In this document: piece after piece, positions 1 to 64,000 of the stretch | Layout: the number at the start of each line of letters is the position of its first letter | Position numbering within the stretch: the stretch's first letter is position 1 | From: an uncultured Prevotellaceae bacterium | GTDB taxonomy: Bacteria > Bacteroidota > Bacteroidia > Bacteroidales > Bacteroidaceae | Assembly: GCA_946415645.1 (NCBI GenBank) | Contig: CAMKTJ010000010.1 | Coordinates: 1-64,000, forward strand | Direction: 5' to 3' | Length of the DNA stretch: 64,000 nucleotides | Translations under genes and position numbers: made by a program | Notes under the pieces: generated by a model | What the model saw: the letters and a program-made list of their open reading frames with translations, nothing else | What the model was told of the DNA's origin: nothing | Databases searched by the model: none

Positions 1-980
1 CCGTAGGTCAGGAATTCCTGAGAGTTTTGGATGAGAGAAATTTCCCCATTGACGAGTTGCTTCTCTTTGGAAGCCAGCGCAGTGCAGGAACTAAGTACAC
101 CTTCCGTGGTAAGGAAATCGAGGTTAAGCTCCTGCAGCATAACGACGACTTCAAGGGTGTAGATATTGCCTTTACCAGCGCAGGTGGCGGTACAAGCAAG
201 GAGTTTGCCGAGACCATTACCAAGTATGGTGCCGTGATGATTGACAACAGCAGTGCATTCCGTATGGACGAGGATGTACCCTTGGTAGTTCCCGAGTGCA
301 ATGCTGAGGATGCCCTGAACCGTCCCCGCAATATCATTGCCAACCCCAACTGTACAACTATCATGATGGTGGTTGCCCTGCAGGCTCTTGAGAACATCAG
401 CCACATCAAGCGCATACACGTTGCCAGCTACCAGGCTGCCAGCGGTGCCGGTGCCGCTGCCATGGCTGAGCTGTACGAGCAGTACCGTCAGGTATTGGCA
501 GGCGAGAAGCCAACGGTTGAGAAGTTTGCCTACCAGCTGGCCTTCAACGTTATCCCCCAGATTGATGTATTCACAGAGAACGGATACACCAAGGAGGAGA
601 TGAAGATGTACAACGAGACAAAGAAAATCATGCATACAGATGCCGATTGCTCTGCTATGTGTGTACGTGTGCCCTCTCTGCGTTGCCACAGCGAAAGCGT
701 ATGGGCAGAGACAGAGCGCCCCGTAAGCGTAGAGGAATTCAAGGAAGCTATCAAGAACGGTAACGGCCTGCAATTGGAGGACGATCCACAGAACAAGGTT
801 TACCCCATGCCTCTCTTCCACGAGAACTGCGATGATGTATATGTAGGTCGTATCCGCAAGGACCTTGCTAACCCCAACGGCATCACCTTCTGGTTGGTAT
901 CTGACCAGATTAAGAAGGGCGCAGCCCTGAATGCCGTCCAGATTGCAGAGTACCTTATCAAGGTAGGCAACGTGAAGTAA
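1..980 (+). CDS. asd: aspartate-semialdehyde dehydrogenase, 5' end outside window
   Basis: NADPH-dependent reduction of aspartyl phosphate to aspartate semialdehyde in the cytoplasm, the branch point to lysine/diaminopimelate, threonine and methionine. The frame is open from base 3 and reads [15 protein letters not shown], the usual sequence just after the N-terminal GxxGxVG nucleotide loop, so about ten codons are missing and the TTG at 27 is not the start. The active-site cysteine is in NPNCTT and the conserved QxxSGAG follows (SYQAASGAG). The family is usually about 335 residues and the visible 325 fit that. A strong hairpin terminator follows, so it ends a transcription unit. Identification is secure. 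Confidence 0.95.
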
Positions 981-1004
981 GCACTACCCTATTTAATATC
1001 ACAG

Positions 1005-1042
1005 AAATGTCGGGACCGTATTGGTTCCGACATTTCTTTTTC
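1005..1042 (+). terminator. intrinsic terminator of asd
   Basis: Thirteen-pair stem (AAATGTCGG..ACC against GGTTCCGACATTT, one G-T pair) with a five-base loop, followed by TTCTTTTTC. It lies 25 bases after the asd stop. Confidence 0.85.
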
Positions 1043-1065
1043 AGAACTGGTTAGTCTTCGATCCT

Positions 1066-1529
1066 TTAATTGTTTTGGTTAATCAAATTAACGACAACCT
1101 TCACCATCACGTCTTTCTCTTCCGTTCGGCTCTCGGCAATCATCAATGTGAGAGCCACAAGGGTATTGTCGGCCAGACTCTTTGCGCGTAGGGCAACTCA
1201 CCTATCTGCTCCTTGCGGAGACGCTCATTAACGGCGTAACCTTTGACAAGGTAGTCTTTCAAGATGCGGTTTGCCCATTGGCGAAATCTCACGCCTCGCT
1301 TTGAGTTTACACGATAACCGACAGAGATTATCATATCCAGATTGAAGAACGGAACTGTACGTTTTACCGATCTCTTTCCCTCAATTTGAACTTGTGCAAT
1401 TTTTGCACAGGTTGACTCTCTGTCCAATTCTTCTGCCTTGTATATATTATTGATGTGGCGAACAATGGATGTTCGGTCTGTCTGATATATTATAATTTTC
1501 TTCCATCTTCTTACTTGAAGCCTCTTCAC
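1066..1529 (-). pseudogene. RhuM-family protein, broken remnant
   Basis: The protein read from 1529 downwards contains the RhuM family core: SIVRHINNIYK, then NLDMIISVGYRVNSKRGVRFRQWAN and LKDYLVKGYAVNE. RhuM proteins are about 330 residues; only about 130 remain. The N-terminal strand KIIIYQT runs straight into TDRTSIVRH, where the family normally has some 30 further residues (the WLTQ..MAELF helix), so an internal deletion is inferred. The reading frame then fails near 1190; a second frame continues with a protein-like stretch (SLADNTLVALTLMIAE) to a TAA at 1066. RhuM genes often sit beside type I restriction loci, and one such locus is at the other end of this window. Function is lost or doubtful. 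Confidence 0.7.
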
Positions 1530-1698
1530 ATTTTCTCCAAACCAGATATCTTGCTAATTTTAGTCATTCCTGGTTATCATTTTGCAAATATAGTAAATCT
1601 ATTGGATAGTGGAGAGTCTTTTGCTCTTTTTTCAAAGAAAAACAAAAAAGGCATCACATTAACAACATGATGCCATCAGTAGAATCTTGTCAGATTCG

Positions 1699-1730
1699 GG
1701 CGCTGACGGACAGCCTCGAAGAGGAGGATA
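1699..1730. repeat. duplicate of the trmH 3' coding end
   Basis: 31 of 32 bases are identical and in the same orientation to 2174-2205, which encodes the last helix (LLFEAVRQRQ) of the downstream methyltransferase gene. The two copies bracket the peptidase ruin at 1836-2140, as expected for an old duplication or slipped recombination. Confidence 0.8.
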
Positions 1731-1754
1731 AATAACCTCAACCACACAAGGAGT

Positions 1755-1798
1755 ACCTCATATTTACCTCAAGGTTTCCTCAAGGTTTCCTCAAGGTT
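1755..1798 (-). repeat. 11-bp tandem repeat array, left copy (4 units)
   Basis: Read on the minus strand: four consecutive 11-mers of the form AACCTTGAGGA/T, followed by ACTCCTTGTG. The same array with eight units and the same trailing ten bases is found on the plus strand at 55666-55763. The rest of 1530-1835 holds no gene that I can support. Confidence 0.85.
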
Positions 1799-1835
1799 AA
1801 GAAAATAGGGTTGGGTGAACAGAAAAATATACTTT

Positions 1836-2140
1836 CTATCGAAGCAGTTGCATGCGGAAAGCCTTCGGGAGAGCGTTCCTATTCAAGAACAGGTAGGTGG
1901 TGTTCAGCTTCATGTAGTCGCGCGACATGTACCAGGTTCCCTTGTAGTCGCCCATCTGGCCCCATGAGTTCTTGACCAGATAGTAGGGCTTGCCCTGTTC
2001 GTCAACGGCCTTGCCATAGATGAGCATCACATGGTCATAGGTGAAGCGCCAGTCGTCCCACTGCTCCTGACGCGACTCCTGTGTGGGCGTTACATCATCA
2101 GCAGCACAGCCAGCAAGATAAATGATAGAATTGTTTTCAT
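1836..2140 (-). pseudogene. exported PepC/bleomycin-hydrolase-like cysteine peptidase, remnant
   Basis: An ATG at 2140 opens a signal peptide (MKTILSFILLAVLLMM) that hits TAA after 16 codons. In a shifted frame the C-terminal end of a peptidase C1B continues at once: TYDHVMLIYGKAV with the catalytic His, PYYLVKNSWG with the catalytic Asn, and the family ending YLFLNRNALPKAFR, to TAG at 1836. The catalytic Cys and some 300 residues in between are missing. So the gene has kept its two ends and lost its middle, and the frame is also broken. It cannot make an active enzyme. Confidence 0.8.
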
Positions 2141-2162
2141 ATAGGTAAAAGATTGTTTAAGG

Positions 2163-2975
2163 CTAAGACAACTGGCGCTGACGGACAGCCTCGAAAAGGA
2201 GGATAGCCGCTGAGACGGAGACGTTGAGCGAATCTAACTGCCCCAGCATGGGAATGCGTATATGAGCATCCGCTGCCTGACGCCATACATCAGTAAGGCC
2301 GGTGCTTTCTGTTCCCATTACAATAGCCGTGGGACCTGCCATGGGGGTATCATAATACAGATGAGAATCTTGCAGCTGAGCAGTTAGAATCTGCACGCCA
2401 TGCTGCTTGAGGAAGGCAATACAATCCTCTGAAGTACAAGCTACCGTAGGAACGGTGAAGATGGCTCCGATAGAGGAGCGGATAAGATTGGGATTGTAAA
2501 GGTCGGTCAGCGGGTCGCACACAATAACACCGGTAGCATTGGCTGCATCGGCACTACGGAGGATAGCCCCAAGGTTGCCGGGCTTCTCAACACGCTCCAA
2601 GACAACGAAGAGGAGCTTGCCATTGACACCCCTACCCTTCTGCTGGAGCAAGGACTCCAGGGTAAGGGGCTGAGGGGTTCGTATGACGGCTATAATGCCC
2701 TCTGTACTGCCACGATAGGCTATACGCTCGTAAACGTTCTTCGTCACTTTGACAAGTGACAATTGAGAATTGAGAATTGAGAATTGAGAGAGGTCTGTGC
2801 CGTCCAGGCAATAGACAGACTCTACCTGCATGCCGGAATGGATGCAATGTTCCAACTCTCTCCTACCCTCTACAACAAAGAGGCCTTCCTCTCTGCGAAG
2901 AGCGGATTTCTGCTGAAGAGCCAGCAGATGCTTGATGCGCGGATTCTGTGCGCTTGAGATTACTTCTGTATTCAT
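2163..2975 (-). CDS. SpoU/TrmH-family RNA 2'-O-ribose methyltransferase
   Basis: SAM-dependent methylation of a ribose in rRNA or tRNA, with the knotted SPOUT fold. An N-terminal substrate-binding domain (about 5-105) precedes the SPOUT domain (about 120-268). The latter shows all three SpoU motifs: EKPGNLGAILRSADA, IVMGTESTGL and IPMLGQLDSLNVSVSAAILLFEA. Length 270 fits the family. The target nucleotide cannot be told from sequence. Residues 63-72 are encoded by four perfect tandem heptamers (2761-2788), an unusual insertion at the end of the first domain. The last bases of the gene are duplicated at 1699-1730. It appears to be a single-gene unit. Confidence 0.9.
   Translation of the reverse strand: MNTEVISSAQNPRIKHLLALQQKSALRREEGLFVVEGRRELEHCIHSGMQVESVYCLDGTDLSQFSILNSQLSLVKVTKNVYERIAYRGSTEGIIAVIRTPQPLTLESLLQQKGRGVNGKLLFVVLERVEKPGNLGAILRSADAANATGVIVCDPLTDLYNPNLIRSSIGAIFTVPTVACTSEDCIAFLKQHGVQILTAQLQDSHLYYDTPMAGPTAIVMGTESTGLTDVWRQAADAHIRIPMLGQLDSLNVSVSAAILLFEAVRQRQLS
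2761..2788. repeat. heptanucleotide tandem repeat inside the methyltransferase gene
   Basis: Four perfect copies of AATTGAG. Seven is not a multiple of three, so gain or loss of one unit would shift the frame. Confidence 0.9.
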
Positions 2976-3002
2976 TTAAAATTATGTTTCGGAAGCTAAG
3001 CT

Positions 3003-3160
3003 TCCTAAAGGGGCAAGGGGCAAGTGGTTAGGGGCAAGAGATTACTTAAGCACTTTCCGTCCATTCACAATGTATATTCCCTTCGCCAATTTTGAATCTT
3101 GAATTGAACATTGAACATTGAACTATCCTCTTGCTCCCTGCCCCTTGCCCCTTGCTCCAT
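3003..3160. repeat. composite GGGGCAAG / TTCAATG repeat
   Basis: Contains GGGGCAAG units at about 3010-3040, then the tail relic at 3042-3092, then (minus strand sense) GAGCAAGGGGCAAGGGG, AGGATAG and three TTCAATG-like units at 3095-3160. Related units occur at 19188-19222, 45343-45470 and 48703-48740. Confidence 0.75.
3042..3092 (-). pseudogene. orphan C-terminal tail of a secreted protein
   Basis: On the minus strand the frame ending at TAA 3042 reads KLAKGIYIVNGRKVLK, the same tail type that ends the large secreted proteins at 24822 and 49106. Upstream in this frame a TAG lies within the TTCAATG repeats (about 3118). It is therefore detached from any complete gene; it may be the former end of the GH31 gene just upstream or the relic of a lost gene. 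Confidence 0.6.
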
Positions 3161-3167
3161 GAAATAA

Positions 3168-5345
3168 CTACTCAGGAACCTGAGGGAACGTGAGTTTATT
3201 TTTATCAATACCCTGCTGCTTGTCGGGTGCGACCTTCATGGTTACCTCGCTGCCAGCAGTCCAGGGACTATAGGTTATCTTGCCATCAGAAACGATGCCG
3301 ACACGCAGGGTACGGCTCTTCTCTGCCAACTTACCATCTGCCTTACTGAGGCTGACAGTTATCTTCTTGCCTACGGTCTGAGCCTTGATGCTATACTGGG
3401 CATACTGCCCGTGACGGAACTGGAATCCGTCGCCGGCATCCTCGTAGAGCGTACCTGCGGCAACGCCCTCGGCATCGGGGTTGACGAGGAGGGTAAGGCT
3501 GTCTGTACGCATCTCGGTGGTATTCTGATAAAGATTGGCCATAGGAACAATAGCACCCGGACGGAGGGCTACGTAGGGTTGGAAACCGTCATCGGCAGCC
3601 TCGAAGGGGATGATGTCCCAATCGCCCTGGGGAAGTTGTGCATCGCCTGCCCAACGGGGAAGAACAAGCAGGTCGGCACCCAGCATGAAGGCCTTCTGCT
3701 CGGCACGCAGAGAAGCATCCTTGGCATCTGCCATGAAGACAGGGCGCATAACGGGCATTCCGTTGACACTGGCCTCCTGGAACAAAGTATAGATATAGGG
3801 CATAAGGCGATAGCGGCGATTGATGGCTGTACGGCAGACATCGAGGGTCTGCTGATCAAAAGCCCAGGGCTCCTGTGCACGGCCGCCATCGATACAATGG
3901 TTACGTACGAAGGGGAAATATACACCAACGGCCGTCCAGTTGGCTACCAGCTTGGCATTGCTGTCGCCACAGAAACCACCTATATCAGGACCATTAAAGG
4001 GCTGACCACTAAGACCAAGGGTAATAGACATGGGGATGCTGGCCATGAACTGCTCCCAGTTGGAGTAGTTATCGCCCGTCCAGGTGGCAGCATATCTATG
4101 TCCACCCAGGAAATTACTACGGCTGAGGATGAAAGGACGCTTGTCGGGGTTGGCAAGCAAAAGGCCCTGACGACTGGCACGAACCATATTCAGACCATAG
4201 ACATTATGGTAACGCAGATGCGAGTCGGCACGAAGGCCGTCGCCACCCAGATGCTTGTTGGTCATAGGCATGGTGCCTGCAGGACCGCCAAAGACACTGG
4301 GCTCGTTCATATCATTCCAGATACCATCCACACCCTGGGCCATGAAGGGAGGATAGAGGGTGCTCCACCAGGAGCGTACCTCGGGACGGGTGAAATCCGG
4401 GAAATGACAGTCGCCGGGCCATACCTTGCCAACGAAGGGCTTATCATTCTCGTCGAGGACTGCATAACCATTCTGCATCAACTGATCATCTACCCAATAC
4501 CCCTTCTGTGCCTTTACACCGGGGTCAATCATATAGACGCTCTTGAAGTTGAGGCTATGCAGATAGTCGTTCAACTCCTTGGGCTTGGAGAACTCCTCGG
4601 GGTGCCATGTGAAGATCTTGTACTGATCCATATAATGGATGTCCATCCAGATGACATCAGAAGGAATCTGATAATGGCGGAGCGTATCGGCAATCTCCTT
4701 GACACGTGTATCAGGATGATAGCTGTAACGGCACTGCTGATAGCCCAAAGACCACAGGGGAGGAAGGGGCATGGTACCGGTATGCTGGACAAGAGCCTGC
4801 ATAAGAGCCTCGGGGCTCTCCTTCTCGATGATGACAACACGGAAGGCAGGGCCCTCGGAACGGAAGACTACCTCGGCATCAGTAGTCATTTCTGACTTCC
4901 AAGTATTATCGGCTATAATGCCGAAGGCTGTACCGTCCTTGCGCAAGCCAAACACCCAGGGATGACTCTGATAGAGGTGGCTGCCACCATCTACACCATA
5001 GCAGGGGGTATCAATATTAAAGAACTGTATGGTCTTGCCATTACGACGCAGGGGGCCCCACACCTCGCCACCGCCATAGAGGTCGGCATCGGCATCGACG
5101 GGAATACGTACGACATTCTTGCCATCCTGAACACTATACATGGGACGAATCTTCCAAGAAGAAGGCACATTGCCCACAGGAGCCAGATCCTGCTCGAAGA
5201 TAGGCGAAGGACTATGTGCAGCGGCATCATAATCCTGTGGATAGAACACAGCCACACCGGGGGCTGTAAGGTAACTCTGTTGCGCAACAGCTGAAAGGCT
5301 GACGCAGAACAGGAAAGCGGATAATAGTTGATTGATTTTTCTCAT
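3168..5345 (-). CDS. secreted GH31 alpha-glucosidase-type glycoside hydrolase
   Basis: Retaining alpha-glycosidase (alpha-glucosidase or alpha-xylosidase type) acting in the periplasm or on the cell surface. Residues 1-21 form a signal peptide. An N-terminal beta-sandwich is followed by the catalytic barrel with the nucleophile in GIWNDMNEP (Asp345) and the acid/base in TWTGDN (Asp425), then C-terminal beta domains. Length 725 is typical. Only 20 bases separate its start from the end of the larger GH31 upstream, so the two are very likely cotranscribed and work on the same glucan or xyloglucan-like substrate. It lacks the C-terminal tail seen on several neighbours; an orphan tail lies 75 bases downstream. 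The exact substrate cannot be assigned. Confidence 0.92.
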   Translation of the reverse strand: MRKINQLLSAFLFCVSLSAVAQQSYLTAPGVAVFYPQDYDAAAHSPSPIFEQDLAPVGNVPSSWKIRPMYSVQDGKNVVRIPVDADADLYGGGEVWGPLRRNGKTIQFFNIDTPCYGVDGGSHLYQSHPWVFGLRKDGTAFGIIADNTWKSEMTTDAEVVFRSEGPAFRVVIIEKESPEALMQALVQHTGTMPLPPLWSLGYQQCRYSYHPDTRVKEIADTLRHYQIPSDVIWMDIHYMDQYKIFTWHPEEFSKPKELNDYLHSLNFKSVYMIDPGVKAQKGYWVDDQLMQNGYAVLDENDKPFVGKVWPGDCHFPDFTRPEVRSWWSTLYPPFMAQGVDGIWNDMNEPSVFGGPAGTMPMTNKHLGGDGLRADSHLRYHNVYGLNMVRASRQGLLLANPDKRPFILSRSNFLGGHRYAATWTGDNYSNWEQFMASIPMSITLGLSGQPFNGPDIGGFCGDSNAKLVANWTAVGVYFPFVRNHCIDGGRAQEPWAFDQQTLDVCRTAINRRYRLMPYIYTLFQEASVNGMPVMRPVFMADAKDASLRAEQKAFMLGADLLVLPRWAGDAQLPQGDWDIIPFEAADDGFQPYVALRPGAIVPMANLYQNTTEMRTDSLTLLVNPDAEGVAAGTLYEDAGDGFQFRHGQYAQYSIKAQTVGKKITVSLSKADGKLAEKSRTLRVGIVSDGKITYSPWTAGSEVTMKVAPDKQQGIDKNKLTFPQVPE

Positions 5346-5365
5346 TTGGATATATTGAACAAATT

Positions 5366-8300
5366 TTATTGAATAGTTATCTTACGTGTAAAGTTCTCCT
5401 TACCATTGGTGGCATGCAGGATATATGTGCCAGCATGGGGAGCCTGCAGGGTTACCTGATTGCCACTTTCGGAGGTTATATGCTGACCCTCGGGACCAAA
5501 CAGGAAGACTGCCATCACCTGGGAAGAGCTGACCTGTATGGTATGGTTACGGACGGACATTTGCACCTTGGCCTCGGGCTCGATGCTCCCTACCCCATCC
5601 AAATCATCACCAAGATACTCGCCTGAAATGGTTTCCTTGAAGATATTGATGGTAATACGGTAGAAACCGTCCTTGCTAATGGCCCATTTATAATCTGAAG
5701 AGCCGTTGTACCAGATCTCCTTAGAGGTGAGGATACTCTCGTCCTGCTTGAAGGGATGCAAGACCTTGGGACTCCATCCGTACTGTCCGTTGATCTTGAA
5801 ACGTTTAGGCTCATCGTTGCTGGTATAGTTCTTGAGCTCGCCCATCCAGGTCCATTCATAAGGATCCAAGGACGACTGCTCCATAGCCTTACCACTGGAT
5901 ATCTGCCAGTTGCCGGCACCAGGAGTCTGGTTATCCTCGACACAACCGCCACAGATCCATGACTCGTACCACCAGGTGAACAGCTCGCCCTGCATGGTAC
6001 CGGCCGTTGTACTGGTGGGCATAACGGTAAAGCGGTAGTTATCGGCCTCGAAGAGGACCGTCCATGCCGCAGCAACACTATCGGTAGTAGAGGTGTAGCT
6101 GATACCGTCGTTAACAACATTGGAGTTGAACTGAGCAGGCTTGTAGAAGCGTGTACCACCCGTCTTGGACGGAGTAATGACAAATGTGCCGGGGAGCAAC
6201 TTGCCATGATACTTGAAGCAATTTCTGCTATTGAAACTGGTAAGTTCCTGTACTCCGCCAGGAATGGCTGAACCACGGGCATAGAGTCTGGTAACACCAG
6301 AGACACGATTCTGTGTGGATGCGGAATATTCATCAGATGACTGAGAGGGCTCCTCGCTAATGGTCTGAGGTGCAATAGTCTCTGGTCCATTATCGACCTC
6401 TACCCCATCCAACTGGACAGTTATCTCCTTATCAAGGGAAGAGGTCTGTATGGTTACGGTCAAGACCTTAGCATCGGCATCGTAACTGTCCTCGAAGGCT
6501 GCATCGTTACTTACACTGATACCCTGAGGAGCCTTCTGTACTCCCAGAAACTGGACCGTCCAGGTACGTGTAGTAGGCATACCCTGGAAACTGCCCTCAC
6601 GGGGGCTGATAGTAAGACGCTTGGTGGTAGCAGATACATTGCTATAACTGAAGGTGGTACGGGCATATCCGCCAGAGACGTAATCCTGATTATCACCACC
6701 ATCCTCATAGAATGTGCCTGTGCCATCGGCTCCAGGAACAACCTTCAGGATAATCTCCTGAGGATTAGTGACAACACTACGCTGGACAGGATAGAAGGGG
6801 ATAACGCTGCCAGGACGATAGAAGACAGGGAATTGGTCCAGGGTATAGTTGGCACGGAAGACACTACCACCGGCACGCAGGCGATTCTCCGTCACATCCC
6901 ACCACTGACCGGCTGGGAGCCAGATATTACGACTGCTGACACCATTCTTAGAAGCTGTATAAATGGGCGCTACCAGCATATCGTTGCCAAACATGTATTC
7001 ATCCTCATAGACATAGGCATTATTCTCCTCAGGCCATTCGTAATAAAGAGGACGATTCATACCAATACCGGTATCATAGGTCTCACGGGCTGCCGTATAA
7101 AGATAGGGGAACATCTGGTAACGCATACGGACGGCCTCGCGCAACTGAGTGAAGTTGCTGTACTTCCAGATCTTACGCTCCAACTTGGAATCATTGGTAG
7201 CATGGGTACGGAAGATGGGAGTGAAGGCTCCGAACTGAAGCCAGCGCAATAGGAGCTCTGGGTCGTTGTCGCCACCCTGATGACCTCCTAAATCATGTCC
7301 CCAATAGGCATAGCAGACATTGCTGGCATTGCTGGTGAAGAATATCTCGTAGCCAAGCGTAGACCATGCAGCCCATGTATCGCCACTGAAACAGATGGGA
7401 TAACGGTGAGATCCTAACCCACCCCATCGGTGATAGATGACAGGACGGAGCGTGGGACGGTTCTTCTGCATATCCTCGAAGAAGGTGTGGTTACACCAGA
7501 ATGTCTCGCTCAGTTTATCGGCACCATCTGCCAGGGTATAGCCCTTGGCAGCTGCATGCTCGCCTACGGTCTTCTCCTGCTGCCAGTCGAGCCACCAGAA
7601 ATCAACTCCCTGCTTCTCGAGCGGACGGATGATATTGTCGAAGAAAGGACGCGCAAAGCTGTAATCCTGTATGGTCCAGGGGATTGTCTGGGTATAAGAA
7701 GTAGGAAGTCCCATGGCAGAACGGAGATTCTTGTACTTATCCTCGGAACTACTGATTCCATCTGATGGATGAAGATTCAGAGCCGTTCGCAGGCCATGAT
7801 TATGCATGTATGTGATAAGAGAGGTGGGATTAGGAATACGACTGGTGTTCCAGCTCCAACCAGTCCAGCCACTCTTGTGCCAGTCCATATCCATGATTAT
7901 AACGTCCATGGGGATATCATTGTTCTCTACATCACGAATGATTCCCTGAAAATCACTCTGTGTATAAGCCCAGTAACGACTGTACCAATAGCCGAAGATG
8001 TACTTGGGAGGCAAAGGAACACGTCCCCCTACCCTAGTGAAATCCTGGATACATTCCTTGTATTGATGACCGTAGCCTAGGAAATACCAGTCGATAGCCT
8101 GAGAATCGGACGCTTTCTCCCACCACATATAACCATCGGCATTAGGAGCCATAGGCAAAGTAGTACTTCCGTCGCCACGAATGGCAGAGGGACTCTCGTC
8201 TATTATGCTCCAACCAGCACGTGAGAGAAGTCCTTTCTCTAACTTCCCACGGGCATTATCACCCCAGGCCGTATCAAGGGTTCTGTTGGTGCCCAGAAGG

Positions 8301-8713
8301 TTCAAGGCATCATCCTTGCCTGGATACCAGGTACACGTAATGCCATTGAGCAGGAATGTAACCATCAGATTATCAGGCTTCTTGTCGGTAGCCTTGATGA
8401 CAGAACCTACCTTATAGCGCAAGGTAACATCAGCGGTACGGATATACAGATAGCCATCGGCCTCTTCGGTAGTATAGGAAGGAACGGGCAACCTACGGTT
8501 TACAATAGCAAACGTGGCTCTATCCTCGAACTGCCTGGTACTGCTGTATTCAATACGAATCATCTTGCTGGTAAGGACCGTAAAACGGGCATTACCACTC
8601 TCGACCACTGCTGCAGGGTCTGCAACAGGATTCAGTTGATCCTGGGCATAGATATGGCTACTCACCATCAAAAGCAGCCAAAACAGGAAATGTCTAAAAC
8701 ACTTAAACTTCAT
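5366..8713 (-). CDS. large secreted multidomain GH31 glycoside hydrolase
   Basis: Signal peptide (1-23), N-terminal sandwich, GH31 barrel with nucleophile in DFWWLDWQQ (Asp376) and acid/base in CFSGDT (Asp445), a proximal beta domain (DUF5110-like, about 650-740), then some 350 residues of further beta-rich modules. Part of this (about 900-1030) resembles SusE/SusF-like starch-binding repeats (WTWMGELKNYT..KFKINGQYGWSP-type). The last 70 residues form a sorting-type tail domain (GTYILHATNGKENFTRKITIQ), possibly type IX related. At 1115 residues it is much longer than a minimal GH31. It is the first gene of a two-gene unit with the GH31 at 3168-5345. Close relatives act on alpha-glucans; this is inference from family only. 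Confidence 0.88.
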   Translation of the reverse strand: MKFKCFRHFLFWLLLMVSSHIYAQDQLNPVADPAAVVESGNARFTVLTSKMIRIEYSSTRQFEDRATFAIVNRRLPVPSYTTEEADGYLYIRTADVTLRYKVGSVIKATDKKPDNLMVTFLLNGITCTWYPGKDDALNLLGTNRTLDTAWGDNARGKLEKGLLSRAGWSIIDESPSAIRGDGSTTLPMAPNADGYMWWEKASDSQAIDWYFLGYGHQYKECIQDFTRVGGRVPLPPKYIFGYWYSRYWAYTQSDFQGIIRDVENNDIPMDVIIMDMDWHKSGWTGWSWNTSRIPNPTSLITYMHNHGLRTALNLHPSDGISSSEDKYKNLRSAMGLPTSYTQTIPWTIQDYSFARPFFDNIIRPLEKQGVDFWWLDWQQEKTVGEHAAAKGYTLADGADKLSETFWCNHTFFEDMQKNRPTLRPVIYHRWGGLGSHRYPICFSGDTWAAWSTLGYEIFFTSNASNVCYAYWGHDLGGHQGGDNDPELLLRWLQFGAFTPIFRTHATNDSKLERKIWKYSNFTQLREAVRMRYQMFPYLYTAARETYDTGIGMNRPLYYEWPEENNAYVYEDEYMFGNDMLVAPIYTASKNGVSSRNIWLPAGQWWDVTENRLRAGGSVFRANYTLDQFPVFYRPGSVIPFYPVQRSVVTNPQEIILKVVPGADGTGTFYEDGGDNQDYVSGGYARTTFSYSNVSATTKRLTISPREGSFQGMPTTRTWTVQFLGVQKAPQGISVSNDAAFEDSYDADAKVLTVTIQTSSLDKEITVQLDGVEVDNGPETIAPQTISEEPSQSSDEYSASTQNRVSGVTRLYARGSAIPGGVQELTSFNSRNCFKYHGKLLPGTFVITPSKTGGTRFYKPAQFNSNVVNDGISYTSTTDSVAAAWTVLFEADNYRFTVMPTSTTAGTMQGELFTWWYESWICGGCVEDNQTPGAGNWQISSGKAMEQSSLDPYEWTWMGELKNYTSNDEPKRFKINGQYGWSPKVLHPFKQDESILTSKEIWYNGSSDYKWAISKDGFYRITINIFKETISGEYLGDDLDGVGSIEPEAKVQMSVRNHTIQVSSSQVMAVFLFGPEGQHITSESGNQVTLQAPHAGTYILHATNGKENFTRKITIQ

Positions 8714-8756
8714 ATTGGTTAATTTGATATAAATGCGTGGAATATACGGATAGGCG

Positions 8757-8990
8757 TTATTTGAGAAGCTTGTTCCAGATCAGCAAGAAAAGCATAGCTC
8801 CAATAACAGCTACTACCAACTCGCCCATCCAACTATAAGCCTGCAAACCGAAAAGACTGAAAACGTAGCCACCTAAGGCGCCACCGATGATACCTAATAC
8901 AAGGTTTACAATACAGCCTTTACCCTCTCCGTCGAACAACTTGCTGGCAACAAAGCCTGCAAGAATTCCTGTAATTAATCCTACTATCAT
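8757..8990 (-). CDS. GlsB/YeaQ/YmgE-family small membrane protein
   Basis: Seventy-seven residues with three hydrophobic segments rich in Gly (MIVGLITGILAGFVASKLF, then LVLGIIGGALGGYVFSLFG, then a last helix ending in WNKLLK). This is the pattern of the transglycosylase-associated/stress-response membrane family, whose molecular role is not known. It is preceded by a minus-strand -7 box at 9027-9034. Confidence 0.8.
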   Translation of the reverse strand: MIVGLITGILAGFVASKLFDGEGKGCIVNLVLGIIGGALGGYVFSLFGLQAYSWMGELVVAVIGAMLFLLIWNKLLK

Positions 8991-9026
8991 AGCTTCTGTT
9001 TATACATTATTATACGCTTGAGCGAG

Positions 9027-9034
9027 CAAATTTA
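9027..9034 (-). promoter_or_regulatory. -7 box for the GlsB-like gene
   Basis: TAAATTTG on the minus strand, 37 bases before the start; matches the Bacteroidetes TAnnTTTG consensus. Confidence 0.6.
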
Positions 9035-9087
9035 CAAAAAAGATACAGAAGTCACAAAACAACAGGGACAATTACCTGTATTTTTTG

Positions 9088-9095
9088 TATCTTTG
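9088..9095 (+). promoter_or_regulatory. -7 box for the DUF4250 gene
   Basis: TATCTTTG on the plus strand, 33 bases before the ATG at 9129. It forms a divergent promoter region with the box at 9027. Confidence 0.65.
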
Positions 9096-9128
9096 CACCA
9101 ATTTTCAACAAACGATTCTTAAATAAAG

Positions 9129-9311
9129 ATGGATAATCTACCCCTAGACCCGTTTATTTTGGTCTCAAGCGTTAATATGCTTCTGCGAGATAATGAATTC
9201 AGCTCGCTGGAAGAATTATGCGAACACTTTGATAAAGATATCAACCAGATTAAGGAATACTTGAGTCAATACGGATTTGAATATATGGAGGAACAAAAGC
9301 AGTTCCGATAA
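9129..9311 (+). CDS. DUF4250-family small protein
   Basis: Sixty residues: an N-terminal LPLDPFILVSSVNMLLRD segment, a helix-turn-helix-like middle (SSLEELCEHFDKDINQIKEYL) and the ending YGFEYMEEQKQF. This layout matches the DUF4250 family of short cytoplasmic proteins in Firmicutes and Bacteroidetes. The function is unknown; the middle could bind DNA but the protein is very short. It has its own promoter and no partner gene. Confidence 0.75.
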   Translation: MDNLPLDPFILVSSVNMLLRDNEFSSLEELCEHFDKDINQIKEYLSQYGFEYMEEQKQFR

Positions 9312-9395
9312 CACATATTCCATATATATCAAATATCCCTACTATTTATACCTCTGGATAGAAATTCTATCCTCAGGCATTGAAGATTCTCTTAA

Positions 9396-9824
9396 TTACT
9401 TCAATCCCCTAGCCCTAAAGATTCTCTCTTTGGCCTGATTTATCTGCTGGAAAGCCTTCTCAGCAGCCTGACGGGCCTCTTCGCCCTGAGAAGCAAGACG
9501 GTCTGGATGGTACTTCAGCGCCATTCGTCTATAAGCCTGACGCACCTCATCATCCGTAGCAGCCTCCGTTAATCCCAAGGTTCTGTATGCTTCGTCTAAT
9601 TGAGGGTCAATGTAAGTATAAGGGCCAGTAGAACCAGCACCACTACCCCACTGCTGCTGATTGGCATTAGAATAATTGGTATAAATACGGAATTTGATGG
9701 TTGGAGGGGAAATCATACTATCTATCAGACTTCCCAGCAGAAAACCCCAGAAGGCTCCCCTACCACCTGCTATCCTGAAACCAATAAACAAGAATACCCA
9801 CTTGAACTTAAGAAAGAACCTCAT
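9396..9824 (-). CDS. membrane-anchored J-domain (DnaJ-like) protein
   Basis: An N-terminal hydrophobic segment (about 1-38, with GGRGAFWGFLLGSLID) is followed by a Q/G/S-rich linker and a C-terminal J domain (about 75-138) with YRTLGL, YRRMALKYHPD including the HPD triad, and FQQINQAKE. It would recruit and stimulate DnaK at the membrane. The start is set at ATG 9824, because a -7 box (minus strand TACTTTTG) occupies 9840-9847 and so excludes the longer TTG reading from 9842. Full-length DnaJ zinc and substrate domains are absent, so this is a specialised co-chaperone of the DjlA/TerB-like type. Confidence 0.85.
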   Translation of the reverse strand: MRFFLKFKWVFLFIGFRIAGGRGAFWGFLLGSLIDSMISPPTIKFRIYTNYSNANQQQWGSGAGSTGPYTYIDPQLDEAYRTLGLTEAATDDEVRQAYRRMALKYHPDRLASQGEEARQAAEKAFQQINQAKERIFRARGLK

Positions 9825-9904
9825 ATTATAAATTTTGCGCAAAAGTACGTAATCTTTTCCATTCCACCAAAGTTTACCCTCACGTTTAAACCAAGTTTAA
9901 TACT

Positions 9905-10260
9905 TAAACCATTTCTTTAACATCATATATACATACTACCCTACTCTTTAAATCAAGTATTTCATATATATAGAATATATTTTATATTTATTATATACAA
10001 TATACTTTATATATATTATATAGTTTATATAGTTAGTATATCCTATATATGTTGTATATTTTGTATGTTTCTTATATGTGATATATACTGCATATATTTA
10101 TATCTAATATATTTATTTATTTCGTTTATACAGATATATGATGTATATGTATATTTTCTATATTTAATTATACAGAATATTTATATAGAAGTATATTCAG
10201 AATATGTTATATAGCAGAATATACAAAATATTTGAAAAATATCATTGCCATATGAGGATA
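9905..10260. other. very AT-rich zone upstream of parA
   Basis: About 350 bases made almost entirely of TATATA-type sequence with hardly any G or C and no convincing gene. Such a zone could unwind easily; it abuts the replication/partition module. Confidence 0.7.
10173..10222 (+). repeat. three CAGAATAT direct repeats before parA
   Basis: CAGAATAT begins at 10173, 10198 and 10215, each near TATATAG. Repeats directly upstream of a parA promoter are often operator or centromere sites for the small partition protein; that role is inferred here. Confidence 0.45.
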
Positions 10261-10266
10261 AATTTG

Positions 10267-10274
10267 TAAATTTG
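10267..10274 (+). promoter_or_regulatory. -7 box of parA
   Basis: TAAATTTG followed by C, 23 bases before the ATG. Confidence 0.65.
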
Positions 10275-10297
10275 CAGCAAATAAATATAGGTAGACA

Positions 10298-11143
10298 ATG
10301 GCAAAAGTAATTTCTATTATCAATGACAAGGGTGGGGTAGCAAAGACTACAACTACCATTAACCTGGGAACAGCCCTTTGGCTGCTTGGAAAGCGCGTTC
10401 TGCTGGTGGACACAGATAAGCAATGTAACATGACCATAACAATAGACAGATCAAGCTACAAAGTAGGTGTCTCAACATTATATGACTGGCTGAAGGATGA
10501 CAAAATTGCTCCTCCTGTATATGAACGCTATAATGGCATGGATTACATACCAAGTAGCGTACGAATAGATGAGCTTAATACCTGGTTGGCAGACAAGGTG
10601 TACAGAGAGAATTACCTGACTATACGCCTGAATGCATTAAGAGATATGTATGACTATATTCTTATAGACTGTGCACCAGGATGTAACAGTATCCTTAACA
10701 AGAATGCCATAGCCGCTTCTGACGGCGTTATTGTGCCAGTAAGAACTGATCTATACTCTGTACAAGGAAAAGACGCTGTACGGACCATTGTGGACGAAGT
10801 AAACAAGATGATGGGAAAGAACATTGAGTTGATGGGGTATCTGCTGACTCAGTTCGAGAAAACAAAAATGGGTAAGGAAGTACAGGAGTTCTTCCGTTCA
10901 CAACCCAACACACCAGTATTCCCGGTTCCAATTCGTAAGTGCGCCAAGTGTAACGAAGCACCAAAGGAACAGATGAGTCTGTTTGAATACGCACCAAACA
11001 GTACAGCTGCAGATGACTATATGCGTCTGGCAGAGCAGATAATAGGGAAGGGGACACGAAACAAGAAGTGGACACCCGCTGCATGGAATAAAAAAGCAAG
11101 CGAAGCATATTTATCATTCATAAATGAACAAGAAAAAGAATAG
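10298..11143 (+). CDS. parA: ParA-type partition ATPase
   Basis: Cytoplasmic deviant-Walker ATPase that segregates low-copy replicons. Residues 4-19 carry the deviant P-loop (KGGVAKTTT, with the signature first lysine), LLVDTDKQ is the A' motif, and YILIDCAPG is Walker B. Length 281 with no N-terminal DNA-binding domain places it with the small (type Ib-like) or Soj-like ParAs. It starts 23 bases after a -7 box and is followed after 14 bases by a ribbon-helix-helix gene, the expected partner. The C-terminal 30 residues (WTPAAWNKKASEAYLSFINE) are basic and family-specific. Together with the iterons and rep gene downstream it forms a replicon core. Confidence 0.93.
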   Translation: MAKVISIINDKGGVAKTTTTINLGTALWLLGKRVLLVDTDKQCNMTITIDRSSYKVGVSTLYDWLKDDKIAPPVYERYNGMDYIPSSVRIDELNTWLADKVYRENYLTIRLNALRDMYDYILIDCAPGCNSILNKNAIAASDGVIVPVRTDLYSVQGKDAVRTIVDEVNKMMGKNIELMGYLLTQFEKTKMGKEVQEFFRSQPNTPVFPVPIRKCAKCNEAPKEQMSLFEYAPNSTAADDYMRLAEQIIGKGTRNKKWTPAAWNKKASEAYLSFINEQEKE

Positions 11144-11157
11144 GGGAGGGTAGAACT

Positions 11158-11547
11158 ATGCCAAAGATCAAACAACTAACACCTATCAGCGCAATTGCTG
11201 ACGGAATGAAAACACAAACAGAAGAGCTGTATGAGAAGGTTCCAACCAGCACCCCTCCAGCTCCAATTGCGGAGAATGTAACATCTGAAGTTATAGCTCC
11301 CACATACAAGAAACCTGGTCGTAAAAAAGACAACAGTATCATCCCACGCCAGAACGGAAAGCTGATATTCTTTGAGGAACGTCATAACAGAGCTGTAGAG
11401 GAAATACACTGGCAATGTAAGGTAGACCGCCAGGATGTAGTACGTACAGCCCTAAACGAATTCCTGAAGCGTTATATGGCAGGCGAAGTGGTTTCTCCAG
11501 AAGGAGCTGAGCTTATCAGACAATATGTACGAGATACGCACTTATAA
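11158..11547 (+). CDS. ribbon-helix-helix-like partition partner of ParA
   Basis: 129 residues. Residues 1-60 are polar, Pro/Thr-rich and probably disordered. Residues 68-112 look like a ribbon-helix-helix: a short strand (GKLIFF), helix RHNRAVEEIHWQCK, turn with basic residues, helix DRQDVVRTALNEFLKRYM. The position 14 bases after parA and the size fit a ParG/Omega-type centromere-binding protein, which also represses its own operon through repeats upstream. Assignment is from architecture and context, not from a named family match. The candidate targets are the CAGAATAT repeats upstream of parA or the palindromes at 12410-12448. Confidence 0.65.
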   Translation: MPKIKQLTPISAIADGMKTQTEELYEKVPTSTPPAPIAENVTSEVIAPTYKKPGRKKDNSIIPRQNGKLIFFEERHNRAVEEIHWQCKVDRQDVVRTALNEFLKRYMAGEVVSPEGAELIRQYVRDTHL

Positions 11548-11557
11548 CCCCCACAAA

Positions 11558-11670
11558 GGTTACTTTCTCCTCAATAAAGCAGGGGAAAGTAACCTTCTCC
11601 TCAACAAAAGGCGGGGTTTCTTGCAATCTAAGGTAACCTTCTCCTCAATTTAAGGTTACGTTCTCCACAA
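11558..11670 (-). repeat. iteron cluster A (4 units, inverted)
   Basis: Four 17-base units of the form GGTTACTTTCTCCTCAA at 11558, 11588, 11632 and 11654; this is the reverse complement of the units in the other clusters. The last two are 22 bases apart. Confidence 0.85.
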
Positions 11671-11838
11671 GAAACTTACGCAAAACGTTGTTTTTCAACA
11701 ACATACAATCACCTAATATAGATAATATAGTTAATATCCCTAATAAAATTACTTCTTTTATTTATATAACATATTATGGATATTAATATATGTGTTAAGC
11801 CTAACTTATTGAAACCCAGTGGTTTCCAAAAAACGAAC

Positions 11839-11948
11839 TGCGAAGAAGGTAATCTTGTTTTGAGGAAAATCCAACCTTAAAATGCGGAAAAAGGAACTTT
11901 TTATTGCAAAGAAAGTAACTTTTTGTTGAGGAGAAAGTAACCTTATAG
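11839..11948 (+). repeat. iteron cluster B (5 units, exact 22-bp period)
   Basis: Units start at 11839, 11861, 11883, 11905 and 11927, with the best copy reading TGAGGAGAAAGTAACCTT. The flanks at 11690-11800 and 11990-12130 are very AT-rich and could serve as the unwinding region. Confidence 0.88.
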
Positions 11949-12137
11949 GCTTTTTTAGCGTTTTCTGGGCCTCTTATTTAAACATTTGCTTTAACTTTCA
12001 GAATAACTGATTATGTGATAATTCCCTAAAATTTTGGAATATTTTACATCTTATTTCTTTGTAATACAATAATTTGAATATTTTTTCCTCGTGCAAAACA
12101 TTAAAATATTATTTTCAGCACACTATAATATAGTTTT

Positions 12138-12205
12138 TGAGGTCTTGGTTACTTCTGAATTGAGGAGAAGGTAACTTCCGAATTGCGAAGAAAGTAACCT
12201 TTCTC
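12138..12205 (+). repeat. iteron cluster C (3 units, 23-bp spacing)
   Basis: Units start at 12138, 12161 and 12184 (TGAGGTCTTGGTTACTT, TGAGGAGAAGGTAACTT, TGCGAAGAAAGTAACCTT). Confidence 0.82.
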
Positions 12206-12409
12206 TTCTTTTTGCTTGAAAAGAAGGGTAGGGGACATCATTGATTAACTCTTAGCTATTAATACTGATATTTGTTACTATTTATAGTCGCAAGTGTTAG
12301 TATTAATACCCGCAAATATTTCTTATATTACTTGTCTTTCATGATTGTATGGGTAGAAAAATCTTTGCTCCAGTTAAGGATATATTTTTCCTTAGTTAGG
12401 TAATGTTTT

Positions 12410-12448
12410 ATTCCCAACGTGGGAATAATTCATTCCCAGTGTGGGAAT
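12410..12448. promoter_or_regulatory. two tandem palindromes in the origin region
   Basis: ATTCCCA-ACG-TGGGAAT at 12410-12426 and ATTCCCA-GTG-TGGGAAT at 12432-12448, centres 22 bases apart (two helical turns). Perfect 7-base arms suggest a dimeric DNA-binding protein that binds cooperatively; the protein is unknown. Confidence 0.7.
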
Positions 12449-12532
12449 ATTTTTATATACTCTTGAGAATTATATCCTTGCTTCTTTCTTAAGATAAAAA
12501 CACAACTCAGTTATAATTGTTTTTTGCTTAGT

Positions 12533-12664
12533 GGAGAAAAAAGTAACCTTTATTTGAGGTTCAAGTTATCACGTTTTGAGAACCTGGTTTTCTCTTTTTG
12601 AGGGTTAAGTTATTTGTTCCTGAGGAGATGGTTTCTTCCTCTTGAGAACAAGGTAATCAATAAA
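12533..12664 (+). repeat. iteron cluster D (6 units, exact 22-bp period) before rep
   Basis: Units start at 12533, 12555, 12577, 12599, 12621 and 12643. They are more degenerate than cluster B but keep TGAG..nAAGgTa in phase. The cluster ends about 35 bases upstream of the rep -33 box, so Rep bound here could repress its own gene. Confidence 0.85.
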
Positions 12665-12700
12665 ATTCTTTTTATTGTTTGTTTTTATTTACTATTTCTT

Positions 12701-12730
12701 TTTGGTAATCGAAAAAAATCAATATCTTTG
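12701..12730 (+). promoter_or_regulatory. rep promoter
   Basis: TTTG (-33) at 12701 and TATCTTTG (-7) at 12723-12730 with 18 bases between them; ATG at 12759. Confidence 0.7.
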
Positions 12731-12756
12731 CGCGTACATTATATAATATATATAGG
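12730..12756 (+). repeat. leader repeat before rep (copy 1)
   Basis: GCGCGTACATTATATA followed by further AT dinucleotides and TATAG. A near-identical copy lies at 13958-13984 just after the rep stop, so the two flank the gene. Confidence 0.8.
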
Positions 12757-12758
12757 CA

Positions 12759-13943
12759 ATGGCTACAAAGAAAACAAACGGTAAGTTGCAGATGGTAAGT
12801 CCGAAAAACGAGCTTATACAGCAGTTGGAGAATTCGGATTACATAAAAAATCCACTTGTTTATTCACAGATAAGGGGAGATTTCTCGCTTATTCAGACCA
12901 ATGTTCTTGTGGCTATAGCTGCAACTATGCAGACCCGAATCAATGAAAGATTCGTTGAGGGAAAGATGGGACCGCTCTTTTCTGAGGAGGAATTGTCCAA
13001 GGGTAAGATCACTTTCGAGGTTCCTTTGCAGTCTTTGGGAGTAAAAACCAAGGAGTATGCTGCCGTTCATGAGGCCTGTAAAGCGCTCACAAAACTGGAT
13101 ACAACCATCAATTATACTGATGTTGACGGGCAGAAAAGAACAAAGACCAGTGTCATTTTTACTGATGTTGACGTGCCGACATACACTACAACTACAGGTC
13201 AGGAGCGAAGAAGTGGTATCATAAAAATTGATATGAACGCTTCTGTTGCCGACCTTGTATTCAACAAAAGTGGTGCTTACGTTGAACATTTAGGTGGAAT
13301 TGTTAAGCTTTGTCGCAGTCCCAGAACGCCCCGTTTGTATATTTATTTAAGTGCCTGGAAGAAAATGCGAATGTGTACGCTGGGTTACGAAGCCTTGAAA
13401 GAGTTCCTTGGAGTGCTGGTTTACAGCAAGGATAGGACCAAGGTTTTGCAAGATAAGAGTTCTACATGGGCTGTTTTTCACAGAGATGTATTGAAACCTG
13501 CTCAGCGCGAGATGGAAAAATTGGCTAAACGTGGCGAAATAGAGTTCACCTTCGAATACGAACCGGTCTATCATAATGGTAAGAAAAGGGGTAACCCAGA
13601 CAGTGTACGTTTCCTTCTAAACCCAGCTGTTCCTGATGCTAATGTTCAGGAGGAGGACAAATCGCCTAACGCTGAGGTTAATCACCTGACGGAAGAACAG
13701 CAGACCAAGTGGTTCCAATTCATGCAATTGGTACAGGAAAGGGTAGGGGAGCCGTTCTTCAGTACCTACTTTGTTTATTGTAGAATAGGAAGTATTACGG
13801 ATAAACACATCACTATTATCACACCCAATCAGTTTGTCAGTGAACAGATAGAGAAGAGTGGAGCTGATTTCTTCTTGAGTTTGAAGGAGGTATTCGGTCC
13901 TGTAACCCTGTCGTATAAGGTGGAGAATCCTTCGTACAAATAA
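12759..13943 (+). CDS. Rep_3-type replication initiator with C-terminal DnaA-domain-I-like module
   Basis: Binds iterons, opens the origin and recruits the replisome. The first ~290 residues fit the double winged-helix Rep_3/RepB family: LVYSQIRGDFSLIQTNVLVAIA, then the second winged helix TPRLYIYLSAWKKM...LKPAQREMEKLAKRGEIEFTFEYEPVYHNGKKRGNP. After a charged linker, residues 318-388 look like DnaA domain I: WFQFMQLVQERVGEPFFSTY, then ITIITPNQFVSEQIEK and FFLSLKEVFGPVTLSYKV. They match the Trp at the start, the PNxFV motif and the strand/helix order. Domain I of DnaA recruits DnaB and self-associates. At 394 residues it is longer than usual Rep_3 proteins. Iteron cluster D lies directly upstream. 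Confidence 0.9.
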   Translation: MATKKTNGKLQMVSPKNELIQQLENSDYIKNPLVYSQIRGDFSLIQTNVLVAIAATMQTRINERFVEGKMGPLFSEEELSKGKITFEVPLQSLGVKTKEYAAVHEACKALTKLDTTINYTDVDGQKRTKTSVIFTDVDVPTYTTTTGQERRSGIIKIDMNASVADLVFNKSGAYVEHLGGIVKLCRSPRTPRLYIYLSAWKKMRMCTLGYEALKEFLGVLVYSKDRTKVLQDKSSTWAVFHRDVLKPAQREMEKLAKRGEIEFTFEYEPVYHNGKKRGNPDSVRFLLNPAVPDANVQEEDKSPNAEVNHLTEEQQTKWFQFMQLVQERVGEPFFSTYFVYCRIGSITDKHITIITPNQFVSEQIEKSGADFFLSLKEVFGPVTLSYKVENPSYK

Positions 13944-13957
13944 TGACTTCTCCTTAC

Positions 13958-13984
13958 GCGCGTACATTATATATTATATATATA
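13958..13984 (+). repeat. leader repeat after rep (copy 2)
   Basis: GCGCGTACATTATATA plus TATA run and TATAG, as at 12730-12756. It lies in the 96-base gap before the PI-PLC-like gene. Confidence 0.8.
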
Positions 13985-14039
13985 GCGAGACATTTCATTA
14001 AAGAATATATTTCATATATATTAAATACACAACCATGTT

Positions 14040-15716
14040 ATGAAAAAACTGATCTTGTTAACCACTCTGTTTTTATGTGTCATCCTGCCTATTCGGGCTA
14101 TCGATTATCAGAATTGGATGCAACCCTTAGACGATAATCTGTTTCTGAGCAGGCTTTCTATTCCGGGTGCTCATGATGCAGCAACCAGTAGTTGTAGCAG
14201 TAGCGGAATGACAGGAAGTGCACATACCCAGACTTATACCATTGCCCAACAGTTAGAGCGAGGTGTTAGAATTTTCGACCTTCGTCCTGTCTGGAATGGA
14301 AGTGATATGGTTATCTATCACGGAATAGTTTCTACCGGAGTCAAGTTCAATGATGCATTGAACACACTATGTAACTTCCTGAAATCTCATCCCAAGGAGT
14401 TCCTTTTTGTTGTTATGAGGCATGAAGATGATGGTGCGTCTGATAATAATAAGGCTCAGTGGCCGACTCAGATGAAAAACTGTCTTAACGCAAAGAGGCA
14501 ATACATCATTGATTATTCTCCCACATTAACCGTAAGGGATATGCGAGGAAAGCTCTTGGTAATGAGTAGGAATACGTATAATGATGGTCCAATAGGAGGT
14601 TATCTGAACGGTGGCGGCGACAATGGTACGCTGAATAAAACCCTCGTCGGACCATCGGGAGCCTACATGAATATGACTATCCAGGATATGTATGATGTAG
14701 CAGGAAGCGGACAGTTGGATCAGAAGGTTGCTGCTATGAAGGCTCTTCTGGATCGTTCTATGGGTGAGAAGGAATACCGTCTTTACATGAATCACACTTC
14801 AGGTTATAGTAAGAAAGCTACTATTCCATTTATTGGAACAACTTATTCTACTTTCGAGGGTGTTCAGGAATGTGCACGCACCTGTAACAAAGCTATGATT
14901 GACTATATGAAGGGAAAGACCGGACCTATGGGATTCATTATGATGGACTTTGCAGGCGACAATAATTATTCAGGTCAGAGTCTCATAGATCTTATCATCA
15001 GGAACAATTTCAGCACTTATGCCAACGAGCGTGATGCTGACAATCGTGTTGTTAAGGGCAACAAGGTTTATATTCTGCCTTTGGGACGGGATCGTGTTTG
15101 GGAAGGTTTGTGCTATTTCAGAGAAGCTCCCCAAAAAAACAGTTCATCACTGGATGCCCTTTCTGCCCCTAATGCATTATGGAAGTCTATAACTTATAGC
15201 ACTAATTCTTCATGGGTAAATTTAGAGATGCCAATGGGTTCGCCCAGTTATCTTGCTCCATATAGAACTACATGGGAGGGGGAGTATAACTCCTATTGGA
15301 TAAGACGTGAGTTTACACTTGACGAGGTAAATGAGGCAACAACCTATTATCTGGAGGCTTATCATGATGACCATTATGAGATATTTGTCAATGGCCGCCA
15401 GATCCATAAAGCTGATGATTGGACTGAGGCAAATGGTGCTCCTATAACCAAGAAAGTTACTAATGCAACGCTTAAGGTCGGTCAGAATGTTATAGCCATT
15501 CACATACAGCAGAATACGGGTGGCGCCTATTTTGACTGTGGATTGTATGGTATCTTTGACCCCGACAAGCAGGTGTCAATCTCTGAAATTACAGAAGACA
15601 AAACAACCTCCCCAGCTAATAGGAAGGCTGTTGTATATGATTTGTCAGGAAGAACAGTTTCCTCTCCGAATAAAGGTCTCTACGTTATAGACGGAAAGAA
15701 GACGGTTGTTCAGTAA
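14040..15716 (+). CDS. secreted PI-PLC X-domain phospholipase-like protein
   Basis: Signal peptide (1-20) followed by a phosphatidylinositol-specific phospholipase C X-type barrel (about 25-320). It has the two catalytic-type histidines in SIPGAHDAAT (His45) and VIYHG (His94), plus the RIFDLRPVW strand. This family cleaves phosphatidylinositol or GPI-type head groups. Residues about 385-510 form a beta-sandwich of the galactose-binding/sialate-esterase-like kind (WIRREFTLDEV..YLEAYHDDHYEIFVNGRQI). The end carries the tail VYDLSGRTV...KGLYVIDGKKTVVQ shared with other exported proteins here. It might act on host GPI anchors or on inositol lipids of the cell itself; sequence cannot decide. A terminator follows. 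Confidence 0.85.
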   Translation: MKKLILLTTLFLCVILPIRAIDYQNWMQPLDDNLFLSRLSIPGAHDAATSSCSSSGMTGSAHTQTYTIAQQLERGVRIFDLRPVWNGSDMVIYHGIVSTGVKFNDALNTLCNFLKSHPKEFLFVVMRHEDDGASDNNKAQWPTQMKNCLNAKRQYIIDYSPTLTVRDMRGKLLVMSRNTYNDGPIGGYLNGGGDNGTLNKTLVGPSGAYMNMTIQDMYDVAGSGQLDQKVAAMKALLDRSMGEKEYRLYMNHTSGYSKKATIPFIGTTYSTFEGVQECARTCNKAMIDYMKGKTGPMGFIMMDFAGDNNYSGQSLIDLIIRNNFSTYANERDADNRVVKGNKVYILPLGRDRVWEGLCYFREAPQKNSSSLDALSAPNALWKSITYSTNSSWVNLEMPMGSPSYLAPYRTTWEGEYNSYWIRREFTLDEVNEATTYYLEAYHDDHYEIFVNGRQIHKADDWTEANGAPITKKVTNATLKVGQNVIAIHIQQNTGGAYFDCGLYGIFDPDKQVSISEITEDKTTSPANRKAVVYDLSGRTVSSPNKGLYVIDGKKTVVQ

Positions 15717-15741
15717 CCGTCTTCTTTCTTTTATCGCATAT

Positions 15742-15767
15742 AGCGGATTGTCAAGGTCCGCTTTTTC
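15742..15767 (+). terminator. intrinsic terminator after the PI-PLC gene
   Basis: AGCGGA / TCCGCT stem with a nine-base loop and TTTTT. It lies between two convergent genes. Confidence 0.65.
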
Positions 15768-15771
15768 TGTT

Positions 15772-16698
15772 TTATTTATAGAGCTTTATCTCTGCCAACT
15801 GGATGCGTGTATCTTCCCATGTCTTCTCGAACACGAACTTGTAGTAGCGATAGGCAGGGGCATTCTTAACTCTGAATCTGTATTCTTGCTCGTTCTCGTC
15901 ACGCATGCTACGGTCGTTCTTTACTTCACCCAGTTGCTTCCAGTTGCTCTTGTCGTTGCTACCCATCACCTTCCAGTTACGTGGGTTACGACCAGAATAG
16001 GTATGTGAATCATCACCTGTTACAAGGCCGTATTCTGTAATGGCTGTTGATGTGCCGGCATCCAATACAATAGAGTAGGGCATCTTGCTGGGCTCGTCAA
16101 TGCACCATTTTGTGTAGAAGAACCCGTCGCTGACCATTGCAGCACCTTCCTTACCATTGCCGGGACCGCTCACGAATGTAGTCTTGATAGAGGTTCTGCC
16201 TACCTTATGCAGATTAATCTCGCTCAACTGAATGCGGGTGCCGTCTGCCATCTTCAGGAATTCAAAGCGATAGTAACGGAACTGACCTTTCTTGGCAGGC
16301 TTAAATCTGTATTCCTGCTCGTTCTCATCACGTAGAGTACGGTCGTTCTCCTGTGTATCGATAGTTGTCCAGTTCTGCTTGTCGTTTGAACCGCTCACAC
16401 GCCAGGTTACAGGGTTACGGTCGGGATAGTCCTGTGTGTCATTGCCCGTAACAAAACCGTATTCGGCAAAGTCGGTCGGAGTGCCGGCATCCAGGATAAT
16501 TACGTAGGGCATGTGTGAAGGCTCATCCACGCACCATTTGGTAGAGGCGTCTCCATCGCAAATCATGGCAGGACCTTCCTCTATGTCGCTACCGGTTCCG
16601 CTAACCAGCTTTGTCTTAATGGTTTCCTGTGCCAATACTGATGATGTCAGTGCCATGGTACCTGTAAGTACCAGCATTCTCATTACATTTTTCTTCAT
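15772..16698 (-). CDS. exported protein with two tandem F5/8 type C (discoidin)-like domains
   Basis: Start chosen at ATG 16698 (MKKNVMRMLVLTGTMALTSSVLAQ, signal peptide); the longer frame from 16725 adds only polar residues. The mature protein is two copies of a ~140-residue module, each running DGDASTKWCVDEP / DGFFYTKWCIDEP, a VILDAGT strand, ENDRTLRDENEQEYRF / KNDRSMRDENEQEYRF and a final RIQLSEINLHK / RIQLAEIKLYK. This is the discoidin-like carbohydrate-binding fold and an internal duplication. No catalytic domain is present, so it is probably a glycan-binding accessory protein. The GH92 mannosidase is transcribed divergently from the shared gap. Confidence 0.85.
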   Translation of the reverse strand: MKKNVMRMLVLTGTMALTSSVLAQETIKTKLVSGTGSDIEEGPAMICDGDASTKWCVDEPSHMPYVIILDAGTPTDFAEYGFVTGNDTQDYPDRNPVTWRVSGSNDKQNWTTIDTQENDRTLRDENEQEYRFKPAKKGQFRYYRFEFLKMADGTRIQLSEINLHKVGRTSIKTTFVSGPGNGKEGAAMVSDGFFYTKWCIDEPSKMPYSIVLDAGTSTAITEYGLVTGDDSHTYSGRNPRNWKVMGSNDKSNWKQLGEVKNDRSMRDENEQEYRFRVKNAPAYRYYKFVFEKTWEDTRIQLAEIKLYK

Positions 16699-16765
16699 AT
16701 TGTGTTTATAGTTTTTGTGTATCATAATAATAGGGTTATCCCACTCTTTTCCCTTAAAATTCGTT

Positions 16766-16773
16766 CAAAGTTA
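16766..16773 (-). promoter_or_regulatory. -7 box for the discoidin gene
   Basis: TAACTTTG on the minus strand, about 68 bases before the ATG. Confidence 0.6.
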
Positions 16774-16848
16774 CGCTTTTCTGTCGAGATACGCAAGTTT
16801 TTTATTCATATAAGGACGCACGCTGACGGCTTTCTCGTATAAAAGTAT

Positions 16849-16856
16849 TATCTTTG
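16849..16856 (+). promoter_or_regulatory. -7 box for the GH92 gene
   Basis: TATCTTTG followed by CG, 30 bases before the ATG at 16887. Confidence 0.65.
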
Positions 16857-16886
16857 CGGGAAAGTTTAATATAATGTGTATTAAAA

Positions 16887-19142
16887 ATGAATAAAAACCT
16901 TAAGTCTGTGGGACTTCTTGTCTCACTTCTTTTTTGTGGCTCTTTTACGGCCGGTGCTGCCATCCAGGAGCCTGTAGATTATGTGAACCCTTACATTGGA
17001 AATATCAGTCACATGCTGGTGCCTACCTTTCCGACTATACAGTTGCCCAACAGTTTGATGCGAATCTATCCTACACGTAGCGAATATACGAGGGAGCTTT
17101 TAGACGGTCTGCCAATGGTTGTCACCAACCACCGCGAGCGTAGTGCCTTCCGTATGAGTGTTACACAGAGTCCTTCTTTTCGCCCCATCATTGGTACCAA
17201 CTGGGATCAGGAGAAGATTACTCCTTATGATTATCGTGTACAGATAGCAGATAATAGCATTGATGTTCATTTGGCTGTCAGCCATCAGAGTGCAATTTAT
17301 GAACTGTCATTCTTGGATACTTCTAAACCTGCAACCGTTATTTTCTATTCCGAGGACGGTCTTATGCAGGTAGATGGCAAGAAGGTATCTGCCAGTCAGA
17401 GCCTGAGCGAGAATATGAAGATTTATTTCTCTGGTGAGTTCGACGTAGCACCCGTACAGGCAGGTATTCTGCAGAACGGACAGATATCTAAGGATGGGAA
17501 AAAGGAAGGTGAGAATGTATGCTGTGCCCTCAGTTTCCCAGCCGGAACCAAGAAGGTCAGCTTCCGCTATGGTATTTCTCTTATCAGTACTGAGCAGGCT
17601 CAGAAGAATCTCTCTCGCGAGCAAGGCATTGCCTTCAATATTGCCAAGGTGGCAGCCGAGGGTAGGGCAGAGTGGAACGAGACCTTGAAGAATATCATGG
17701 TTCAGGGTGGAACAGAAGATGAGAAGACCGTTCTCTATACCTCTTACTATCGTACCTTCGAGCGCCCCGTTTGTCTGAGCGAGGAGGGTCGTTACTTCTC
17801 TGCCTTTGATGGTAAGGTGCATGAGGATAATGGCAAGCCTTTCTATACCGATGACTGGATTTGGGATACCTATCGTGCTGCTCACCCCCTTCGTGCACTT
17901 ATCCAGCCAGAGAAGCAGGAGAATATCATTGAGAGTTTCCTGCGCATGGCCGAGCAGATGGGTACCAATTGGATGCCTACCTTTCCCGAGATGACTGGCG
18001 ATACCCGTCGTATGAACTCCAATCATGGTGTTTCTATGGTTGCCGATGCACTCTATAAGGGTCTGAAGGTGGATGCCAAGCGTGCCTTCGAGTATTGTCG
18101 TAAGGGCATTGAGGAGAAGACCTTGGCCCCTTGGTGTGGTAATCCTGCCGGTTGGATAGACGAGTTCTATAAGGAACATGGATATATCCCTGCCTTGTGT
18201 AAGGGTGAGAAGGAGAATGATCCTAATGTATCTGATTTCGAGAAGCGTCAGCCTGTTGCTGTTACCTTGGGTACTTCTTATGACGAATGGTGTCTTTCAC
18301 GTATTGCAGAGTATCTGGGCGACAAGGATTTACAACAGAAATATCTGAAGCTCAGTTACAACTATCGCAATGTTTGGAATCCTGAGACCAAGTTTTTCCA
18401 TCCCAAGGATAAGGATGGTAAGTTCATAGAGAACTTCGACTATCGCTTCAGTGGTGGCATTGGTGCCCGTGATGCTTACGACGAGAACAATGGATGGACT
18501 TACCGCTGGGATGTTCAGCATAACTTTGCTGACTTGGTAGATTTGATGGGTGGACGCGAGGATCTGGTACGTAATCTGGATCAGACATTCACCGAGAGTA
18601 TGGGTCGTGGTAAGCGCGAGTTTTATACTCAGTTGCCTGACCAGACTGGTAACATTGGTCAGTTCACCATGGCCAACGAGCCTTCCCTGCATATACCTTA
18701 TATATATAATTATGCTGGTGCTCCCTGGAAGACTCAGAAGCGTATCCGTCAATGCCTGAAGACTTGGTTCCGTAATGACCTCATGGGTATTCCCGGTGAT
18801 GAGGACGGCGGTGGTCTGACTTCCTTCGTTGTATTCTCTAGCATCGGTTTCTATCCTGTAACACCAGGTTTCCCTGTCTATAACATTGGTAGTCCCTTGT
18901 TCTCTGATATTAAGGTGAATGTTGGCAATGGTAAGTTCTTCCATATTATTGCCAAGAATTGCAGCGATGAGAACAAGTACATCCAGAGTGCCACCCTGAA
19001 TGGCAAACCTCTGAATCGTCCTTGGATTACGCACGAGGAAGTTAAGAATGGTGCAACTCTTATCCTGAATATGGGCAACCGTCCAAATAAGGAGTGGGGT
19101 GCAGCAGAGGGGAATGAACCACCCTCGGCACAGAAGTTATAA
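16887..19142 (+). CDS. secreted GH92 alpha-mannosidase
   Basis: Calcium-dependent exo-alpha-mannosidase family that trims alpha-1,2 (and other) mannose from N-glycans and yeast mannan. Signal peptide (1-25), then the family start DYVNPYIGNISHM, an N-terminal sandwich (to about 270) and an alpha/alpha barrel. Hallmarks are WIWDTYRAAHPL, MPTFPEMTGDTRRMNSNHG and the catalytic-face motif GIPGDEDGGGLTSFVVFSSIGFYPVTPG. Length 751 is normal. Single-gene unit between its own promoter and terminator; the divergent discoidin protein may help target it to glycans. Linkage specificity cannot be assigned. Confidence 0.94.
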   Translation: MNKNLKSVGLLVSLLFCGSFTAGAAIQEPVDYVNPYIGNISHMLVPTFPTIQLPNSLMRIYPTRSEYTRELLDGLPMVVTNHRERSAFRMSVTQSPSFRPIIGTNWDQEKITPYDYRVQIADNSIDVHLAVSHQSAIYELSFLDTSKPATVIFYSEDGLMQVDGKKVSASQSLSENMKIYFSGEFDVAPVQAGILQNGQISKDGKKEGENVCCALSFPAGTKKVSFRYGISLISTEQAQKNLSREQGIAFNIAKVAAEGRAEWNETLKNIMVQGGTEDEKTVLYTSYYRTFERPVCLSEEGRYFSAFDGKVHEDNGKPFYTDDWIWDTYRAAHPLRALIQPEKQENIIESFLRMAEQMGTNWMPTFPEMTGDTRRMNSNHGVSMVADALYKGLKVDAKRAFEYCRKGIEEKTLAPWCGNPAGWIDEFYKEHGYIPALCKGEKENDPNVSDFEKRQPVAVTLGTSYDEWCLSRIAEYLGDKDLQQKYLKLSYNYRNVWNPETKFFHPKDKDGKFIENFDYRFSGGIGARDAYDENNGWTYRWDVQHNFADLVDLMGGREDLVRNLDQTFTESMGRGKREFYTQLPDQTGNIGQFTMANEPSLHIPYIYNYAGAPWKTQKRIRQCLKTWFRNDLMGIPGDEDGGGLTSFVVFSSIGFYPVTPGFPVYNIGSPLFSDIKVNVGNGKFFHIIAKNCSDENKYIQSATLNGKPLNRPWITHEEVKNGATLILNMGNRPNKEWGAAEGNEPPSAQKL

Positions 19143-19150
19143 TACAAACA

Positions 19151-19182
19151 AAAAAGCAGGCTCACCATTGAGCCTGCTTTTT
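19151..19182 (+). terminator. intrinsic terminator of the GH92 gene
   Basis: AAAAAGCAGGCTCA / TGAGCCTGCTTTTT, 14-pair stem with a four-base loop. Confidence 0.9.
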
Positions 19183-19187
19183 GTTCT

Positions 19188-19222
19188 TTCTTGCCCCTTG
19201 CTCCTCGCTCCTTGCCCCTTTT
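19188..19222. repeat. CTTGCCCCTTGCTCC repeat
   Basis: Units of the GGGGCAAGGAGCAAG family on the minus strand. They overlap the last codon of the phosphatase gene's downstream end. Confidence 0.7.
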
Positions 19223-19670
19223 ACATAATATCATTCAGAAGGCAATGGCATCCTTCTGTTACATCGCGCCAGGTAGCATCAAAGTCGCCTGTGTACCATG
19301 GGTCGGCTACATCACCTCTTCTTTTGGTATAATCCAGTAGTTTGTGAATCTTATTCTCTGGATCACCACCGCAGATAAGTTTCATGTTGCGGATATTCCA
19401 TTCGTCCATTCCTATCAGCAGGTCGAAACGGTCATAGTCTGTCTGCTTCATCTGTCGGGCAGTCTTTCCCTTGCATGATATGCCGTGCTCGGCCAGTTTC
19501 CTTTTGGCAGGGGGATAGACCTCGTTGCCCAATTCCTCTCTTGACGTAGCTGCAGACTCAATGTAGAATTGATCCTGAAGTCCGTTCTCAGCAACCAGAT
19601 CTTTCATGACAAACTCAGCCATTGGACTGCGACAGATATTACCATGACAGACAAAAAGTATCTTTTTCAT
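19221..19670 (-). CDS. low-molecular-weight protein-tyrosine phosphatase
   Basis: Dephosphorylates tyrosines, in bacteria often on capsule/exopolysaccharide kinases. Start chosen at ATG 19670 (MKKILFVCHGNICRSPMAEF), which puts the catalytic P-loop CHGNICRS at residues 8-15 as usual; six extra residues from 19688 are not needed. The general acid is the Asp in VADPWYTGDF near the end. About 149 residues, as typical for the family. No polysaccharide operon is adjacent, so its substrate is open. It follows the ompA gene on the same strand but a hairpin separates them. Confidence 0.93.
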   Translation of the reverse strand: MKKILFVCHGNICRSPMAEFVMKDLVAENGLQDQFYIESAATSREELGNEVYPPAKRKLAEHGISCKGKTARQMKQTDYDRFDLLIGMDEWNIRNMKLICGGDPENKIHKLLDYTKRRGDVADPWYTGDFDATWRDVTEGCHCLLNDIM

Positions 19671-19689
19671 TTCTCTTTTGAGTAACAAA

Positions 19690-19717
19690 GAGCGGCAAGC
19701 CTTGTGGCCTGCCGCTC
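19690..19717 (-). terminator. hairpin after ompA
   Basis: GAGCGGCAGGCC / GGCTTGCCGCTC stem with a four-base loop and TTTG after it on the minus strand. Confidence 0.65.
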
Positions 19718-19744
19718 AGATATGTTTTGTAATCTTAAGCTAAA

Positions 19745-20809
19745 TTACTTGATGCGAACGTAAACGATACGCTGTGAGCTCTTGCTCTCTGCACCGTGAG
19801 CCTTAGCATCAGCAACCTTAACGCCCTTGTTCTCCAGATAACCCTTAACAGCGTCAGCACGCTTCTGAGAGAGCTTCTGGTTGTAAGACTTAGCACCTTC
19901 GGGAGAAGCGTAAGCGTCGATGATAACTGTTGTACCGTTAGCAATCTGATCCAGAGTAGCCTTAGCAGTGTTGCTCAAGTTAGCCTTATTCTGCTCGAAC
20001 TCAACAACATAGATGCTAGAACCAGTAGCAACCTTCTTCTCAACTACCTTCTCAACGATCTTCTCAACGGGCTTCTCAACAATCTTCTCAACAGTCTCAG
20101 TTACAACCTGAGGCTTAACAGTTGCGAAGTGGTGTGTGCCGTTAGAGGTCTTGAAGTGGTAAGTTACACCAGCAGTAACCTGACCAACTACGTGGTGGCC
20201 ATAAGCCTCGCACTTGTCAGCATATACACAACCAGTGAAGTAACCTGTACCAACGGGATCGTTTGTCAAGTTCATAACAACAGCGGGACGCAAGCTAACT
20301 GTCCAAGCCTTAGACTCACCCAGGTTGAAGTCGAAGTCGAAACCGAACTTAGCAACGGGACGGCTCAGGTCGTTGTTGTTCTCACCGTTAATCCACTCGC
20401 TGGGGAAGAACCAACGCTGGTAACCGAAACCACCGCGAGCCTGTACCTCGAAGAAGCGAGGAGCACCCTTGTAACCGCAGAACCAGTTCATCAGGTTCAA
20501 CTTTGTACTTACGATAGCGTTCAAGTTGTCAATTACATTAGGACTCTTAACCTTAAGCCAGTTGTAGTTGTTGTTAACACCAGCGCCAACTCCTAATTCG
20601 AAGCTTACAACGGGTGTTACAGCCTTAGTCAAGTTAATACCGAAGATAGCACCGTTAGGGGTATTCCAGTCGTGAGCGTTTGTAGTGATACCACCTTCAA
20701 CACCTACTGACCAGTTGTCAAAGAACTTGTGACCCTCAACATTGTACTGTGCATTTGCACTGTATGCCATAGAGAACATGGCAAACATCAAAAGAGTAAT
20801 TTTTTTCAT
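19745..20809 (-). CDS. OmpA-family outer membrane protein
   Basis: Signal peptide (1-20), an N-terminal barrel-like part (21-215), a charged repeat linker of VEKIVEKPVEKIVEKVVEKK (about 228-255), and a C-terminal OmpA/MotB peptidoglycan-binding domain (258-354). The latter has VEFEQNKANLS, VIIDAYASPEGAKSYNQKLSQKRADAVKGYL and SQRIVYVRIK. It links the outer membrane to peptidoglycan. Codon use is very uniform, as in highly expressed genes, and it has a long leader and a good promoter. Length 354 is typical of Bacteroidales OmpA-like major proteins. Confidence 0.92.
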   Translation of the reverse strand: MKKITLLMFAMFSMAYSANAQYNVEGHKFFDNWSVGVEGGITTNAHDWNTPNGAIFGINLTKAVTPVVSFELGVGAGVNNNYNWLKVKSPNVIDNLNAIVSTKLNLMNWFCGYKGAPRFFEVQARGGFGYQRWFFPSEWINGENNNDLSRPVAKFGFDFDFNLGESKAWTVSLRPAVVMNLTNDPVGTGYFTGCVYADKCEAYGHHVVGQVTAGVTYHFKTSNGTHHFATVKPQVVTETVEKIVEKPVEKIVEKVVEKKVATGSSIYVVEFEQNKANLSNTAKATLDQIANGTTVIIDAYASPEGAKSYNQKLSQKRADAVKGYLENKGVKVADAKAHGAESKSSQRIVYVRIK

Positions 20810-20886
20810 AACAAACTTATAAAAAATTAAACATCATTTTCTTCTTAATCATGCACTTGTCGTGCATTTCTACACATTTGTTAACG

Positions 20887-20894
20887 CAAAGGTA
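20887..20894 (-). promoter_or_regulatory. -7 box of ompA
   Basis: TACCTTTG on the minus strand with a TTTGG about 20 bases upstream (-33). The leader to the ATG is about 70 bases. The remainder of 20900-21120 shows no gene. Confidence 0.75.
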
Positions 20895-21128
20895 TGCTAT
20901 TTTGCGATATCTACCAAACATTTTTTACAAAATCTGCTTAAAAATGTCATATTTTCATACTTATATTCTTCATTTTTGTGTGTAAGGCGGTTTAATGACA
21001 GTATTATAGTGTAGTAGGCGTTGCTATATACCTTATTATATATATAGGGATTCTGATATGTAATGATTACTTTTAACCTTTTAACGTATTTTAACAAGCA
21101 ATAAGCAATGTTGTAGACAATATTTGTA

Positions 21129-21136
21129 TAACTTTG
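21129..21136 (+). promoter_or_regulatory. -7 box of the GLUG-repeat gene
   Basis: TAACTTTG; leader to the ATG at 21244 is about 100 bases. Confidence 0.65.
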
Positions 21137-21243
21137 CCGCGTACAGATGCAAAATTTGTACAGAAAAGCCTTAACTTTCGAGGTAACAACAAAGATGGCA
21201 ATATTATTTTAACCTAATATTAATCAACTTAAACTAAAAGAAG

Positions 21244-24200
21244 ATGAAGAAAAGCTATCTCTTTAGCCTGGCAGTCTTTGCCGTAGCATGGATGACAGGT
21301 TCTTCTACCCGTGCATGGGATGAACCCACGCAGGTGGATGGCGTTTATCAAATCGGAACTGCTTCCGAACTGGAATGGTTTGCAGAGTTTGTAAATTCTG
21401 TAACTGACGAGTCAACTGCAGAAGAAAGTTCTGCACGTCTCTCTGCTCAGGCAGTTCTGACTGCCGACATTGACATGACTGGCATTAACCATAGTCCTAT
21501 CTGTCGCTATTTAAAAGAGGATGGTGGTATAAGAGACACTTACAAGTTTGCTGGTACGTTCGATGGACAGTTCCATACTATTAGTAACTTGGTGATTGAT
21601 CGTCCGGATGACGAGGTACTTGGTCTCTTTGGCTTTGTTCGTGGTAATGCTAGGATTAAGAACATCATCATGGATGCTACTTGCTCTATTAAGGGTAAGA
21701 ACCGTGTAGGTTCTATTATTGGTCTTATCCAGACGAATACTTATAATGCGACAACATCTCCCAATGACTTCCTTGAGATTCTTAATTGCGTTAGTTATGC
21801 TAAGCTTACCACCACATCCGGTGCAGCAGGTATGATTGGCGCAGGTTGTGATCAGTATCCATATTTCGATATGGAGAACTGCGTGAATGCTGGTCGCATT
21901 GATGCTGTCAATAAAGGTTCTGCTTTCTGCGGGTGGAACAAATCTGCAGGTGGTAATGCCAAGATGTGGAACTGCTTGAACACTGCTGAGATTAGTGTCC
22001 TGGATGGTGGCAGCCAGCTCTTCCGTGGACAAAACCGCTCTGTTGCCAACTGCTACGACACTTTCCATAGTGCCAGCAACTTCCAGGGCGAGCATCCTAC
22101 CTATAAGACTGCCGACCCTCTGCACAGTGGTGAGATTTGCTATTTGCTGAATACAGCTCTGCGTTCTGATCTGGCTCCCAATGCCAATCCCAATGCTCAC
22201 CCTTTCACACAGGATCTTTCTGATCCTAACTCTATTCCTCTTCCAATTCCTGGTAAAGCAGTTTACGAGGTTGCTGCTTACAATTGTGACGGCACTCCCA
22301 AGGATGGTGTTTCCTATAGCAATGAAGAGTCTGGTAAGGTTATTCCTCCTCACACTTACAGCGAGGAGACTGGTCTTTGTACCTACTGTGGCGCTCCCAA
22401 CGAGGCATTTATGACTCCAGAAGAAGATGGTTTCTATCACCTTAGCACAGCTGCCCAGGTGGAGTGGTTCTCTGCAATGGTTAAGATTGGTCATGGTGCT
22501 ATGAAGGTGAAACTGGATGCAGACATTGACTATGAGGGTGTGGCTGATGCTCACATGCCCATCGGTACCAGCGCTAAGAAGTTCTTTGGTTATTTTGATG
22601 GTCAGGGTCACCGCATTAAGGGTATGAAACTGACAACTGACAACAAACTCGAGAATCGTCCCTATGATGGTCAAGGTTTCTTCGGATCTGTTCGTGGTGG
22701 CGGTACTGATGCTAACGGTACAGTTAACAATGAAGTTATCATAGAGAACCTTATCATCGATGCTTCTTGTTCTGTTGCTCACGATAATAACTTTGCTGCC
22801 GGTCTTGTTGCACACATCAACAGCCGTAATGATGAGCAAAGTGTTATTATTATCCGTAACTGTGGTAACGAGGCTGATGTAACAACTACAGGTAAGAATG
22901 CTGCCGGTTTGGTTGGTTGTGTTGAGGCAACTAATGTAGGTCTGAAGCTCTACAACCTTTGGAACAAGGGTAATATTACAGGTAAGGCAGGCGAGAGTGC
23001 TGCTATTTGTGCTTGGACTGGTCAGCGCAATGTCAACGGTGAGGTAGATGTGGAAGGTTGCTGGAACATTGGTGAGGTAACCGGTATTGACGGCAATGGC
23101 TACAACCTGATTCGTCGCAACACAAATATCGTTCCACGTAACATTGTTGACCTCTGCACTACTAACGGAGGTAAACAGGGTAAGGTGGCTGTTATCAATA
23201 CTGATGATCCTATCTCAAGCGGTGAGCTTTGCTACCTTTTGAACGGTGACCAGACGAATATCGTTTACACCCAGACTCTGGGCGAGGATGCAATGCCCGT
23301 TTATGGTACAACATCCAAGCAGGTTTATCAGGCTGGCACTAAGGATTGTTCAGGTGCTGCTGTAGGTGGTATCAATTATAATAATGTAAGCGGTGAGACC
23401 ATTACACTTGACCACCACATCAATAGCGAGATTGGTATGTGCGACGTTTGCTTCACTCAGTTTCAGGAGCCTGCAAAGGATGGTGACTATTATCTGCTTG
23501 CAAATGCAGGTAATGTAGAGTGGCTTTCTGCAGCTGTCGCAGCTGGAGGTGGTAAGGCATTCTATGCAAAACTGACGAACGACATCGACTTCCTCAATCG
23601 CGAAAATCTCCACAGCCCTATTGGTCCTTTGACAAGTGCGAAGTTCAAGGGTGTGTTTGACGGCCAAGGCTATTGTGTCAAGAACATGATTATCAATCGT
23701 CCTACGGCAGAGGCTCAAGGTTTCTTCGGCTGGTTGCAGGGCAACGATAACACTACTATCTGCAATCTCATTATAGACAAGTCATGTTCTATTATTGGTA
23801 GCAATAAGTGTGGTGGCTTGGCAGGTGCTTCACAGAACTCAAGTGATGTTGCAAAGATAACTATCGAAAACGTGGTTAACGAGGCAGATGTAACAGTAAG
23901 CGGTCAGGATGCTGCTGGTATCGTAGGCGGTGAAACAGGTGGAAAGGCTACCTATTATATCCATAATGTTGTTAATGCCGGTAATATTACCTCTACTCAT
24001 CAAGACCCCTTCGTAGGTGCTCTTTTCTGCTATCAGGAAAAGGGTTCTGTAGAGAACTTCCTCAACCTCGGTACCATTACTGGTCACAAGGGTGGCAATA
24101 TGGGACGCTTCCAGGGTACATGGACAAATGTTATTGACCTGAGTGATACTAATATGGATGGAACAGACTCTGGTGAGAATCGTGGTATAAGAGAAGATTT

Positions 24201-24822
24201 GACAAAAGCAGACCTCGCCAACGGTAAGGTTGCATATCTTCTCGGCTTCAAGCAGCTCATCGGAACAGACAAGGTTCCTTCTCCTCTCAACAATACAAAG
24301 GTTAGTTATGTAGGCGATGCCGGTTATGCAACATTCTATGATGCAGACAAGAGCTATACCTTGGCTGGTGATGTACAAGCTAAGATTGGTAAAATCGTTG
24401 GCAAATACGTATCTTTCACTGATATCGAAGACATTCCTGCTAACACTGCAGTTGTACTGAAGGGTACCTATTATAATATGATAGAAGGCGCAGCTTCTGC
24501 CAACACTACAGGAAACGAGTTGAAGGGTGCTGCTGAGAATATTGAGGCAGCAGGCAAGTACGTTCTGGCTAAGCCCGAGGGCGAAGCAATTGGTTTCTAT
24601 CTGGCTGCTACTGGTACTATCAAGGCTGGTAAGGCATACTTGGATCTTTCTTCTGCCGAGGTTAAGGCCTTCTACTTCACAGAAGATGGAGAGACAGCAA
24701 TTGACGGACCCACCCCCAACCCCTCCCGTAATGGAGGGGAGGTATATAACCTCGCTGGTCAGAAGCTGTCTAAGCTGCAGAAGGGCGTCAACATTGTTGG
24801 TGGTAAGAAGGTATTGAAATAA
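21244..24822 (+). CDS. giant secreted three-module GLUG/beta-helix protein
   Basis: Signal peptide (1-24) then three similar ~350-residue modules starting near 30, 392 and 742. Each opens with DG.Y.L..A..(V/L)EWF and has a (L/D)T.DID strand and an F.G.FDGQ...I..(L/M)..D(R) motif. They then show repeated beta-helix turns of the GLUG kind (GLFGFVRG.ARIKNIIMDA; AGLVGCVEAT). Modules 1-2 and 2-3 are separated by CxxC knuckles (GLCTYCG near 378, GMCDVCF near 731). The C-terminus ends in VYNLAGQKLSKLQKGVNIVGGKKVLK-type tail. No catalytic motif is evident; adhesin or surface scaffold is a guess. The stretch just before the tail (PTPNPSRNGGE) is encoded by a CCCCTCCC repeat. A 51-residue microprotein gene follows. 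Confidence 0.85.
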   Translation: MKKSYLFSLAVFAVAWMTGSSTRAWDEPTQVDGVYQIGTASELEWFAEFVNSVTDESTAEESSARLSAQAVLTADIDMTGINHSPICRYLKEDGGIRDTYKFAGTFDGQFHTISNLVIDRPDDEVLGLFGFVRGNARIKNIIMDATCSIKGKNRVGSIIGLIQTNTYNATTSPNDFLEILNCVSYAKLTTTSGAAGMIGAGCDQYPYFDMENCVNAGRIDAVNKGSAFCGWNKSAGGNAKMWNCLNTAEISVLDGGSQLFRGQNRSVANCYDTFHSASNFQGEHPTYKTADPLHSGEICYLLNTALRSDLAPNANPNAHPFTQDLSDPNSIPLPIPGKAVYEVAAYNCDGTPKDGVSYSNEESGKVIPPHTYSEETGLCTYCGAPNEAFMTPEEDGFYHLSTAAQVEWFSAMVKIGHGAMKVKLDADIDYEGVADAHMPIGTSAKKFFGYFDGQGHRIKGMKLTTDNKLENRPYDGQGFFGSVRGGGTDANGTVNNEVIIENLIIDASCSVAHDNNFAAGLVAHINSRNDEQSVIIIRNCGNEADVTTTGKNAAGLVGCVEATNVGLKLYNLWNKGNITGKAGESAAICAWTGQRNVNGEVDVEGCWNIGEVTGIDGNGYNLIRRNTNIVPRNIVDLCTTNGGKQGKVAVINTDDPISSGELCYLLNGDQTNIVYTQTLGEDAMPVYGTTSKQVYQAGTKDCSGAAVGGINYNNVSGETITLDHHINSEIGMCDVCFTQFQEPAKDGDYYLLANAGNVEWLSAAVAAGGGKAFYAKLTNDIDFLNRENLHSPIGPLTSAKFKGVFDGQGYCVKNMIINRPTAEAQGFFGWLQGNDNTTICNLIIDKSCSIIGSNKCGGLAGASQNSSDVAKITIENVVNEADVTVSGQDAAGIVGGETGGKATYYIHNVVNAGNITSTHQDPFVGALFCYQEKGSVENFLNLGTITGHKGGNMGRFQGTWTNVIDLSDTNMDGTDSGENRGIREDLTKADLANGKVAYLLGFKQLIGTDKVPSPLNNTKVSYVGDAGYATFYDADKSYTLAGDVQAKIGKIVGKYVSFTDIEDIPANTAVVLKGTYYNMIEGAASANTTGNELKGAAENIEAAGKYVLAKPEGEAIGFYLAATGTIKAGKAYLDLSSAEVKAFYFTEDGETAIDGPTPNPSRNGGEVYNLAGQKLSKLQKGVNIVGGKKVLK

Positions 24823-24970
24823 ATAACCCTCTCCAACCCCTGACCCCTCCTTCCCCAAATGGGAGGGTGGGGAATGAGGTTGATAATAAATTAACATTAG
24901 AAATTAAACTGCCCACGACCCTGCAAAGCAGTTCCCTCCCCATAGAGGGGGAGGGCTAGGGAGAGGGTCT
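24712..24970. repeat. CCCCTCCC / GGGAGGGG-type repeats
   Basis: C-rich and complementary G-rich blocks at 24712-24742 (inside the CDS), 24827-24871 and 24929-24968. They could form hairpins. They enclose the gap between the GLUG gene and the microprotein. Confidence 0.75.
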
Positions 24971-24977
24971 TTCTGAT

Positions 24978-25133
24978 ATGAGATACATTAAACCCGCATT
25001 GAAGATTGAAGAGGCTCAGGTTGTCAGCATGCTGGCAGAGAGCCTGCCTATAGATGGCCAGACAACAGTAGATGGTGGTCAGGCATTGACCAAGGAAAAC
25101 GATTGGTCGCTCTGGTCGGATGACGAAGAATAA
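24978..25133 (+). CDS. 51-residue microprotein, YxxP-x11-MLAxS family (copy 1)
   Basis: Begins MRYIKPALKIEEAQ, carries MLAESLPIDG near residue 18, a Gly-rich middle and an acidic end with LWSDDEE. No signal peptide or membrane segment. The paralogue at 48918-49085 shares R/K-Y-I/L-x-P, exactly 11 residues, M-L-A-x-S, and a C-terminal LW. Both genes directly follow a giant exported protein with GLUG repeats and the same tail type, on the same strand. A strong terminator ends the unit, which supports real transcription through this ORF. I do not recognise a named family; roles such as a leader-bearing peptide precursor, an inhibitor or a secretion helper are only possibilities. Confidence 0.7.
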   Translation: MRYIKPALKIEEAQVVSMLAESLPIDGQTTVDGGQALTKENDWSLWSDDEE

Positions 25134-25155
25134 TCCATCATCACTTATACTATAT

Positions 25156-25199
25156 AAAGGAAGGCAACTCCGTTTGGGGTTGCCTTCCTTTCTTTCTTT
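25156..25199 (+). terminator. intrinsic terminator after microprotein 1
   Basis: AAAGGAAGGCAAC / GTTGCCTTCCTTT stem with a ten-base loop, then TTTCTTTCTTT. Confidence 0.9.
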
Positions 25200-25458
25200 A
25201 CATCATAGCGCTTAGGATTTTCTGGAAGAATTGCATGTGTTCGTCTCTCCACTGGTATATGGCAGATTCCAGCGCTTCCAGATTAGCCTGCTCGGGTGGT
25301 ATCTCTTTGCCGTCTTCCAAAAGCATCGTTACGTTATACCCATCGTTACTGTAGGCTTTGATAAATCCATGGTATCCCATTGGTACATCGCCTTCCATTG
25401 CCATTACTATAGCATTTAGCGTTTGTATGGCTTGTTCGCGTCTGAATTGTTTGTTCAT
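25198..25458 (-). CDS. hypothetical small soluble protein
   Basis: Eighty-six residues, soluble, mostly helical: MNKQFRREQAIQTLNAIVMAMEGD, then a short beta part (YHGFIKAYSNDGYNVTMLLEDGKEIPP) and a closing amphipathic helix (LEALESAIYQWRDEHMQFFQKIL). I do not recognise the family. A minus-strand -7 box (TAACTTTG, 25485-25492) lies 27 bases before the start, and the gene converges on the microprotein unit, sharing its terminator region. Confidence 0.7.
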   Translation of the reverse strand: MNKQFRREQAIQTLNAIVMAMEGDVPMGYHGFIKAYSNDGYNVTMLLEDGKEIPPEQANLEALESAIYQWRDEHMQFFQKILSAMM

Positions 25459-25565
25459 GTTAATAGATATTTCTTATTTACTGCCAAAGTTAGTTGTTTT
25501 TTTGCAAAAACGTCATCTCTGAAAATAAAAAATGCGCAAAACCCCTAAAATCTCATATTTATATT

Positions 25566-25573
25566 TACCTTTG
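25566..25573 (+). promoter_or_regulatory. -7 box of the TlpA-like gene
   Basis: TACCTTTG followed by C. Its position excludes the upstream in-frame start at 25532 and supports ATG 25607. Confidence 0.75.
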
Positions 25574-25606
25574 CATATATATTTGGACCTAAAACATAAC
25601 ATAAAA

Positions 25607-26158
25607 ATGAAAATTAGATCAATTGTAACAGTATTGATGCTTGCAGCCGTTGCATTTACTGCATGTCAGTCAAAAGGCAACAATGCCACAGAGAATGGTG
25701 TTGCTGCAGATAGCCTATCCGCAACAGTCTCAGATAGTACTTTGCCCAATGTAACCCTGGAACGTCCGGACGGTACTAAGTTGGAGCTTTCCAGCCTCTT
25801 CGGAAAGACCATGTTCTTGGATTTCTGGGCAACATGGTGTCCTCCTTGCTGTGCCGAGATTCCTTACCTGGAGACTCTGGCCAAGCAGTTTGCTGATAAT
25901 CCGGATGTCCGCATCATCAGTATCTCTGTCGATCAGGACCGTGATGCATGGGTCAAGAAGATAACCGAGGATAAGCCTTCATGGGAACAGTATCGTATTT
26001 CTATTGATGATGCAGATGCCTTCTTCAGTGCCATAGAACTGGAGACCATTCCCCGCTTCATTATTGTGAGTCCTGATGGCAGTATCATCAATGCAGATGC
26101 GCCCCGTCCTTCTGATGATATCTGTGTTTCTACTATTCAGAAGGCAATAGGTCAGTAA
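25607..26158 (+). CDS. TlpA/ResA-like thioredoxin-fold lipoprotein
   Basis: Start at ATG 25607 gives a lipoprotein signal (MKIRSIVTVLMLAAVAFTAC, lipidated Cys20). A Ser/Asn-rich linker leads to a thioredoxin fold with FLDFWATWCPPCCAEIP (redox pair Cys78/Cys81, plus an extra Cys82) and the cis-Pro in LETIPRFIIVSPDG. It would act in the periplasm as a thiol reductase, for example in cytochrome maturation or oxidative repair. The extra Cys next to the active site is unusual. The next gene starts 10 bases later. Confidence 0.9.
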   Translation: MKIRSIVTVLMLAAVAFTACQSKGNNATENGVAADSLSATVSDSTLPNVTLERPDGTKLELSSLFGKTMFLDFWATWCPPCCAEIPYLETLAKQFADNPDVRIISISVDQDRDAWVKKITEDKPSWEQYRISIDDADAFFSAIELETIPRFIIVSPDGSIINADAPRPSDDICVSTIQKAIGQ

Positions 26159-26168
26159 GCAATAATAT

Positions 26169-26600
26169 ATGAAGAAACTCTTCCTCTTTCTATCCGCCAT
26201 ACCATGCGCTGTAGTCCCTGCTATATTTGCAGGTATTATTCATCTGGTCTTAATGTATGCTATCCTAACGGCAATAACGGAAGACTTCTGGCGGATAGTC
26301 ATAGGTGTCGTCCTGGTGGTAATATTTGCTTATGCCGACAATTGGATTCAGTCGTTCTACCCGTACCTGGCATATCCTTTCTTTAAGATAGTAGGGAAGC
26401 ATCGTCAGTTTATGTTTCTGCAGAAAGTGGCTCACTTCACGGTTGTTGCTTTGGCCATATATCTTATATTTACCCGTTTCCCGTTCACTTGTATGCCACA
26501 GTACATTTTTGCCGGAGTGCTATGTGCTGTAATGTTCGGTCTTCATTGGGATTATTGCAAGAAGGGAACAATGGGTGTTCGTGGTAATACCTTCAAATAG
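26169..26600 (+). CDS. hypothetical integral membrane protein
   Basis: 143 residues with four predicted membrane segments (about 5-35, 42-62, 84-101, 110-124). I do not recognise a family. It starts ten bases after the TlpA-like gene and shares its transcription unit, so a role in envelope redox or in the same stress response is possible but only inferred. The bidirectional hairpin follows. Confidence 0.75.
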   Translation: MKKLFLFLSAIPCAVVPAIFAGIIHLVLMYAILTAITEDFWRIVIGVVLVVIFAYADNWIQSFYPYLAYPFFKIVGKHRQFMFLQKVAHFTVVALAIYLIFTRFPFTCMPQYIFAGVLCAVMFGLHWDYCKKGTMGVRGNTFK

Positions 26601-26630
26601 AATTGTCCGTACAGGATTGAACAATATAAA

Positions 26631-26666
26631 AATAATGTGGGAGTCAAGAATGGCTCCCACATTATT
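26631..26666. terminator. bidirectional terminator
   Basis: AATAATGTGGGAG / CTCCCACATTATT stem between convergent genes; T-rich on both sides. Confidence 0.85.
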
Positions 26667-26687
26667 TATTATATATAGGTAATCAGT

Positions 26688-27440
26688 TTAGAAAGTGTAC
26701 TTCACGGCAACGGTGGGGTTGACGTAGAAAGTACGGCTAGCACCGTTGGTGGGCCAGATGAAGTTGTTGCTCAACTCAATCTCTGTACCAATGCTCAACT
26801 TATCGTTGGTACGGTTCTTACCGATAACATTGAACCAGAACTGAGGCTCAGAGAGGAAGATAAGGCCTTTGTCTAAGCCTGGTGTGTAACCATACCACAA
26901 ATCAGCAAAGCCGCTGAATGTGCACAGGCCCTGGGCAAAGTTGATACCCCATACAGCTGTTGTCTGGAAGCTGGCATGTGCATCAAAGGTAGCGTTGTTA
27001 AAGATTTGCTTGTACAAAGCCTGGAAGGTGAATGTCTTGCTAAAGTCATTGTTATGCCACTGCCAAGCGGGACCAACCAACATACACTGCTGGAAAGAGA
27101 ACTGGTTCTTTAGACCGCCATCATACTCGATGTGAGCAGTGAAACTGCTGTTGGTATTCTTTACTTTTGCAAAGGTGAAGTCGCGACTCATCTCCCAATA
27201 TGCGCCCATGGCACCGTTGTTCGAACGTCCTTTTCCTCTGTAGTCCATATCAATGAACAGGAAGGTTGAACCCAGCTTGTCGGCCTTGAAGAACTCGGCT
27301 GTAGCAGTGAACAACTGACGGTCAGCCTCAGAATCAGAATTCATGTGACGACCCAGATCATAATGCATCTGCAAGTTAAACTGTGCGCTGGCTGCCATTG
27401 CAAAACCCATCAGCGCTGAAACTAAGAATGTTTTTTTCAT
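26688..27440 (-). CDS. DUF5020-family outer membrane channel-like protein
   Basis: Signal peptide (1-19), then alternating-hydrophobicity strands ending in a terminal Phe (VNPTVAVKYTF), typical of an outer-membrane barrel. The start NLQMHYDLGRHM and KLGSTFLFIDMDYRGKG match the DUF5020 family, related to Tsx nucleoside channels. The next gene upstream on the same strand is upp (uracil salvage), which supports a nucleoside or base uptake role. About 120 bases of repeats separate the two. Function is inferred from fold and context. Confidence 0.8.
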   Translation of the reverse strand: MKKTFLVSALMGFAMAASAQFNLQMHYDLGRHMNSDSEADRQLFTATAEFFKADKLGSTFLFIDMDYRGKGRSNNGAMGAYWEMSRDFTFAKVKNTNSSFTAHIEYDGGLKNQFSFQQCMLVGPAWQWHNNDFSKTFTFQALYKQIFNNATFDAHASFQTTAVWGINFAQGLCTFSGFADLWYGYTPGLDKGLIFLSEPQFWFNVIGKNRTNDKLSIGTEIELSNNFIWPTNGASRTFYVNPTVAVKYTF

Positions 27441-27499
27441 TGTTTTTTTTTGTGTGTAATTCGTTATTACTTTATAGTGTTACTAAAACATTTCGTTAT

Positions 27500-27556
27500 A
27501 TCGATTATCCTAATCCCTAATCTCTAATCCCTAATCGGGTTCCCCTCCCTGACGAG
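27500..27556. repeat. CTAATCCCTAATC / CCCCTCCC repeat
   Basis: CTAATCCCTAATCTCTAATC-type units followed by a C-rich block. Other members are at 37680-37705, 44950-44990 and 54410-54492. Confidence 0.8.
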
Positions 27557-27563
27557 AGGTTCT

Positions 27564-28223
27564 TTATATCTTCTCCCCATACATCAGGTCGCCGGCATCG
27601 CCTAAGCCGGGAACAATGTATTTGTGTTCGTTCAGTACGGGGTCTATAGCACCGCATACCAGTACTATGTCATCGCTAGGGAAGATATTCTGCAGATAAT
27701 CCACACCGCTCTGTGCTGCTATTACGCAGGCCATTACCAGGCGTTTGGGTTTTCCCTTGCTCTTCAGCGCTTCGTATGCCAGTTCCAGACTGCCGCCTGT
27801 TGTCAGCATGGGATCCACTAGGATGAGTGTCTTGCCGTCCAGGGCAGGTGATGCGCAGTATTCCACCTTGATGCCCACCTCGTTCATCTCGCGGTCCTTG
27901 TAGTATCGGTAGGCAGAAACAAAGGCGTTACCAGCCTCGTCAAATATATCTAGGAAAGCCTGATGCAGTGGCAGTCCGGCACGGAAGACGGTTCCTACAA
28001 CCACCTTGTCATCATAGGTGTTGATGTCGCATTTGTCCAATGGTGTCTGTATGGTCTTCTGGCTATAGGTTAGGAACTTGCTTATCTCGTAAGCTTCAAC
28101 ATGCCCGATACGTACAACATTCTGGCGGAATCGCATACGATCCTTCTGTACGTCAATGTTTCTCAGCTCGCTCATGTACTTGTTCAGTACACTGTTATTC
28201 TCGCTTAAGTTTATTACTTTCAT
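27564..28223 (-). CDS. upp: uracil phosphoribosyltransferase
   Basis: Makes UMP from uracil and PRPP in the cytoplasm. The PRPP loop is LILVDPMLTTGGS (133-145); the uracil-binding end is IVPGLGDAGDLMYG; VVVGTVFRAGLPL is also characteristic. 219 residues, family standard. It lies between a Tsx/DUF5020-like channel gene and an SGNH hydrolase gene, all on the minus strand with small gaps. Confidence 0.95.
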   Translation of the reverse strand: MKVINLSENNSVLNKYMSELRNIDVQKDRMRFRQNVVRIGHVEAYEISKFLTYSQKTIQTPLDKCDINTYDDKVVVGTVFRAGLPLHQAFLDIFDEAGNAFVSAYRYYKDREMNEVGIKVEYCASPALDGKTLILVDPMLTTGGSLELAYEALKSKGKPKRLVMACVIAAQSGVDYLQNIFPSDDIVLVCGAIDPVLNEHKYIVPGLGDAGDLMYGEKI

Positions 28224-28265
28224 TGTATTCTATATTATAAGATCAGTCCAATTGCTTAAAGAATG

Positions 28266-29117
28266 TCAGAAACTGTAGTACATCTCGTAAACAGCCTCCA
28301 ACTGTGGATACATCCAGCGGGCCAGACGCTCACCGCCTGCAGCGTTCAGATGCAAGCCGTCGCGGAAGAATACGCGGTTGCTGGCACCAATTTCCGTCAT
28401 GGGGGTCAGGCCGGAATAGCTGTAGGCATCCAGTACTATAAGTGAGTAGTATGCTGCTACCTCGCGTATAGCGTTTACGTATTCGCGGAAGGTCTTGCCT
28501 GTCTTTGCGTTGGTACCTTCTGTGATGGTCATGTCCGAATTTACAACATACTCCTTCTGGTCAATCTCTGTTCCGTGATGGATAGGAAGCATGACAACTA
28601 CAGGGATGTTGGGATAGCGTGCACGCAATCCTGAGAAGAGACGGTGCAGTCCACCGTAGAAGGTGTTCTTGTTAGGATTTGTTCCATCAGAGAACTCACC
28701 GAAGTCTGCTGTATCTGTATGGCCGAAGTCGTTGGTGCCACCAAACACAATTACCATATCCAAGTCCGTGGCCATGTTGGTGTAACGTTTCTCAAAGGCT
28801 TTTGCATCATCAGCGTTCCTTCTGGCAATATGGGTGGCAGAGATGCCGTAGTTAACAGCTGTGCATCCTGTCAGGTTGGCATAAGAGTTCACGTATTCGG
28901 CATTCTGTGTGATGCTGTCGCCCAGGAATCCAATTCTCTTACCATTCCAGTGCGACTTCTTTACGGGGGCTGCTTGTTCGGTATCCTTGGTTGCTGCGCA
29001 GTAGGTTGCATCTGCCTGAGCTATATCGCGTACTTCAACAGCGTCTATAGTTGCGTACTGCTTGGCCCATAGGGTAGGGCAAAGGCAAACAAACAGGAGT
29101 GTTAGTATTGCTCGCAT
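28266..29117 (-). CDS. exported SGNH/GDSL hydrolase
   Basis: Signal peptide (1-18) and an SGNH fold with block I FLGDSIT (Ser68), block II Gly in NYGISATH, block III GGTND (Asn129) and block V DGLHLN (Asp/His). These enzymes are esterases, often deacetylating carbohydrates. The ~40 residues after the signal (to about 57) are unusual and carry no domain. Ends 42 bases before upp; could be cotranscribed, but no functional link to uracil salvage is evident. Confidence 0.88.
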   Translation of the reverse strand: MRAILTLLFVCLCPTLWAKQYATIDAVEVRDIAQADATYCAATKDTEQAAPVKKSHWNGKRIGFLGDSITQNAEYVNSYANLTGCTAVNYGISATHIARRNADDAKAFEKRYTNMATDLDMVIVFGGTNDFGHTDTADFGEFSDGTNPNKNTFYGGLHRLFSGLRARYPNIPVVVMLPIHHGTEIDQKEYVVNSDMTITEGTNAKTGKTFREYVNAIREVAAYYSLIVLDAYSYSGLTPMTEIGASNRVFFRDGLHLNAAGGERLARWMYPQLEAVYEMYYSF

Positions 29118-29213
29118 AATAAAATAGTTCTAAGTTCTGTTATTTTGGGTGTAAAGTTACTGATTATTTTTGTAAAGTTGTTCTCTCATAGCCTAAAAAT
29201 CGGAAAAAAAGTG

Positions 29214-29221
29214 TACCTTTG
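29214..29221 (+). promoter_or_regulatory. -7 box of the first BASS gene
   Basis: TACCTTTG followed by CG, 26 bases before the ATG at 29248. Confidence 0.7.
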
Positions 29222-29247
29222 CGTCCGATTTTCTTGATAACGAGGAT

Positions 29248-30126
29248 ATGAATAGCATACTTATAGTGCTTCCCATCCTAACACTACTGATGTTTTGTTT
29301 AGGACTCACACTGGAAGCAAAGGATTTTCTTTTAGTGATTAAACGTGGTAAAGCTGTGCTGGGCGGACTGGCTGGACAACTCCTTATGCCTGCCATTGCA
29401 TTGGCTGTTGCCAAAGTGATGAATCTTGATCCTATCTTCACCATTGGTCTAGTGCTGATAGCCTGCTGTCCGGGTGGCAGTTCCAGCAATATCTTCAGTA
29501 TGCTGGCAAAGGGTGATGTTGCACTCTCTGTATCCTTAACGGCCCTGAGCAGCATTATCACGCTGTTCACCCTTCCGCTGATTATGCAATGGGTTACCGC
29601 TTCGGTGGGACAGCAGGTTGGCGTACAGCTACCAGTCAAGAACCTGCTCATGCAGAACCTTGTTACTATGCTGTTGCCTATATTAATAGGAATTATAATA
29701 AGGTATTATAAGCCTCAGCTGGCAGCACGCATCGCAAAGGTGCTCTCCAAGATGGCTTTCCCTGCCCTGATGTTGCTGGCAGGCATCTTCTTTGTTCAGC
29801 ACAGAGAGACTATAGCAACCAACTTCAGTGTCTTGGGACTGGCTGTCACATCATTACTTTTGGTAGCTGCACTATTTGCCTGCTTGTTGTGCTATGTTCT
29901 TGGTTTGCATACCCGGGAACGCCGCACCATCATCATAGAGGTGGGCATGCAGAATGCAGCACAGGCTATTGCCATAGCATCCAGTCCGTTTGTCTTCAAC
30001 GACGGCCGCTTTGCCATCCCCGCCATCCTCTATGCGCTGATGATGAATGTGGTCCTACTGACGTATGTGGGAGCCATAAAAGTGAAAGCCCCCTCCGACT
30101 CCCCCAAAGGAGGAGAGATAGAATAG
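29248..30126 (+). CDS. BASS-family (bile acid:sodium symporter-like) transporter 1
   Basis: About nine to ten membrane helices over 292 residues with the family motifs GLVLIACCPGGSSSNIFSMLAKGDVALSVSLT and IIIEVGMQNAAQAIAIA (crossover regions). Sodium-coupled import of an organic anion; bacterial members also carry pantoate, pyruvate or bile salts. The last 11 residues (APSDSPKGGEIE) are encoded by a CCCCTCCGACTCCCCC repeat, so the natural end may have been a few residues earlier. A second BASS gene lies at 54478-55407. The substrate is not predictable. Confidence 0.88.
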   Translation: MNSILIVLPILTLLMFCLGLTLEAKDFLLVIKRGKAVLGGLAGQLLMPAIALAVAKVMNLDPIFTIGLVLIACCPGGSSSNIFSMLAKGDVALSVSLTALSSIITLFTLPLIMQWVTASVGQQVGVQLPVKNLLMQNLVTMLLPILIGIIIRYYKPQLAARIAKVLSKMAFPALMLLAGIFFVQHRETIATNFSVLGLAVTSLLLVAALFACLLCYVLGLHTRERRTIIIEVGMQNAAQAIAIASSPFVFNDGRFAIPAILYALMMNVVLLTYVGAIKVKAPSDSPKGGEIE

Positions 30127-30209
30127 AATTGAATCCTAGTTCCAAATAGATAAACTAGTCTGACTGGTTTAACTAGTAAAACTAGCCATCCTAGATAATA
30201 ACTACAACA
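30127..30209 (+). other. CTAG-rich gap
   Basis: Five CTAG tetramers in about 60 bases, as AACTAGT/CTAGTT direct and inverted copies. No gene or terminator; purpose unknown. Confidence 0.5.
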
Positions 30210-31880
30210 ATGAAAAAGATATTGATATGTGCGCTTGCATTCCCCTTTGCTATGGGAATGTCAGCTCAGACAAAAGTTGAGGGAGAAGTAACTTTAGGTG
30301 CAGGATATGGCGAGACGGCGCCTTATCTGGGAGGTGTTAAAATGAAGATTAACACGGACAAGTTCACCATCAAGCCTTACTTTAACGTAAAATCCATAAT
30401 GCCTTATAATTCAACTGAGTTGACAAGTATGGATCTTATATATAATAACTCAGGCGACCACTTTACGCAGGAGCAGGAGCATTGGCAGAATGGTGTCAGT
30501 CTGAAGTATGGTACTGACTTCCAGTACCGTCTGAAGAATCGTGATATCTTCCAGGCCAGCATCGATGGTGATTACACAGAAAGAGCTATCAATGGAGAGC
30601 GTACGGAGTTCTTTTATGATCCCACTGGTGCTCTCATTTCCAGCGTAAAATCTGCCCTCAGATTCCCCCGTTTAGACAAGAACGAGGTTAAGGTACAGAC
30701 CTCTTACTTGCATAAGACTAACGTCGAGGGTGGGGAGTTCTTGCTGAAGTATACCTATGAGTTGGAGCAGGAGGATGAGGACAAGCGTCAGGAACTGGCT
30801 GAGACGGTCAACTTTGATGACTACTCCCTGAGTCATGTTACGGGCGACATAAATATACACAATCACGAGTTTCTCTGTGACTGGAAGGCTCCCTTGGTTT
30901 GTGATTCTTACAGTCATTTGTTCAACTTAGGCATGCGTTATAATAACCGTTACATCATCAGTGACGATGCCCAGTATCTTGATGGCCGTAAGAAATACGA
31001 CGAGGTTTTCCGTCATAAAATGCATACAATGGCCGTATATGCCGGATATGGCCTGAAGGCGAATGCCTGGGAGGCTGATGCACGTGTAGAGTACGACTAT
31101 ACCCGTATGCAGGAGAAGAACCTGAATGATGTAATTCCACAGGCCAAATTAGTGTACCACTTCAACCCTTTCCACTCACTGACCGCCAGCTATGCTATGC
31201 GTATTGTTCGTCCTACCTTGTCATATCTGGTTGATTGTGAGACAGTAAGTCCTTATACAAAGAAATATGGTAACAAGGAACTGGAGGGCACACATATCAA
31301 CCGTATGGCTTTGACATATAATATGTTGGCTCCTAAAGTGATATTTACTGCTACTGTTGCCCATATCAATGTTACTGACGGCTTCAATGCTATTTGGTAT
31401 GTGGATGATAATGTACGTAACTATACCTGGGGCAATGAGGGCGTACGTAAGGCTGTTGAGATTACTCCACAGGTACAATGGCTTGCAGCTGCTGGTACCA
31501 AGGTGAATGCAGCCTTCACAGCCTTGTGGGACGAGCGTATTGCCTATGCCATTAACCTGAGGAATCCCAACTGGGGCTTTACCGGTAAGGCTGGACTTGA
31601 GCAGGTGTTGCCTCAGGGCATTAAGTTAGGCGTTAATGCTATGGTTTCTAAGGGTAATACCGTAGATGTATATTCTCACGAGGGTCTGAACTACACCTTT
31701 GGCGCTAATGTAATGCGTTCATTCCTGAACGATAAGCTGACTGCCAGCCTGGAATACGAATACAAGAAACTTCCCGAGATAGAGATCACTCAGTGTGCCC
31801 CTATAGGATATACGGGAAGCCTTTATACTCGTCACCACAATCCCAATACGGTGAAGTTAGCGCTTACCTATATGTTCTAA
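30210..31880 (+). CDS. outer membrane beta-barrel protein (TonB-receptor-like barrel without plug)
   Basis: Signal peptide (1-19), then amphipathic strands to a C-terminal aromatic (NTVKLALTYMF). The second half resembles the barrel of the outer-membrane beta-barrel family seen at the C-terminus of TonB-dependent receptors (HSLTASYAMRIVRPTLSYLVDC, EGTHINRMALTYNML). No plug domain or carboxypeptidase-like domain precedes it, and 556 residues is shorter than a receptor. It follows the BASS gene by 83 bases. The cargo is unknown. Confidence 0.72.
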   Translation: MKKILICALAFPFAMGMSAQTKVEGEVTLGAGYGETAPYLGGVKMKINTDKFTIKPYFNVKSIMPYNSTELTSMDLIYNNSGDHFTQEQEHWQNGVSLKYGTDFQYRLKNRDIFQASIDGDYTERAINGERTEFFYDPTGALISSVKSALRFPRLDKNEVKVQTSYLHKTNVEGGEFLLKYTYELEQEDEDKRQELAETVNFDDYSLSHVTGDINIHNHEFLCDWKAPLVCDSYSHLFNLGMRYNNRYIISDDAQYLDGRKKYDEVFRHKMHTMAVYAGYGLKANAWEADARVEYDYTRMQEKNLNDVIPQAKLVYHFNPFHSLTASYAMRIVRPTLSYLVDCETVSPYTKKYGNKELEGTHINRMALTYNMLAPKVIFTATVAHINVTDGFNAIWYVDDNVRNYTWGNEGVRKAVEITPQVQWLAAAGTKVNAAFTALWDERIAYAINLRNPNWGFTGKAGLEQVLPQGIKLGVNAMVSKGNTVDVYSHEGLNYTFGANVMRSFLNDKLTASLEYEYKKLPEIEITQCAPIGYTGSLYTRHHNPNTVKLALTYMF

Positions 31881-31928
31881 GGGTAATACCTAAAAGTAGT
31901 GATTTTCAAAAGAAACAATAGGATGGAT

Positions 31929-31948
31929 ATATTTCTTTAAAGAAATAT
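31929..31948. promoter_or_regulatory. perfect 20-bp palindrome at the cus promoter
   Basis: ATATTTCTTTAAAGAAATAT ends three bases before the -7 box (31952-31959, TATCTTTG). It lies where a repressor or activator dimer would bind. A near copy (17 bp) precedes the hsdM -7 box at 56244-56260. Confidence 0.65.
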
Positions 31949-31951
31949 CAC

Positions 31952-31959
31952 TATCTTTG
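31952..31959 (+). promoter_or_regulatory. -7 box of the metal-efflux operon
   Basis: TATCTTTG followed by CACCCG; implies a leader of about 110 bases. Confidence 0.7.
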
Positions 31960-31965
31960 CACCCG

Positions 31966-32078
31966 AAAAACAAAAAACGGAGTATATAACAATGGTCCTC
32001 TGCTGATGTATGGTCTCACCATAAGCAGAGGACTGAATAAAACTAAAGCTACTCTTGTGGTAGCTTACTTTTTTTATT
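31966..32078 (+). promoter_or_regulatory. structured leader of the metal-efflux operon (candidate attenuator)
   Basis: Hairpin 1 (31995-32033) has 10 outer pairs (GTCCTCTGCT / AGCAGAGGAC), a four-base bulge, and 6 inner pairs (TATGGT / ACCATA). Hairpin 2 (32046-32066, AAGCTAC / GTAGCTT) is followed by seven T (32069-32075), as in an intrinsic terminator. The cusB ATG comes only four bases later. A four-codon ORF (MVLC) overlaps hairpin 1. This layout suggests control by premature termination; I know of no matching riboswitch class. Confidence 0.6.
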
Positions 32079-33200
32079 ATGAGGATAAACAGCATCTGTG
32101 TAAAAGCGGTTTTAGTTACATCTTTCTTTACCGTTGTTGCCTGTAGTAACAATGGCAGTCAGAGTTCAGAAGAGAGTGGGGGTATCCTGTCGGCAAGCGA
32201 CACAATAGAAATCCCTGAGGGTTCTAATCTCATAGGCAAATTAAAGACCGGGAAGGTAACATTGTCGCCTCATGCGGCAACCATAAAGACTACCGGAGTG
32301 ATAACTCCCATACCTACCGAGTATGCCGAGATAGCTGCACCCTTGCCAGGTCGCGTGGTGAAAACCCATATCCATCTGGGGCAGGTGGTAAAGGTGGGCA
32401 CTCCGCTTTTTGATATTGCCTCTTCTGAATATTCAGAGGTAGCAAAGGAATATACCAGAACGCATACCGAAATGCAACAGGCTGAGCGTGCACTGAACCG
32501 TGTGAAAGACCTTTATGACAACCATGTAGCATCTAGTAAGGAGGTTGAGGAAGCTCAGACTGCCCTGAACATAGCTCGTGGCGAATATAATCACGCATTG
32601 TCCGTCGCCAAGGAATATCAGATTAACACGGCTAACCTGACGGTGGGTCATCCTATGACGGTTAAGTCGCCCATTCATGGTAAGGTGCTGAAGAATGATA
32701 TCGTGATAGGTGAATACCTCAAGGAAGATGCTGAAGCCAAAGTGATAATAGCCAATCTTGACAAGGTATGGCTTAAAGCTAATATCAGCGAGAAAGAGGC
32801 TCCGTTGGTTAAGGACATCCAGAGTGTGGATATCCGTACCGTAGCAAATGCCGACAGCGTGTTACACGGCAAGATAGTATATGTAGGCGGCATGTTGGAT
32901 CCTGAGACCCGTACCTTACAGACTGTCATAGAATGTGATAACCGTAAGGGTGAACTGATGCCTAACATGTATGCCGATCTGACACTCTATCAGGCTCAGA
33001 AGGATTGTATCATCATTCCCAAGGAGGCTGTTCTGCAGAGCAACGAGGGTCGTTTTGTGATGCGTAAGGTGGGCGAGAGACTTTATTGCCGCACTTATGT
33101 GACCGTTCATTCTACCTCCGACGGACGTCTGATGGTGCTGGATGGTCTGAAGGTAGGAGACGAGATAATCACCAAGGGTGTGTTCTACCTTTCCGAATAA
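32079..33200 (+). CDS. CusB/CzcB-type RND periplasmic adaptor lipoprotein
   Basis: Joins the inner-membrane pump to the outer-membrane channel. A lipoprotein signal (VLVTSFFTVVAC, about residue 22), a lipoyl/barrel-sandwich half (IAAPLPGRVVKTHIHLGQVVKVGTPLFDI), an alpha-hairpin (about 120-185, YTRTHTEMQQAERALNRVKDLYD...KEVEEAQTALNIARGEY), the other lipoyl half (VKSPIHGKVLKNDIVIGEYL) and beta-barrel domains. First gene of cusB-cusA-tolC, with gaps of 41 and -4 bases. No His-rich metal-binding extension is seen. Confidence 0.9.
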   Translation: MRINSICVKAVLVTSFFTVVACSNNGSQSSEESGGILSASDTIEIPEGSNLIGKLKTGKVTLSPHAATIKTTGVITPIPTEYAEIAAPLPGRVVKTHIHLGQVVKVGTPLFDIASSEYSEVAKEYTRTHTEMQQAERALNRVKDLYDNHVASSKEVEEAQTALNIARGEYNHALSVAKEYQINTANLTVGHPMTVKSPIHGKVLKNDIVIGEYLKEDAEAKVIIANLDKVWLKANISEKEAPLVKDIQSVDIRTVANADSVLHGKIVYVGGMLDPETRTLQTVIECDNRKGELMPNMYADLTLYQAQKDCIIIPKEAVLQSNEGRFVMRKVGERLYCRTYVTVHSTSDGRLMVLDGLKVGDEIITKGVFYLSE

Positions 33201-33241
33201 AGAGAAGAATCAACTTATCACTTGTCTAATTCCAATACAGA

Positions 33242-36200
33242 ATGATAAACAAGATAGTAAACTGGGCACTGGATCACAGAGTACTCATGTCGGTTATCTT
33301 CGGTGCCCTGTGTGGCATAGGAGTAATAGCCTGGAGAGGACTCTCCATTGATGCCTACCCCGATATTTCCGATACTACGGTACAGATCGTAACACAGGTG
33401 CCGGGCCTCGCTACCGAGGAGATAGAACAGCAGATAACCATACCCGTGGAACGTGCTGTAGCAGGTATCCCTGACGTTAATATCCTGCGTAGCAAGAACT
33501 CGTTTGGTATATCAACGGTAATTCTGGTGTTTGACGATAAGGTGGACGACTACTGGGCACGCCAGCGTGTGACCGAGCGTCTGAGCGGTCTGGAGCTGCC
33601 CTATGATGCGGTACCTGAACTGAATCCGCTGACAGCACCTACAGGCGAGATTTATCGCTATGTGCTCAAGAGCACCGATGGGTCGCATGATTTGCGTAGC
33701 CTTACCGATATTCACAAGTGGACGGTTATTCCTTACCTTAGGAAGATTCAGGGCATTGCTGATGTCAGCAACTATGGCGGCATCACCACGCAGTATCAGG
33801 TGGAACTGTCGCCTGACAAACTTACTGAATACGGTGTCTCACTCAACGATGTGGTTGAGAAGATTGAGCAGAACAACATTAATGCTGGTGGTAGTCTGCT
33901 GTCCGAGGGTAGCCTGGGCTATGTGGTCAGGGGTATTGGCTTGGTGAGCGACCTTGACGCACTCGGAGATATTGTGGTAAAGAGCTCCAACGGTATTCCT
34001 GTATATCTGAAGGACCTGGGTGAGCTGAAATACGGTAATCTGGAGAGGAAGGGTGTACTGGGTTACATCGATGATGAATGTGCGTACGATGATGCCGTGG
34101 AGGGCATTGTGCAGATGCTGCGTGGTGAGAATCCTTCTGATGTCCTGGAGAAAGTGCATCAGGCTGTAGATGAACTGAACAACGGAATCCTGCCCAAGGG
34201 AGTAGAGATACATCCGTTCCTAGACCGTACCAACTTGGTCAACCAGACGTTGAACACCGTCAGCCATACGCTGCTGGTGGGTATGTTGCTGGTAATTGTG
34301 GTTCTCTTTGTCTTCCTCGGCAATCTTCGTGGAGCCGTAATTGTGGCTATCACCATCCCCATTTCGTTGCTGATAGCCTTTATCCTGATGAAGCTGACCG
34401 GCATGCCTGCCAACCTGCTTTCATTAGGTGCCATAGACTTTGGTATCCTGGTGGACGGTTCCATCGTGATGATGGAGACTATCCTGAAGAAGCGTGAGCG
34501 TCATCCCGATGAAGAGCTGACGGTAGATCAGGTGAAGAAACGTGCCAAGGATGTGGCCCGTTCCATCTTCTTCTCTACCATTATCATCATTACGGCTTAT
34601 ATGCCGCTGTTCGCCTTCGAACATATCGAGCGTCGTCTCTTCACCCCTATGGCGTTTACCGTTGGTTATGCCTTGTTGGGTGCACTGCTGACGGCATTGC
34701 TGCTTACGCCTACACTCTCATACGTGGCTTATCACATGCCCAGTAAGATGCGTCGTAATATCTGGCTCGAGAAGCTGACCGTATGGTATAAGGGTATAAC
34801 TGAGAAAATCCTTACCAAGACTCGTCTTGTAATGACTGTTCTGGCTGTTATCCTCCTCGGAGCTGTGGTACTTTCCATAACAGTGGGCAAGGACTTCCTG
34901 CCTACACTCGATGAGGGTTCTATCTGGGTACAGGTGCAGTTGCCTTCAGGTCTTTCTATCGAACAGTCTAAGCAGATGGCTGATGAGATGAGAAACAAGC
35001 TGAAAGCATTCGACGAGACTTCATACGTGATGACGCAGTTGGGTCGTGACGATGAGGGCGCTGAGTGCTTCTCGCTCTCACATATTGAGGTGGGTGTAGG
35101 TCTTAAGCCATACAACACCTGGAAGTCCAAGCGTACCAAGGCCGAGTTGGTGGCTGCCATGTCAGACACCATAGCCACTATGCCGGGCTATACGGCAGGT
35201 TTCTCACAGCCTATTATTGATATGGTGATGGACCAGATTGCAGGTACTCATAGCGACCTGGCGCTTAAGATCTACTCTGATGACTTGGAGACAACACGCA
35301 ACATAGCTGACCAGATAGTGAAGTTGCTTTCCCTGATACCGGGTGCCAGCGATGTGGCAATAGATCAGGAGCCTCCTTCACCTCAGCTGCAAATATCTAT
35401 TGACCGCCAGCGTATAGCACAATACGGCCTCAATGCTTCAGATGTGGCTGACCTCATAGAGATTGCTATTGGCGGTAAGGCTGTTTCCCAGATATTCTCG
35501 GGTAGTAAGGTGTATGATATAACCTGCCGTTATGCCGAGAAATACCGTGATACGCCCGAGAAGATTGCTGCACTGACCCTCACCACAGAGAGTGGGGTAA
35601 AGGTACCTCTCTCTGCTGTTGCAACGGTCAAGACATCGCTTGGAGCCAGCACCATTATGCGCGAGACAAGCCAGCGCTATACACTTGTGCGTCTCAATCT
35701 TCGCGGGTCCGACCTGACAACCTTTGTGGATAAGGCCAATAGTATGATAGAGAAGAACATCGACTATGACCACGAGGCTGTTCACCTGCAGTGGGCAGGA
35801 CAGTTCGACAATCGTAACAGAGCCTTCAGTCGTCTCATGCTGGTCATTCCTCTCACACTTATTGTGATGTTTATACTGCTGATTCTGGCGTTCGGGAATA
35901 TCAGACAGGCAGGTCTGCTGATGTCGGTGGTGCCCTTGGCTCTCTTTGGCGGTATGTTGGCGCTGAACATTCGTGAGATGACGCTCAACGTATCCTCTGC
36001 CGTCGGTTTTATCGCCCTTATCGGTGTGGCTATCCAGAACGGTGTTATTATGATTACCCACATCAATAATCTGCGTAACGAGGGCAGATCCTTACGCGAT
36101 GCTGTGGTATCCGGTGCTTCCCATCGTATGAGGCCCGTACTCCTGACAGCTTCTGTGGCCATCCTGGGACTGTTCCCTGCCTCTGTCTCCACTGGCATCG

Positions 36201-36325
36201 GTAGCGATGTACAGCGTCCGCTTGCTACCGTAATTGTCTATGGTCTGCTCTTCGCCACTGTGATTACGCTCTTTATACTTCCCACCATATATTACTTTAT
36301 AGAGAAAAGGAAAGAAACATTATGA
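33242..36325 (+). CDS. CusA/CzcA-family heavy-metal RND efflux pump
   Basis: Proton-driven inner-membrane pump exporting metal cations (Cu/Ag or Zn/Co/Cd types; sequence alone does not settle which). Twelve membrane helices with two large periplasmic loops. The heavy-metal-RND signature AIDFGILVDGSIVMMETILKKRERHP is near residues 396-421; the second-half core is SSAVGFIALIGVAIQNGVIMITHIN. Length 1027 is normal. The stop overlaps the tolC start by four bases (ATGA), so translation is coupled. Confidence 0.94.
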   Translation: MINKIVNWALDHRVLMSVIFGALCGIGVIAWRGLSIDAYPDISDTTVQIVTQVPGLATEEIEQQITIPVERAVAGIPDVNILRSKNSFGISTVILVFDDKVDDYWARQRVTERLSGLELPYDAVPELNPLTAPTGEIYRYVLKSTDGSHDLRSLTDIHKWTVIPYLRKIQGIADVSNYGGITTQYQVELSPDKLTEYGVSLNDVVEKIEQNNINAGGSLLSEGSLGYVVRGIGLVSDLDALGDIVVKSSNGIPVYLKDLGELKYGNLERKGVLGYIDDECAYDDAVEGIVQMLRGENPSDVLEKVHQAVDELNNGILPKGVEIHPFLDRTNLVNQTLNTVSHTLLVGMLLVIVVLFVFLGNLRGAVIVAITIPISLLIAFILMKLTGMPANLLSLGAIDFGILVDGSIVMMETILKKRERHPDEELTVDQVKKRAKDVARSIFFSTIIIITAYMPLFAFEHIERRLFTPMAFTVGYALLGALLTALLLTPTLSYVAYHMPSKMRRNIWLEKLTVWYKGITEKILTKTRLVMTVLAVILLGAVVLSITVGKDFLPTLDEGSIWVQVQLPSGLSIEQSKQMADEMRNKLKAFDETSYVMTQLGRDDEGAECFSLSHIEVGVGLKPYNTWKSKRTKAELVAAMSDTIATMPGYTAGFSQPIIDMVMDQIAGTHSDLALKIYSDDLETTRNIADQIVKLLSLIPGASDVAIDQEPPSPQLQISIDRQRIAQYGLNASDVADLIEIAIGGKAVSQIFSGSKVYDITCRYAEKYRDTPEKIAALTLTTESGVKVPLSAVATVKTSLGASTIMRETSQRYTLVRLNLRGSDLTTFVDKANSMIEKNIDYDHEAVHLQWAGQFDNRNRAFSRLMLVIPLTLIVMFILLILAFGNIRQAGLLMSVVPLALFGGMLALNIREMTLNVSSAVGFIALIGVAIQNGVIMITHINNLRNEGRSLRDAVVSGASHRMRPVLLTASVAILGLFPASVSTGIGSDVQRPLATVIVYGLLFATVITLFILPTIYYFIEKRKETL

Positions 36326-37569
36326 GAAAGACATTCGTCATATCCGTATTGCTTCTAAGCATACAGGGATTATTCGCACAGTCCCTTACCTACAGGCCGT
36401 TCATAGATTCGGTAATGAACAACAACCAGGCCTATTGTGCCGAGAAACTGAACGTACCTATCAGTGAGGCGTTGTACAAAGCCTCTAAGGCTATACAGAA
36501 TCCATCCCTTTCTGCCACCTACGGCAACAACAGCGAATGGAAGAAGCAGATGGGACAGTCTGTTGAACTGGAAGTGGCACAGCCCATTACCTTTGGTGTG
36601 ATATCAGCCCGCAAGCAGGTGGCAAAGAACGAGGCTAAGATTGCCTCTACCAATTTGGACGATTATCTGCTTAACCTCAAGGCTGAGGCTTCCGTTAGCT
36701 TCGTAGAAGCTTTGTTGGCAAGAGACCTCTCACAGATTGCCTATCAGACGTACCAGAACATGCAGCGCCTTGCCTCTGGAGACAGCCTGCGCTTTGTGAA
36801 GGGTGACATCTCGGAATATGATATGCTGCAGACACGTATTGAGGCTCGAATGGCTCAGCAGGATTATCTCTCTGCTGTGGCAGCATACAATAATAATCTT
36901 GTTACCTTGGACCTGTTCGCTGGTAATCCCACCCGTGGTACCAAGGCTATAGAAGGACAGCTCAGCAATCCTAACAGGGATTACACCATAGCTGAGCTGA
37001 CGGGAATTGCCCTGAAGTATCGTCCCGACCTGAAGAGTGCCCAGCAGTCTGTATCTCTTGCAGAGAGTCAGGCTCGCCTGGTAAAGCGTGAACGTTTACC
37101 GGAGGTTGAAGTGTCTTTGGGAATGTCCATCAACTCTGAGGTGCGTAATGAGATAGCACCAGCACCTAGATATGTTGGATATACAGCAGGTATATCTTTG
37201 CCCCTACCGTTCTCTAATGCCAACAAGGGCAATATCAAGGCTTCGCAGCTTTCCATACAGCAGTCACAACTGCAGGCCGAGGCATTAGAGAATCAGATGG
37301 TATCAGAAATCATGCAGGCCCTCAACAACTATCATATGGCACAACGCAATGCTAAGACTTATACAGAGGAGCTGATACATGATGCCGAAAAAATCTTGCA
37401 GGGCAGAATCTATGCCTACCAGCGAGGCGAGACCTCTCTGATTGAAGTCTTAGCTGCTCAGGAAACATATAACGACGTGCGTAAAAACTATGCTGAAGCT
37501 CTAAGCCAATGCATGACAGCATGGATAGAGCTTCAGAAAGTCACTGGTCTTTTGGAGATTGAGATTTAA
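36322..37569 (+). CDS. TolC-family outer membrane efflux channel
   Basis: Signal peptide (1-19), then the two-fold repeated helical hairpin of outer-membrane efflux proteins. This is seen as LRFVKGDISEYDMLQTRIEARMAQQDYLSAVAAYNNNLVTLDLFAG in the first half and RIYAYQRGETSLIEVLAAQETYNDVRKNYAEAL in the second. 415 residues. It completes the CusB-CusA-TolC tripartite pump and overlaps cusA by four bases. A composite terminator repeat follows. Confidence 0.92.
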   Translation: MRKTFVISVLLLSIQGLFAQSLTYRPFIDSVMNNNQAYCAEKLNVPISEALYKASKAIQNPSLSATYGNNSEWKKQMGQSVELEVAQPITFGVISARKQVAKNEAKIASTNLDDYLLNLKAEASVSFVEALLARDLSQIAYQTYQNMQRLASGDSLRFVKGDISEYDMLQTRIEARMAQQDYLSAVAAYNNNLVTLDLFAGNPTRGTKAIEGQLSNPNRDYTIAELTGIALKYRPDLKSAQQSVSLAESQARLVKRERLPEVEVSLGMSINSEVRNEIAPAPRYVGYTAGISLPLPFSNANKGNIKASQLSIQQSQLQAEALENQMVSEIMQALNNYHMAQRNAKTYTEELIHDAEKILQGRIYAYQRGETSLIEVLAAQETYNDVRKNYAEALSQCMTAWIELQKVTGLLEIEI

Positions 37570-37574
37570 GGGCC

Positions 37575-37706
37575 GCCGATAATGACATCGTAATAACGTT
37601 ATAACGTCATAACGATATAACGAGAGGCGGCCAAAAAGAAGAAATAAGAAAGGGAAGAGGCAAAACGTCTCTTCCCTTTTCTAATCTCTAATCCCTAATT
37701 GGGGAT
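37575..37706. terminator. composite repeat with terminator after tolC
   Basis: GGCCGCC...GGCGGCC long hairpin enclosing ACATCGTAATAACG repeats, then AAAGGGAAGAG / CTCTTCCCTTT hairpin with T-run (37648-37681), then CTAATCTCTAATCCCTAAT. The same order of modules recurs at 44868-44990. Confidence 0.8.
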
Positions 37707-40652
37707 TACCATCGTCCTCATCCTCAATATACCATTGTACTCATTATCGAAGTAGTCAATGCGTATGCTGTGCTTCTGACCCTTGGTGGTCTTGATGGTA
37801 GCCAGGCGAGAGGTCTCTGCATGGTCGCCCCAATCGCCACAGAGCTCTTTGCCATCGACAATCAGTCGGTAGCCGTCATCGCCTGTGATGGAGAAGACAA
37901 GTTCTCCGTCTTCGGGTGAGGTTAGCTCACTCTCCAGAATCATACTCCATCCGTCGGCCTTCACGCCTTCGCGTGGACTCTGGCTCTCAAACATATCAAC
38001 TTTCTCCATCTGGGCTGTTGCTACCACATCATCGTTCAGGGTCTTGTTGTTGTAGTAGCGGGCACTGAATCCTGTCTTTCCGTTGGCTTGGAATGCCTCT
38101 GCCGGAACATCTGTCAGAGCATTCTTTAAGTTCAGTAGTTTTACGGCACGCTGGTAGTTATTGCCTATGCCCATCTGCTCCATAAGTACCTTGTTGATGT
38201 TGTTGTACTTCTGGAAGAATTGATTAAGTGTCTCTTCTTGATTTTCAGGATGATATGAGAGTCGCAGTGGGGTGGCTTCCAAGTAACCGAAGTCGGCGGT
38301 ATATACCATTCCAGCATCGTGCTGCTTGAAGTCCTGCACTACGGTCTGTATGTGTCGGAAGGCAGCCTTTGTGCCTGCTACTAGAGCTGATTCCTGAGGC
38401 ATCTCTATCTCCAGATTAGCACCGTTGGCGCAGTCAATCTGACCCAGGTCGATGGTAGCCTCCAGGTTCATGCCGTCATACGTAAAGGGCAGTTGTTTGC
38501 CTTGGCAGCTAACACTGGAGGGAGCCTTCTGGCAGGGCAGTGCCACGTAGTACTGACGCTTGGCGGGCATATCCTTATACTGACCTTTTCGGGCACCGAT
38601 TGTGATGCTTAGCTTATTGCCGTTGCGAGTGTAGGAGAGGGGAGTAGTGGCATATTCCGTCACATAGTTCTTGTCCTCACCGTTATCCTCATAGAGTTGG
38701 AAGTCGCCCTTGTCAGCTCCGGGGAACACACGTACCGTTACAGCCTGCTCCGTACCTGATAGGTTCTTCAGCTTGCCGTAGTAGGGTAGAATGCTGCCTG
38801 CCTTTACATATACGGGGTATTCGTCCATAGTGAAGTGGCGCTCGTAGGTCTTGCCGCCTTGCAGCATCTCGCCTGTCTCATACTCCAGCCATTGTCCTTC
38901 GGGCAGCCACAGCTTCACAGTGGCGTAGCCGCTCTCCTTGTCCACTTCCTCTGTAACGGGGGCAATCAGCATGTTGTCACCAAACATATACTCCTCCTTG
39001 TATTCGTAGGCCTCCTTGGCATCGGGACTGTCGTAGTAGAGGGGACGGCAGAGCGAGATACCCGTCTCGTATGCCTTACGCGCCATAGTATATATATAAG
39101 GTACCAGGGCGTAACGACCATTGATAACGTTGGCCAGTCGCTGCTGTGTGGGTTGGTCAAAGGCCCAAGGCTCCTTGTTCAGGCTGGGGTCCTTGGTACT
39201 GTGGCTGCGGATGATAGGCAGATACTCGCCCATCTGCATGGCACGGGTGTAGAGTTGTGGTTCCACGGGTGTGCCGTAGCGCTTGCTCTGGTGACCGCCA
39301 ATGTCGTGGCTCCAGTAGCCGTATAGTACGTTAGAGGCTGTAGAGTTGAAGTAGGGTAGGAACTTCAGGCTCTTCCAGGTGATGTATGAGTCGCCCGAGA
39401 AGCCTATCTGGTATCTATGGTTACCCAGTCCGCCCCAGCGGTGATAGAGCATAGGACGCTTGGTACCGTTACGTTCCATATCCGTAAACCAGATGTAGTT
39501 GCACCAGAACACATTGTCCAGACTCTTGATGGCACGGTCCTTCTCCCACTGCTGCCAGTCCAGCCACCAGAAGTCAACACCCTCGTCTATGTAGGGATGC
39601 AGATAGGTGTCGAAAAGCGCCTTCACATATTTCTTGTCCGAGCCTACCCAAGTGTATGTCTTACCGTCGTTCTTGCCCAGGCGTTGCATAAACTCGTTGT
39701 ATTTCTTCTCGTAGGGACGTACACCGTCTGCAGGATGCAGGTTCATGGTAGTCTTCACGCCCTGCTCATCCAGGTATTTCAGGAATGCCTTGTAGTCGGG
39801 GAAGAGACGCTCGTTCCAGTCCCAACCGGTCCAGCCACCGCCAGCCTGTTCGCTGATGGGGTGCCAGTCCATATCTATTACCAATACGTCAAGGGGAAGG
39901 TCCAGACGCTGGAAGTTGCCGATGAGGTTTCTGAGGTCCTGATCGCTGTAGCTCCAATAGCGGCTCCACCAGTAACCGAAGGTATAGCGGGGAGGCAGAG
40001 GCACCTTGCCGGCGAACTTTGTATATGAGAGCAGCGCACCCTTGTAGTCGTGTCCGTAGGCCATGAAGTACCAGTCCTGAGCCCCTTCAGCGCTCTTGCG
40101 CTCCGTTACCCAGTCCCAGTCCTGTGCTCCGTCGAAGAGCAGGCTCTTGCTGTCATCGATGAGGCTCCATCCGTCCGTTGCCAGCAGTCCGTCCTCTATA
40201 GGCATCTCACGCTTGGGGTTGCTGTACTGGTATTCCGAGCCGTCGTAGCCGTCCAGAGTACGGTACGTACCCTTCAGGTTGCCCTTCTGCTGCATGCCGG
40301 GCTTCCATGTGAATGGGGTAGAGATAGCCTTGGTGCTGCTGATGGTCAGGTTCTCGGCACTCAGGGGTGCTGCGCCTTTCTTGTAAACCAGCTTCAGTTT
40401 AGCGGTGCTGATGGTAACCTGCTTGGGGTTATCCTTAATGGTATAGAGCACCTTGGGGTACTCGCGGATAACAGCCATAAAGCTCTTGTTGTCGACAAAC
40501 TGACCGTCTGGTGCATACTCCAGACGCAGTGTTCCTTCGTCAATCAGTGTGAAGCGCACGTTGGCATCCTTGTACACAACGTCTGCCCATGCAGATGAGG
40601 CTCCCACGCAGAGCACCATACTGCAGATAATGGTTCTGATAATACTTTTCAT
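37695..40652 (-). CDS. secreted GH31 glycoside hydrolase with C-terminal PA14 domain
   Basis: Signal peptide (1-23), N-terminal sandwich, GH31 barrel with nucleophile in DFWWLDWQQWE (Asp365) and acid/base in IGFSGDSYITW (Asp421), and a DUF5110-like beta domain (about 660-735). A helical linker (about 755-840) leads to a PA14 domain (about 845-985: FSARYYNNKTLNDDVV, VFSITGDDGYRLIVDGKELCGDWGDH). PA14 binds sugars such as galactose or fucose ends. It resembles the GH31 at 5366-8713 in the core but has different accessory modules. Single-gene unit with its own -7 box. Specificity could be alpha-glucoside or alpha-xyloside. Confidence 0.92.
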   Translation of the reverse strand: MKSIIRTIICSMVLCVGASSAWADVVYKDANVRFTLIDEGTLRLEYAPDGQFVDNKSFMAVIREYPKVLYTIKDNPKQVTISTAKLKLVYKKGAAPLSAENLTISSTKAISTPFTWKPGMQQKGNLKGTYRTLDGYDGSEYQYSNPKREMPIEDGLLATDGWSLIDDSKSLLFDGAQDWDWVTERKSAEGAQDWYFMAYGHDYKGALLSYTKFAGKVPLPPRYTFGYWWSRYWSYSDQDLRNLIGNFQRLDLPLDVLVIDMDWHPISEQAGGGWTGWDWNERLFPDYKAFLKYLDEQGVKTTMNLHPADGVRPYEKKYNEFMQRLGKNDGKTYTWVGSDKKYVKALFDTYLHPYIDEGVDFWWLDWQQWEKDRAIKSLDNVFWCNYIWFTDMERNGTKRPMLYHRWGGLGNHRYQIGFSGDSYITWKSLKFLPYFNSTASNVLYGYWSHDIGGHQSKRYGTPVEPQLYTRAMQMGEYLPIIRSHSTKDPSLNKEPWAFDQPTQQRLANVINGRYALVPYIYTMARKAYETGISLCRPLYYDSPDAKEAYEYKEEYMFGDNMLIAPVTEEVDKESGYATVKLWLPEGQWLEYETGEMLQGGKTYERHFTMDEYPVYVKAGSILPYYGKLKNLSGTEQAVTVRVFPGADKGDFQLYEDNGEDKNYVTEYATTPLSYTRNGNKLSITIGARKGQYKDMPAKRQYYVALPCQKAPSSVSCQGKQLPFTYDGMNLEATIDLGQIDCANGANLEIEMPQESALVAGTKAAFRHIQTVVQDFKQHDAGMVYTADFGYLEATPLRLSYHPENQEETLNQFFQKYNNINKVLMEQMGIGNNYQRAVKLLNLKNALTDVPAEAFQANGKTGFSARYYNNKTLNDDVVATAQMEKVDMFESQSPREGVKADGWSMILESELTSPEDGELVFSITGDDGYRLIVDGKELCGDWGDHAETSRLATIKTTKGQKHSIRIDYFDNEYNGILRMRTMVIPN

Positions 40653-40969
40653 TATAGTTTTGTTGGTTTTATATTTGATTTGCCGGACAAATTTACGATT
40701 AAGTGAGAGATAAACGAAATAAAAACGCTTTTTTATTTCTTTATCCGAGCGATAGTAGCTTTGAGATATTGTATCAAAGTTACGAGTAAGTGAGCGGAAT
40801 TGTCTAGCACAAAGTGCTTAACTTCCCGTTTAACTCCTTATTTAACTTCCCCTTTAGCTCCCAAAAGCAATTTTTGGAAGAAAATCAGCAGGAGATTTGT
40901 ATTTAGGTTCAAAATCCTAAAAAATGAGGATTGCGAGCGTAAAAGTATTGTAATACCTTTGCACCCGAA
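40653..40969. promoter_or_regulatory. divergent promoter region between GH31 and hemG
   Basis: Minus-strand -7 box TAAATTTG at 40688-40695 for the GH31 gene; plus-strand TTG (40931) and TACCTTTG (40954-40961) for hemG. Between them lies a repeat with TTTAACTCCTTATTTAACTT at 40829-40848; a related inverted block is at 55556-55585. No gene is seen. Confidence 0.7.
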
Positions 40970-42376
40970 ATGATGAATAACCCAGAAATAGACTATACGG
41001 ATGTTACGGTAATAGGCGCAGGCTTAACAGGTCTGACGACTGCCTATTGGCTGAAACGAGGGGGTAAGAATGTGCGTGTTGTGGAGACAGACAACCGCAT
41101 AGGCGGACAAATCAAGACGCAGCGCTTTGAACATTATATATATGAGACGGGCCCCTCAACGGGTGCTGTCTCTACGCCTGAGGTAGCTGAGCTGATGAAT
41201 GCCTTAGCAGAGACTTCGCAGGGCCAGTGTCAGATAGAGACGGCTCCTGATGCTGCCAAGCGTAGACTGATATGGAAGGGCAACCGCTTCTGGGAACTTC
41301 CTTCCAGTCCGATTAGTGCCATTACCACTCCGTTGTTCCGTTTCTCGGATAAACTGCGTATCTTGGGCGAACCTTGGCGCAAGCGTGGCAATAACCCTGA
41401 TGAGAGCGTTGCCTCGCTGGCAGCCCGTAGGCTTGGGCAGTCCTTTGTGGACTATGCTGTAGATCCTTTTATATCTGGTGTTTATGCCGGCAACCCCTAT
41501 ACATTGGTTACCCGTTATGCGTTGCCCAAGCTATACGCTTTGGAGCGCGACTATGGCAGCTTTATCCGTGGCAGCATTGCCAAGAAGAAGCAGCCTAAGA
41601 CCGACCGTGACCGCATGGCCACCAAGAAGGTGTTCTCGGCAAAGGGCGGACTGAGCAATATCCCTCAGGCTGAGGCTGATTACATCGGTATGGAGAACAT
41701 CTCACTAGGTGTCAGCCATGTCAGCGTCAGTCAGGAAGGGCAGAGATGGGTAACAACTTTCCAGGATGCCAAGGGCAACCGTCAGCAGTTGCAAAGCCGA
41801 TGGGTGGTTACTACCTGTGGTGCCTATAGTTTGCCTGCGTTGCTGCCTTTTGTAGATAAGGAACGCATGGATGCCATAGCGCAGCTGGTATATTCGCCTA
41901 TCATAGAGGTCAACGTGGGTATGCCTGATACGTTTGGTGGCGACTATTGTGCCTTTGGCGGTTTGGTGCCTACCAAGGAGAAGCAGCAGATACTGGGCAT
42001 TCTGTTCCCTTCGGCCTGCTTTGCAGGGCGTGCACCAGAGGGTGGGGCATTGTTCTCTTTCTATCTGGGAGGTGTGCGCAATCCTGAGATGATGAGCAAG
42101 ACTGATGAGGAGATTCAGGCTATAGTCCTGCAGAACCTGCACAGCATGCTGAAGTTCCCTGCTCAGGCCAAGCCCGACTTCATCCACATTGCTCGCCACC
42201 AGCGTGCCATTCCGCAATATAATGCTGACAGCGGACGCAGGTTCAGCGCTGTGGAATTCATCCAGGAACAATACCCCGGACTGGTGTTGGGTGGTAACCT
42301 GCGTGACGGCATCGGTATGGGCCATCGTATCACTCAGGCAGCCGATATTGCTAACATGATTATTAAGTCAGAATAA
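40970..42376 (+). CDS. hemG: protoporphyrinogen/coproporphyrinogen oxidase (HemY type)
   Basis: FAD enzyme of late haem synthesis. Residues 13-26 hold the dinucleotide loop (VIGAGLTGLTTAYW), followed by VETDNRIGGQIKTQ. The C-terminal FAD site is LVLGGNLRDGIGMGHRI. 468 residues, as for the HemY/HemG FAD family. It is followed after 12 bases by a TonB-dependent receptor gene, forming a two-gene operon that hints at haem, porphyrin or iron acquisition. Gene naming for this family varies (hemG/hemY). Confidence 0.9.
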   Translation: MMNNPEIDYTDVTVIGAGLTGLTTAYWLKRGGKNVRVVETDNRIGGQIKTQRFEHYIYETGPSTGAVSTPEVAELMNALAETSQGQCQIETAPDAAKRRLIWKGNRFWELPSSPISAITTPLFRFSDKLRILGEPWRKRGNNPDESVASLAARRLGQSFVDYAVDPFISGVYAGNPYTLVTRYALPKLYALERDYGSFIRGSIAKKKQPKTDRDRMATKKVFSAKGGLSNIPQAEADYIGMENISLGVSHVSVSQEGQRWVTTFQDAKGNRQQLQSRWVVTTCGAYSLPALLPFVDKERMDAIAQLVYSPIIEVNVGMPDTFGGDYCAFGGLVPTKEKQQILGILFPSACFAGRAPEGGALFSFYLGGVRNPEMMSKTDEEIQAIVLQNLHSMLKFPAQAKPDFIHIARHQRAIPQYNADSGRRFSAVEFIQEQYPGLVLGGNLRDGIGMGHRITQAADIANMIIKSE

Positions 42377-42388
42377 ATAAATATAAAA

Positions 42389-44785
42389 ATGAGAAAAATT
42401 ATCTTAACTGCATCGCTATTAGCAAGTTTTGCTTTTTCTGCAACGGCAGAGACAGAGACGGCACCAGTAGATTCTTCACGGGTTTATAACCTGGACGAGG
42501 TTGTCTTCGTACCCCGTAACAAGGACTCTAAGGGTCTGCGTCAGCAGCCTGTCAGTTCATCCGTTCTTACAGGTAAGGAGATGAACAATCTGGGTGTTCG
42601 TGACCTGCGAGACATCGCCACTTATGTCCCTGCCTTTGTAATGCCCGACTACGGAGCACGTTTCACTTCCTCAATATATGTACGTGGTATCGGCTCTCGT
42701 GTCAACAGTCCTTCCATGGGTATCTATGTAGATGATATTCCCCTGATGAACAAGTCGGCTTTCAACAGTCACGTATGGCAACTGGACCGTGTGGATGTTC
42801 TGCGTGGTCCCCAGGGTACGCTCTACGGTGTTAACTCAGAGGGTGGTCTGGTGCGTCAGTACACCAAGAACCCTTTGCGCTACCAGGGCACGGACGTCAA
42901 CTTGGGCTTTGGTACCCACATGTACCGCAATGCCGAGGTTAGTCATTATAATAAGATAAATGATAAGCTGGCCTTCTCGGTAGGTGCATTCTACAACGGC
43001 ACCAACGGATTCTGGAAGAATACACTCACTGGCGAGCGTACCGATGATAAGAACGAGGCTGGCAGTCGTCTGCGTCTGGTGTATAAGCCTACAGAGAAAC
43101 TCTCGTTCGACTGGATGGCAGACTACCAGTACGTCAGTCAGCATGCCTATCCCTATGGTGTGCTGGAGCCTGAGAGCGGCAGGGTAGTGTCAGAGCCCGA
43201 TCAGGACCATCAGGGCAAGTACAGCCGTAATATGGTTAATACGGGTATGGCTGTCAAGTATCATGGCAATGGCTTCGACTTCCAGTCCAACACCAGTTAC
43301 CAGTATCTGAAGGACAACCTGCTGATGGATAACGACTATTCTTCAATAGACTTCATTGTTGTGGATCAGTCTCAGCTGAGCAATGCCATTACCCAGGAGT
43401 TTACCTTCAAGGATAATCTGCAGGGCCGTTGGCACTGGACAACAGGTGTGTTCGGTTCTTACCAGTGGTTGAAGACTGCAGCTCCCAACACCTTTGGCCC
43501 TTACTTCTCTGAAATGTTGGAACAGCAGATTCAGGGAGCTATGCTGAAGAGTATGATGGGTAGAGGTATGACAGCAGAGCAAGCTTCAGCTGCAATTGCA
43601 GCCCGTGGCGGCATAAATATAGATATGCCCCTTTATATTCCATGCTTATTCCATACTCCACAGGCTAACCTGGCAGTATTCCATGAATCAAATATCGAAC
43701 TGACAGACCGCTTGATGGCTACTGTTGGCTTACGCTATGATTATACAAATGCAAAGATTGAATTTGATGCACGTGGAATTAGTATGAATCCTGTATTCTC
43801 TATCATGGGTACTAATCTTAATCCTGACAAGATTTATATTGATTATATTAGCTCTGACAACACAAACTTCAACCAGCTGTTGCCTAAGTTCGGTCTTACC
43901 TACAAGTTCGACAATGGCAGTAACATCTATGCTACTGTAACGAAGGGCTATCGTGCTGGTGGCTACAACGTGCAGATGTTTGGCGATATCGTACAGGCAG
44001 ACCTCCAGGCTGCTATCAATAAGTTGCAGAACAGTGCTCAGCCTGGTTCAGAACCTCTGAATGAGGTTATTCTTGAGCATCACGATGACGCATGTAATGC
44101 AATCGTGGAGGGTATCAAGTTCAAGCCCGAGGAGTCTTGGAACTATGAGTTGGGCACACATGCCAACCTCTTTAATAATCTGATACATGCCGACCTGAGC
44201 CTTTACTACATGCAGATCCGCAACCAGCAGCTTTCTGTCTTCACTGAGGACTATGGCTACGGTCGTAAGATGATTAATGCCGGCAAGAGCTACAGCTGTG
44301 GTCTGGAACTGACACTGCGTGGTAGTGCCGTCAGCAATCACTTGGCTTGGTCATTAGGTTATGGCTATACCCATGCAGCTTTCAAGGATTACAAGAATCG
44401 CGCTAGCAAGAATGCAGAGGAGGTTGACTATGCAGGCAAGAGGGTTCCCTACGTTCCTGCACATACCCTGTCGGCAATGGCAGACTATACCTTCGATACC
44501 AACCTTGGAATCATGAAGAGCCTGACCATTGGTGCCAATATGAACGGACAGGGTAAGATCTGGTGGGACGAGGCTAACACCTATGGCCAGAACTTCTACG
44601 CCACATTAGGTGCTCATGCCTGTGCCGACTTTGGCCTGTGCAAACTCAACCTGTGGGCACGCAATATCACAGACACCAACTATAACACTTTCGCCTTTTC
44701 CAGCAAGGCAACGGGTAGGGAAGTGTTCATGGCGCAACGTGGTGCTCCCTTCCAGTGCGGATTTGATTTGAGCTTGCATTTTTAA
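42389..44785 (+). CDS. TonB-dependent outer membrane receptor
   Basis: Signal peptide (1-20), an unusually short pre-plug (TonB-box-like YNLDEVVFVPR), plug domain (about 50-160: LRDIATYVPAFVMPDYGARFTSSIYVRGIGSR, VDVLRGPQGTLYGVNSEGG) and a 22-strand barrel ending in FDLSLHF. Cotranscribed with hemG. Lacks the carboxypeptidase-like N-domain of SusC, so siderophore, haem or vitamin uptake is more likely than glycan uptake. About 43560-43880 (residues ~390-500) is more AT-rich than the rest and may be a recombined loop segment. Confidence 0.9.
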   Translation: MRKIILTASLLASFAFSATAETETAPVDSSRVYNLDEVVFVPRNKDSKGLRQQPVSSSVLTGKEMNNLGVRDLRDIATYVPAFVMPDYGARFTSSIYVRGIGSRVNSPSMGIYVDDIPLMNKSAFNSHVWQLDRVDVLRGPQGTLYGVNSEGGLVRQYTKNPLRYQGTDVNLGFGTHMYRNAEVSHYNKINDKLAFSVGAFYNGTNGFWKNTLTGERTDDKNEAGSRLRLVYKPTEKLSFDWMADYQYVSQHAYPYGVLEPESGRVVSEPDQDHQGKYSRNMVNTGMAVKYHGNGFDFQSNTSYQYLKDNLLMDNDYSSIDFIVVDQSQLSNAITQEFTFKDNLQGRWHWTTGVFGSYQWLKTAAPNTFGPYFSEMLEQQIQGAMLKSMMGRGMTAEQASAAIAARGGINIDMPLYIPCLFHTPQANLAVFHESNIELTDRLMATVGLRYDYTNAKIEFDARGISMNPVFSIMGTNLNPDKIYIDYISSDNTNFNQLLPKFGLTYKFDNGSNIYATVTKGYRAGGYNVQMFGDIVQADLQAAINKLQNSAQPGSEPLNEVILEHHDDACNAIVEGIKFKPEESWNYELGTHANLFNNLIHADLSLYYMQIRNQQLSVFTEDYGYGRKMINAGKSYSCGLELTLRGSAVSNHLAWSLGYGYTHAAFKDYKNRASKNAEEVDYAGKRVPYVPAHTLSAMADYTFDTNLGIMKSLTIGANMNGQGKIWWDEANTYGQNFYATLGAHACADFGLCKLNLWARNITDTNYNTFAFSSKATGREVFMAQRGAPFQCGFDLSLHF

Positions 44786-44819
44786 GAGCTCCCGGCCCCC
44801 TTTAGCGGGAGGACATGAA

Positions 44820-44996
44820 TACAAAATTCAAGATTCAAGATTCAAAAATCGATAATCGAAATCAAGACCGTCGAAAGAAACATCGTAATAACGATATGTC
44901 GAAAGGCGGCGAAATTAAAAGGGAAGAGGCAAACGTCTCTTCCCTTTTCTATTCTAATCCCTAATCGGGTCCCTCCCCTAAAAGGGGATGGGGGTC
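44820..44996. terminator. composite repeat with terminator after the TonB receptor gene
   Basis: TTCAAGATTCAAAAATC units, ACATCGTAATAACG, AGGCGGC, then the AAAAGGGAAGAG / CTCTTCCCTTTT hairpin (44917-44948), CTAATCCCTAATC and a CCCTCCCC/GGGGATGGGG hairpin. Same order as the block at 37575-37706. Confidence 0.8.
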
Positions 44997-45311
44997 TTAT
45001 ATCACCACAGCAGTGCCGCTGGTAGCTACCATCAGCATGGAACCACCGCCAACGGTCTCGTAGTCGATGTCGATACCTACAATGGCATTGGCTCCTAAAG
45101 CCTGGGCACGTTGCATCATTTCCCTAATAGAGGTCTCTTTGCCTTCTATAAGTACCTTCTCGTAACTGCCGGCACGACCGCCTACAATATCGCGGATACC
45201 TGCGAAGAAGTCCTTTACAATGTTTGCACCAATAATAGTCTCGCCAGTTACCACACCCTTGTACTCCAGGATGGGATGACCTTCAATCTGTGGGGTTGTT
45301 GTCAGAATCAT
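44997..45311 (-). CDS. YbjQ/UPF0145-family putative heavy-metal-binding protein
   Basis: Start chosen at ATG 45311 ([24 protein letters not shown]). The open frame continues upstream to 45377, but the extra residues are the translation of CTTGCCCC repeats and are not protein-like. About 104 residues. Motifs of the family: [31 protein letters not shown] and [15 protein letters not shown]. These small pentameric proteins are often annotated as heavy-metal binding; the role is uncertain. Confidence 0.9.
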
Positions 45312-45637
45312 AATGTCTATCTCTTTGTTTTTATTTTTATTAGGGGCAAGGAGCAGGGGGCAGGGGGCAAGGGGCAAGAAGTTGCTATGACTTCAAATAT
45401 CCCTTTTAGTGATGAGTAGGGAGACATGTGTAAAACAATCCTCTTGCCCCTAACCACTTGCCCCTTGCTCCATAAATAATACATATCAACTGCAAATATA
45501 GCAAAAAGCGGTTTATATATATTAATGTAGACAGATAAATTTAGAATAATTTTACATTCTTTTAGTAATCTTGCATACTAAACCAATCACAGATATCGTT
45601 TTTAAGTTATAAGTTTCACAATAAAAAGGTAAAAACG
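45312..45637. repeat. GGGGCAAGGAGC repeat blocks in a gene-free gap
   Basis: Blocks at 45342-45379 (GGGGCAAGGAGCAGGGGGC-type) and in the opposite sense at 45440-45472 (CTTGCCCCTAACCACTTGCC). The phrase GGGGCAAGTGGTTAGGGGC is shared with 3013-3034. The rest of the gap has no gene. Confidence 0.75.
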
Positions 45638-46486
45638 ATGAAGAAGCTGATTGTATCCGTTTTGTTTGTGCTTGGAATTGTTTCCTGTTCCAACAGTATT
45701 CCTGAACCTGAGACACCCGAGGTGGTAATGAATACAGATAGAATACTGTCTTTGGATGGGCCATATCTTTCCAGTGCTTTTGAATATGACAACCAGGGGA
45801 GGGTTGTCAAATTTACGAGTCAAGATTCTAATATGGATTACTTCACTGAGTATAAATACGACAAGGAACACATCTATGTTTCATATCAACAGTACAGATG
45901 GTCTAATGGTGAATACGATCTAAAAAGCCAATACACTTTCTCTCGCGAAGACACCCTTTTCCTTGTTAACGGTAGGGTTGACAGTTGTGCAGGTGCTCGT
46001 CAGGATGGTAACCGATTCTTCTTTAAATATCGTTATAACGAGCGTGGCGAGATGATATTTTTTAGGAACGAGAATGTAAGTAAGAAACATCTAAGGAATC
46101 CGTGGTATGAGGAGGAGATTACGTATGAATGGAAGGATGGCAACATCATTAAAGTGACCTTTTACAGCCCTAATAGATATAACACGACAAACTATAATAC
46201 CTACGGGTATTCCTCGCTTACAGGCAATTTTGCTTTTATAGAGCCGAGGAGTTATCTGGCAGAACATGATGCTCTGATTGCGAACGGTTACTATGGTGTT
46301 GCCTGCAGGAATCTGGTAGAAAGCGTTGAATACAGTGATGGATATAGTTATCCTCTTCGGTTCGCATACGAACTGGATGAACATAAAAGGGTACGGACAA
46401 TAACTGAAACACACCCCCTTGGCGAAGGTCATGTTCGTTATTATGAATATAATATCAAATGGGATAATACGGCTAAGTTACCATAA
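45638..46486 (+). CDS. hypothetical lipoprotein with YD-like repeats (DUF4595-like)
   Basis: Lipoprotein signal (MKKLIVSVLFVLGIVSC, lipidated Cys17) followed by Pro/Glu spacer and beta-hairpin repeats of the form (F/Y).YD..GRVV.. and YKYD, YRYNERGEMIFF, YEWKDGNIIKVTFY, YELDEHKRVRTIT. This is the style of Bacteroidales DUF4595-like surface lipoproteins of unknown function. Codon use is AT-richer than the flanking CAZyme genes. No partner gene. Confidence 0.7.
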   Translation: MKKLIVSVLFVLGIVSCSNSIPEPETPEVVMNTDRILSLDGPYLSSAFEYDNQGRVVKFTSQDSNMDYFTEYKYDKEHIYVSYQQYRWSNGEYDLKSQYTFSREDTLFLVNGRVDSCAGARQDGNRFFFKYRYNERGEMIFFRNENVSKKHLRNPWYEEEITYEWKDGNIIKVTFYSPNRYNTTNYNTYGYSSLTGNFAFIEPRSYLAEHDALIANGYYGVACRNLVESVEYSDGYSYPLRFAYELDEHKRVRTITETHPLGEGHVRYYEYNIKWDNTAKLP

Positions 46487-46525
46487 TTATTCCCATAGAA
46501 ATGTTGCCTTTTAGAAGTAAAAGAC

Positions 46526-46533
46526 TATATTTG
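46526..46533 (+). promoter_or_regulatory. -7 box of the GH27 gene
   Basis: TATATTTG followed by CACC, with TTGCC 19 bases upstream. Confidence 0.7.
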
Positions 46534-46578
46534 CACCGTTAAACGCATTATTTTATCCTTTGAAACCATAAATTAACA

Positions 46579-48894
46579 ATGAAACACGTGTTTTTAATGG
46601 CTCTGTCTGTCCTGATGGGACTGCATTCAAGCGCACAGAATGTAACCGTCAGCAAGGCTAGGTTCCAGCAAGGCGACGATATCAATTGGGCAAAGCCCGA
46701 GATGGATGATGCCTCTTGGAGCGAGATAGATATTACCAAGTACTGGGACAAGCAGGGCTTCCCTCAGAACAACAAGGCATACGGCTGGTATCGTATCCAT
46801 GTGAATATCCCCAAGAGTGTGCTCCAGGGTTCCGACCAGCAGAATGCTCTTATCCTGAACATGCCCAAGGCGGATGATGTGGATGAGTGCTATCTGAACG
46901 GCAAACTGATAGGTTCTACGGGTCGTATGCCTACCAATGCTGCTGGCTATTTCCCAGCTAATAATGTGGTTCGCAACTATGTGGTTAACATCAAGGAGGA
47001 CGGTCTCCGTCTGGATGCAGAGAACGTGATTGCCGTGCGTGTCTATAACCGTGGCGGTTCAGGTGGTCTGTACAACAACCCGCTGACCATTACCTGCCCC
47101 AAGGCTGAGGAAGGTCTCTCCATGAGCCTTTCGGACACCAATGTGGGGCAGTACCATTATGATATAGACGTCAACAACGCTTACGCGACGGCTACCAACG
47201 GAACGCTGGATGTCATCATCACAGACCGTGAGACGGGCGCTAAGGTGAAATCCCTTTCCAAGAAGCTTTCCCTGAAGCGTAACAAGCCCGTGCGTGTGAC
47301 AGTGCCTTACAGTATGGATAAGATGTACCAGCTGACGGCTACCTATACTGATGCCAAGACAGGCAAAGTGCTCACCCAAAGCAAGCAGTTGAAGTACGTC
47401 CTGACGCCTGCTGCTCCTGCTACTCCTCGTTTCAATGGCGCTCCCGTTTGGGGCGTGCGTCCTGGCTCACCCGTCATCTACCGCTTCCCCGTATCGGGCG
47501 AGAAGCCTATGAAGTTTACCTGTAACGATTTGCCCGAGGGTCTGCAGTTGACAGAAGACGGTGTGCTGAGTGGAAAGATTGACAAGCCTTGCATCCTGAC
47601 TTTCACCGTTACGGCTGAGAACGCCAAGGGACAGGCCTCACAGGACTTCACACTGAGGGTGGGCGATAACATGATTGGTCAGACACCTCCTATGGGTTGG
47701 AACTCATGGAACTGCTGGGGACTGACCGTAACGCAGGATAAGGTGATCTCCTCTGCACAGGCGCTCATCGACAAGGGTCTGGCCGACTATGGCTACAGCT
47801 ATATCAATATAGATGACGGATGGGAAGCTCCTGCCCGCAATGCCGACGGTACACTGGATGCCAACCAGAAGTTCCCCAACATGAAGGGACTGGTGGACTG
47901 GCTTCACGAGCGTGGCCTTAAGTTCGGTATCTACAGCTCGCCTGGAGCAACCACTTGTGGCGGCTATCTGGGCAGTTTTGGTCACGAGAAGGAGGATGCC
48001 GAGGTCTGGAATCGTTGGGGTGTGGATTACCTGAAATACGACTGGTGCAGCTACGAGAATGTGCGTGTCCAGGAGCATGACTATGGTTTTGCCAGCTGTG
48101 TGCGTCCCCATCTGGTAATGCAGAAGTACTTGCGCCAGCAGCCCCGTGATATCTTCTATAGCCTTGGCCCCTTGGGTGGAACGCAGGTGTATCTATGGGG
48201 CGTGTATTGCGACGGCAACAGCTGGCGTACGGCTGGGGACATCAACGACACGTGGAAGTCAATCTCTAATGTAGGTTTCCGTGAGCAGTTAGGCAAGTCG
48301 CAGTATTCCTCTATCGGTCATTGGAACGATCCCGATATGCTGGTAGTGGGCAAGGTCGGTTACGGACTGGGCGAAAACACCAAGGGCCTGCGCGAGACGC
48401 GTCTGACACCCGATGAGCAATATACCCACATCACCCTGTGGACACTTGTTTCCTCTAACTTGCTTATTGGTTGCGACATATCCCAGATGGATGACTTCAC
48501 GCTTGGACTGCTCTGTAACAACGAGGTGAATGCCATCGACCAGGACCTCCTGGGTAAGCAAGCCGACCGCACTCTGAAGGAGGGTGATATAGAGGTGTGG
48601 AGTCGTCCCTTGGCTGACGGTGCCTTTGCCGTAGGTATCTTCAATACTGGCGACACGGACCAGCAGGTAGATATGAAGGAGCTACTAAATTCAATTTTTA
48701 AGGGGCAAGGAGCAAGGGGCAAGGAGCAAGAGGATAGCAGTAATGCTCAACGCCGAAGGGGTCGCGAGCTGGAAGCGAGAACGAAGTGGCAATGTTCAAT
48801 GATCCGCGACCTTTGGCGTCAGAAGAATCTGTCTGAGGATGAACTCAAATGCACTATCCCCCTGCATGGTTGCCGATACCTGAAGGTATGGTAA
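46579..48894 (+). CDS. secreted GH27 alpha-galactosidase with N-terminal beta modules
   Basis: Cleaves terminal alpha-galactose. Signal peptide (1-19); a galactose-binding-like domain (about 20-172); a beta domain (about 180-275); an Ig-like putative module (285-362); then the GH27 barrel (368-655) with MGWNSWNCWG, nucleophile in DYLKYDWC (Asp488) and acid/base in AGDINDTW (Asp554). The C-terminal beta domain is interrupted at residues ~705-740, where KGQGARGKEQEDSS...LEARTKW is encoded by GGGGCAAGGAGCAAG repeat DNA (48703-48810). The frame stays open across the insertion and the domain resumes with MIRDLWRQKNL. Whether the insertion harms folding is unknown. Confidence 0.92.
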   Translation: MKHVFLMALSVLMGLHSSAQNVTVSKARFQQGDDINWAKPEMDDASWSEIDITKYWDKQGFPQNNKAYGWYRIHVNIPKSVLQGSDQQNALILNMPKADDVDECYLNGKLIGSTGRMPTNAAGYFPANNVVRNYVVNIKEDGLRLDAENVIAVRVYNRGGSGGLYNNPLTITCPKAEEGLSMSLSDTNVGQYHYDIDVNNAYATATNGTLDVIITDRETGAKVKSLSKKLSLKRNKPVRVTVPYSMDKMYQLTATYTDAKTGKVLTQSKQLKYVLTPAAPATPRFNGAPVWGVRPGSPVIYRFPVSGEKPMKFTCNDLPEGLQLTEDGVLSGKIDKPCILTFTVTAENAKGQASQDFTLRVGDNMIGQTPPMGWNSWNCWGLTVTQDKVISSAQALIDKGLADYGYSYINIDDGWEAPARNADGTLDANQKFPNMKGLVDWLHERGLKFGIYSSPGATTCGGYLGSFGHEKEDAEVWNRWGVDYLKYDWCSYENVRVQEHDYGFASCVRPHLVMQKYLRQQPRDIFYSLGPLGGTQVYLWGVYCDGNSWRTAGDINDTWKSISNVGFREQLGKSQYSSIGHWNDPDMLVVGKVGYGLGENTKGLRETRLTPDEQYTHITLWTLVSSNLLIGCDISQMDDFTLGLLCNNEVNAIDQDLLGKQADRTLKEGDIEVWSRPLADGAFAVGIFNTGDTDQQVDMKELLNSIFKGQGARGKEQEDSSNAQRRRGRELEARTKWQCSMIRDLWRQKNLSEDELKCTIPLHGCRYLKVW
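48703..48810 (+). repeat. repeat insertion inside the GH27 coding sequence
   Basis: GGGGCAAGGAGCAAGGGGC and AAGGAGCAAGAGGATAG units, then a GC-rich segment (GCGAGCTGGAAGCGAGAAC) and GGCAATGTTCAATG. The first part matches the minus-strand block at 3118-3160, including AGAGGATAG and ATGTTCAATG. Confidence 0.85.
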
Positions 48895-48917
48895 ACTTTA
48901 GGTAGGGGGGAGGCTGT

Positions 48918-49085
48918 TTACCAGGCGGAGTCCCACAGATTGCCACTCTTTATTGTGTTGTTGCCGTAGTCTATTGTCTCTCCTTCGTCCAGACCGCTGG
49001 TTTGGATTTCAGAATAGGCCAGCATGTGCTGACTCTGAATGCGAACGACATTCATCATAGGCTGCAAATATTTTCTTTTAGTCAT
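48918..49085 (-). CDS. 55-residue microprotein, YxxP-x11-MLAxS family (copy 2)
   Basis: Begins MTKRKYLQPMMNVVRIQ, has MLAYSEIQTSG near residue 21, a Gly/Asp-rich middle and ends LWDSAW. It shares spacing and key residues with the 51-residue microprotein at 24978-25133. It starts 20 bases after the stop of the 1709-residue C10 protease gene, on the same strand, so it is almost certainly cotranscribed. Some C10 proteases of Bacteroides are encoded beside small inhibitors, so an inhibitor role is one option. But this protein has no signal peptide, and its paralogue follows a gene with no protease domain. Confidence 0.7.
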   Translation of the reverse strand: MTKRKYLQPMMNVVRIQSQHMLAYSEIQTSGLDEGETIDYGNNTIKSGNLWDSAW

Positions 49086-49105
49086 GATATTGTCCTCCTT
49101 CTGCT

Positions 49106-52100
49106 TTATTTGATGATTATTTTCTTACCATTATTCACATAGACGCCGCTGGCCGTAGGCCTGCTACTGAGTTTGCGGCCATCAAGGGTGTACCAGGTGC
49201 CCCCCGCATTTTGGATTTTGGATTTTGAATTTTGAATATCCTGAATACCGTCGGCATCATCTTCAAACTCCATCCTGAATTCATGTGCCAGGGCTGCATT
49301 GCCTGTCAGCTGGAAGTAGGCACGCATACCCTTCATGTACGAAGGCAGGGAATTAGGATTGTATAGCGTGTTGTTTGCTCCAAGGAAGAGGATGCTCTTC
49401 ACATCGCCTTCTACTACTGTCTTTCCAAATGTGGGGACGAAGTTGACGGCCGTGGTCTCAACAGGCTTTGCCTCTGCAGAGACAAGCACCTCATCAAAGG
49501 TCGGGCTCATGGTATTGGCACTGACCTTGACCAGATAGGGCTTTCCTGCCTCTATCTTCTCCGTCTCATCTGCGAAGGTCAAGGACAGTACGCCTGTGCT
49601 GCTGTCATAGGATGAGCCTGTCAGCTTCTTCACACCTATTATATTATAGGTACTGTACTGGTTGGCAGGGATATCAAAAGGAACGGCAAAGGTGTTGTAG
49701 CTACCCGTTTGCAAGGTACGCCCGGATAGGATAACATTACGTGTCATTCCATTGTTGGCAGAGAGCAGGTCTGTATTATCCTCAGTATCCGCCAGGAAGA
49801 TGGTTGGGTAATTGCTGTACGTTGCATCGATTTTCACAGTGGGTAACGGATTGTCCTGCATAATCAGCGTAGCGCTGGTAGGACTGTTCGTAATGATACT
49901 GCCTACCGTTGTGGTGTATTGGTAGAAGTATTTTCCCTCATCCGGTGCTGCAGAGGTGAGTACCAGATCCACTTCGTCCTCTGAACCGGCATAGAACATG
50001 CTATTGTACTTCAGACCCGAGTTATCCTCGTAAGCTGTGATGCCGCTGAGATCATACTCTATCGGTTCGCCGCTGATGGAAAGGGTGGTTACATTCTCGC
50101 CGGCAGTGATGGTTTGTGCCTCCTTGCCCTGATTGGTTGGCAGGTTCGTAACGGGGAAGTAGTAGCTGTTCCTGATAGTGGGTGTGCCGTCTTCAGTGTT
50201 GTAAGTCACAAATGTATTATCCAACAGTCCGCCGGAGATACTGGTGGGTGCTAAGAGCGAGTTGCTGATAGTTACATGGGAAGGATATTTTGTCCATCCT
50301 ATGAATCCTGCGCATCTGCTGGTACCATTGGTAGTGCTAATGGAGCCGTCAAACAGACAGCCTGTTATAGTGATTTTGCCCGTTTGATTACCAAATTTGA
50401 GTGTAATGCCAAGCAGTCCTCCATGATAGCCATAATCTGGAATACTGCTGCTAATGTTGATGCTACTATGGCAGTTTCTGATGGTAAGATCGCCATAAGC
50501 TTGAGACACAAGACCTGTAGTGTACATGTTGTTAGCGATGATGTTGCCTGCTACATGCAGATTCTGGATTGTTGCATAGGATGTGTACTTGAATGGGGCA
50601 TCATCAGTATAATCAACGTACAATGTGTATCCTTGTCCGTCAAAGGTTCCATTGAAACAATTGATTACGTTCGTTTCACAGCCGACCTTGGTGGTGACAG
50701 GATCCTGAGCCGTACCTATGTCGGCAGTCAGTTTTACAACCGTACCGTCGTAGTTACCATTGAAGTTCTCATCCACAATCCTCATACGTGCGCAGAATCG
50801 TTCCCAGTCATACTTATTATTGATAAGGTAGGCACCGCTTTCGTCAGTGTCAAGTTCGTCAGCTGTCCATGTAGCGGTGTAGTAGCGGTGGCCTGTAGAA
50901 CCCTTAGGTATGGTGACGGACATCTGGGCTCCGTTCAGCCCTGTACCTGTCCATCCGTCGAATATCCAACCCTCGCGTATTGGGTTGTTCAGTGTAATTT
51001 CATCGCTTTCTGTAGTATAAGAGGTGGGGTTGGGCGTTGCCAACGTTCCACCGTCCAGCTTATAGCTGATGCTAAAGGCATAGCTGGCTGTGAGGGTGGC
51101 GTTGCCATCGTTAAACGCAGCGTTCTCCTGGCTGATAGTGAAGCTGTCGCCACTAAGCTGAACTCCGTCCAGACTAAAGGTTACAATGGCCTCGGGGTCG
51201 TTGTATCCCAGCGTTATTGTACCATAATAGAAAACCTCGTTCCTGTATGAGCAGATGTTGCCAGACAGGATGCTGATGCCTGAGCCAAGGTCCAACTGGC
51301 TGGCCTTAATGGCTTCTGCGGGGATAACGTCTTCACCGGTTGTGTTAGCAGGGGTAGTGGTGTAGAAACAGTTTGTGCAGGAGAGGGTACCAAAGTCATT
51401 GTTAGCGTTTTTGATGCCAATAGGATGGAAGTTGCTACCCCCATACGTTCCATTGAACATACAATTGGTCATGCTCAGATTCTTATTGTCACCATAATAG
51501 TATCCTATGAAGCCTCCTGTTTTATAAGCAGAATTCTCTTGAGTGATAGTTCCTCCGTATATAACGTCCTTGATGGTTAATGCCCCTGTAAGGTAGCCTA
51601 CAACACCTGCGCCATATCCGTTTAGGCTGACATTGGTATTCACCACGCAGTTTTCTATCATATTGTCATTACCGGTTACCTCGCCTACCAGACCGGCTGC
51701 ATGGTCTGTACCGCTTGTCACACTTCCTGTAAGGGTCAGATTCTTGATGGTGGCTCCATTGATGGTCCTGAAGGGGGCTAAATATTCTGTGTTATCTGCT
51801 GAAATCGTCACATTCAACTTATGTCCGTTTCCGTCGAATACGCCACTGAAGGTGCCGTCCACCCTTGTACTGGTGGTGATGTCTGCCCCCATCCTAACTA
51901 TTTTGCCGCTATAGGTATCGTTCTTCACCTTTGCACAGAAACTCTCCCAATCACTGATGCTGGCGATGGTTTCAGGAGCGCCTTTCAGGTTGATCCTGTA
52001 ACGATCATCCACGCATACATCATCCATGAGTAAGCGAATCCTGTACGTATAACCAGGTTCGTAAGTATCTCTACTGAAGGATACTTTCATCGAGGCTCCG

Positions 52101-54235
52101 GCAGGCAGGGAGAAGCCTTCGTTCACACTGGTATTAGTATCGTTTATGAACTGAGAAGTCTCTGTATCGTATTTATCCAGGCGTAAGGCCATAGTTCCGT
52201 TAAAATCTTCGTCAGACAGATTCTTGAATTGGATGCTGGCATTCACCTGATCATTATATACGTCTACAGTGCGCACGCCATTATCATCTATCTGTAGGGT
52301 CTGGTCGGCCTGGCCTGTGAACTTGCAGGTTGATATTACTATTGTTCTTCCTTCCAGGCTGGTATCCGTTGTTGCTGTAACGGTGGTTGTGCCAATTACA
52401 TTCTTTCCGGCAGCGTCAGTAGCTGCCCAGATGTGGTAGGTGGCTGCTGCAGTGGGTGTCCACTCAAAGTCAATAGATGCAGGGATACCCGTTGGTGCCG
52501 TCACAGTGTTTACAGTCTTGTATTTCCCCTTGTTGTCTGCATCGGTGCTGACAAAGAAATAGACATAGCCATAGTATTCCTCTCCGTTGTTGATAAATGT
52601 GGTCTTAATGGCTGTAGAGGAATTTACATACACATACTTAGGAACACTGAAGGTGGTATTCTGGAAGTCATGCGCAGGATGTGCTGTCAGTGTAGGTACG
52701 CCGTGGGCATCATAGACAGCTGTGAAATAGTTGATGTCGGGGTCAGTACCAGGTATCCATGTGTCTGTTCCGTGTATTTTGGTTATGGGAATCAGTTTCC
52801 TGGTTTGGTTGGCAAAGTCAGTACATATAGCACTCGTCTTCAGAGTAGGGAAATAGGCGCCGTTATGCAGATTTAGATTAGCGTATAATGTTTTGAAAAG
52901 TTCTATTTTGTCAGCATCATAAACGCCTAATCCGAAATCAAATTGGTTGTCTGCACCAGTGTAATTGTATGCCGCAAACAGGATATCCGTCCCTTCCACA
53001 CGGTAGTCGGCCGTGTATAAGCATTGAGGATCTGTCGGTCCGGGTATGGTGCCCACATGTTGGATGCCGATAATAGCATCTTGCTCCATTGTATAACCAC
53101 CTGAACCGGCAGCGGCACCCGTCTGCCCGGCGTCATCTGGGTTCAGGACGGACAGGGCAAAGTAGTCGTCTGATTTACCGCCCCAGCCCCAGTTGATATG
53201 GAATAATGTGTTGGTTGCATCAAAACCGTCTGTCACAAAGGAGTGTGCGCCAGTCGGCTTGCCACCGGCCAACATCACAGGACGCTCTGCTGCCAGTTCT
53301 CCGTATATAAGGTCAATCCATCCGGCATAAGAATATTCCCCGCGTATTTCTAGGCGTACCGTAGTGTCAAAGCCGAAGTATTTGACCAGGGCATTAGGTA
53401 CGTTACATGTAAACGCGCCGGAATTGTTGTTTGTGTAATTCATCTCTATAGAGACGCCGCAATAGTACATCAGTTCGGCTACGGCATTCTTTTCATCATC
53501 TGTTCTGTTGTCCCCTGTGTTATATGTGTCCTTCAATAAATCCTTGGCTGGGAATGGTGCAGTTGATTCTATTGAAGAGACTTCCATACCCTTGGAGCGC
53601 GTTGTGTACCCAGGGATGTCTGCCTTCAAGGCTGTCGGTCCTTGCTCATGCTGGATGTGGTAGTTAATAACCTGCGCCATCGCCGTTGCAACACAGCCGG
53701 TTACAGAGCGTTTGTCGTTGTCCATGGGGCATAGGTCGTTAAAGGGTGCTCTTTGGTTCCATTGGGTAGTCATTAACGGACTGATGTCTGTCTTGGCAAC
53801 GGCAGCGGCACGTCTTACAACTGCCTTTGGCTGGTAGTCAACAGACTGCAGATGCTTCATCTCGTCTATGTATCCCTGCAGGAAGACGCGCATATTCTCA
53901 GGCATATCCTGTTCGCTGAAGCCATGCTTATCGCTGTAGCCTAACACATCGGCGAAACGTTCGTCGCCACTCACCAGCACAAAGCCGTCTTGGCGGGTAG
54001 TGCTCACTACATATAGGTAGGGCTGTCCCTCGGCATCTGTGGCGTTGAACAGCACATCGGTTGTCAGTTCCGTCTGGCTTGGAGCCTTACGTCTGGTACT
54101 CTTTCTCTCGTATTGTCTCTTCAGGAACTGAGCAGCAATCTGCTTGGCATCTTCCTGAGTCACAGGCTGGGCCCATGTTTTCTGCACCATGATGGTGAGC
54201 AGAAGAGCCAGTAAAAATAGTAGTCTGTTCTTCAT
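49106..54235 (-). CDS. giant secreted C10 (streptopain-like) cysteine protease with GLUG repeats
   Basis: Signal peptide (1-22); inhibitory pro-domain (about 25-140, FVLVSGDERFADVLGYSDKHGF); C10 catalytic domain (about 150-395) with Cys181 in VTGCVATAMAQ, His331 in GAHSFVTDGF and INWGWGG. Then Ig-like beta modules (about 400-745) and two GLUG/beta-helix regions (about 755-985 and 1150-1420), separated by a Listeria-Bacteroides-type repeat (YKLDGGTLATPNPTSYTTESDEITL...GWTGTG). The end is the tail WYTLDGRKL..GVYVNNGKKIIIK. At 1709 residues it is four times a minimal C10 protease. The linker just before the tail (QDIQNSKSKIQNAGG) is encoded by TTTTGGATTTTGAATTTTG repeats. A microprotein gene follows after 20 bases. 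Confidence 0.9.
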   Translation of the reverse strand: MKNRLLFLLALLLTIMVQKTWAQPVTQEDAKQIAAQFLKRQYERKSTRRKAPSQTELTTDVLFNATDAEGQPYLYVVSTTRQDGFVLVSGDERFADVLGYSDKHGFSEQDMPENMRVFLQGYIDEMKHLQSVDYQPKAVVRRAAAVAKTDISPLMTTQWNQRAPFNDLCPMDNDKRSVTGCVATAMAQVINYHIQHEQGPTALKADIPGYTTRSKGMEVSSIESTAPFPAKDLLKDTYNTGDNRTDDEKNAVAELMYYCGVSIEMNYTNNNSGAFTCNVPNALVKYFGFDTTVRLEIRGEYSYAGWIDLIYGELAAERPVMLAGGKPTGAHSFVTDGFDATNTLFHINWGWGGKSDDYFALSVLNPDDAGQTGAAAGSGGYTMEQDAIIGIQHVGTIPGPTDPQCLYTADYRVEGTDILFAAYNYTGADNQFDFGLGVYDADKIELFKTLYANLNLHNGAYFPTLKTSAICTDFANQTRKLIPITKIHGTDTWIPGTDPDINYFTAVYDAHGVPTLTAHPAHDFQNTTFSVPKYVYVNSSTAIKTTFINNGEEYYGYVYFFVSTDADNKGKYKTVNTVTAPTGIPASIDFEWTPTAAATYHIWAATDAAGKNVIGTTTVTATTDTSLEGRTIVISTCKFTGQADQTLQIDDNGVRTVDVYNDQVNASIQFKNLSDEDFNGTMALRLDKYDTETSQFINDTNTSVNEGFSLPAGASMKVSFSRDTYEPGYTYRIRLLMDDVCVDDRYRINLKGAPETIASISDWESFCAKVKNDTYSGKIVRMGADITTSTRVDGTFSGVFDGNGHKLNVTISADNTEYLAPFRTINGATIKNLTLTGSVTSGTDHAAGLVGEVTGNDNMIENCVVNTNVSLNGYGAGVVGYLTGALTIKDVIYGGTITQENSAYKTGGFIGYYYGDNKNLSMTNCMFNGTYGGSNFHPIGIKNANNDFGTLSCTNCFYTTTPANTTGEDVIPAEAIKASQLDLGSGISILSGNICSYRNEVFYYGTITLGYNDPEAIVTFSLDGVQLSGDSFTISQENAAFNDGNATLTASYAFSISYKLDGGTLATPNPTSYTTESDEITLNNPIREGWIFDGWTGTGLNGAQMSVTIPKGSTGHRYYTATWTADELDTDESGAYLINNKYDWERFCARMRIVDENFNGNYDGTVVKLTADIGTAQDPVTTKVGCETNVINCFNGTFDGQGYTLYVDYTDDAPFKYTSYATIQNLHVAGNIIANNMYTTGLVSQAYGDLTIRNCHSSINISSSIPDYGYHGGLLGITLKFGNQTGKITITGCLFDGSISTTNGTSRCAGFIGWTKYPSHVTISNSLLAPTSISGGLLDNTFVTYNTEDGTPTIRNSYYFPVTNLPTNQGKEAQTITAGENVTTLSISGEPIEYDLSGITAYEDNSGLKYNSMFYAGSEDEVDLVLTSAAPDEGKYFYQYTTTVGSIITNSPTSATLIMQDNPLPTVKIDATYSNYPTIFLADTEDNTDLLSANNGMTRNVILSGRTLQTGSYNTFAVPFDIPANQYSTYNIIGVKKLTGSSYDSSTGVLSLTFADETEKIEAGKPYLVKVSANTMSPTFDEVLVSAEAKPVETTAVNFVPTFGKTVVEGDVKSILFLGANNTLYNPNSLPSYMKGMRAYFQLTGNAALAHEFRMEFEDDADGIQDIQNSKSKIQNAGGTWYTLDGRKLSSRPTASGVYVNNGKKIIIK
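49203..49243. repeat. GGATTTTGGATTTTGAATTTTG repeat inside the C10 gene
   Basis: Three near-copies of a 9-10 base unit immediately upstream (in gene sense) of the C-terminal tail; similar to TTCAAGATTCAAAA blocks at 3090-3115 and 44826-44848. Confidence 0.8.
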
Positions 54236-54280
54236 ATGTTTTTTATTTGTTTTTATATTAAGTGTAATCTTTTAATAACG

Positions 54281-54492
54281 TAAACGTAAACGCAAACGCA
54301 AACGTAAAACACTAAGGTCTTGTGTCTAACCCCTAAGGCTGCGATTAAGCGAGAGAAGAGCGATGCTCACATCAGCTTTTCCGAGCGTGAGCAGGCTCGA
54401 ACGAAGTTCAATCTCTAATCCCTAATCTCTAATCCCTAACCTCTAACCGCTAACCCCTAACCTCTAACCTCTAACCTCTAACCTCTAACCTC
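54281..54492. repeat. AACGTAAACGC and CTAATCCC/CTAACCTC tandem repeats
   Basis: 54280-54309: five six-base units AACGTA/AACGCA. 54410-54492: more than ten units of CTAATCC / CTAACCTC. The latter overlap the last codons and stop of the BASS gene (EVRG). A GC-rich block (GAGCGTGAGCAGGCTCGAAC) lies between them. Confidence 0.85.
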
Positions 54493-55407
54493 GGCTTGAT
54501 AAAGCCTGGCTACTATTGCTCCGCTGATATTATGCCATACGCTGAAGATGGCGCCGGGGATGGAAGCCAGGGGGTAGGCGGCAAAGTGGATGGTAGCCAG
54601 TGAGGAGGCCAGTCCTGAGTTCTGCATACCCACCTCTATAGAGATGGCTCGCCTCTTGGGGCCGGTCAGACCCAGTAAACGTCCTATCATATAGCCAAGG
54701 CCCAGGCCGCAGATATTGTGCAGCATAACCACCAGCATGATGATCAGTCCGCCTGCCATCAGTTTATTGGCATTGGCGGCAATGACGATGGATACAATAA
54801 AGGCTATGGCAATGGAAGAGAAGGCAGGGAGGTAGTCTGTGGCCCGCTCTGTGAACTTAGGCCAGATGTACTTTATGATCAGTCCTACCGCTATGGGCAA
54901 TATCACTACCCAGAGGATACTCAGCAACATACCCACCACGTCCACGTTCACACTCTTGCCTGCCAAAGCCCATGTCAGAATAGGAGTCAGCAGCGGGGCG
55001 AGTAGGGTAGAGACGCCTGTCATTCCTACGGAGAGAGCCAGGTCACCCTTTGCTAAGTAGGTGATTACGTTAGAGGCGGTGCCGCCAGGACAGCATCCCA
55101 CCAGCACTACACCCAGTGCCAGTGCCTCGTCCAGCTGGAAGGCTCTTGACAGTCCCCATGCCAGCAGCGGCATGATGGTGAACTGAGCCAGACAGCCAAT
55201 GATAACATCCTTGGGTCTGCTGAATACAATCCTGAAGTCCTGCAGGTTCAGTGTCAGTCCCATGCCGAACATCACCACGCCCAGCAGGTAGTTGATAACC
55301 GTAGGCTTTATGTGTTGCAGGGTAGTGGGGAAGGCAAATGCCAGCAAGGCAGCTGCCAGCACCAGCATGCCCATGTATTCTGATATGTAGTGGCAGATTT
55401 TCTTCAT
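54478..55407 (-). CDS. BASS-family (bile acid:sodium symporter-like) transporter 2
   Basis: Start at ATG 55407 (MKKICHYISEYMGML); a -7 box at 55443-55450 rules out the longer frame from 55470. About nine membrane helices in 309 residues; motifs LGVVLVGCCPGGTASNVITYLAKGDLALSVGMTGVSTLLAP and ISIEVGMQNSGLASSLA. It is about as distant from the first BASS gene (29248) as separate subfamilies are, so a different substrate is likely. The last residues are encoded by the CTAACCTC repeat. Confidence 0.9.
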   Translation of the reverse strand: MKKICHYISEYMGMLVLAAALLAFAFPTTLQHIKPTVINYLLGVVMFGMGLTLNLQDFRIVFSRPKDVIIGCLAQFTIMPLLAWGLSRAFQLDEALALGVVLVGCCPGGTASNVITYLAKGDLALSVGMTGVSTLLAPLLTPILTWALAGKSVNVDVVGMLLSILWVVILPIAVGLIIKYIWPKFTERATDYLPAFSSIAIAFIVSIVIAANANKLMAGGLIIMLVVMLHNICGLGLGYMIGRLLGLTGPKRRAISIEVGMQNSGLASSLATIHFAAYPLASIPGAIFSVWHNISGAIVARLYQAEVRG

Positions 55408-55442
55408 AATGTTAGTGTTGTCTTTTCTATACTCAGTCTTCG

Positions 55443-55450
55443 CAAAGGTA
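55443..55450 (-). promoter_or_regulatory. -7 box of BASS gene 2
   Basis: TACCTTTG on the minus strand, 36 bases before ATG 55407. Confidence 0.7.
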
Positions 55451-55555
55451 TGAAGAATCCTCCAAATCATAGCGATACAGGGGAAGATTTTTGTGGCTTC
55501 GCTGGTGCTTTTTTATAATATATGAGGTTATTTTAGTTCCGGGAGTTATAAAATG

Positions 55556-55585
55556 AAGTTAAATAGGGAGCTAAATAGGGAGTTA
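55556..55585 (+). repeat. TTAAATAGGGAGC direct repeat
   Basis: AAGTTAAATAGGGAGC / TAAATAGGGAGTTA, related in inverted sense to 40829-40860. Confidence 0.65.
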
Positions 55586-55665
55586 TGCCAGCTTGCTGGC
55601 TGGACGATAGCTTCAGATTCCTATTATAAAACCCGCATTTACCCCTTGTTTTTGAACCTAGCGGT

Positions 55666-55763
55666 AACCCTGAGGAAACCCTGAGGAAACCCTGAGGAAA
55701 CCCTGAGGAAACCTTGAGGAAACCTTGAGGTAACCTTGAGGTACACTTGAGGCACTCCTTGTG
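55666..55763 (+). repeat. 11-bp tandem repeat array, right copy (8 units)
   Basis: Eight contiguous units of AACCCTGAGGA grading into AACCTTGAGGT and ACACTTGAGGC (55666-55753), followed by ACTCCTTGTG. Inverted relative to the array at 1755-1798. Confidence 0.9.
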
Positions 55764-55852
55764 ACTAATAACCAGTCAACTCTATCCAGTCGTAAGGCAG
55801 AAGAACTGACAACCTAAATCAGCGAACTACAAAGGTGCCAGTACTCCTACGA

Positions 55853-55940
55853 GAGGACTATAGTCCTTTAACGGGAGTACTGCAGTCCTTTAACTAGAGT
55901 ACTGGAGTACTTTAAGGCAAGTACTGGGTTCAAGGTTCGG
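55853..55940 (+). repeat. 22-bp tandem repeats upstream of hsdM
   Basis: Units start at 55853, 55875 and 55897 (GAGGACTATAGTCCTTTAAC, GAGTACTGCAGTCCTTTAAC, GAGTACTGGAGTACTTTAAG) with a decayed fourth at 55919. Each unit is partly self-complementary. Confidence 0.8.
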
Positions 55941-56243
55941 AGATGGCTCGAACGTGCCGAGCGAGAGGAAGGTCAACGAAGTTAAGATGAGACGCTGGTG
56001 TACGCTTGTTTGAGTCCTTTTCTTTCTTTTGTTGCATAGGCGTAGCCTAGACGGAGCATAGGCCGAGCTTAGAGGTGTCTTCGACCCACAGGTCAAGGGG
56101 GTAGCTTTATACCTTTGAGGCCTTCGCCTCGAAATTAGGAGACACGCCAAGGCGTCCTGTACAGTATATGTTCCAATTGAATTGGTATAAATGGCAGCGT
56201 TCATTAATTTTTTGGCGTTTTGACGATTAAAGGTTGACGATGG
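55941..56243 (+). other. gene-free, GC-richer spacer with small hairpins
   Basis: No coding potential seen. Contains GAGGC-CTTC-GCCTC (about 56118-56131) and ACGCC-AAG-GCGT (about 56144-56156) hairpins. It may hold a small RNA, but no promoter or terminator is clear. Confidence 0.35.
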
Positions 56244-56273
56244 TATTTCTTTAAGAAATAAATTGTATATTTG
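56244..56273 (+). promoter_or_regulatory. hsdM promoter with 17-bp inverted repeat
   Basis: TATTTCTT-T-AAGAAATA (56244-56260) directly upstream of -7 box TATATTTG (56266-56273). The box position supports ATG 56295 rather than the in-frame start at 56271. Confidence 0.7.
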
Positions 56274-56294
56274 CAGAAGAAAAGTATAAGAATA

Positions 56295-57800
56295 ATGGCA
56301 AAGAAACAAAATAATACCACATCTATAGGTTTTGAGGAAACCATTTGGCGTGCTGCCGATAAGCTGCGCGGTAATTTGAATGCGGCTGAGTATGAGGGGG
56401 TTGTGTTGGGATTGATTTTCCTGAAGTACATCAGCGACAAGTTTGATGCTAAGTTTCAGGAACTTTCAGAGGATGAATATGCTGATGTAGAGGATAAGGA
56501 TGAATACGAGGCTGACGGTGTATTCTTTGTTCCACAGGAAGCCCGATGGAGTGTGATTAGCATGGCTGCCCATACACCAGAGATTGGTAAGATTATTGAT
56601 GATGCCTTGCAGGCCATAGAGCGTGAGAATCCCAAGCTGAAAGGTGTGTTGCCTGGTAATTATGCCCGCCCTGAGTTGGATAAGCGTCGTCTGGGCGATG
56701 TGGTTGACCTTTTTTCTAACATCAAGATGCTTGCTGCTGGTGAAGAAAAAGACCTGTTGGGCCGTGTATATGAATACTGCTTGCAGAAGTTCGCTTCTAT
56801 GGAAGGTAAGAATGCAGGCGAATTCTATACACCCAGCTGTATTGTACGTACCATTGTAGAGATTCTGCAACCTTACGAAGGCCGTGTCTATGACCCCTGT
56901 TGCGGTTCTGGCGGTATGTTCGTGCAGAGTGCCAAATTCATTAAGAATCACCAGCGCGACCTGAACAGCATCAGCGTTTATGGTCAGGAGGCCAACCCTA
57001 GTACCTGGAAGATGGCGCACATGAACGTAGCCATCCGTGGTTTAGAGGCTAACTTGGGGCAGAGTTATGCAGATACCTTCTTCAACGACCAGCATCCAAC
57101 GCTGAAAGCCGACTTCATTATGGCCAATCCTCCCTTTAACCTGAGCGACTGGGGAGCCGACAAGCTGGAGAAAGACCCACGTTGGAAGTTTGGCTTACCA
57201 CCAGCAGGCAATGCCAACTTTGCGTGGATGCAGCACATGATTCATCATCTGTCGCCCACAGGTCGTATTGGCTTGGTGCTGGCTAACGGTGCCCTCAGTT
57301 CCCAGACAGGTGGCGAGGGTGATATCCGTCAGCGTATTGTAGAGGCCGACCTTGTGGAGGGTATCATAGCCCTTCCCTCCCAGCTGTTCTATAGCACGGG
57401 CATTCCTGTAAGCCTCTGGTTCCTGTCGCGCCAGAAGCAGCAGGCGGATAAGGTGCTCTTCATAGATGCCCGCAACATGGGTACTATGGTAACCCGTGCT
57501 GTCAGAGAGTTGCAGCAGGATGATATCACACGTATTGCAGAGACTTTCAACAGCTACCGCCAAGGTACCCTAGAGGATGAAGCAGGCTTCTGTGCTGTGA
57601 AGACAATTGCAGACATCAAGGCGCAGGACTATATCCTAACCCCAGGCCGCTATGTGGGCATAGCAGAGCAGGAAGATGATGGCGAACCCTTTGCCGAGAA
57701 GATGCAGCGCCTGACCTCAGAGCTAAGCACCCTCTTTGCAGAGAGCCACCGCCTGGAGGAAGAGATTAAGAAGCAGCTGTCTACAATTAAAATTTCCTAA
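56295..57800 (+). CDS. hsdM: type I restriction-modification, methyltransferase subunit
   Basis: N6-adenine methyltransferase subunit of the HsdMSR complex. ATG 56295 gives MAKKQNNTTSIGFEETIWRAADKLRGN. The helical N-terminal domain (HsdM_N, about 10-150) is followed by the methyltransferase domain with EFYTP, motif I YDPCCGSGGMF (199-209) and motif IV NPPF (278-281). 501 residues. First gene of an operon whose cistrons are separated by CCTTAAAG repeats. Confidence 0.95.
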   Translation: MAKKQNNTTSIGFEETIWRAADKLRGNLNAAEYEGVVLGLIFLKYISDKFDAKFQELSEDEYADVEDKDEYEADGVFFVPQEARWSVISMAAHTPEIGKIIDDALQAIERENPKLKGVLPGNYARPELDKRRLGDVVDLFSNIKMLAAGEEKDLLGRVYEYCLQKFASMEGKNAGEFYTPSCIVRTIVEILQPYEGRVYDPCCGSGGMFVQSAKFIKNHQRDLNSISVYGQEANPSTWKMAHMNVAIRGLEANLGQSYADTFFNDQHPTLKADFIMANPPFNLSDWGADKLEKDPRWKFGLPPAGNANFAWMQHMIHHLSPTGRIGLVLANGALSSQTGGEGDIRQRIVEADLVEGIIALPSQLFYSTGIPVSLWFLSRQKQQADKVLFIDARNMGTMVTRAVRELQQDDITRIAETFNSYRQGTLEDEAGFCAVKTIADIKAQDYILTPGRYVGIAEQEDDGEPFAEKMQRLTSELSTLFAESHRLEEEIKKQLSTIKIS

Positions 57801-57850
57801 AGTCCCTAAAGTCCTTAAAGACCCTAAGGACCTTAAAGTCATTAAAGTTG
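57797..57850 (+). repeat. CCTTAAAGACCC repeat R1 after hsdM
   Basis: Runs of CCTAAAG/CCTTAAAG units; 57813-57835 is identical over 23 bases to 63538-63560. Confidence 0.9.
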
Positions 57851-57873
57851 AATTTTAAAAAGAAAACAATATC

Positions 57874-58422
57874 ATGCCAGAAAAGTTGATTCGCCACTCA
57901 GGTAACTTTCGCAAGTTGCTGTCTTACCAGAAGACAGAGGTCATTTATGAGATGACCTACTACTTCTGCCACAACTACCTGCAGAAGGGCGACCGTACTG
58001 TGGATCAGATGGTGCAGGCTGCACGCTCTGGCAAGCAGAACATCATAGAGGGTTGTGCGGCATCAGCTACTTCGGCAAAGACAGAAATAAAGTTGGTGAA
58101 TGTGGCAAAGGCAAGTCTGCAGGAACTGTTAGAGGACTATATGGACTACTTGCGCACACATGGGCAAAGGCAGTGGGAAGAAAACTCTGTAGAATGGGAG
58201 GCTATGCGTAAGTTGGGCAAGGAGCACAATGATGCAGAGTACTTTATGAACCTCTGCCAGACCCGTCCGCCAGAGACCATAGCCAATATGGCAATCATCC
58301 TAATCAATCAGGCCGACTATCTGCTCTTCAAACAGTTAGAGCGCCTGGAGAAGGATTTCCTAACCCAGGGTGGTTTCTCAGAGAAAATGAATCGTATCAG
58401 GCGAGAACAGCGCGGCTTTTAA
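57874..58422 (+). CDS. four-helix-bundle protein of the hsd operon
   Basis: 182 residues, all helical: FRKLLSYQKTEVIYEMTYYFCHNYL, then TVDQMVQAARSGKQNIIEGCAASATSAKTEIKLVNVAKASLQELLEDYMDYLR, then the suffix region ending in LFKQLERLEKDFLTQGGFSEKMNRIRREQR. This is the S23/four-helix-bundle suffix-domain family, met in type I restriction operons and with variable-lymphocyte or retroelement loci. Members may bind nucleic acid; the role is not established. Flanked on both sides by CCTTAAAG repeats, like a movable cassette. Confidence 0.85.
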   Translation: MPEKLIRHSGNFRKLLSYQKTEVIYEMTYYFCHNYLQKGDRTVDQMVQAARSGKQNIIEGCAASATSAKTEIKLVNVAKASLQELLEDYMDYLRTHGQRQWEENSVEWEAMRKLGKEHNDAEYFMNLCQTRPPETIANMAIILINQADYLLFKQLERLEKDFLTQGGFSEKMNRIRREQRGF

Positions 58423-58497
58423 ACCTAAAGTTTCTAAGGACTCTAAAGACTTTAAGGACTTTAAAGACCTTAAGAACCCTAAAGAATTTAAAGAAAA
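58421..58497 (+). repeat. CTAAAGACTTTAAGG repeat R2
   Basis: Starts within the previous stop codon and runs to 20 bases before the next gene. Same unit types as R1 and R3. Confidence 0.88.
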
Positions 58498-58516
58498 AAG
58501 AGAAAGGAAAAAGGCT

Positions 58517-59128
58517 ATGACATACAAAAGTACAGAAAAGGAAATCATAAAAGCCATTGTAAAGTATGGTGAGAAGTCAAGCACGCTGGCGGATGTTATA
58601 AACAAAAGCCGTCTGTTTGAAAAGAGAGGTTTTGCTATTGTCTGCAAAGATTGCAATAATATTGTTTATCTAAGAAACGACAAATACAATATGGAGTCCG
58701 AGCATGTTGTATTAGGGTATATAACAGAGTTCCTTTCATTGATAGACATGTTGATTCAGCAGAAGCACCTCATAATGATTCCCTGTCATAAAAGCAATAC
58801 CTTTGTCTATGGGGCCGAACAAAACAATTGGCAAGAAATGGATATTCTTTTTGTTAATAAGAATGAGAGAATTTCCTTTGAATACCCTAAGGGATGGTTC
58901 AACACTAAAGGTGAGCAAATACGTTATCCTATATATTTTACCGATAAAGAACTGAACATTGGAAACAAGTTTAATTTAGTTTTCTCTGTTAGCCAGGAGT
59001 TAAAGAATCTGGTGAAAAAAAACTTTAAATCTGAAGAGCAGATTCGATTTGAAAAACAGTAATGGGCAACTTGGATTTCAATTGGTGTTGCTATATTAAT
59101 TGGGCTTTTAGGTATATTCTGCAAGTGA
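58517..59128 (+). pseudogene. hypothetical protein with C-terminal membrane helix, interrupted by TAA
   Basis: The ORF from 58517 codes 181 residues to TAA 59060-59062 (ending IRFEKQ). Directly after the stop, in the same frame, codons give WATWISIGVAILIGLL and reach TGA at 59126-59128, a clear membrane helix. The hsdS ATG is at 59130, one base later, as expected if the gene originally ended at 59128. So a CAA-to-TAA type change probably cut off a membrane anchor. The soluble part (DCNNIVYLRNDKYN, WQEMDILFVNKNERISFEYPKGWF) matches no family I know. It is AT-rich compared with hsdM and hsdR. It may still be made as a soluble 181-residue protein. Confidence 0.7.
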
Positions 59129-59129
59129 T

Positions 59130-60359
59130 ATGGAAGAGTGGAAAGAATATAAGTTGGGAGATCTGATAACACTTTATTCAGGTGGGACTCCAGATAAGAA
59201 CAATAAGTCTTATTGGGAAGGAAATATACCATGGATAAGTGCAAAATCCATGTACGAGGACTATCTGTATTCTTCAGAATTGAAAATATCTCAAGAAGGT
59301 TTAGTAAAGGGTAGCAGATTAGCTCCCAAGGGAAGTATTTTGTTGCTAACTAGGGGTAGTGGATTGTTTAATAGAATTCCTGTTTGCTATACTATGAGAG
59401 ATTTGGCTTATAATCAAGATGTTAAGCGCATCGAATCATGTAAAAAAGAACTTGTCTCAACAGAGTTTCTTTTCTATTGGTTGATGGGGAATAAGGATTC
59501 TATTAGTTCTATACTAGAAACAACGGGCATAGGGGCTGGTAAAATTGATACCAACAGACTAAAAAACATACAAATATCCTTACCTCCCATACGATATCAG
59601 CAGGCATTGATTATATTTGCAAAATCTTTAATGCACAAAATAGAGGTAAATCGTCGGATAAATGAGAATTTGGAGCAGCAGGCGCAGGCTTTGTTTAAGT
59701 CTTGGTTTGTGGACTTTGAACCTTTCCGTGATCAGCCTTTCGTAGAATCAGAACTTGGTATGATTCCGCAAGGGTGGAGAGCGGAAAGGTTAGGTGACAT
59801 CTTGGAAATTTCAAAAAAGTCCGTTAATCCAAGTAAATATCCGGATTCATTGTTTTCTCATTATAGCATACCTGCATATGATAATGAAATGAGGCCAGAA
59901 TCTCAATATGGGAAAGAGATTCTGAGTAATAAGTTCGTCGTTGAGAATAATACAACGCTCTTTTCAAAACTTAATCCACGAATCAAAAGAGTTTGGTTTG
60001 TTAATGATGTTGAAGAAAACTCTATATGTTCTACGGAATTTGTTCCTTATAAGGCAAAGAATTCTGCATTAGCTGCATATGTGCATAGTATAATATCGAG
60101 TCGACCTTTTTATGATTATGTGCTGTCTATGGTAAATGGTGCGACAGGTAGTCATCAAAGATTCCATCCAGAAGAAACATTGTCGTATCAGATCCCATTC
60201 GATGAAAGGGCTACTTTGAAATTCAACGAACTTATAGAACCTATGCTTTCCAAGGCATTACAAAATAGAAAAGAATCCCGCCGTCTCGCGGAACTCCGTG
60301 ATGCGCTATTGCCAAAGTTGATGTCTGGGGAAATAAAAGTAGAGGATGTAACGTTATAA
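59130..60359 (+). CDS. hsdS: type I restriction-modification, specificity subunit
   Basis: Chooses the DNA target for methylation and cleavage. Two target recognition domains (about 1-155 and 215-375), separated and followed by conserved helices (about 158-200, INENLEQQAQALFKSWFVDFEPF; 375-409, ALQNRKESRRLAELRDALLPKLMSGEI). TRD1 opens WKEYKLGDLITLYSGGTPDKNN. Much richer in A+T than hsdM and hsdR, as usual for exchanged specificity genes. Four bases separate it from hsdR. Confidence 0.93.
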   Translation: MEEWKEYKLGDLITLYSGGTPDKNNKSYWEGNIPWISAKSMYEDYLYSSELKISQEGLVKGSRLAPKGSILLLTRGSGLFNRIPVCYTMRDLAYNQDVKRIESCKKELVSTEFLFYWLMGNKDSISSILETTGIGAGKIDTNRLKNIQISLPPIRYQQALIIFAKSLMHKIEVNRRINENLEQQAQALFKSWFVDFEPFRDQPFVESELGMIPQGWRAERLGDILEISKKSVNPSKYPDSLFSHYSIPAYDNEMRPESQYGKEILSNKFVVENNTTLFSKLNPRIKRVWFVNDVEENSICSTEFVPYKAKNSALAAYVHSIISSRPFYDYVLSMVNGATGSHQRFHPEETLSYQIPFDERATLKFNELIEPMLSKALQNRKESRRLAELRDALLPKLMSGEIKVEDVTL

Positions 60360-60363
60360 TAAT

Positions 60364-63300
60364 ATGAGCAGCAATCATTTTACCGAAGACAGCTATGAGC
60401 AAACACTGATAGAGCTATTCAAAGGAATGGGCTATCAGTATGAGTGCGGCTATGACGTGGAAAGGGATTTCCGTGAGCCGTATTATGCTCAGGACCTGCA
60501 GCGGGCTTTGCGCAGGCAGAACCCGATGCTGAGTCAGGATGTGCTTGATGAAGCGTTCCGCAAGATTACCCACGTAAACGAGGGTACGCTGGAACAGCGC
60601 AACGAGCAGTTGATGGACTATATGCAGAGTGGCGTGGAGGTAAAATATGCTGAGGAGGGCCGTCAAAAGACGGCTCTGGTAAAACTCATTAGCTTTACAG
60701 ACCCTCTGCAGAACGACTTTAAGGTGTGCAACCAATGGCGTGTGGTAGAGCGTGAAGCTATCCGCTGCGACTTGGTGGTGTTTGTGAACGGCCTGCCATT
60801 AGTAGTGGTAGAACTGAAATCACCTACCAATGATAACGTAGAGGAAGAGGATGCCTACCTGCAAATCAAGCAGTACCAACAGAAGTGCCCCAGCCTGTTT
60901 GTCTTCAATGCCTTTAGCGTTATCAGCGATATGCTGACCACCAAAGCAGGCACCATTACCGCTAAGGCAAATAGATATATGGAATGGAAGAGCATAGACG
61001 GGCAAGTAGAATCTGATGAGATTGCTGATTACGAAACTTTCTTCCATGGCATCTTCGAGAAGAAGCGCCTGATAGACATTCTGCAGAACTTTGAGTGCTT
61101 CGACCATAAAGACGGTCGCTTAGCTAAAATAATGGCTGCTTATCATCAGTACTTTGCCGTGAACAAGGCAATGGCGCATACAGCTACCGCCATTGGCGGT
61201 GATGGCAAGATAGGTGTGTTCTGGCATACGCAAGGTTCTGGCAAGTCGCTATCTATGGTGTTTTATGTGCATCGTCTGATACAGGAATATCCCCAATGTA
61301 CCATCGTGGTGGTTACGGATAGAAACGATTTGGACCAGCAGCTATACGAACAATTTGCCGGTTGTCAGCGCTTCCTGCGTCAGGAGCCGCAACGTGTAGG
61401 CTTCGACCTAAACGAGAAAGGTAAACTGACTAAGACGGGTGGACGTGAAGACTTGGTGCGCAAACTAAAGGAATTACAAACGGGTGGCATCATCTTTACC
61501 ACCATACAGAAGTTTGAAGAAGGAACGGGCCTGTTGTCTGACAGGGACAATATCATCGTGATAACTGATGAGGCTCATCGTTCGCAATATGGCGAGGAAT
61601 ACTGGGATGTGAAGGCTGAGAAGATGAAGAAGGGCTATGCCCAGCTGATGCGCGAGGCATTACCCAACGCCTCGTTTATAGGATTTACAGGTACGCCTAT
61701 CTCAGAACGCGACCGCGATACCAAAGAAGTGTTTGGCGACTATATAGATGTCTATGATATGACGCAGGCAGTGGCCGATGGTGCCACAAGGCCAGTGTAT
61801 TACGAGAGTCGTGTCATCAATCTGAACCTGAACGAAGAGGCACTACGTAAGTTGGACGAGGAATTCGATAAATTAGCAGACGAGGGTGCTACAGAGGAGC
61901 AGATTAACAAGGCAAGACGTGACAATAGCGGTCTCCGCGAGATACTCTGTCACCCTGACACCATAGACAGTCTGTGTAAGGATATCATTGAGCACTACGA
62001 GAAGAACCGTCAGCAGGAACTGACGGGTAAGGCAATGATTGTGGCTTATAACAAGGATGCTGCCGTTAAGATCTATCGTAAGATACTGAAGATGCGTCCC
62101 ACGTGGACAGAGAAGGTACACGTAGTAGCAAGTGCTGCCAATACGGATAAGGAGGAATGGGCTGATGTAATCCTGGCAGGTAAGAATAAGGAATATGCAG
62201 CCTTGTTCAAGGACGATGACAGTCCCATGAAGATTGCCATTGTAGTGGATATGTGGCTGACAGGATTTGATGTACCCTCATTGGCTACGATGTATGTCTA
62301 CAAGCCTATGCGTTCCCACAATCTGATGCAGGCCATTGCCCGTGTGAATCGTGTTTATCCTGGCAAGGAGGGCGGATTGATAGTAGATTATGTAGGTATT
62401 GCCCAAGCCCTGAAGCAGGCCATGCAGGATTATACGAACCGTGACCGCAAACAGTTTGGCGATCCTGACATCAACAAGACTGCCAAGGTGAAGTTCCAGG
62501 AGAAACTGGAAATCTGTCGCGACCTGCTGCATGGATTCGACTACGAAGGGTTCTACGAAGGTACAGATCCTGAACGTGCCAAGATAATAAAGGGTGGTGT
62601 GAACTTCCTGTTGGCACCAGACAAACAGGACAGGCTCAAAGACTATATCAAAGAAAGCCAATTGTTGCATAACGCCCTAACCCTTTGCCGTTCGCTGATT
62701 GACCAACGAACAAAACTTGAAGCAAATTATATGGATGCTGTAAGGGTGCTGCTCATAAGATTCACCCAGACTGGCGGACCAATAACAAAGAAAGAGATTA
62801 ATGAGCGCATAGCCAACCTGATAGAACAGAGCATCAGAAGCGAAGGCGTTATAGACTTGTTCAAGGATGTAAAGCGTGACTTCTCGCTCTTTGACGAAGG
62901 ATTCCTACAGGAACTGCGTAAGATGAAGGAGAAGAATCTGGCCGTACTACTCTTAGAGAAGTTGCTGAAGGACCGCATCCGTAAATATGAACATACCAAT
63001 ATTGTACAGAGTAAGAAGTTTAGCGACTTGTTGAACGAGGCCCTGTCGAACTACCTGAAGGGTATGCTGACAAACGAAGAGGTGATAGAGGAACTGCTAA
63101 AGATGGCTGCGGAAATCAAAAAGACGGAGGAGGAAGGCAATGACTTAGGGCTGACCACAGAAGAGAAAGCCTTCTATGATGCGCTTTCATCCCCAGAAGG
63201 TATCCGCGAGGCATACACTGATGAACAGTTTGTGGAACTGACCAAAGAGCTGACAGAACAGTTGCGCAAGAATCGTACCATCGACTGGAACCGCAAGGAA

Positions 63301-63534
63301 TCATCAAGAGCCAAAATGCGTGTGCTGGTGAAGCGCCTGCTGAAGAAATACAAGTACCCGCCAGAGGGTCAGGAAAAAGCCTTGGAGGTGGTGATGGCTC
63401 AATGCAACAAATGGGCAGATGATGAAGAAAACTTGCAGCCAGCACACACTATTAAGTTCTATCCACAGGCAGAAGAAGATAATGCAATGCTAATGGCTGC
63501 AGAGGGGGAAGAATCCTATAATAAAGAACTTTAA
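60364..63534 (+). CDS. hsdR: type I restriction endonuclease, HsdR subunit
   Basis: ATP-driven translocase and nuclease of the HsdRMS complex. PD-(D/E)xK nuclease near 135-170 (DLVVF..[12 protein letters not shown]); helicase motif I [13 protein letters not shown] (near 285), DEAH-type motif II [11 protein letters not shown] (near 400), motif III [10 protein letters not shown]; later [30 protein letters not shown] (motifs V-VI). 1056 residues, full length. No frame break, so the enzyme should be active if hsdM and hsdS are. Confidence 0.95.
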   Translation: [1056 protein letters not shown]

Positions 63535-63572
63535 GGACCTTAAAGACCCTAAGGACCTTAGAGACTTTAAAT
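63531..63572 (+). repeat. CCTTAAAGACCC repeat R3 after hsdR
   Basis: Begins in the hsdR stop codon; contains the 23-base block identical to R1. Confidence 0.9.
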
Positions 63573-63575
63573 ACC

Positions 63576-63704
63576 ATGTGGATAATTGTAGCAGTTATAT
63601 TATTTTTTGTGTTTGCTGGAGCATTGAATAAAGCTTCAAAGAAAACAAGGTGGACAGAAGAGGATGATTGGGTTCAGCTGGATGAGGATTTAGATGATTT
63701 TTGA
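63576..63704 (+). CDS. 42-residue membrane microprotein downstream of hsdR
   Basis: MWIIVAVILFFVFAGALNKA, one membrane helix, then a charged tail (RWTEEDDWVQLDEDLDDF). It follows repeat R3 as the other cistrons follow R1 and R2, so it is probably the last gene of the operon. Not recognised. Confidence 0.6.
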   Translation: MWIIVAVILFFVFAGALNKASKKTRWTEEDDWVQLDEDLDDF

Positions 63705-63839
63705 CGAAAAATCATGAAAAATACAAAAATAAAATTGAAGAATTATTGAAAATTCTTTGAAGGTGTGCTGACCTATGGCACAACCTCTGCTTTTCTTTGC
63801 ATGTGTTAACTTAAATGTTTAACTTAAAAAGAAAAGAAT

Positions 63840-63911
63840 ATGAAACTATTACTTATAATTGGAATTATAGGATGGTTAATCACGGGACTTTTCAAAGGAA
63901 ATTGGGATTAA
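63840..63911 (+). CDS. 23-residue putative membrane peptide
   Basis: MKLLLIIGIIGWLITGLF followed by KGNWD, after an A-rich AAAAAGAAAAGAAT leader. One hydrophobic helix and a basic/acidic end, as in known one-helix microproteins or type I toxins. Very short, so uncertain. Confidence 0.4.
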   Translation: MKLLLIIGIIGWLITGLFKGNWD

Positions 63912-63946
63912 ATAATGAATATTTATTGTTTTTTCCCTTTTTTTGT

Positions 63947-63954
63947 TACTTTTG
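63947..63954 (+). promoter_or_regulatory. -7 box leading out of the window
   Basis: TACTTTTG followed by C, with TTG 18 bases upstream; presumably serves a gene beyond 64000. Confidence 0.55.
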
Positions 63955-64000
63955 CATTCAGAAAACGATAATGTAAAGTGAAAATAGGGAGTAATAGTGA

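Follow-up and report, generated by a model that had tools for sequence, protein, structure and literature searches.

The bacterium behind the 64,000-nucleotide stretch of DNA analysed here (the window) appears to begin copying a large part of its DNA by means of a plasmid-type initiator that ends in the docking domain of DnaA, the initiator of chromosome replication. As our computations show, this initiator, Rep, has three parts: a two-winged-helix core of the iteron-binding type, a short linker, and, at the C-terminus, a DnaA domain I.

A DnaA domain I at the end of a Rep_3 initiator

The gene and the parts of its product are:

12759..13943, + strand: rep (type A), a Rep_3-type initiator of 394 aa (ORF, Pfam, predicted fold)
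12837..13634, + strand: core of two winged helices, iteron-binding, residues 27-292
13644..13682, + strand: predicted flexible linker, residues 296-308 (pLDDT <50)
13686..13925, + strand: DnaA domain I module, residues 310-389 (Pfam, profile searches, HMM, hhalign, predicted fold)

Rep holds both winged-helix domains (WH1 and WH2) by which a Rep_3 iteron initiator is recognized, the Rep3_N and Rep3_C scores being slightly below the Pfam cut-offs. The Pfam family DnaA_N matches residues 316-367 with 26.7 bits (cut-off 24.6), and the NCBIfam DnaA model TIGR00362 aligns over model positions 1-55 only; by this match the AAA+ domain III and the box-binding domain IV of DnaA are absent from Rep. Searched against the PDB as a single sequence, the Rep C-terminus retrieved only two DnaA chains, as weak matches, while the whole of Rep had the same DnaA chain as its top match (E 0.13), with properdin chains at E of at least 1. 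A profile of 32 module sequences reached B. subtilis DnaA at E 1.5e-5 and 1.2e-4 and a T. maritima-type DnaA entry (2z4r) at E 0.053, non-DnaA chains following from 0.1 up. The predicted fold of the module is that of DnaA domain I (VIA-align comparison), so that the two are alike in sequence family and in fold (PF11638; PDB 4tps, 2wp0); they differ in place, domain I being N-terminal in DnaA and C-terminal in Rep. In hhalign comparisons with DnaA the modules of two Rep subfamilies, type A and type B, reached 97.7% and 94.5%, those of the more distant L069, L070, L071, and L078 99.3%, and that of g14 73%, against 0.6% and 0.2% for two sets of Rep tails used as negative controls. Among non-Rep ORFs, only DnaA itself exceeded 6 bits with an HMM built from 27 DnaA rows. 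That a short alpha/beta tail should resemble DnaA domain I without homology is hardly credible: the sequence models agree with the fold and with a profile comparison whose negative controls were clean, and we rejected a chance likeness on the profile search, the HMM on non-Rep ORFs, and the hhalign controls.

The sequence-only reading had seen the DnaA domain I pattern in residues 318-388, which the ORF translation has at the stated place, and had let its case hang on a DnaA_N profile match, which exists at the score given, and on the predicted fold, which agrees. Its claim of a Rep_3 iteron initiator with a real DnaA domain I is backed by the family models as well as by the profile comparison and the fold prediction.

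The iteron origin and its probable replicon

The neighbourhood of rep comprises the following features:

9958..10233, no strand: very A/T-rich repetitive stretch upstream of parA (composition)
10298..11143, + strand: ParA-type partition ATPase (Pfam, NCBIfam; 94.6-95.3% identical in L004-L008 and L010)
11158..11547, + strand: small protein downstream of parA (89-93% identical in L004-L008 and L010)
11556..12550, no strand: iteron origin, 13 sites with at least 14/19 matches to TTGAGGAGAAAGTAACCTT (motif count)
12411..12447, no strand: pair of TTCCCAnnnTGGGAA palindromes upstream of rep, with a spacing of 22 bp
12731..12744, + strand: element CGCGTACATTATAT upstream of rep
13959..13972, + strand: second CGCGTACATTATAT copy just past the rep stop codon

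With parA, a small candidate partner gene, the iteron origin, and rep, this locus is probably the module by which a large, chromid-like secondary replicon is replicated in a bacterium of the Bacteroidaceae/Prevotella type. The 13 iteron sites compare with 0.03 in base shuffles; most of them form two opposed arrays, a reverse one at 11556-11670 and a forward one at 11838-12550, and their starts are often 22 bp or a multiple thereof apart, with more degenerate copies up to about 12658. In the window the 1.2-kb iteron region sits between parA with the small gene and rep, and six other type A origins hold 10-14 sites each. In type B loci parA lies on the other strand and the repeat is not the same, with 3-9 sites in each of 24 loci and several 22-bp spacings; the differing iterons would fit two compatible replicons per cell. 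Genes flanking the type A locus on both sides are syntenic in most of six related loci. The small protein has no match in Pfam and is, by position, a candidate ParA partner. The TTCCCAnnnTGGGAA pair, possibly an operator, recurs in none of the six related type A loci examined. CGCGTACATTATAT has exactly two copies in the window, bracketing rep, where shuffles predict none. The 15-base form GCGCGTACATTATAT is present in 17 of 185 loci, and each of the 17 (several being the same genome counted twice) includes a type A rep or the edge of one; it occurs twice in 11 of them. It was not found in L009 and L011-L013, type A loci that are more distant. We considered whether this element might be the PINSR repeat of P. 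intermedia, which is 188 bp long (PMC4755523).

DnaA boxes are not enriched in the origins of either type, in a test that had no working positive control: the 7 type A origins contain no exact box and 2 with one mismatch (2.8 expected), and the 24 type B origins one exact box and 13 with at most one mismatch (12.7 expected). Three box-pair patterns likewise revealed no DnaA-box cluster anywhere in the bacterium's own draft assembly, and with this failure of the control we do not take the absence of boxes as proof of DnaA independence. From the Rep_3 iteron initiators R6K pi and mini-F RepE (PF01051/PF21205) the window Rep differs by its added domain, and its origin by the opposed arrays and the lack of box enrichment.

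The cumulative GC skew of the window has its minimum at about 10004, inside the A/T-rich stretch before parA. Around rep, we analysed 16 contig segments (4 type A, 12 type B; G000 and G051 give two each), and in 13 the minimum lies no more than 2.6 kb from the rep locus, where about 1.3 are expected by chance; the tail probability is 3e-12 under independence, but the genomes are related, and the skew includes a contribution of gene orientation bias. In G000 and in G051 minima are found at both rep loci. The locus is thereby a GC-skew switch point, as an origin should be, and on these 13 segments the loci appear to be functioning origins that belong to large replicons; against such a reading stand the three segments with the minimum elsewhere (G105:C13, G036:C66, and G128:C3, which has hardly any flank on its left). 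What the sequence-only reading suggested about function (helicase recruitment, DnaA independence, and a coupling of origins) is an inference, with which the skew minimum at the locus and the iteron arrays lacking an enrichment of DnaA boxes are consistent.

Of the features expected of a chromid, replication and partition genes of plasmid type are present (rep, parA, and the iterons). The housekeeping genes in the window are a SpoU-type rRNA/tRNA methyltransferase (below curated cut-offs), upp, and protoporphyrinogen oxidase, the last two being the sole full-length copies of an assembly that is 86.6% complete. tRNA genes occur in 5 of 55 stretches scanned from other contigs, and the window has none. 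In these draft assemblies a separate replicon is inferred, and the skew minima at both rep loci of G000 and of G051 bear on it indirectly. A small mobile plasmid was rejected as its source: the PLSDB relatives (38 records) are just 22-27% identical and none covers 80% of the query, nor does any of the 43 and 38 records found with two other Rep queries. None of 8 PLSDB Reps (L041-L044, L182-L185) scored above 3 bits with the DnaA HMM. A phage was dismissed as well, since no Rep_3 relative turned up in the phage collection.

Chromids and second chromosomes are already known in Prevotella (PMC12456017, PMC4755523). Chromosome II of P. intermedia, the 568-kb replicon of P. nigrescens, and the genomes of genus g6 likewise have a Rep_3 gene on a large replicon; for that of P. 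intermedia, the authors report neither plasmid-maintenance genes nor iterons nearby (PMC4755523). The P. nigrescens Rep and four g6 Reps are 25-28% identical to the window Rep and are without the module. RctB of Vibrio chromosome 2 is not known to carry a DnaA domain I, in which it would differ from the window Rep. As side observations, the P. nigrescens record (L041, NZ_CP082843.1) is labelled "plasmid" yet has mutS2 and smpB near rep and resembles a second chromosome, and the module-less Rep_3 genes L074 and L075 of g6 are on 1.80- and 1.95-Mb contigs of two-contig genomes, maybe the larger of two chromosomes.

Spread and history of the module

A protein search gave 221 homologues, the best 120 of which fall mainly into a shorter subfamily, type A (about 390 aa), and a longer one, type B (about 490 aa). 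We scanned the window Rep and 100 of these best 120, some of them fragments, at E <=0.01: DnaA_N was found in 85 of the 101 and missing in 16, Rep3_N was found in 94, and Rep3_C in 76. A contig scan yielded 37 loci, all by their titles from MAGs or uncultured isolates, mostly of Bacteroidaceae, Bacteroidales, or Prevotellaceae; many come from ruminant digestive tracts, and the nearest named relatives of the source bacterium are rumen dwellers. One MAG contig labelled Clostridia (L011) has a type A Rep 65% identical and is possibly a mis-binned Bacteroidota contig. Both types occur together in six genomes: L004/L031, L006/L030, L007/L034, L008/L024, L010/L026, and the window's own, where DnaA is on contig C9, type A on C10, and type B on C4.

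The survey of related Rep_3 C-termini that the sequence-only reading had called for finds the fusion conserved, though not in every Rep. With the DnaA HMM, 51 of 63 Reps score 6.7-51.3 bits near the C-terminus and the other 12 at most 0.8 (L014, L025, L041-L044, L068, L073, and L074-L077, with L025 cut off by its contig end). Lowest of the 51 is the type B Rep of the window's own genome (L003), which reaches just 20.0 bits with DnaA_N (cut-off 24.6). Ten more distant Reps comprise four with DnaA_N above cut-off (L078 of the same genus; L069, L070, and L071 of genus g2), one below it (L065), and five without. DnaA_N is missing also in the Reps of P. nigrescens, two Segatella plasmids, and Prevotella sp. 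E2-28, and L014 lacks the module although it falls inside the type A clade. These cases, and the Reps of the four g6 genomes and the 568-kb P. nigrescens replicon that do without it, show that the module is not obligatory. By eye, the C-termini of the Segatella plasmid Reps L042, L044, and L182 resemble a very degenerate DnaA domain I (hhalign 0.6%).

Matches were found in 66 of 139 genomes of the genus, a count that includes genomes matched solely via DnaA: the Rep query matches the N-termini of genus DnaA genes at E 3e-6 to 9e-4 and 25-36% identity, and 15 of these genes read as DnaA. The family scan gave matches at E <=1e-20 in 37 of its 399 genomes, Reps with and without the module together. 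Phylum-wide, 388 of 392 genomes have a DnaA_N match and 22 have two; 14 of these 22 were re-searched and 7 of the loci inspected. By eye, four of the seven are DnaA, one is DnaX-like, one may be a replication protein, and one is unclear, with no Rep_3 fusion among them. A Bacteroidota protein of about 540 aa (L122; DnaA_N 30.3 bits) looks like neither DnaA nor Rep_3 and is possibly another replication protein using the module.

In a domain tree of 77 columns, with many long branches and weak resolution, the modules of type A, type B, L065, L069, L071, and L078 lie on one side of a 95/97 branch, outside the genus DnaAs, while those of L070 and g14 group among other DnaAs. With these reservations, the tree speaks against a recent capture of the domain out of the DnaA of the host itself. 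Mapped on the tree of Rep cores, the module requires at least four changes, and its history may be a single origin with losses or repeated gain.

Possible role of the module

DnaA domain I is known for oligomerization, helicase loading, and partner docking (PMC4980987); with this domain fused to the initiator, Rep could itself perform these functions. We propose that the winged helices of Rep would bind the iterons, that Rep would melt A/T-rich DNA nearby, and that the tethered domain I would bring in the DnaB helicase, or else a partner or a loader, once the origin is open. The secondary replicon would then start without DnaA bound there, yet via the helicase-docking surface of the main chromosome. 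Such recruitment of helicase or partner seems to us probable, though several observations count against it. The position aligned to Glu21 of E. coli DnaA, which is a DnaB contact (Phe46 of E. coli DnaA likewise has a known role), is F in most type A and B rows and Q in the genus DnaAs, and the position aligned to W25 is Y or F in both types. The module's low identity to the genus DnaAs and its place outside them in the tree point the same way, as it may have been repurposed, as do the homologues and sister Reps that lack it.

The main rival is that the module pairs mostly with domain I of the host DnaA, so that Rep would bring or titrate DnaA at the iteron origin, couple its firing to the chromosome cycle, and obtain the helicase via DnaA. 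Self-association of DnaA does involve domain I (PMC4980987, PMC10797057), W318 of Rep aligns with a Trp common to the genus DnaAs, and such recruitment needs no DnaA boxes; the divergence of the module from these same DnaAs, in a weakly resolved tree, speaks against it, and we give it clearly less credence. Improbable, in our view, is a module that serves as a dock for a regulator (DiaA/HobA/SirA-like or a ParA-like factor) or as a dimerization domain for copy number, with no direct part in helicase loading: domain I binds several regulators, with partners that differ between species (PMC4980987), and some sister Reps work without the module, but the F of the PNxF motif (F359), present in most DnaA rows, is retained almost invariantly across the Rep modules. 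Returning to helicase recruitment, we can imagine, with less than even confidence, three kinds of origin per genome: a DnaA-run oriC and two secondary replicons, each run by a Rep_3-DnaA domain I fusion of its own (type A with one kind of iteron, type B with another), all feeding one helicase-docking interface while the secondaries fire without DnaA bound at their origins.

We found no description of a Rep_3-DnaA domain I fusion in the open-licence papers searched. How secondary chromosomes are supplied with helicase is an open question: a review notes that the RctB-DnaB interaction and a role of DnaA in DnaB loading still need showing, and supposes a direct RepC-helicase contact (PMC6090056). 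Here the docking domain of the chromosomal initiator is placed on a plasmid-type initiator, in two paralogues of one genome and at origin-like loci, which suggests one route by which such replicons may call in the replication machinery and makes the question testable with a module of 80 residues. The fusion also adds to the idea that initiators are built from exchangeable DNA-binding and docking modules.
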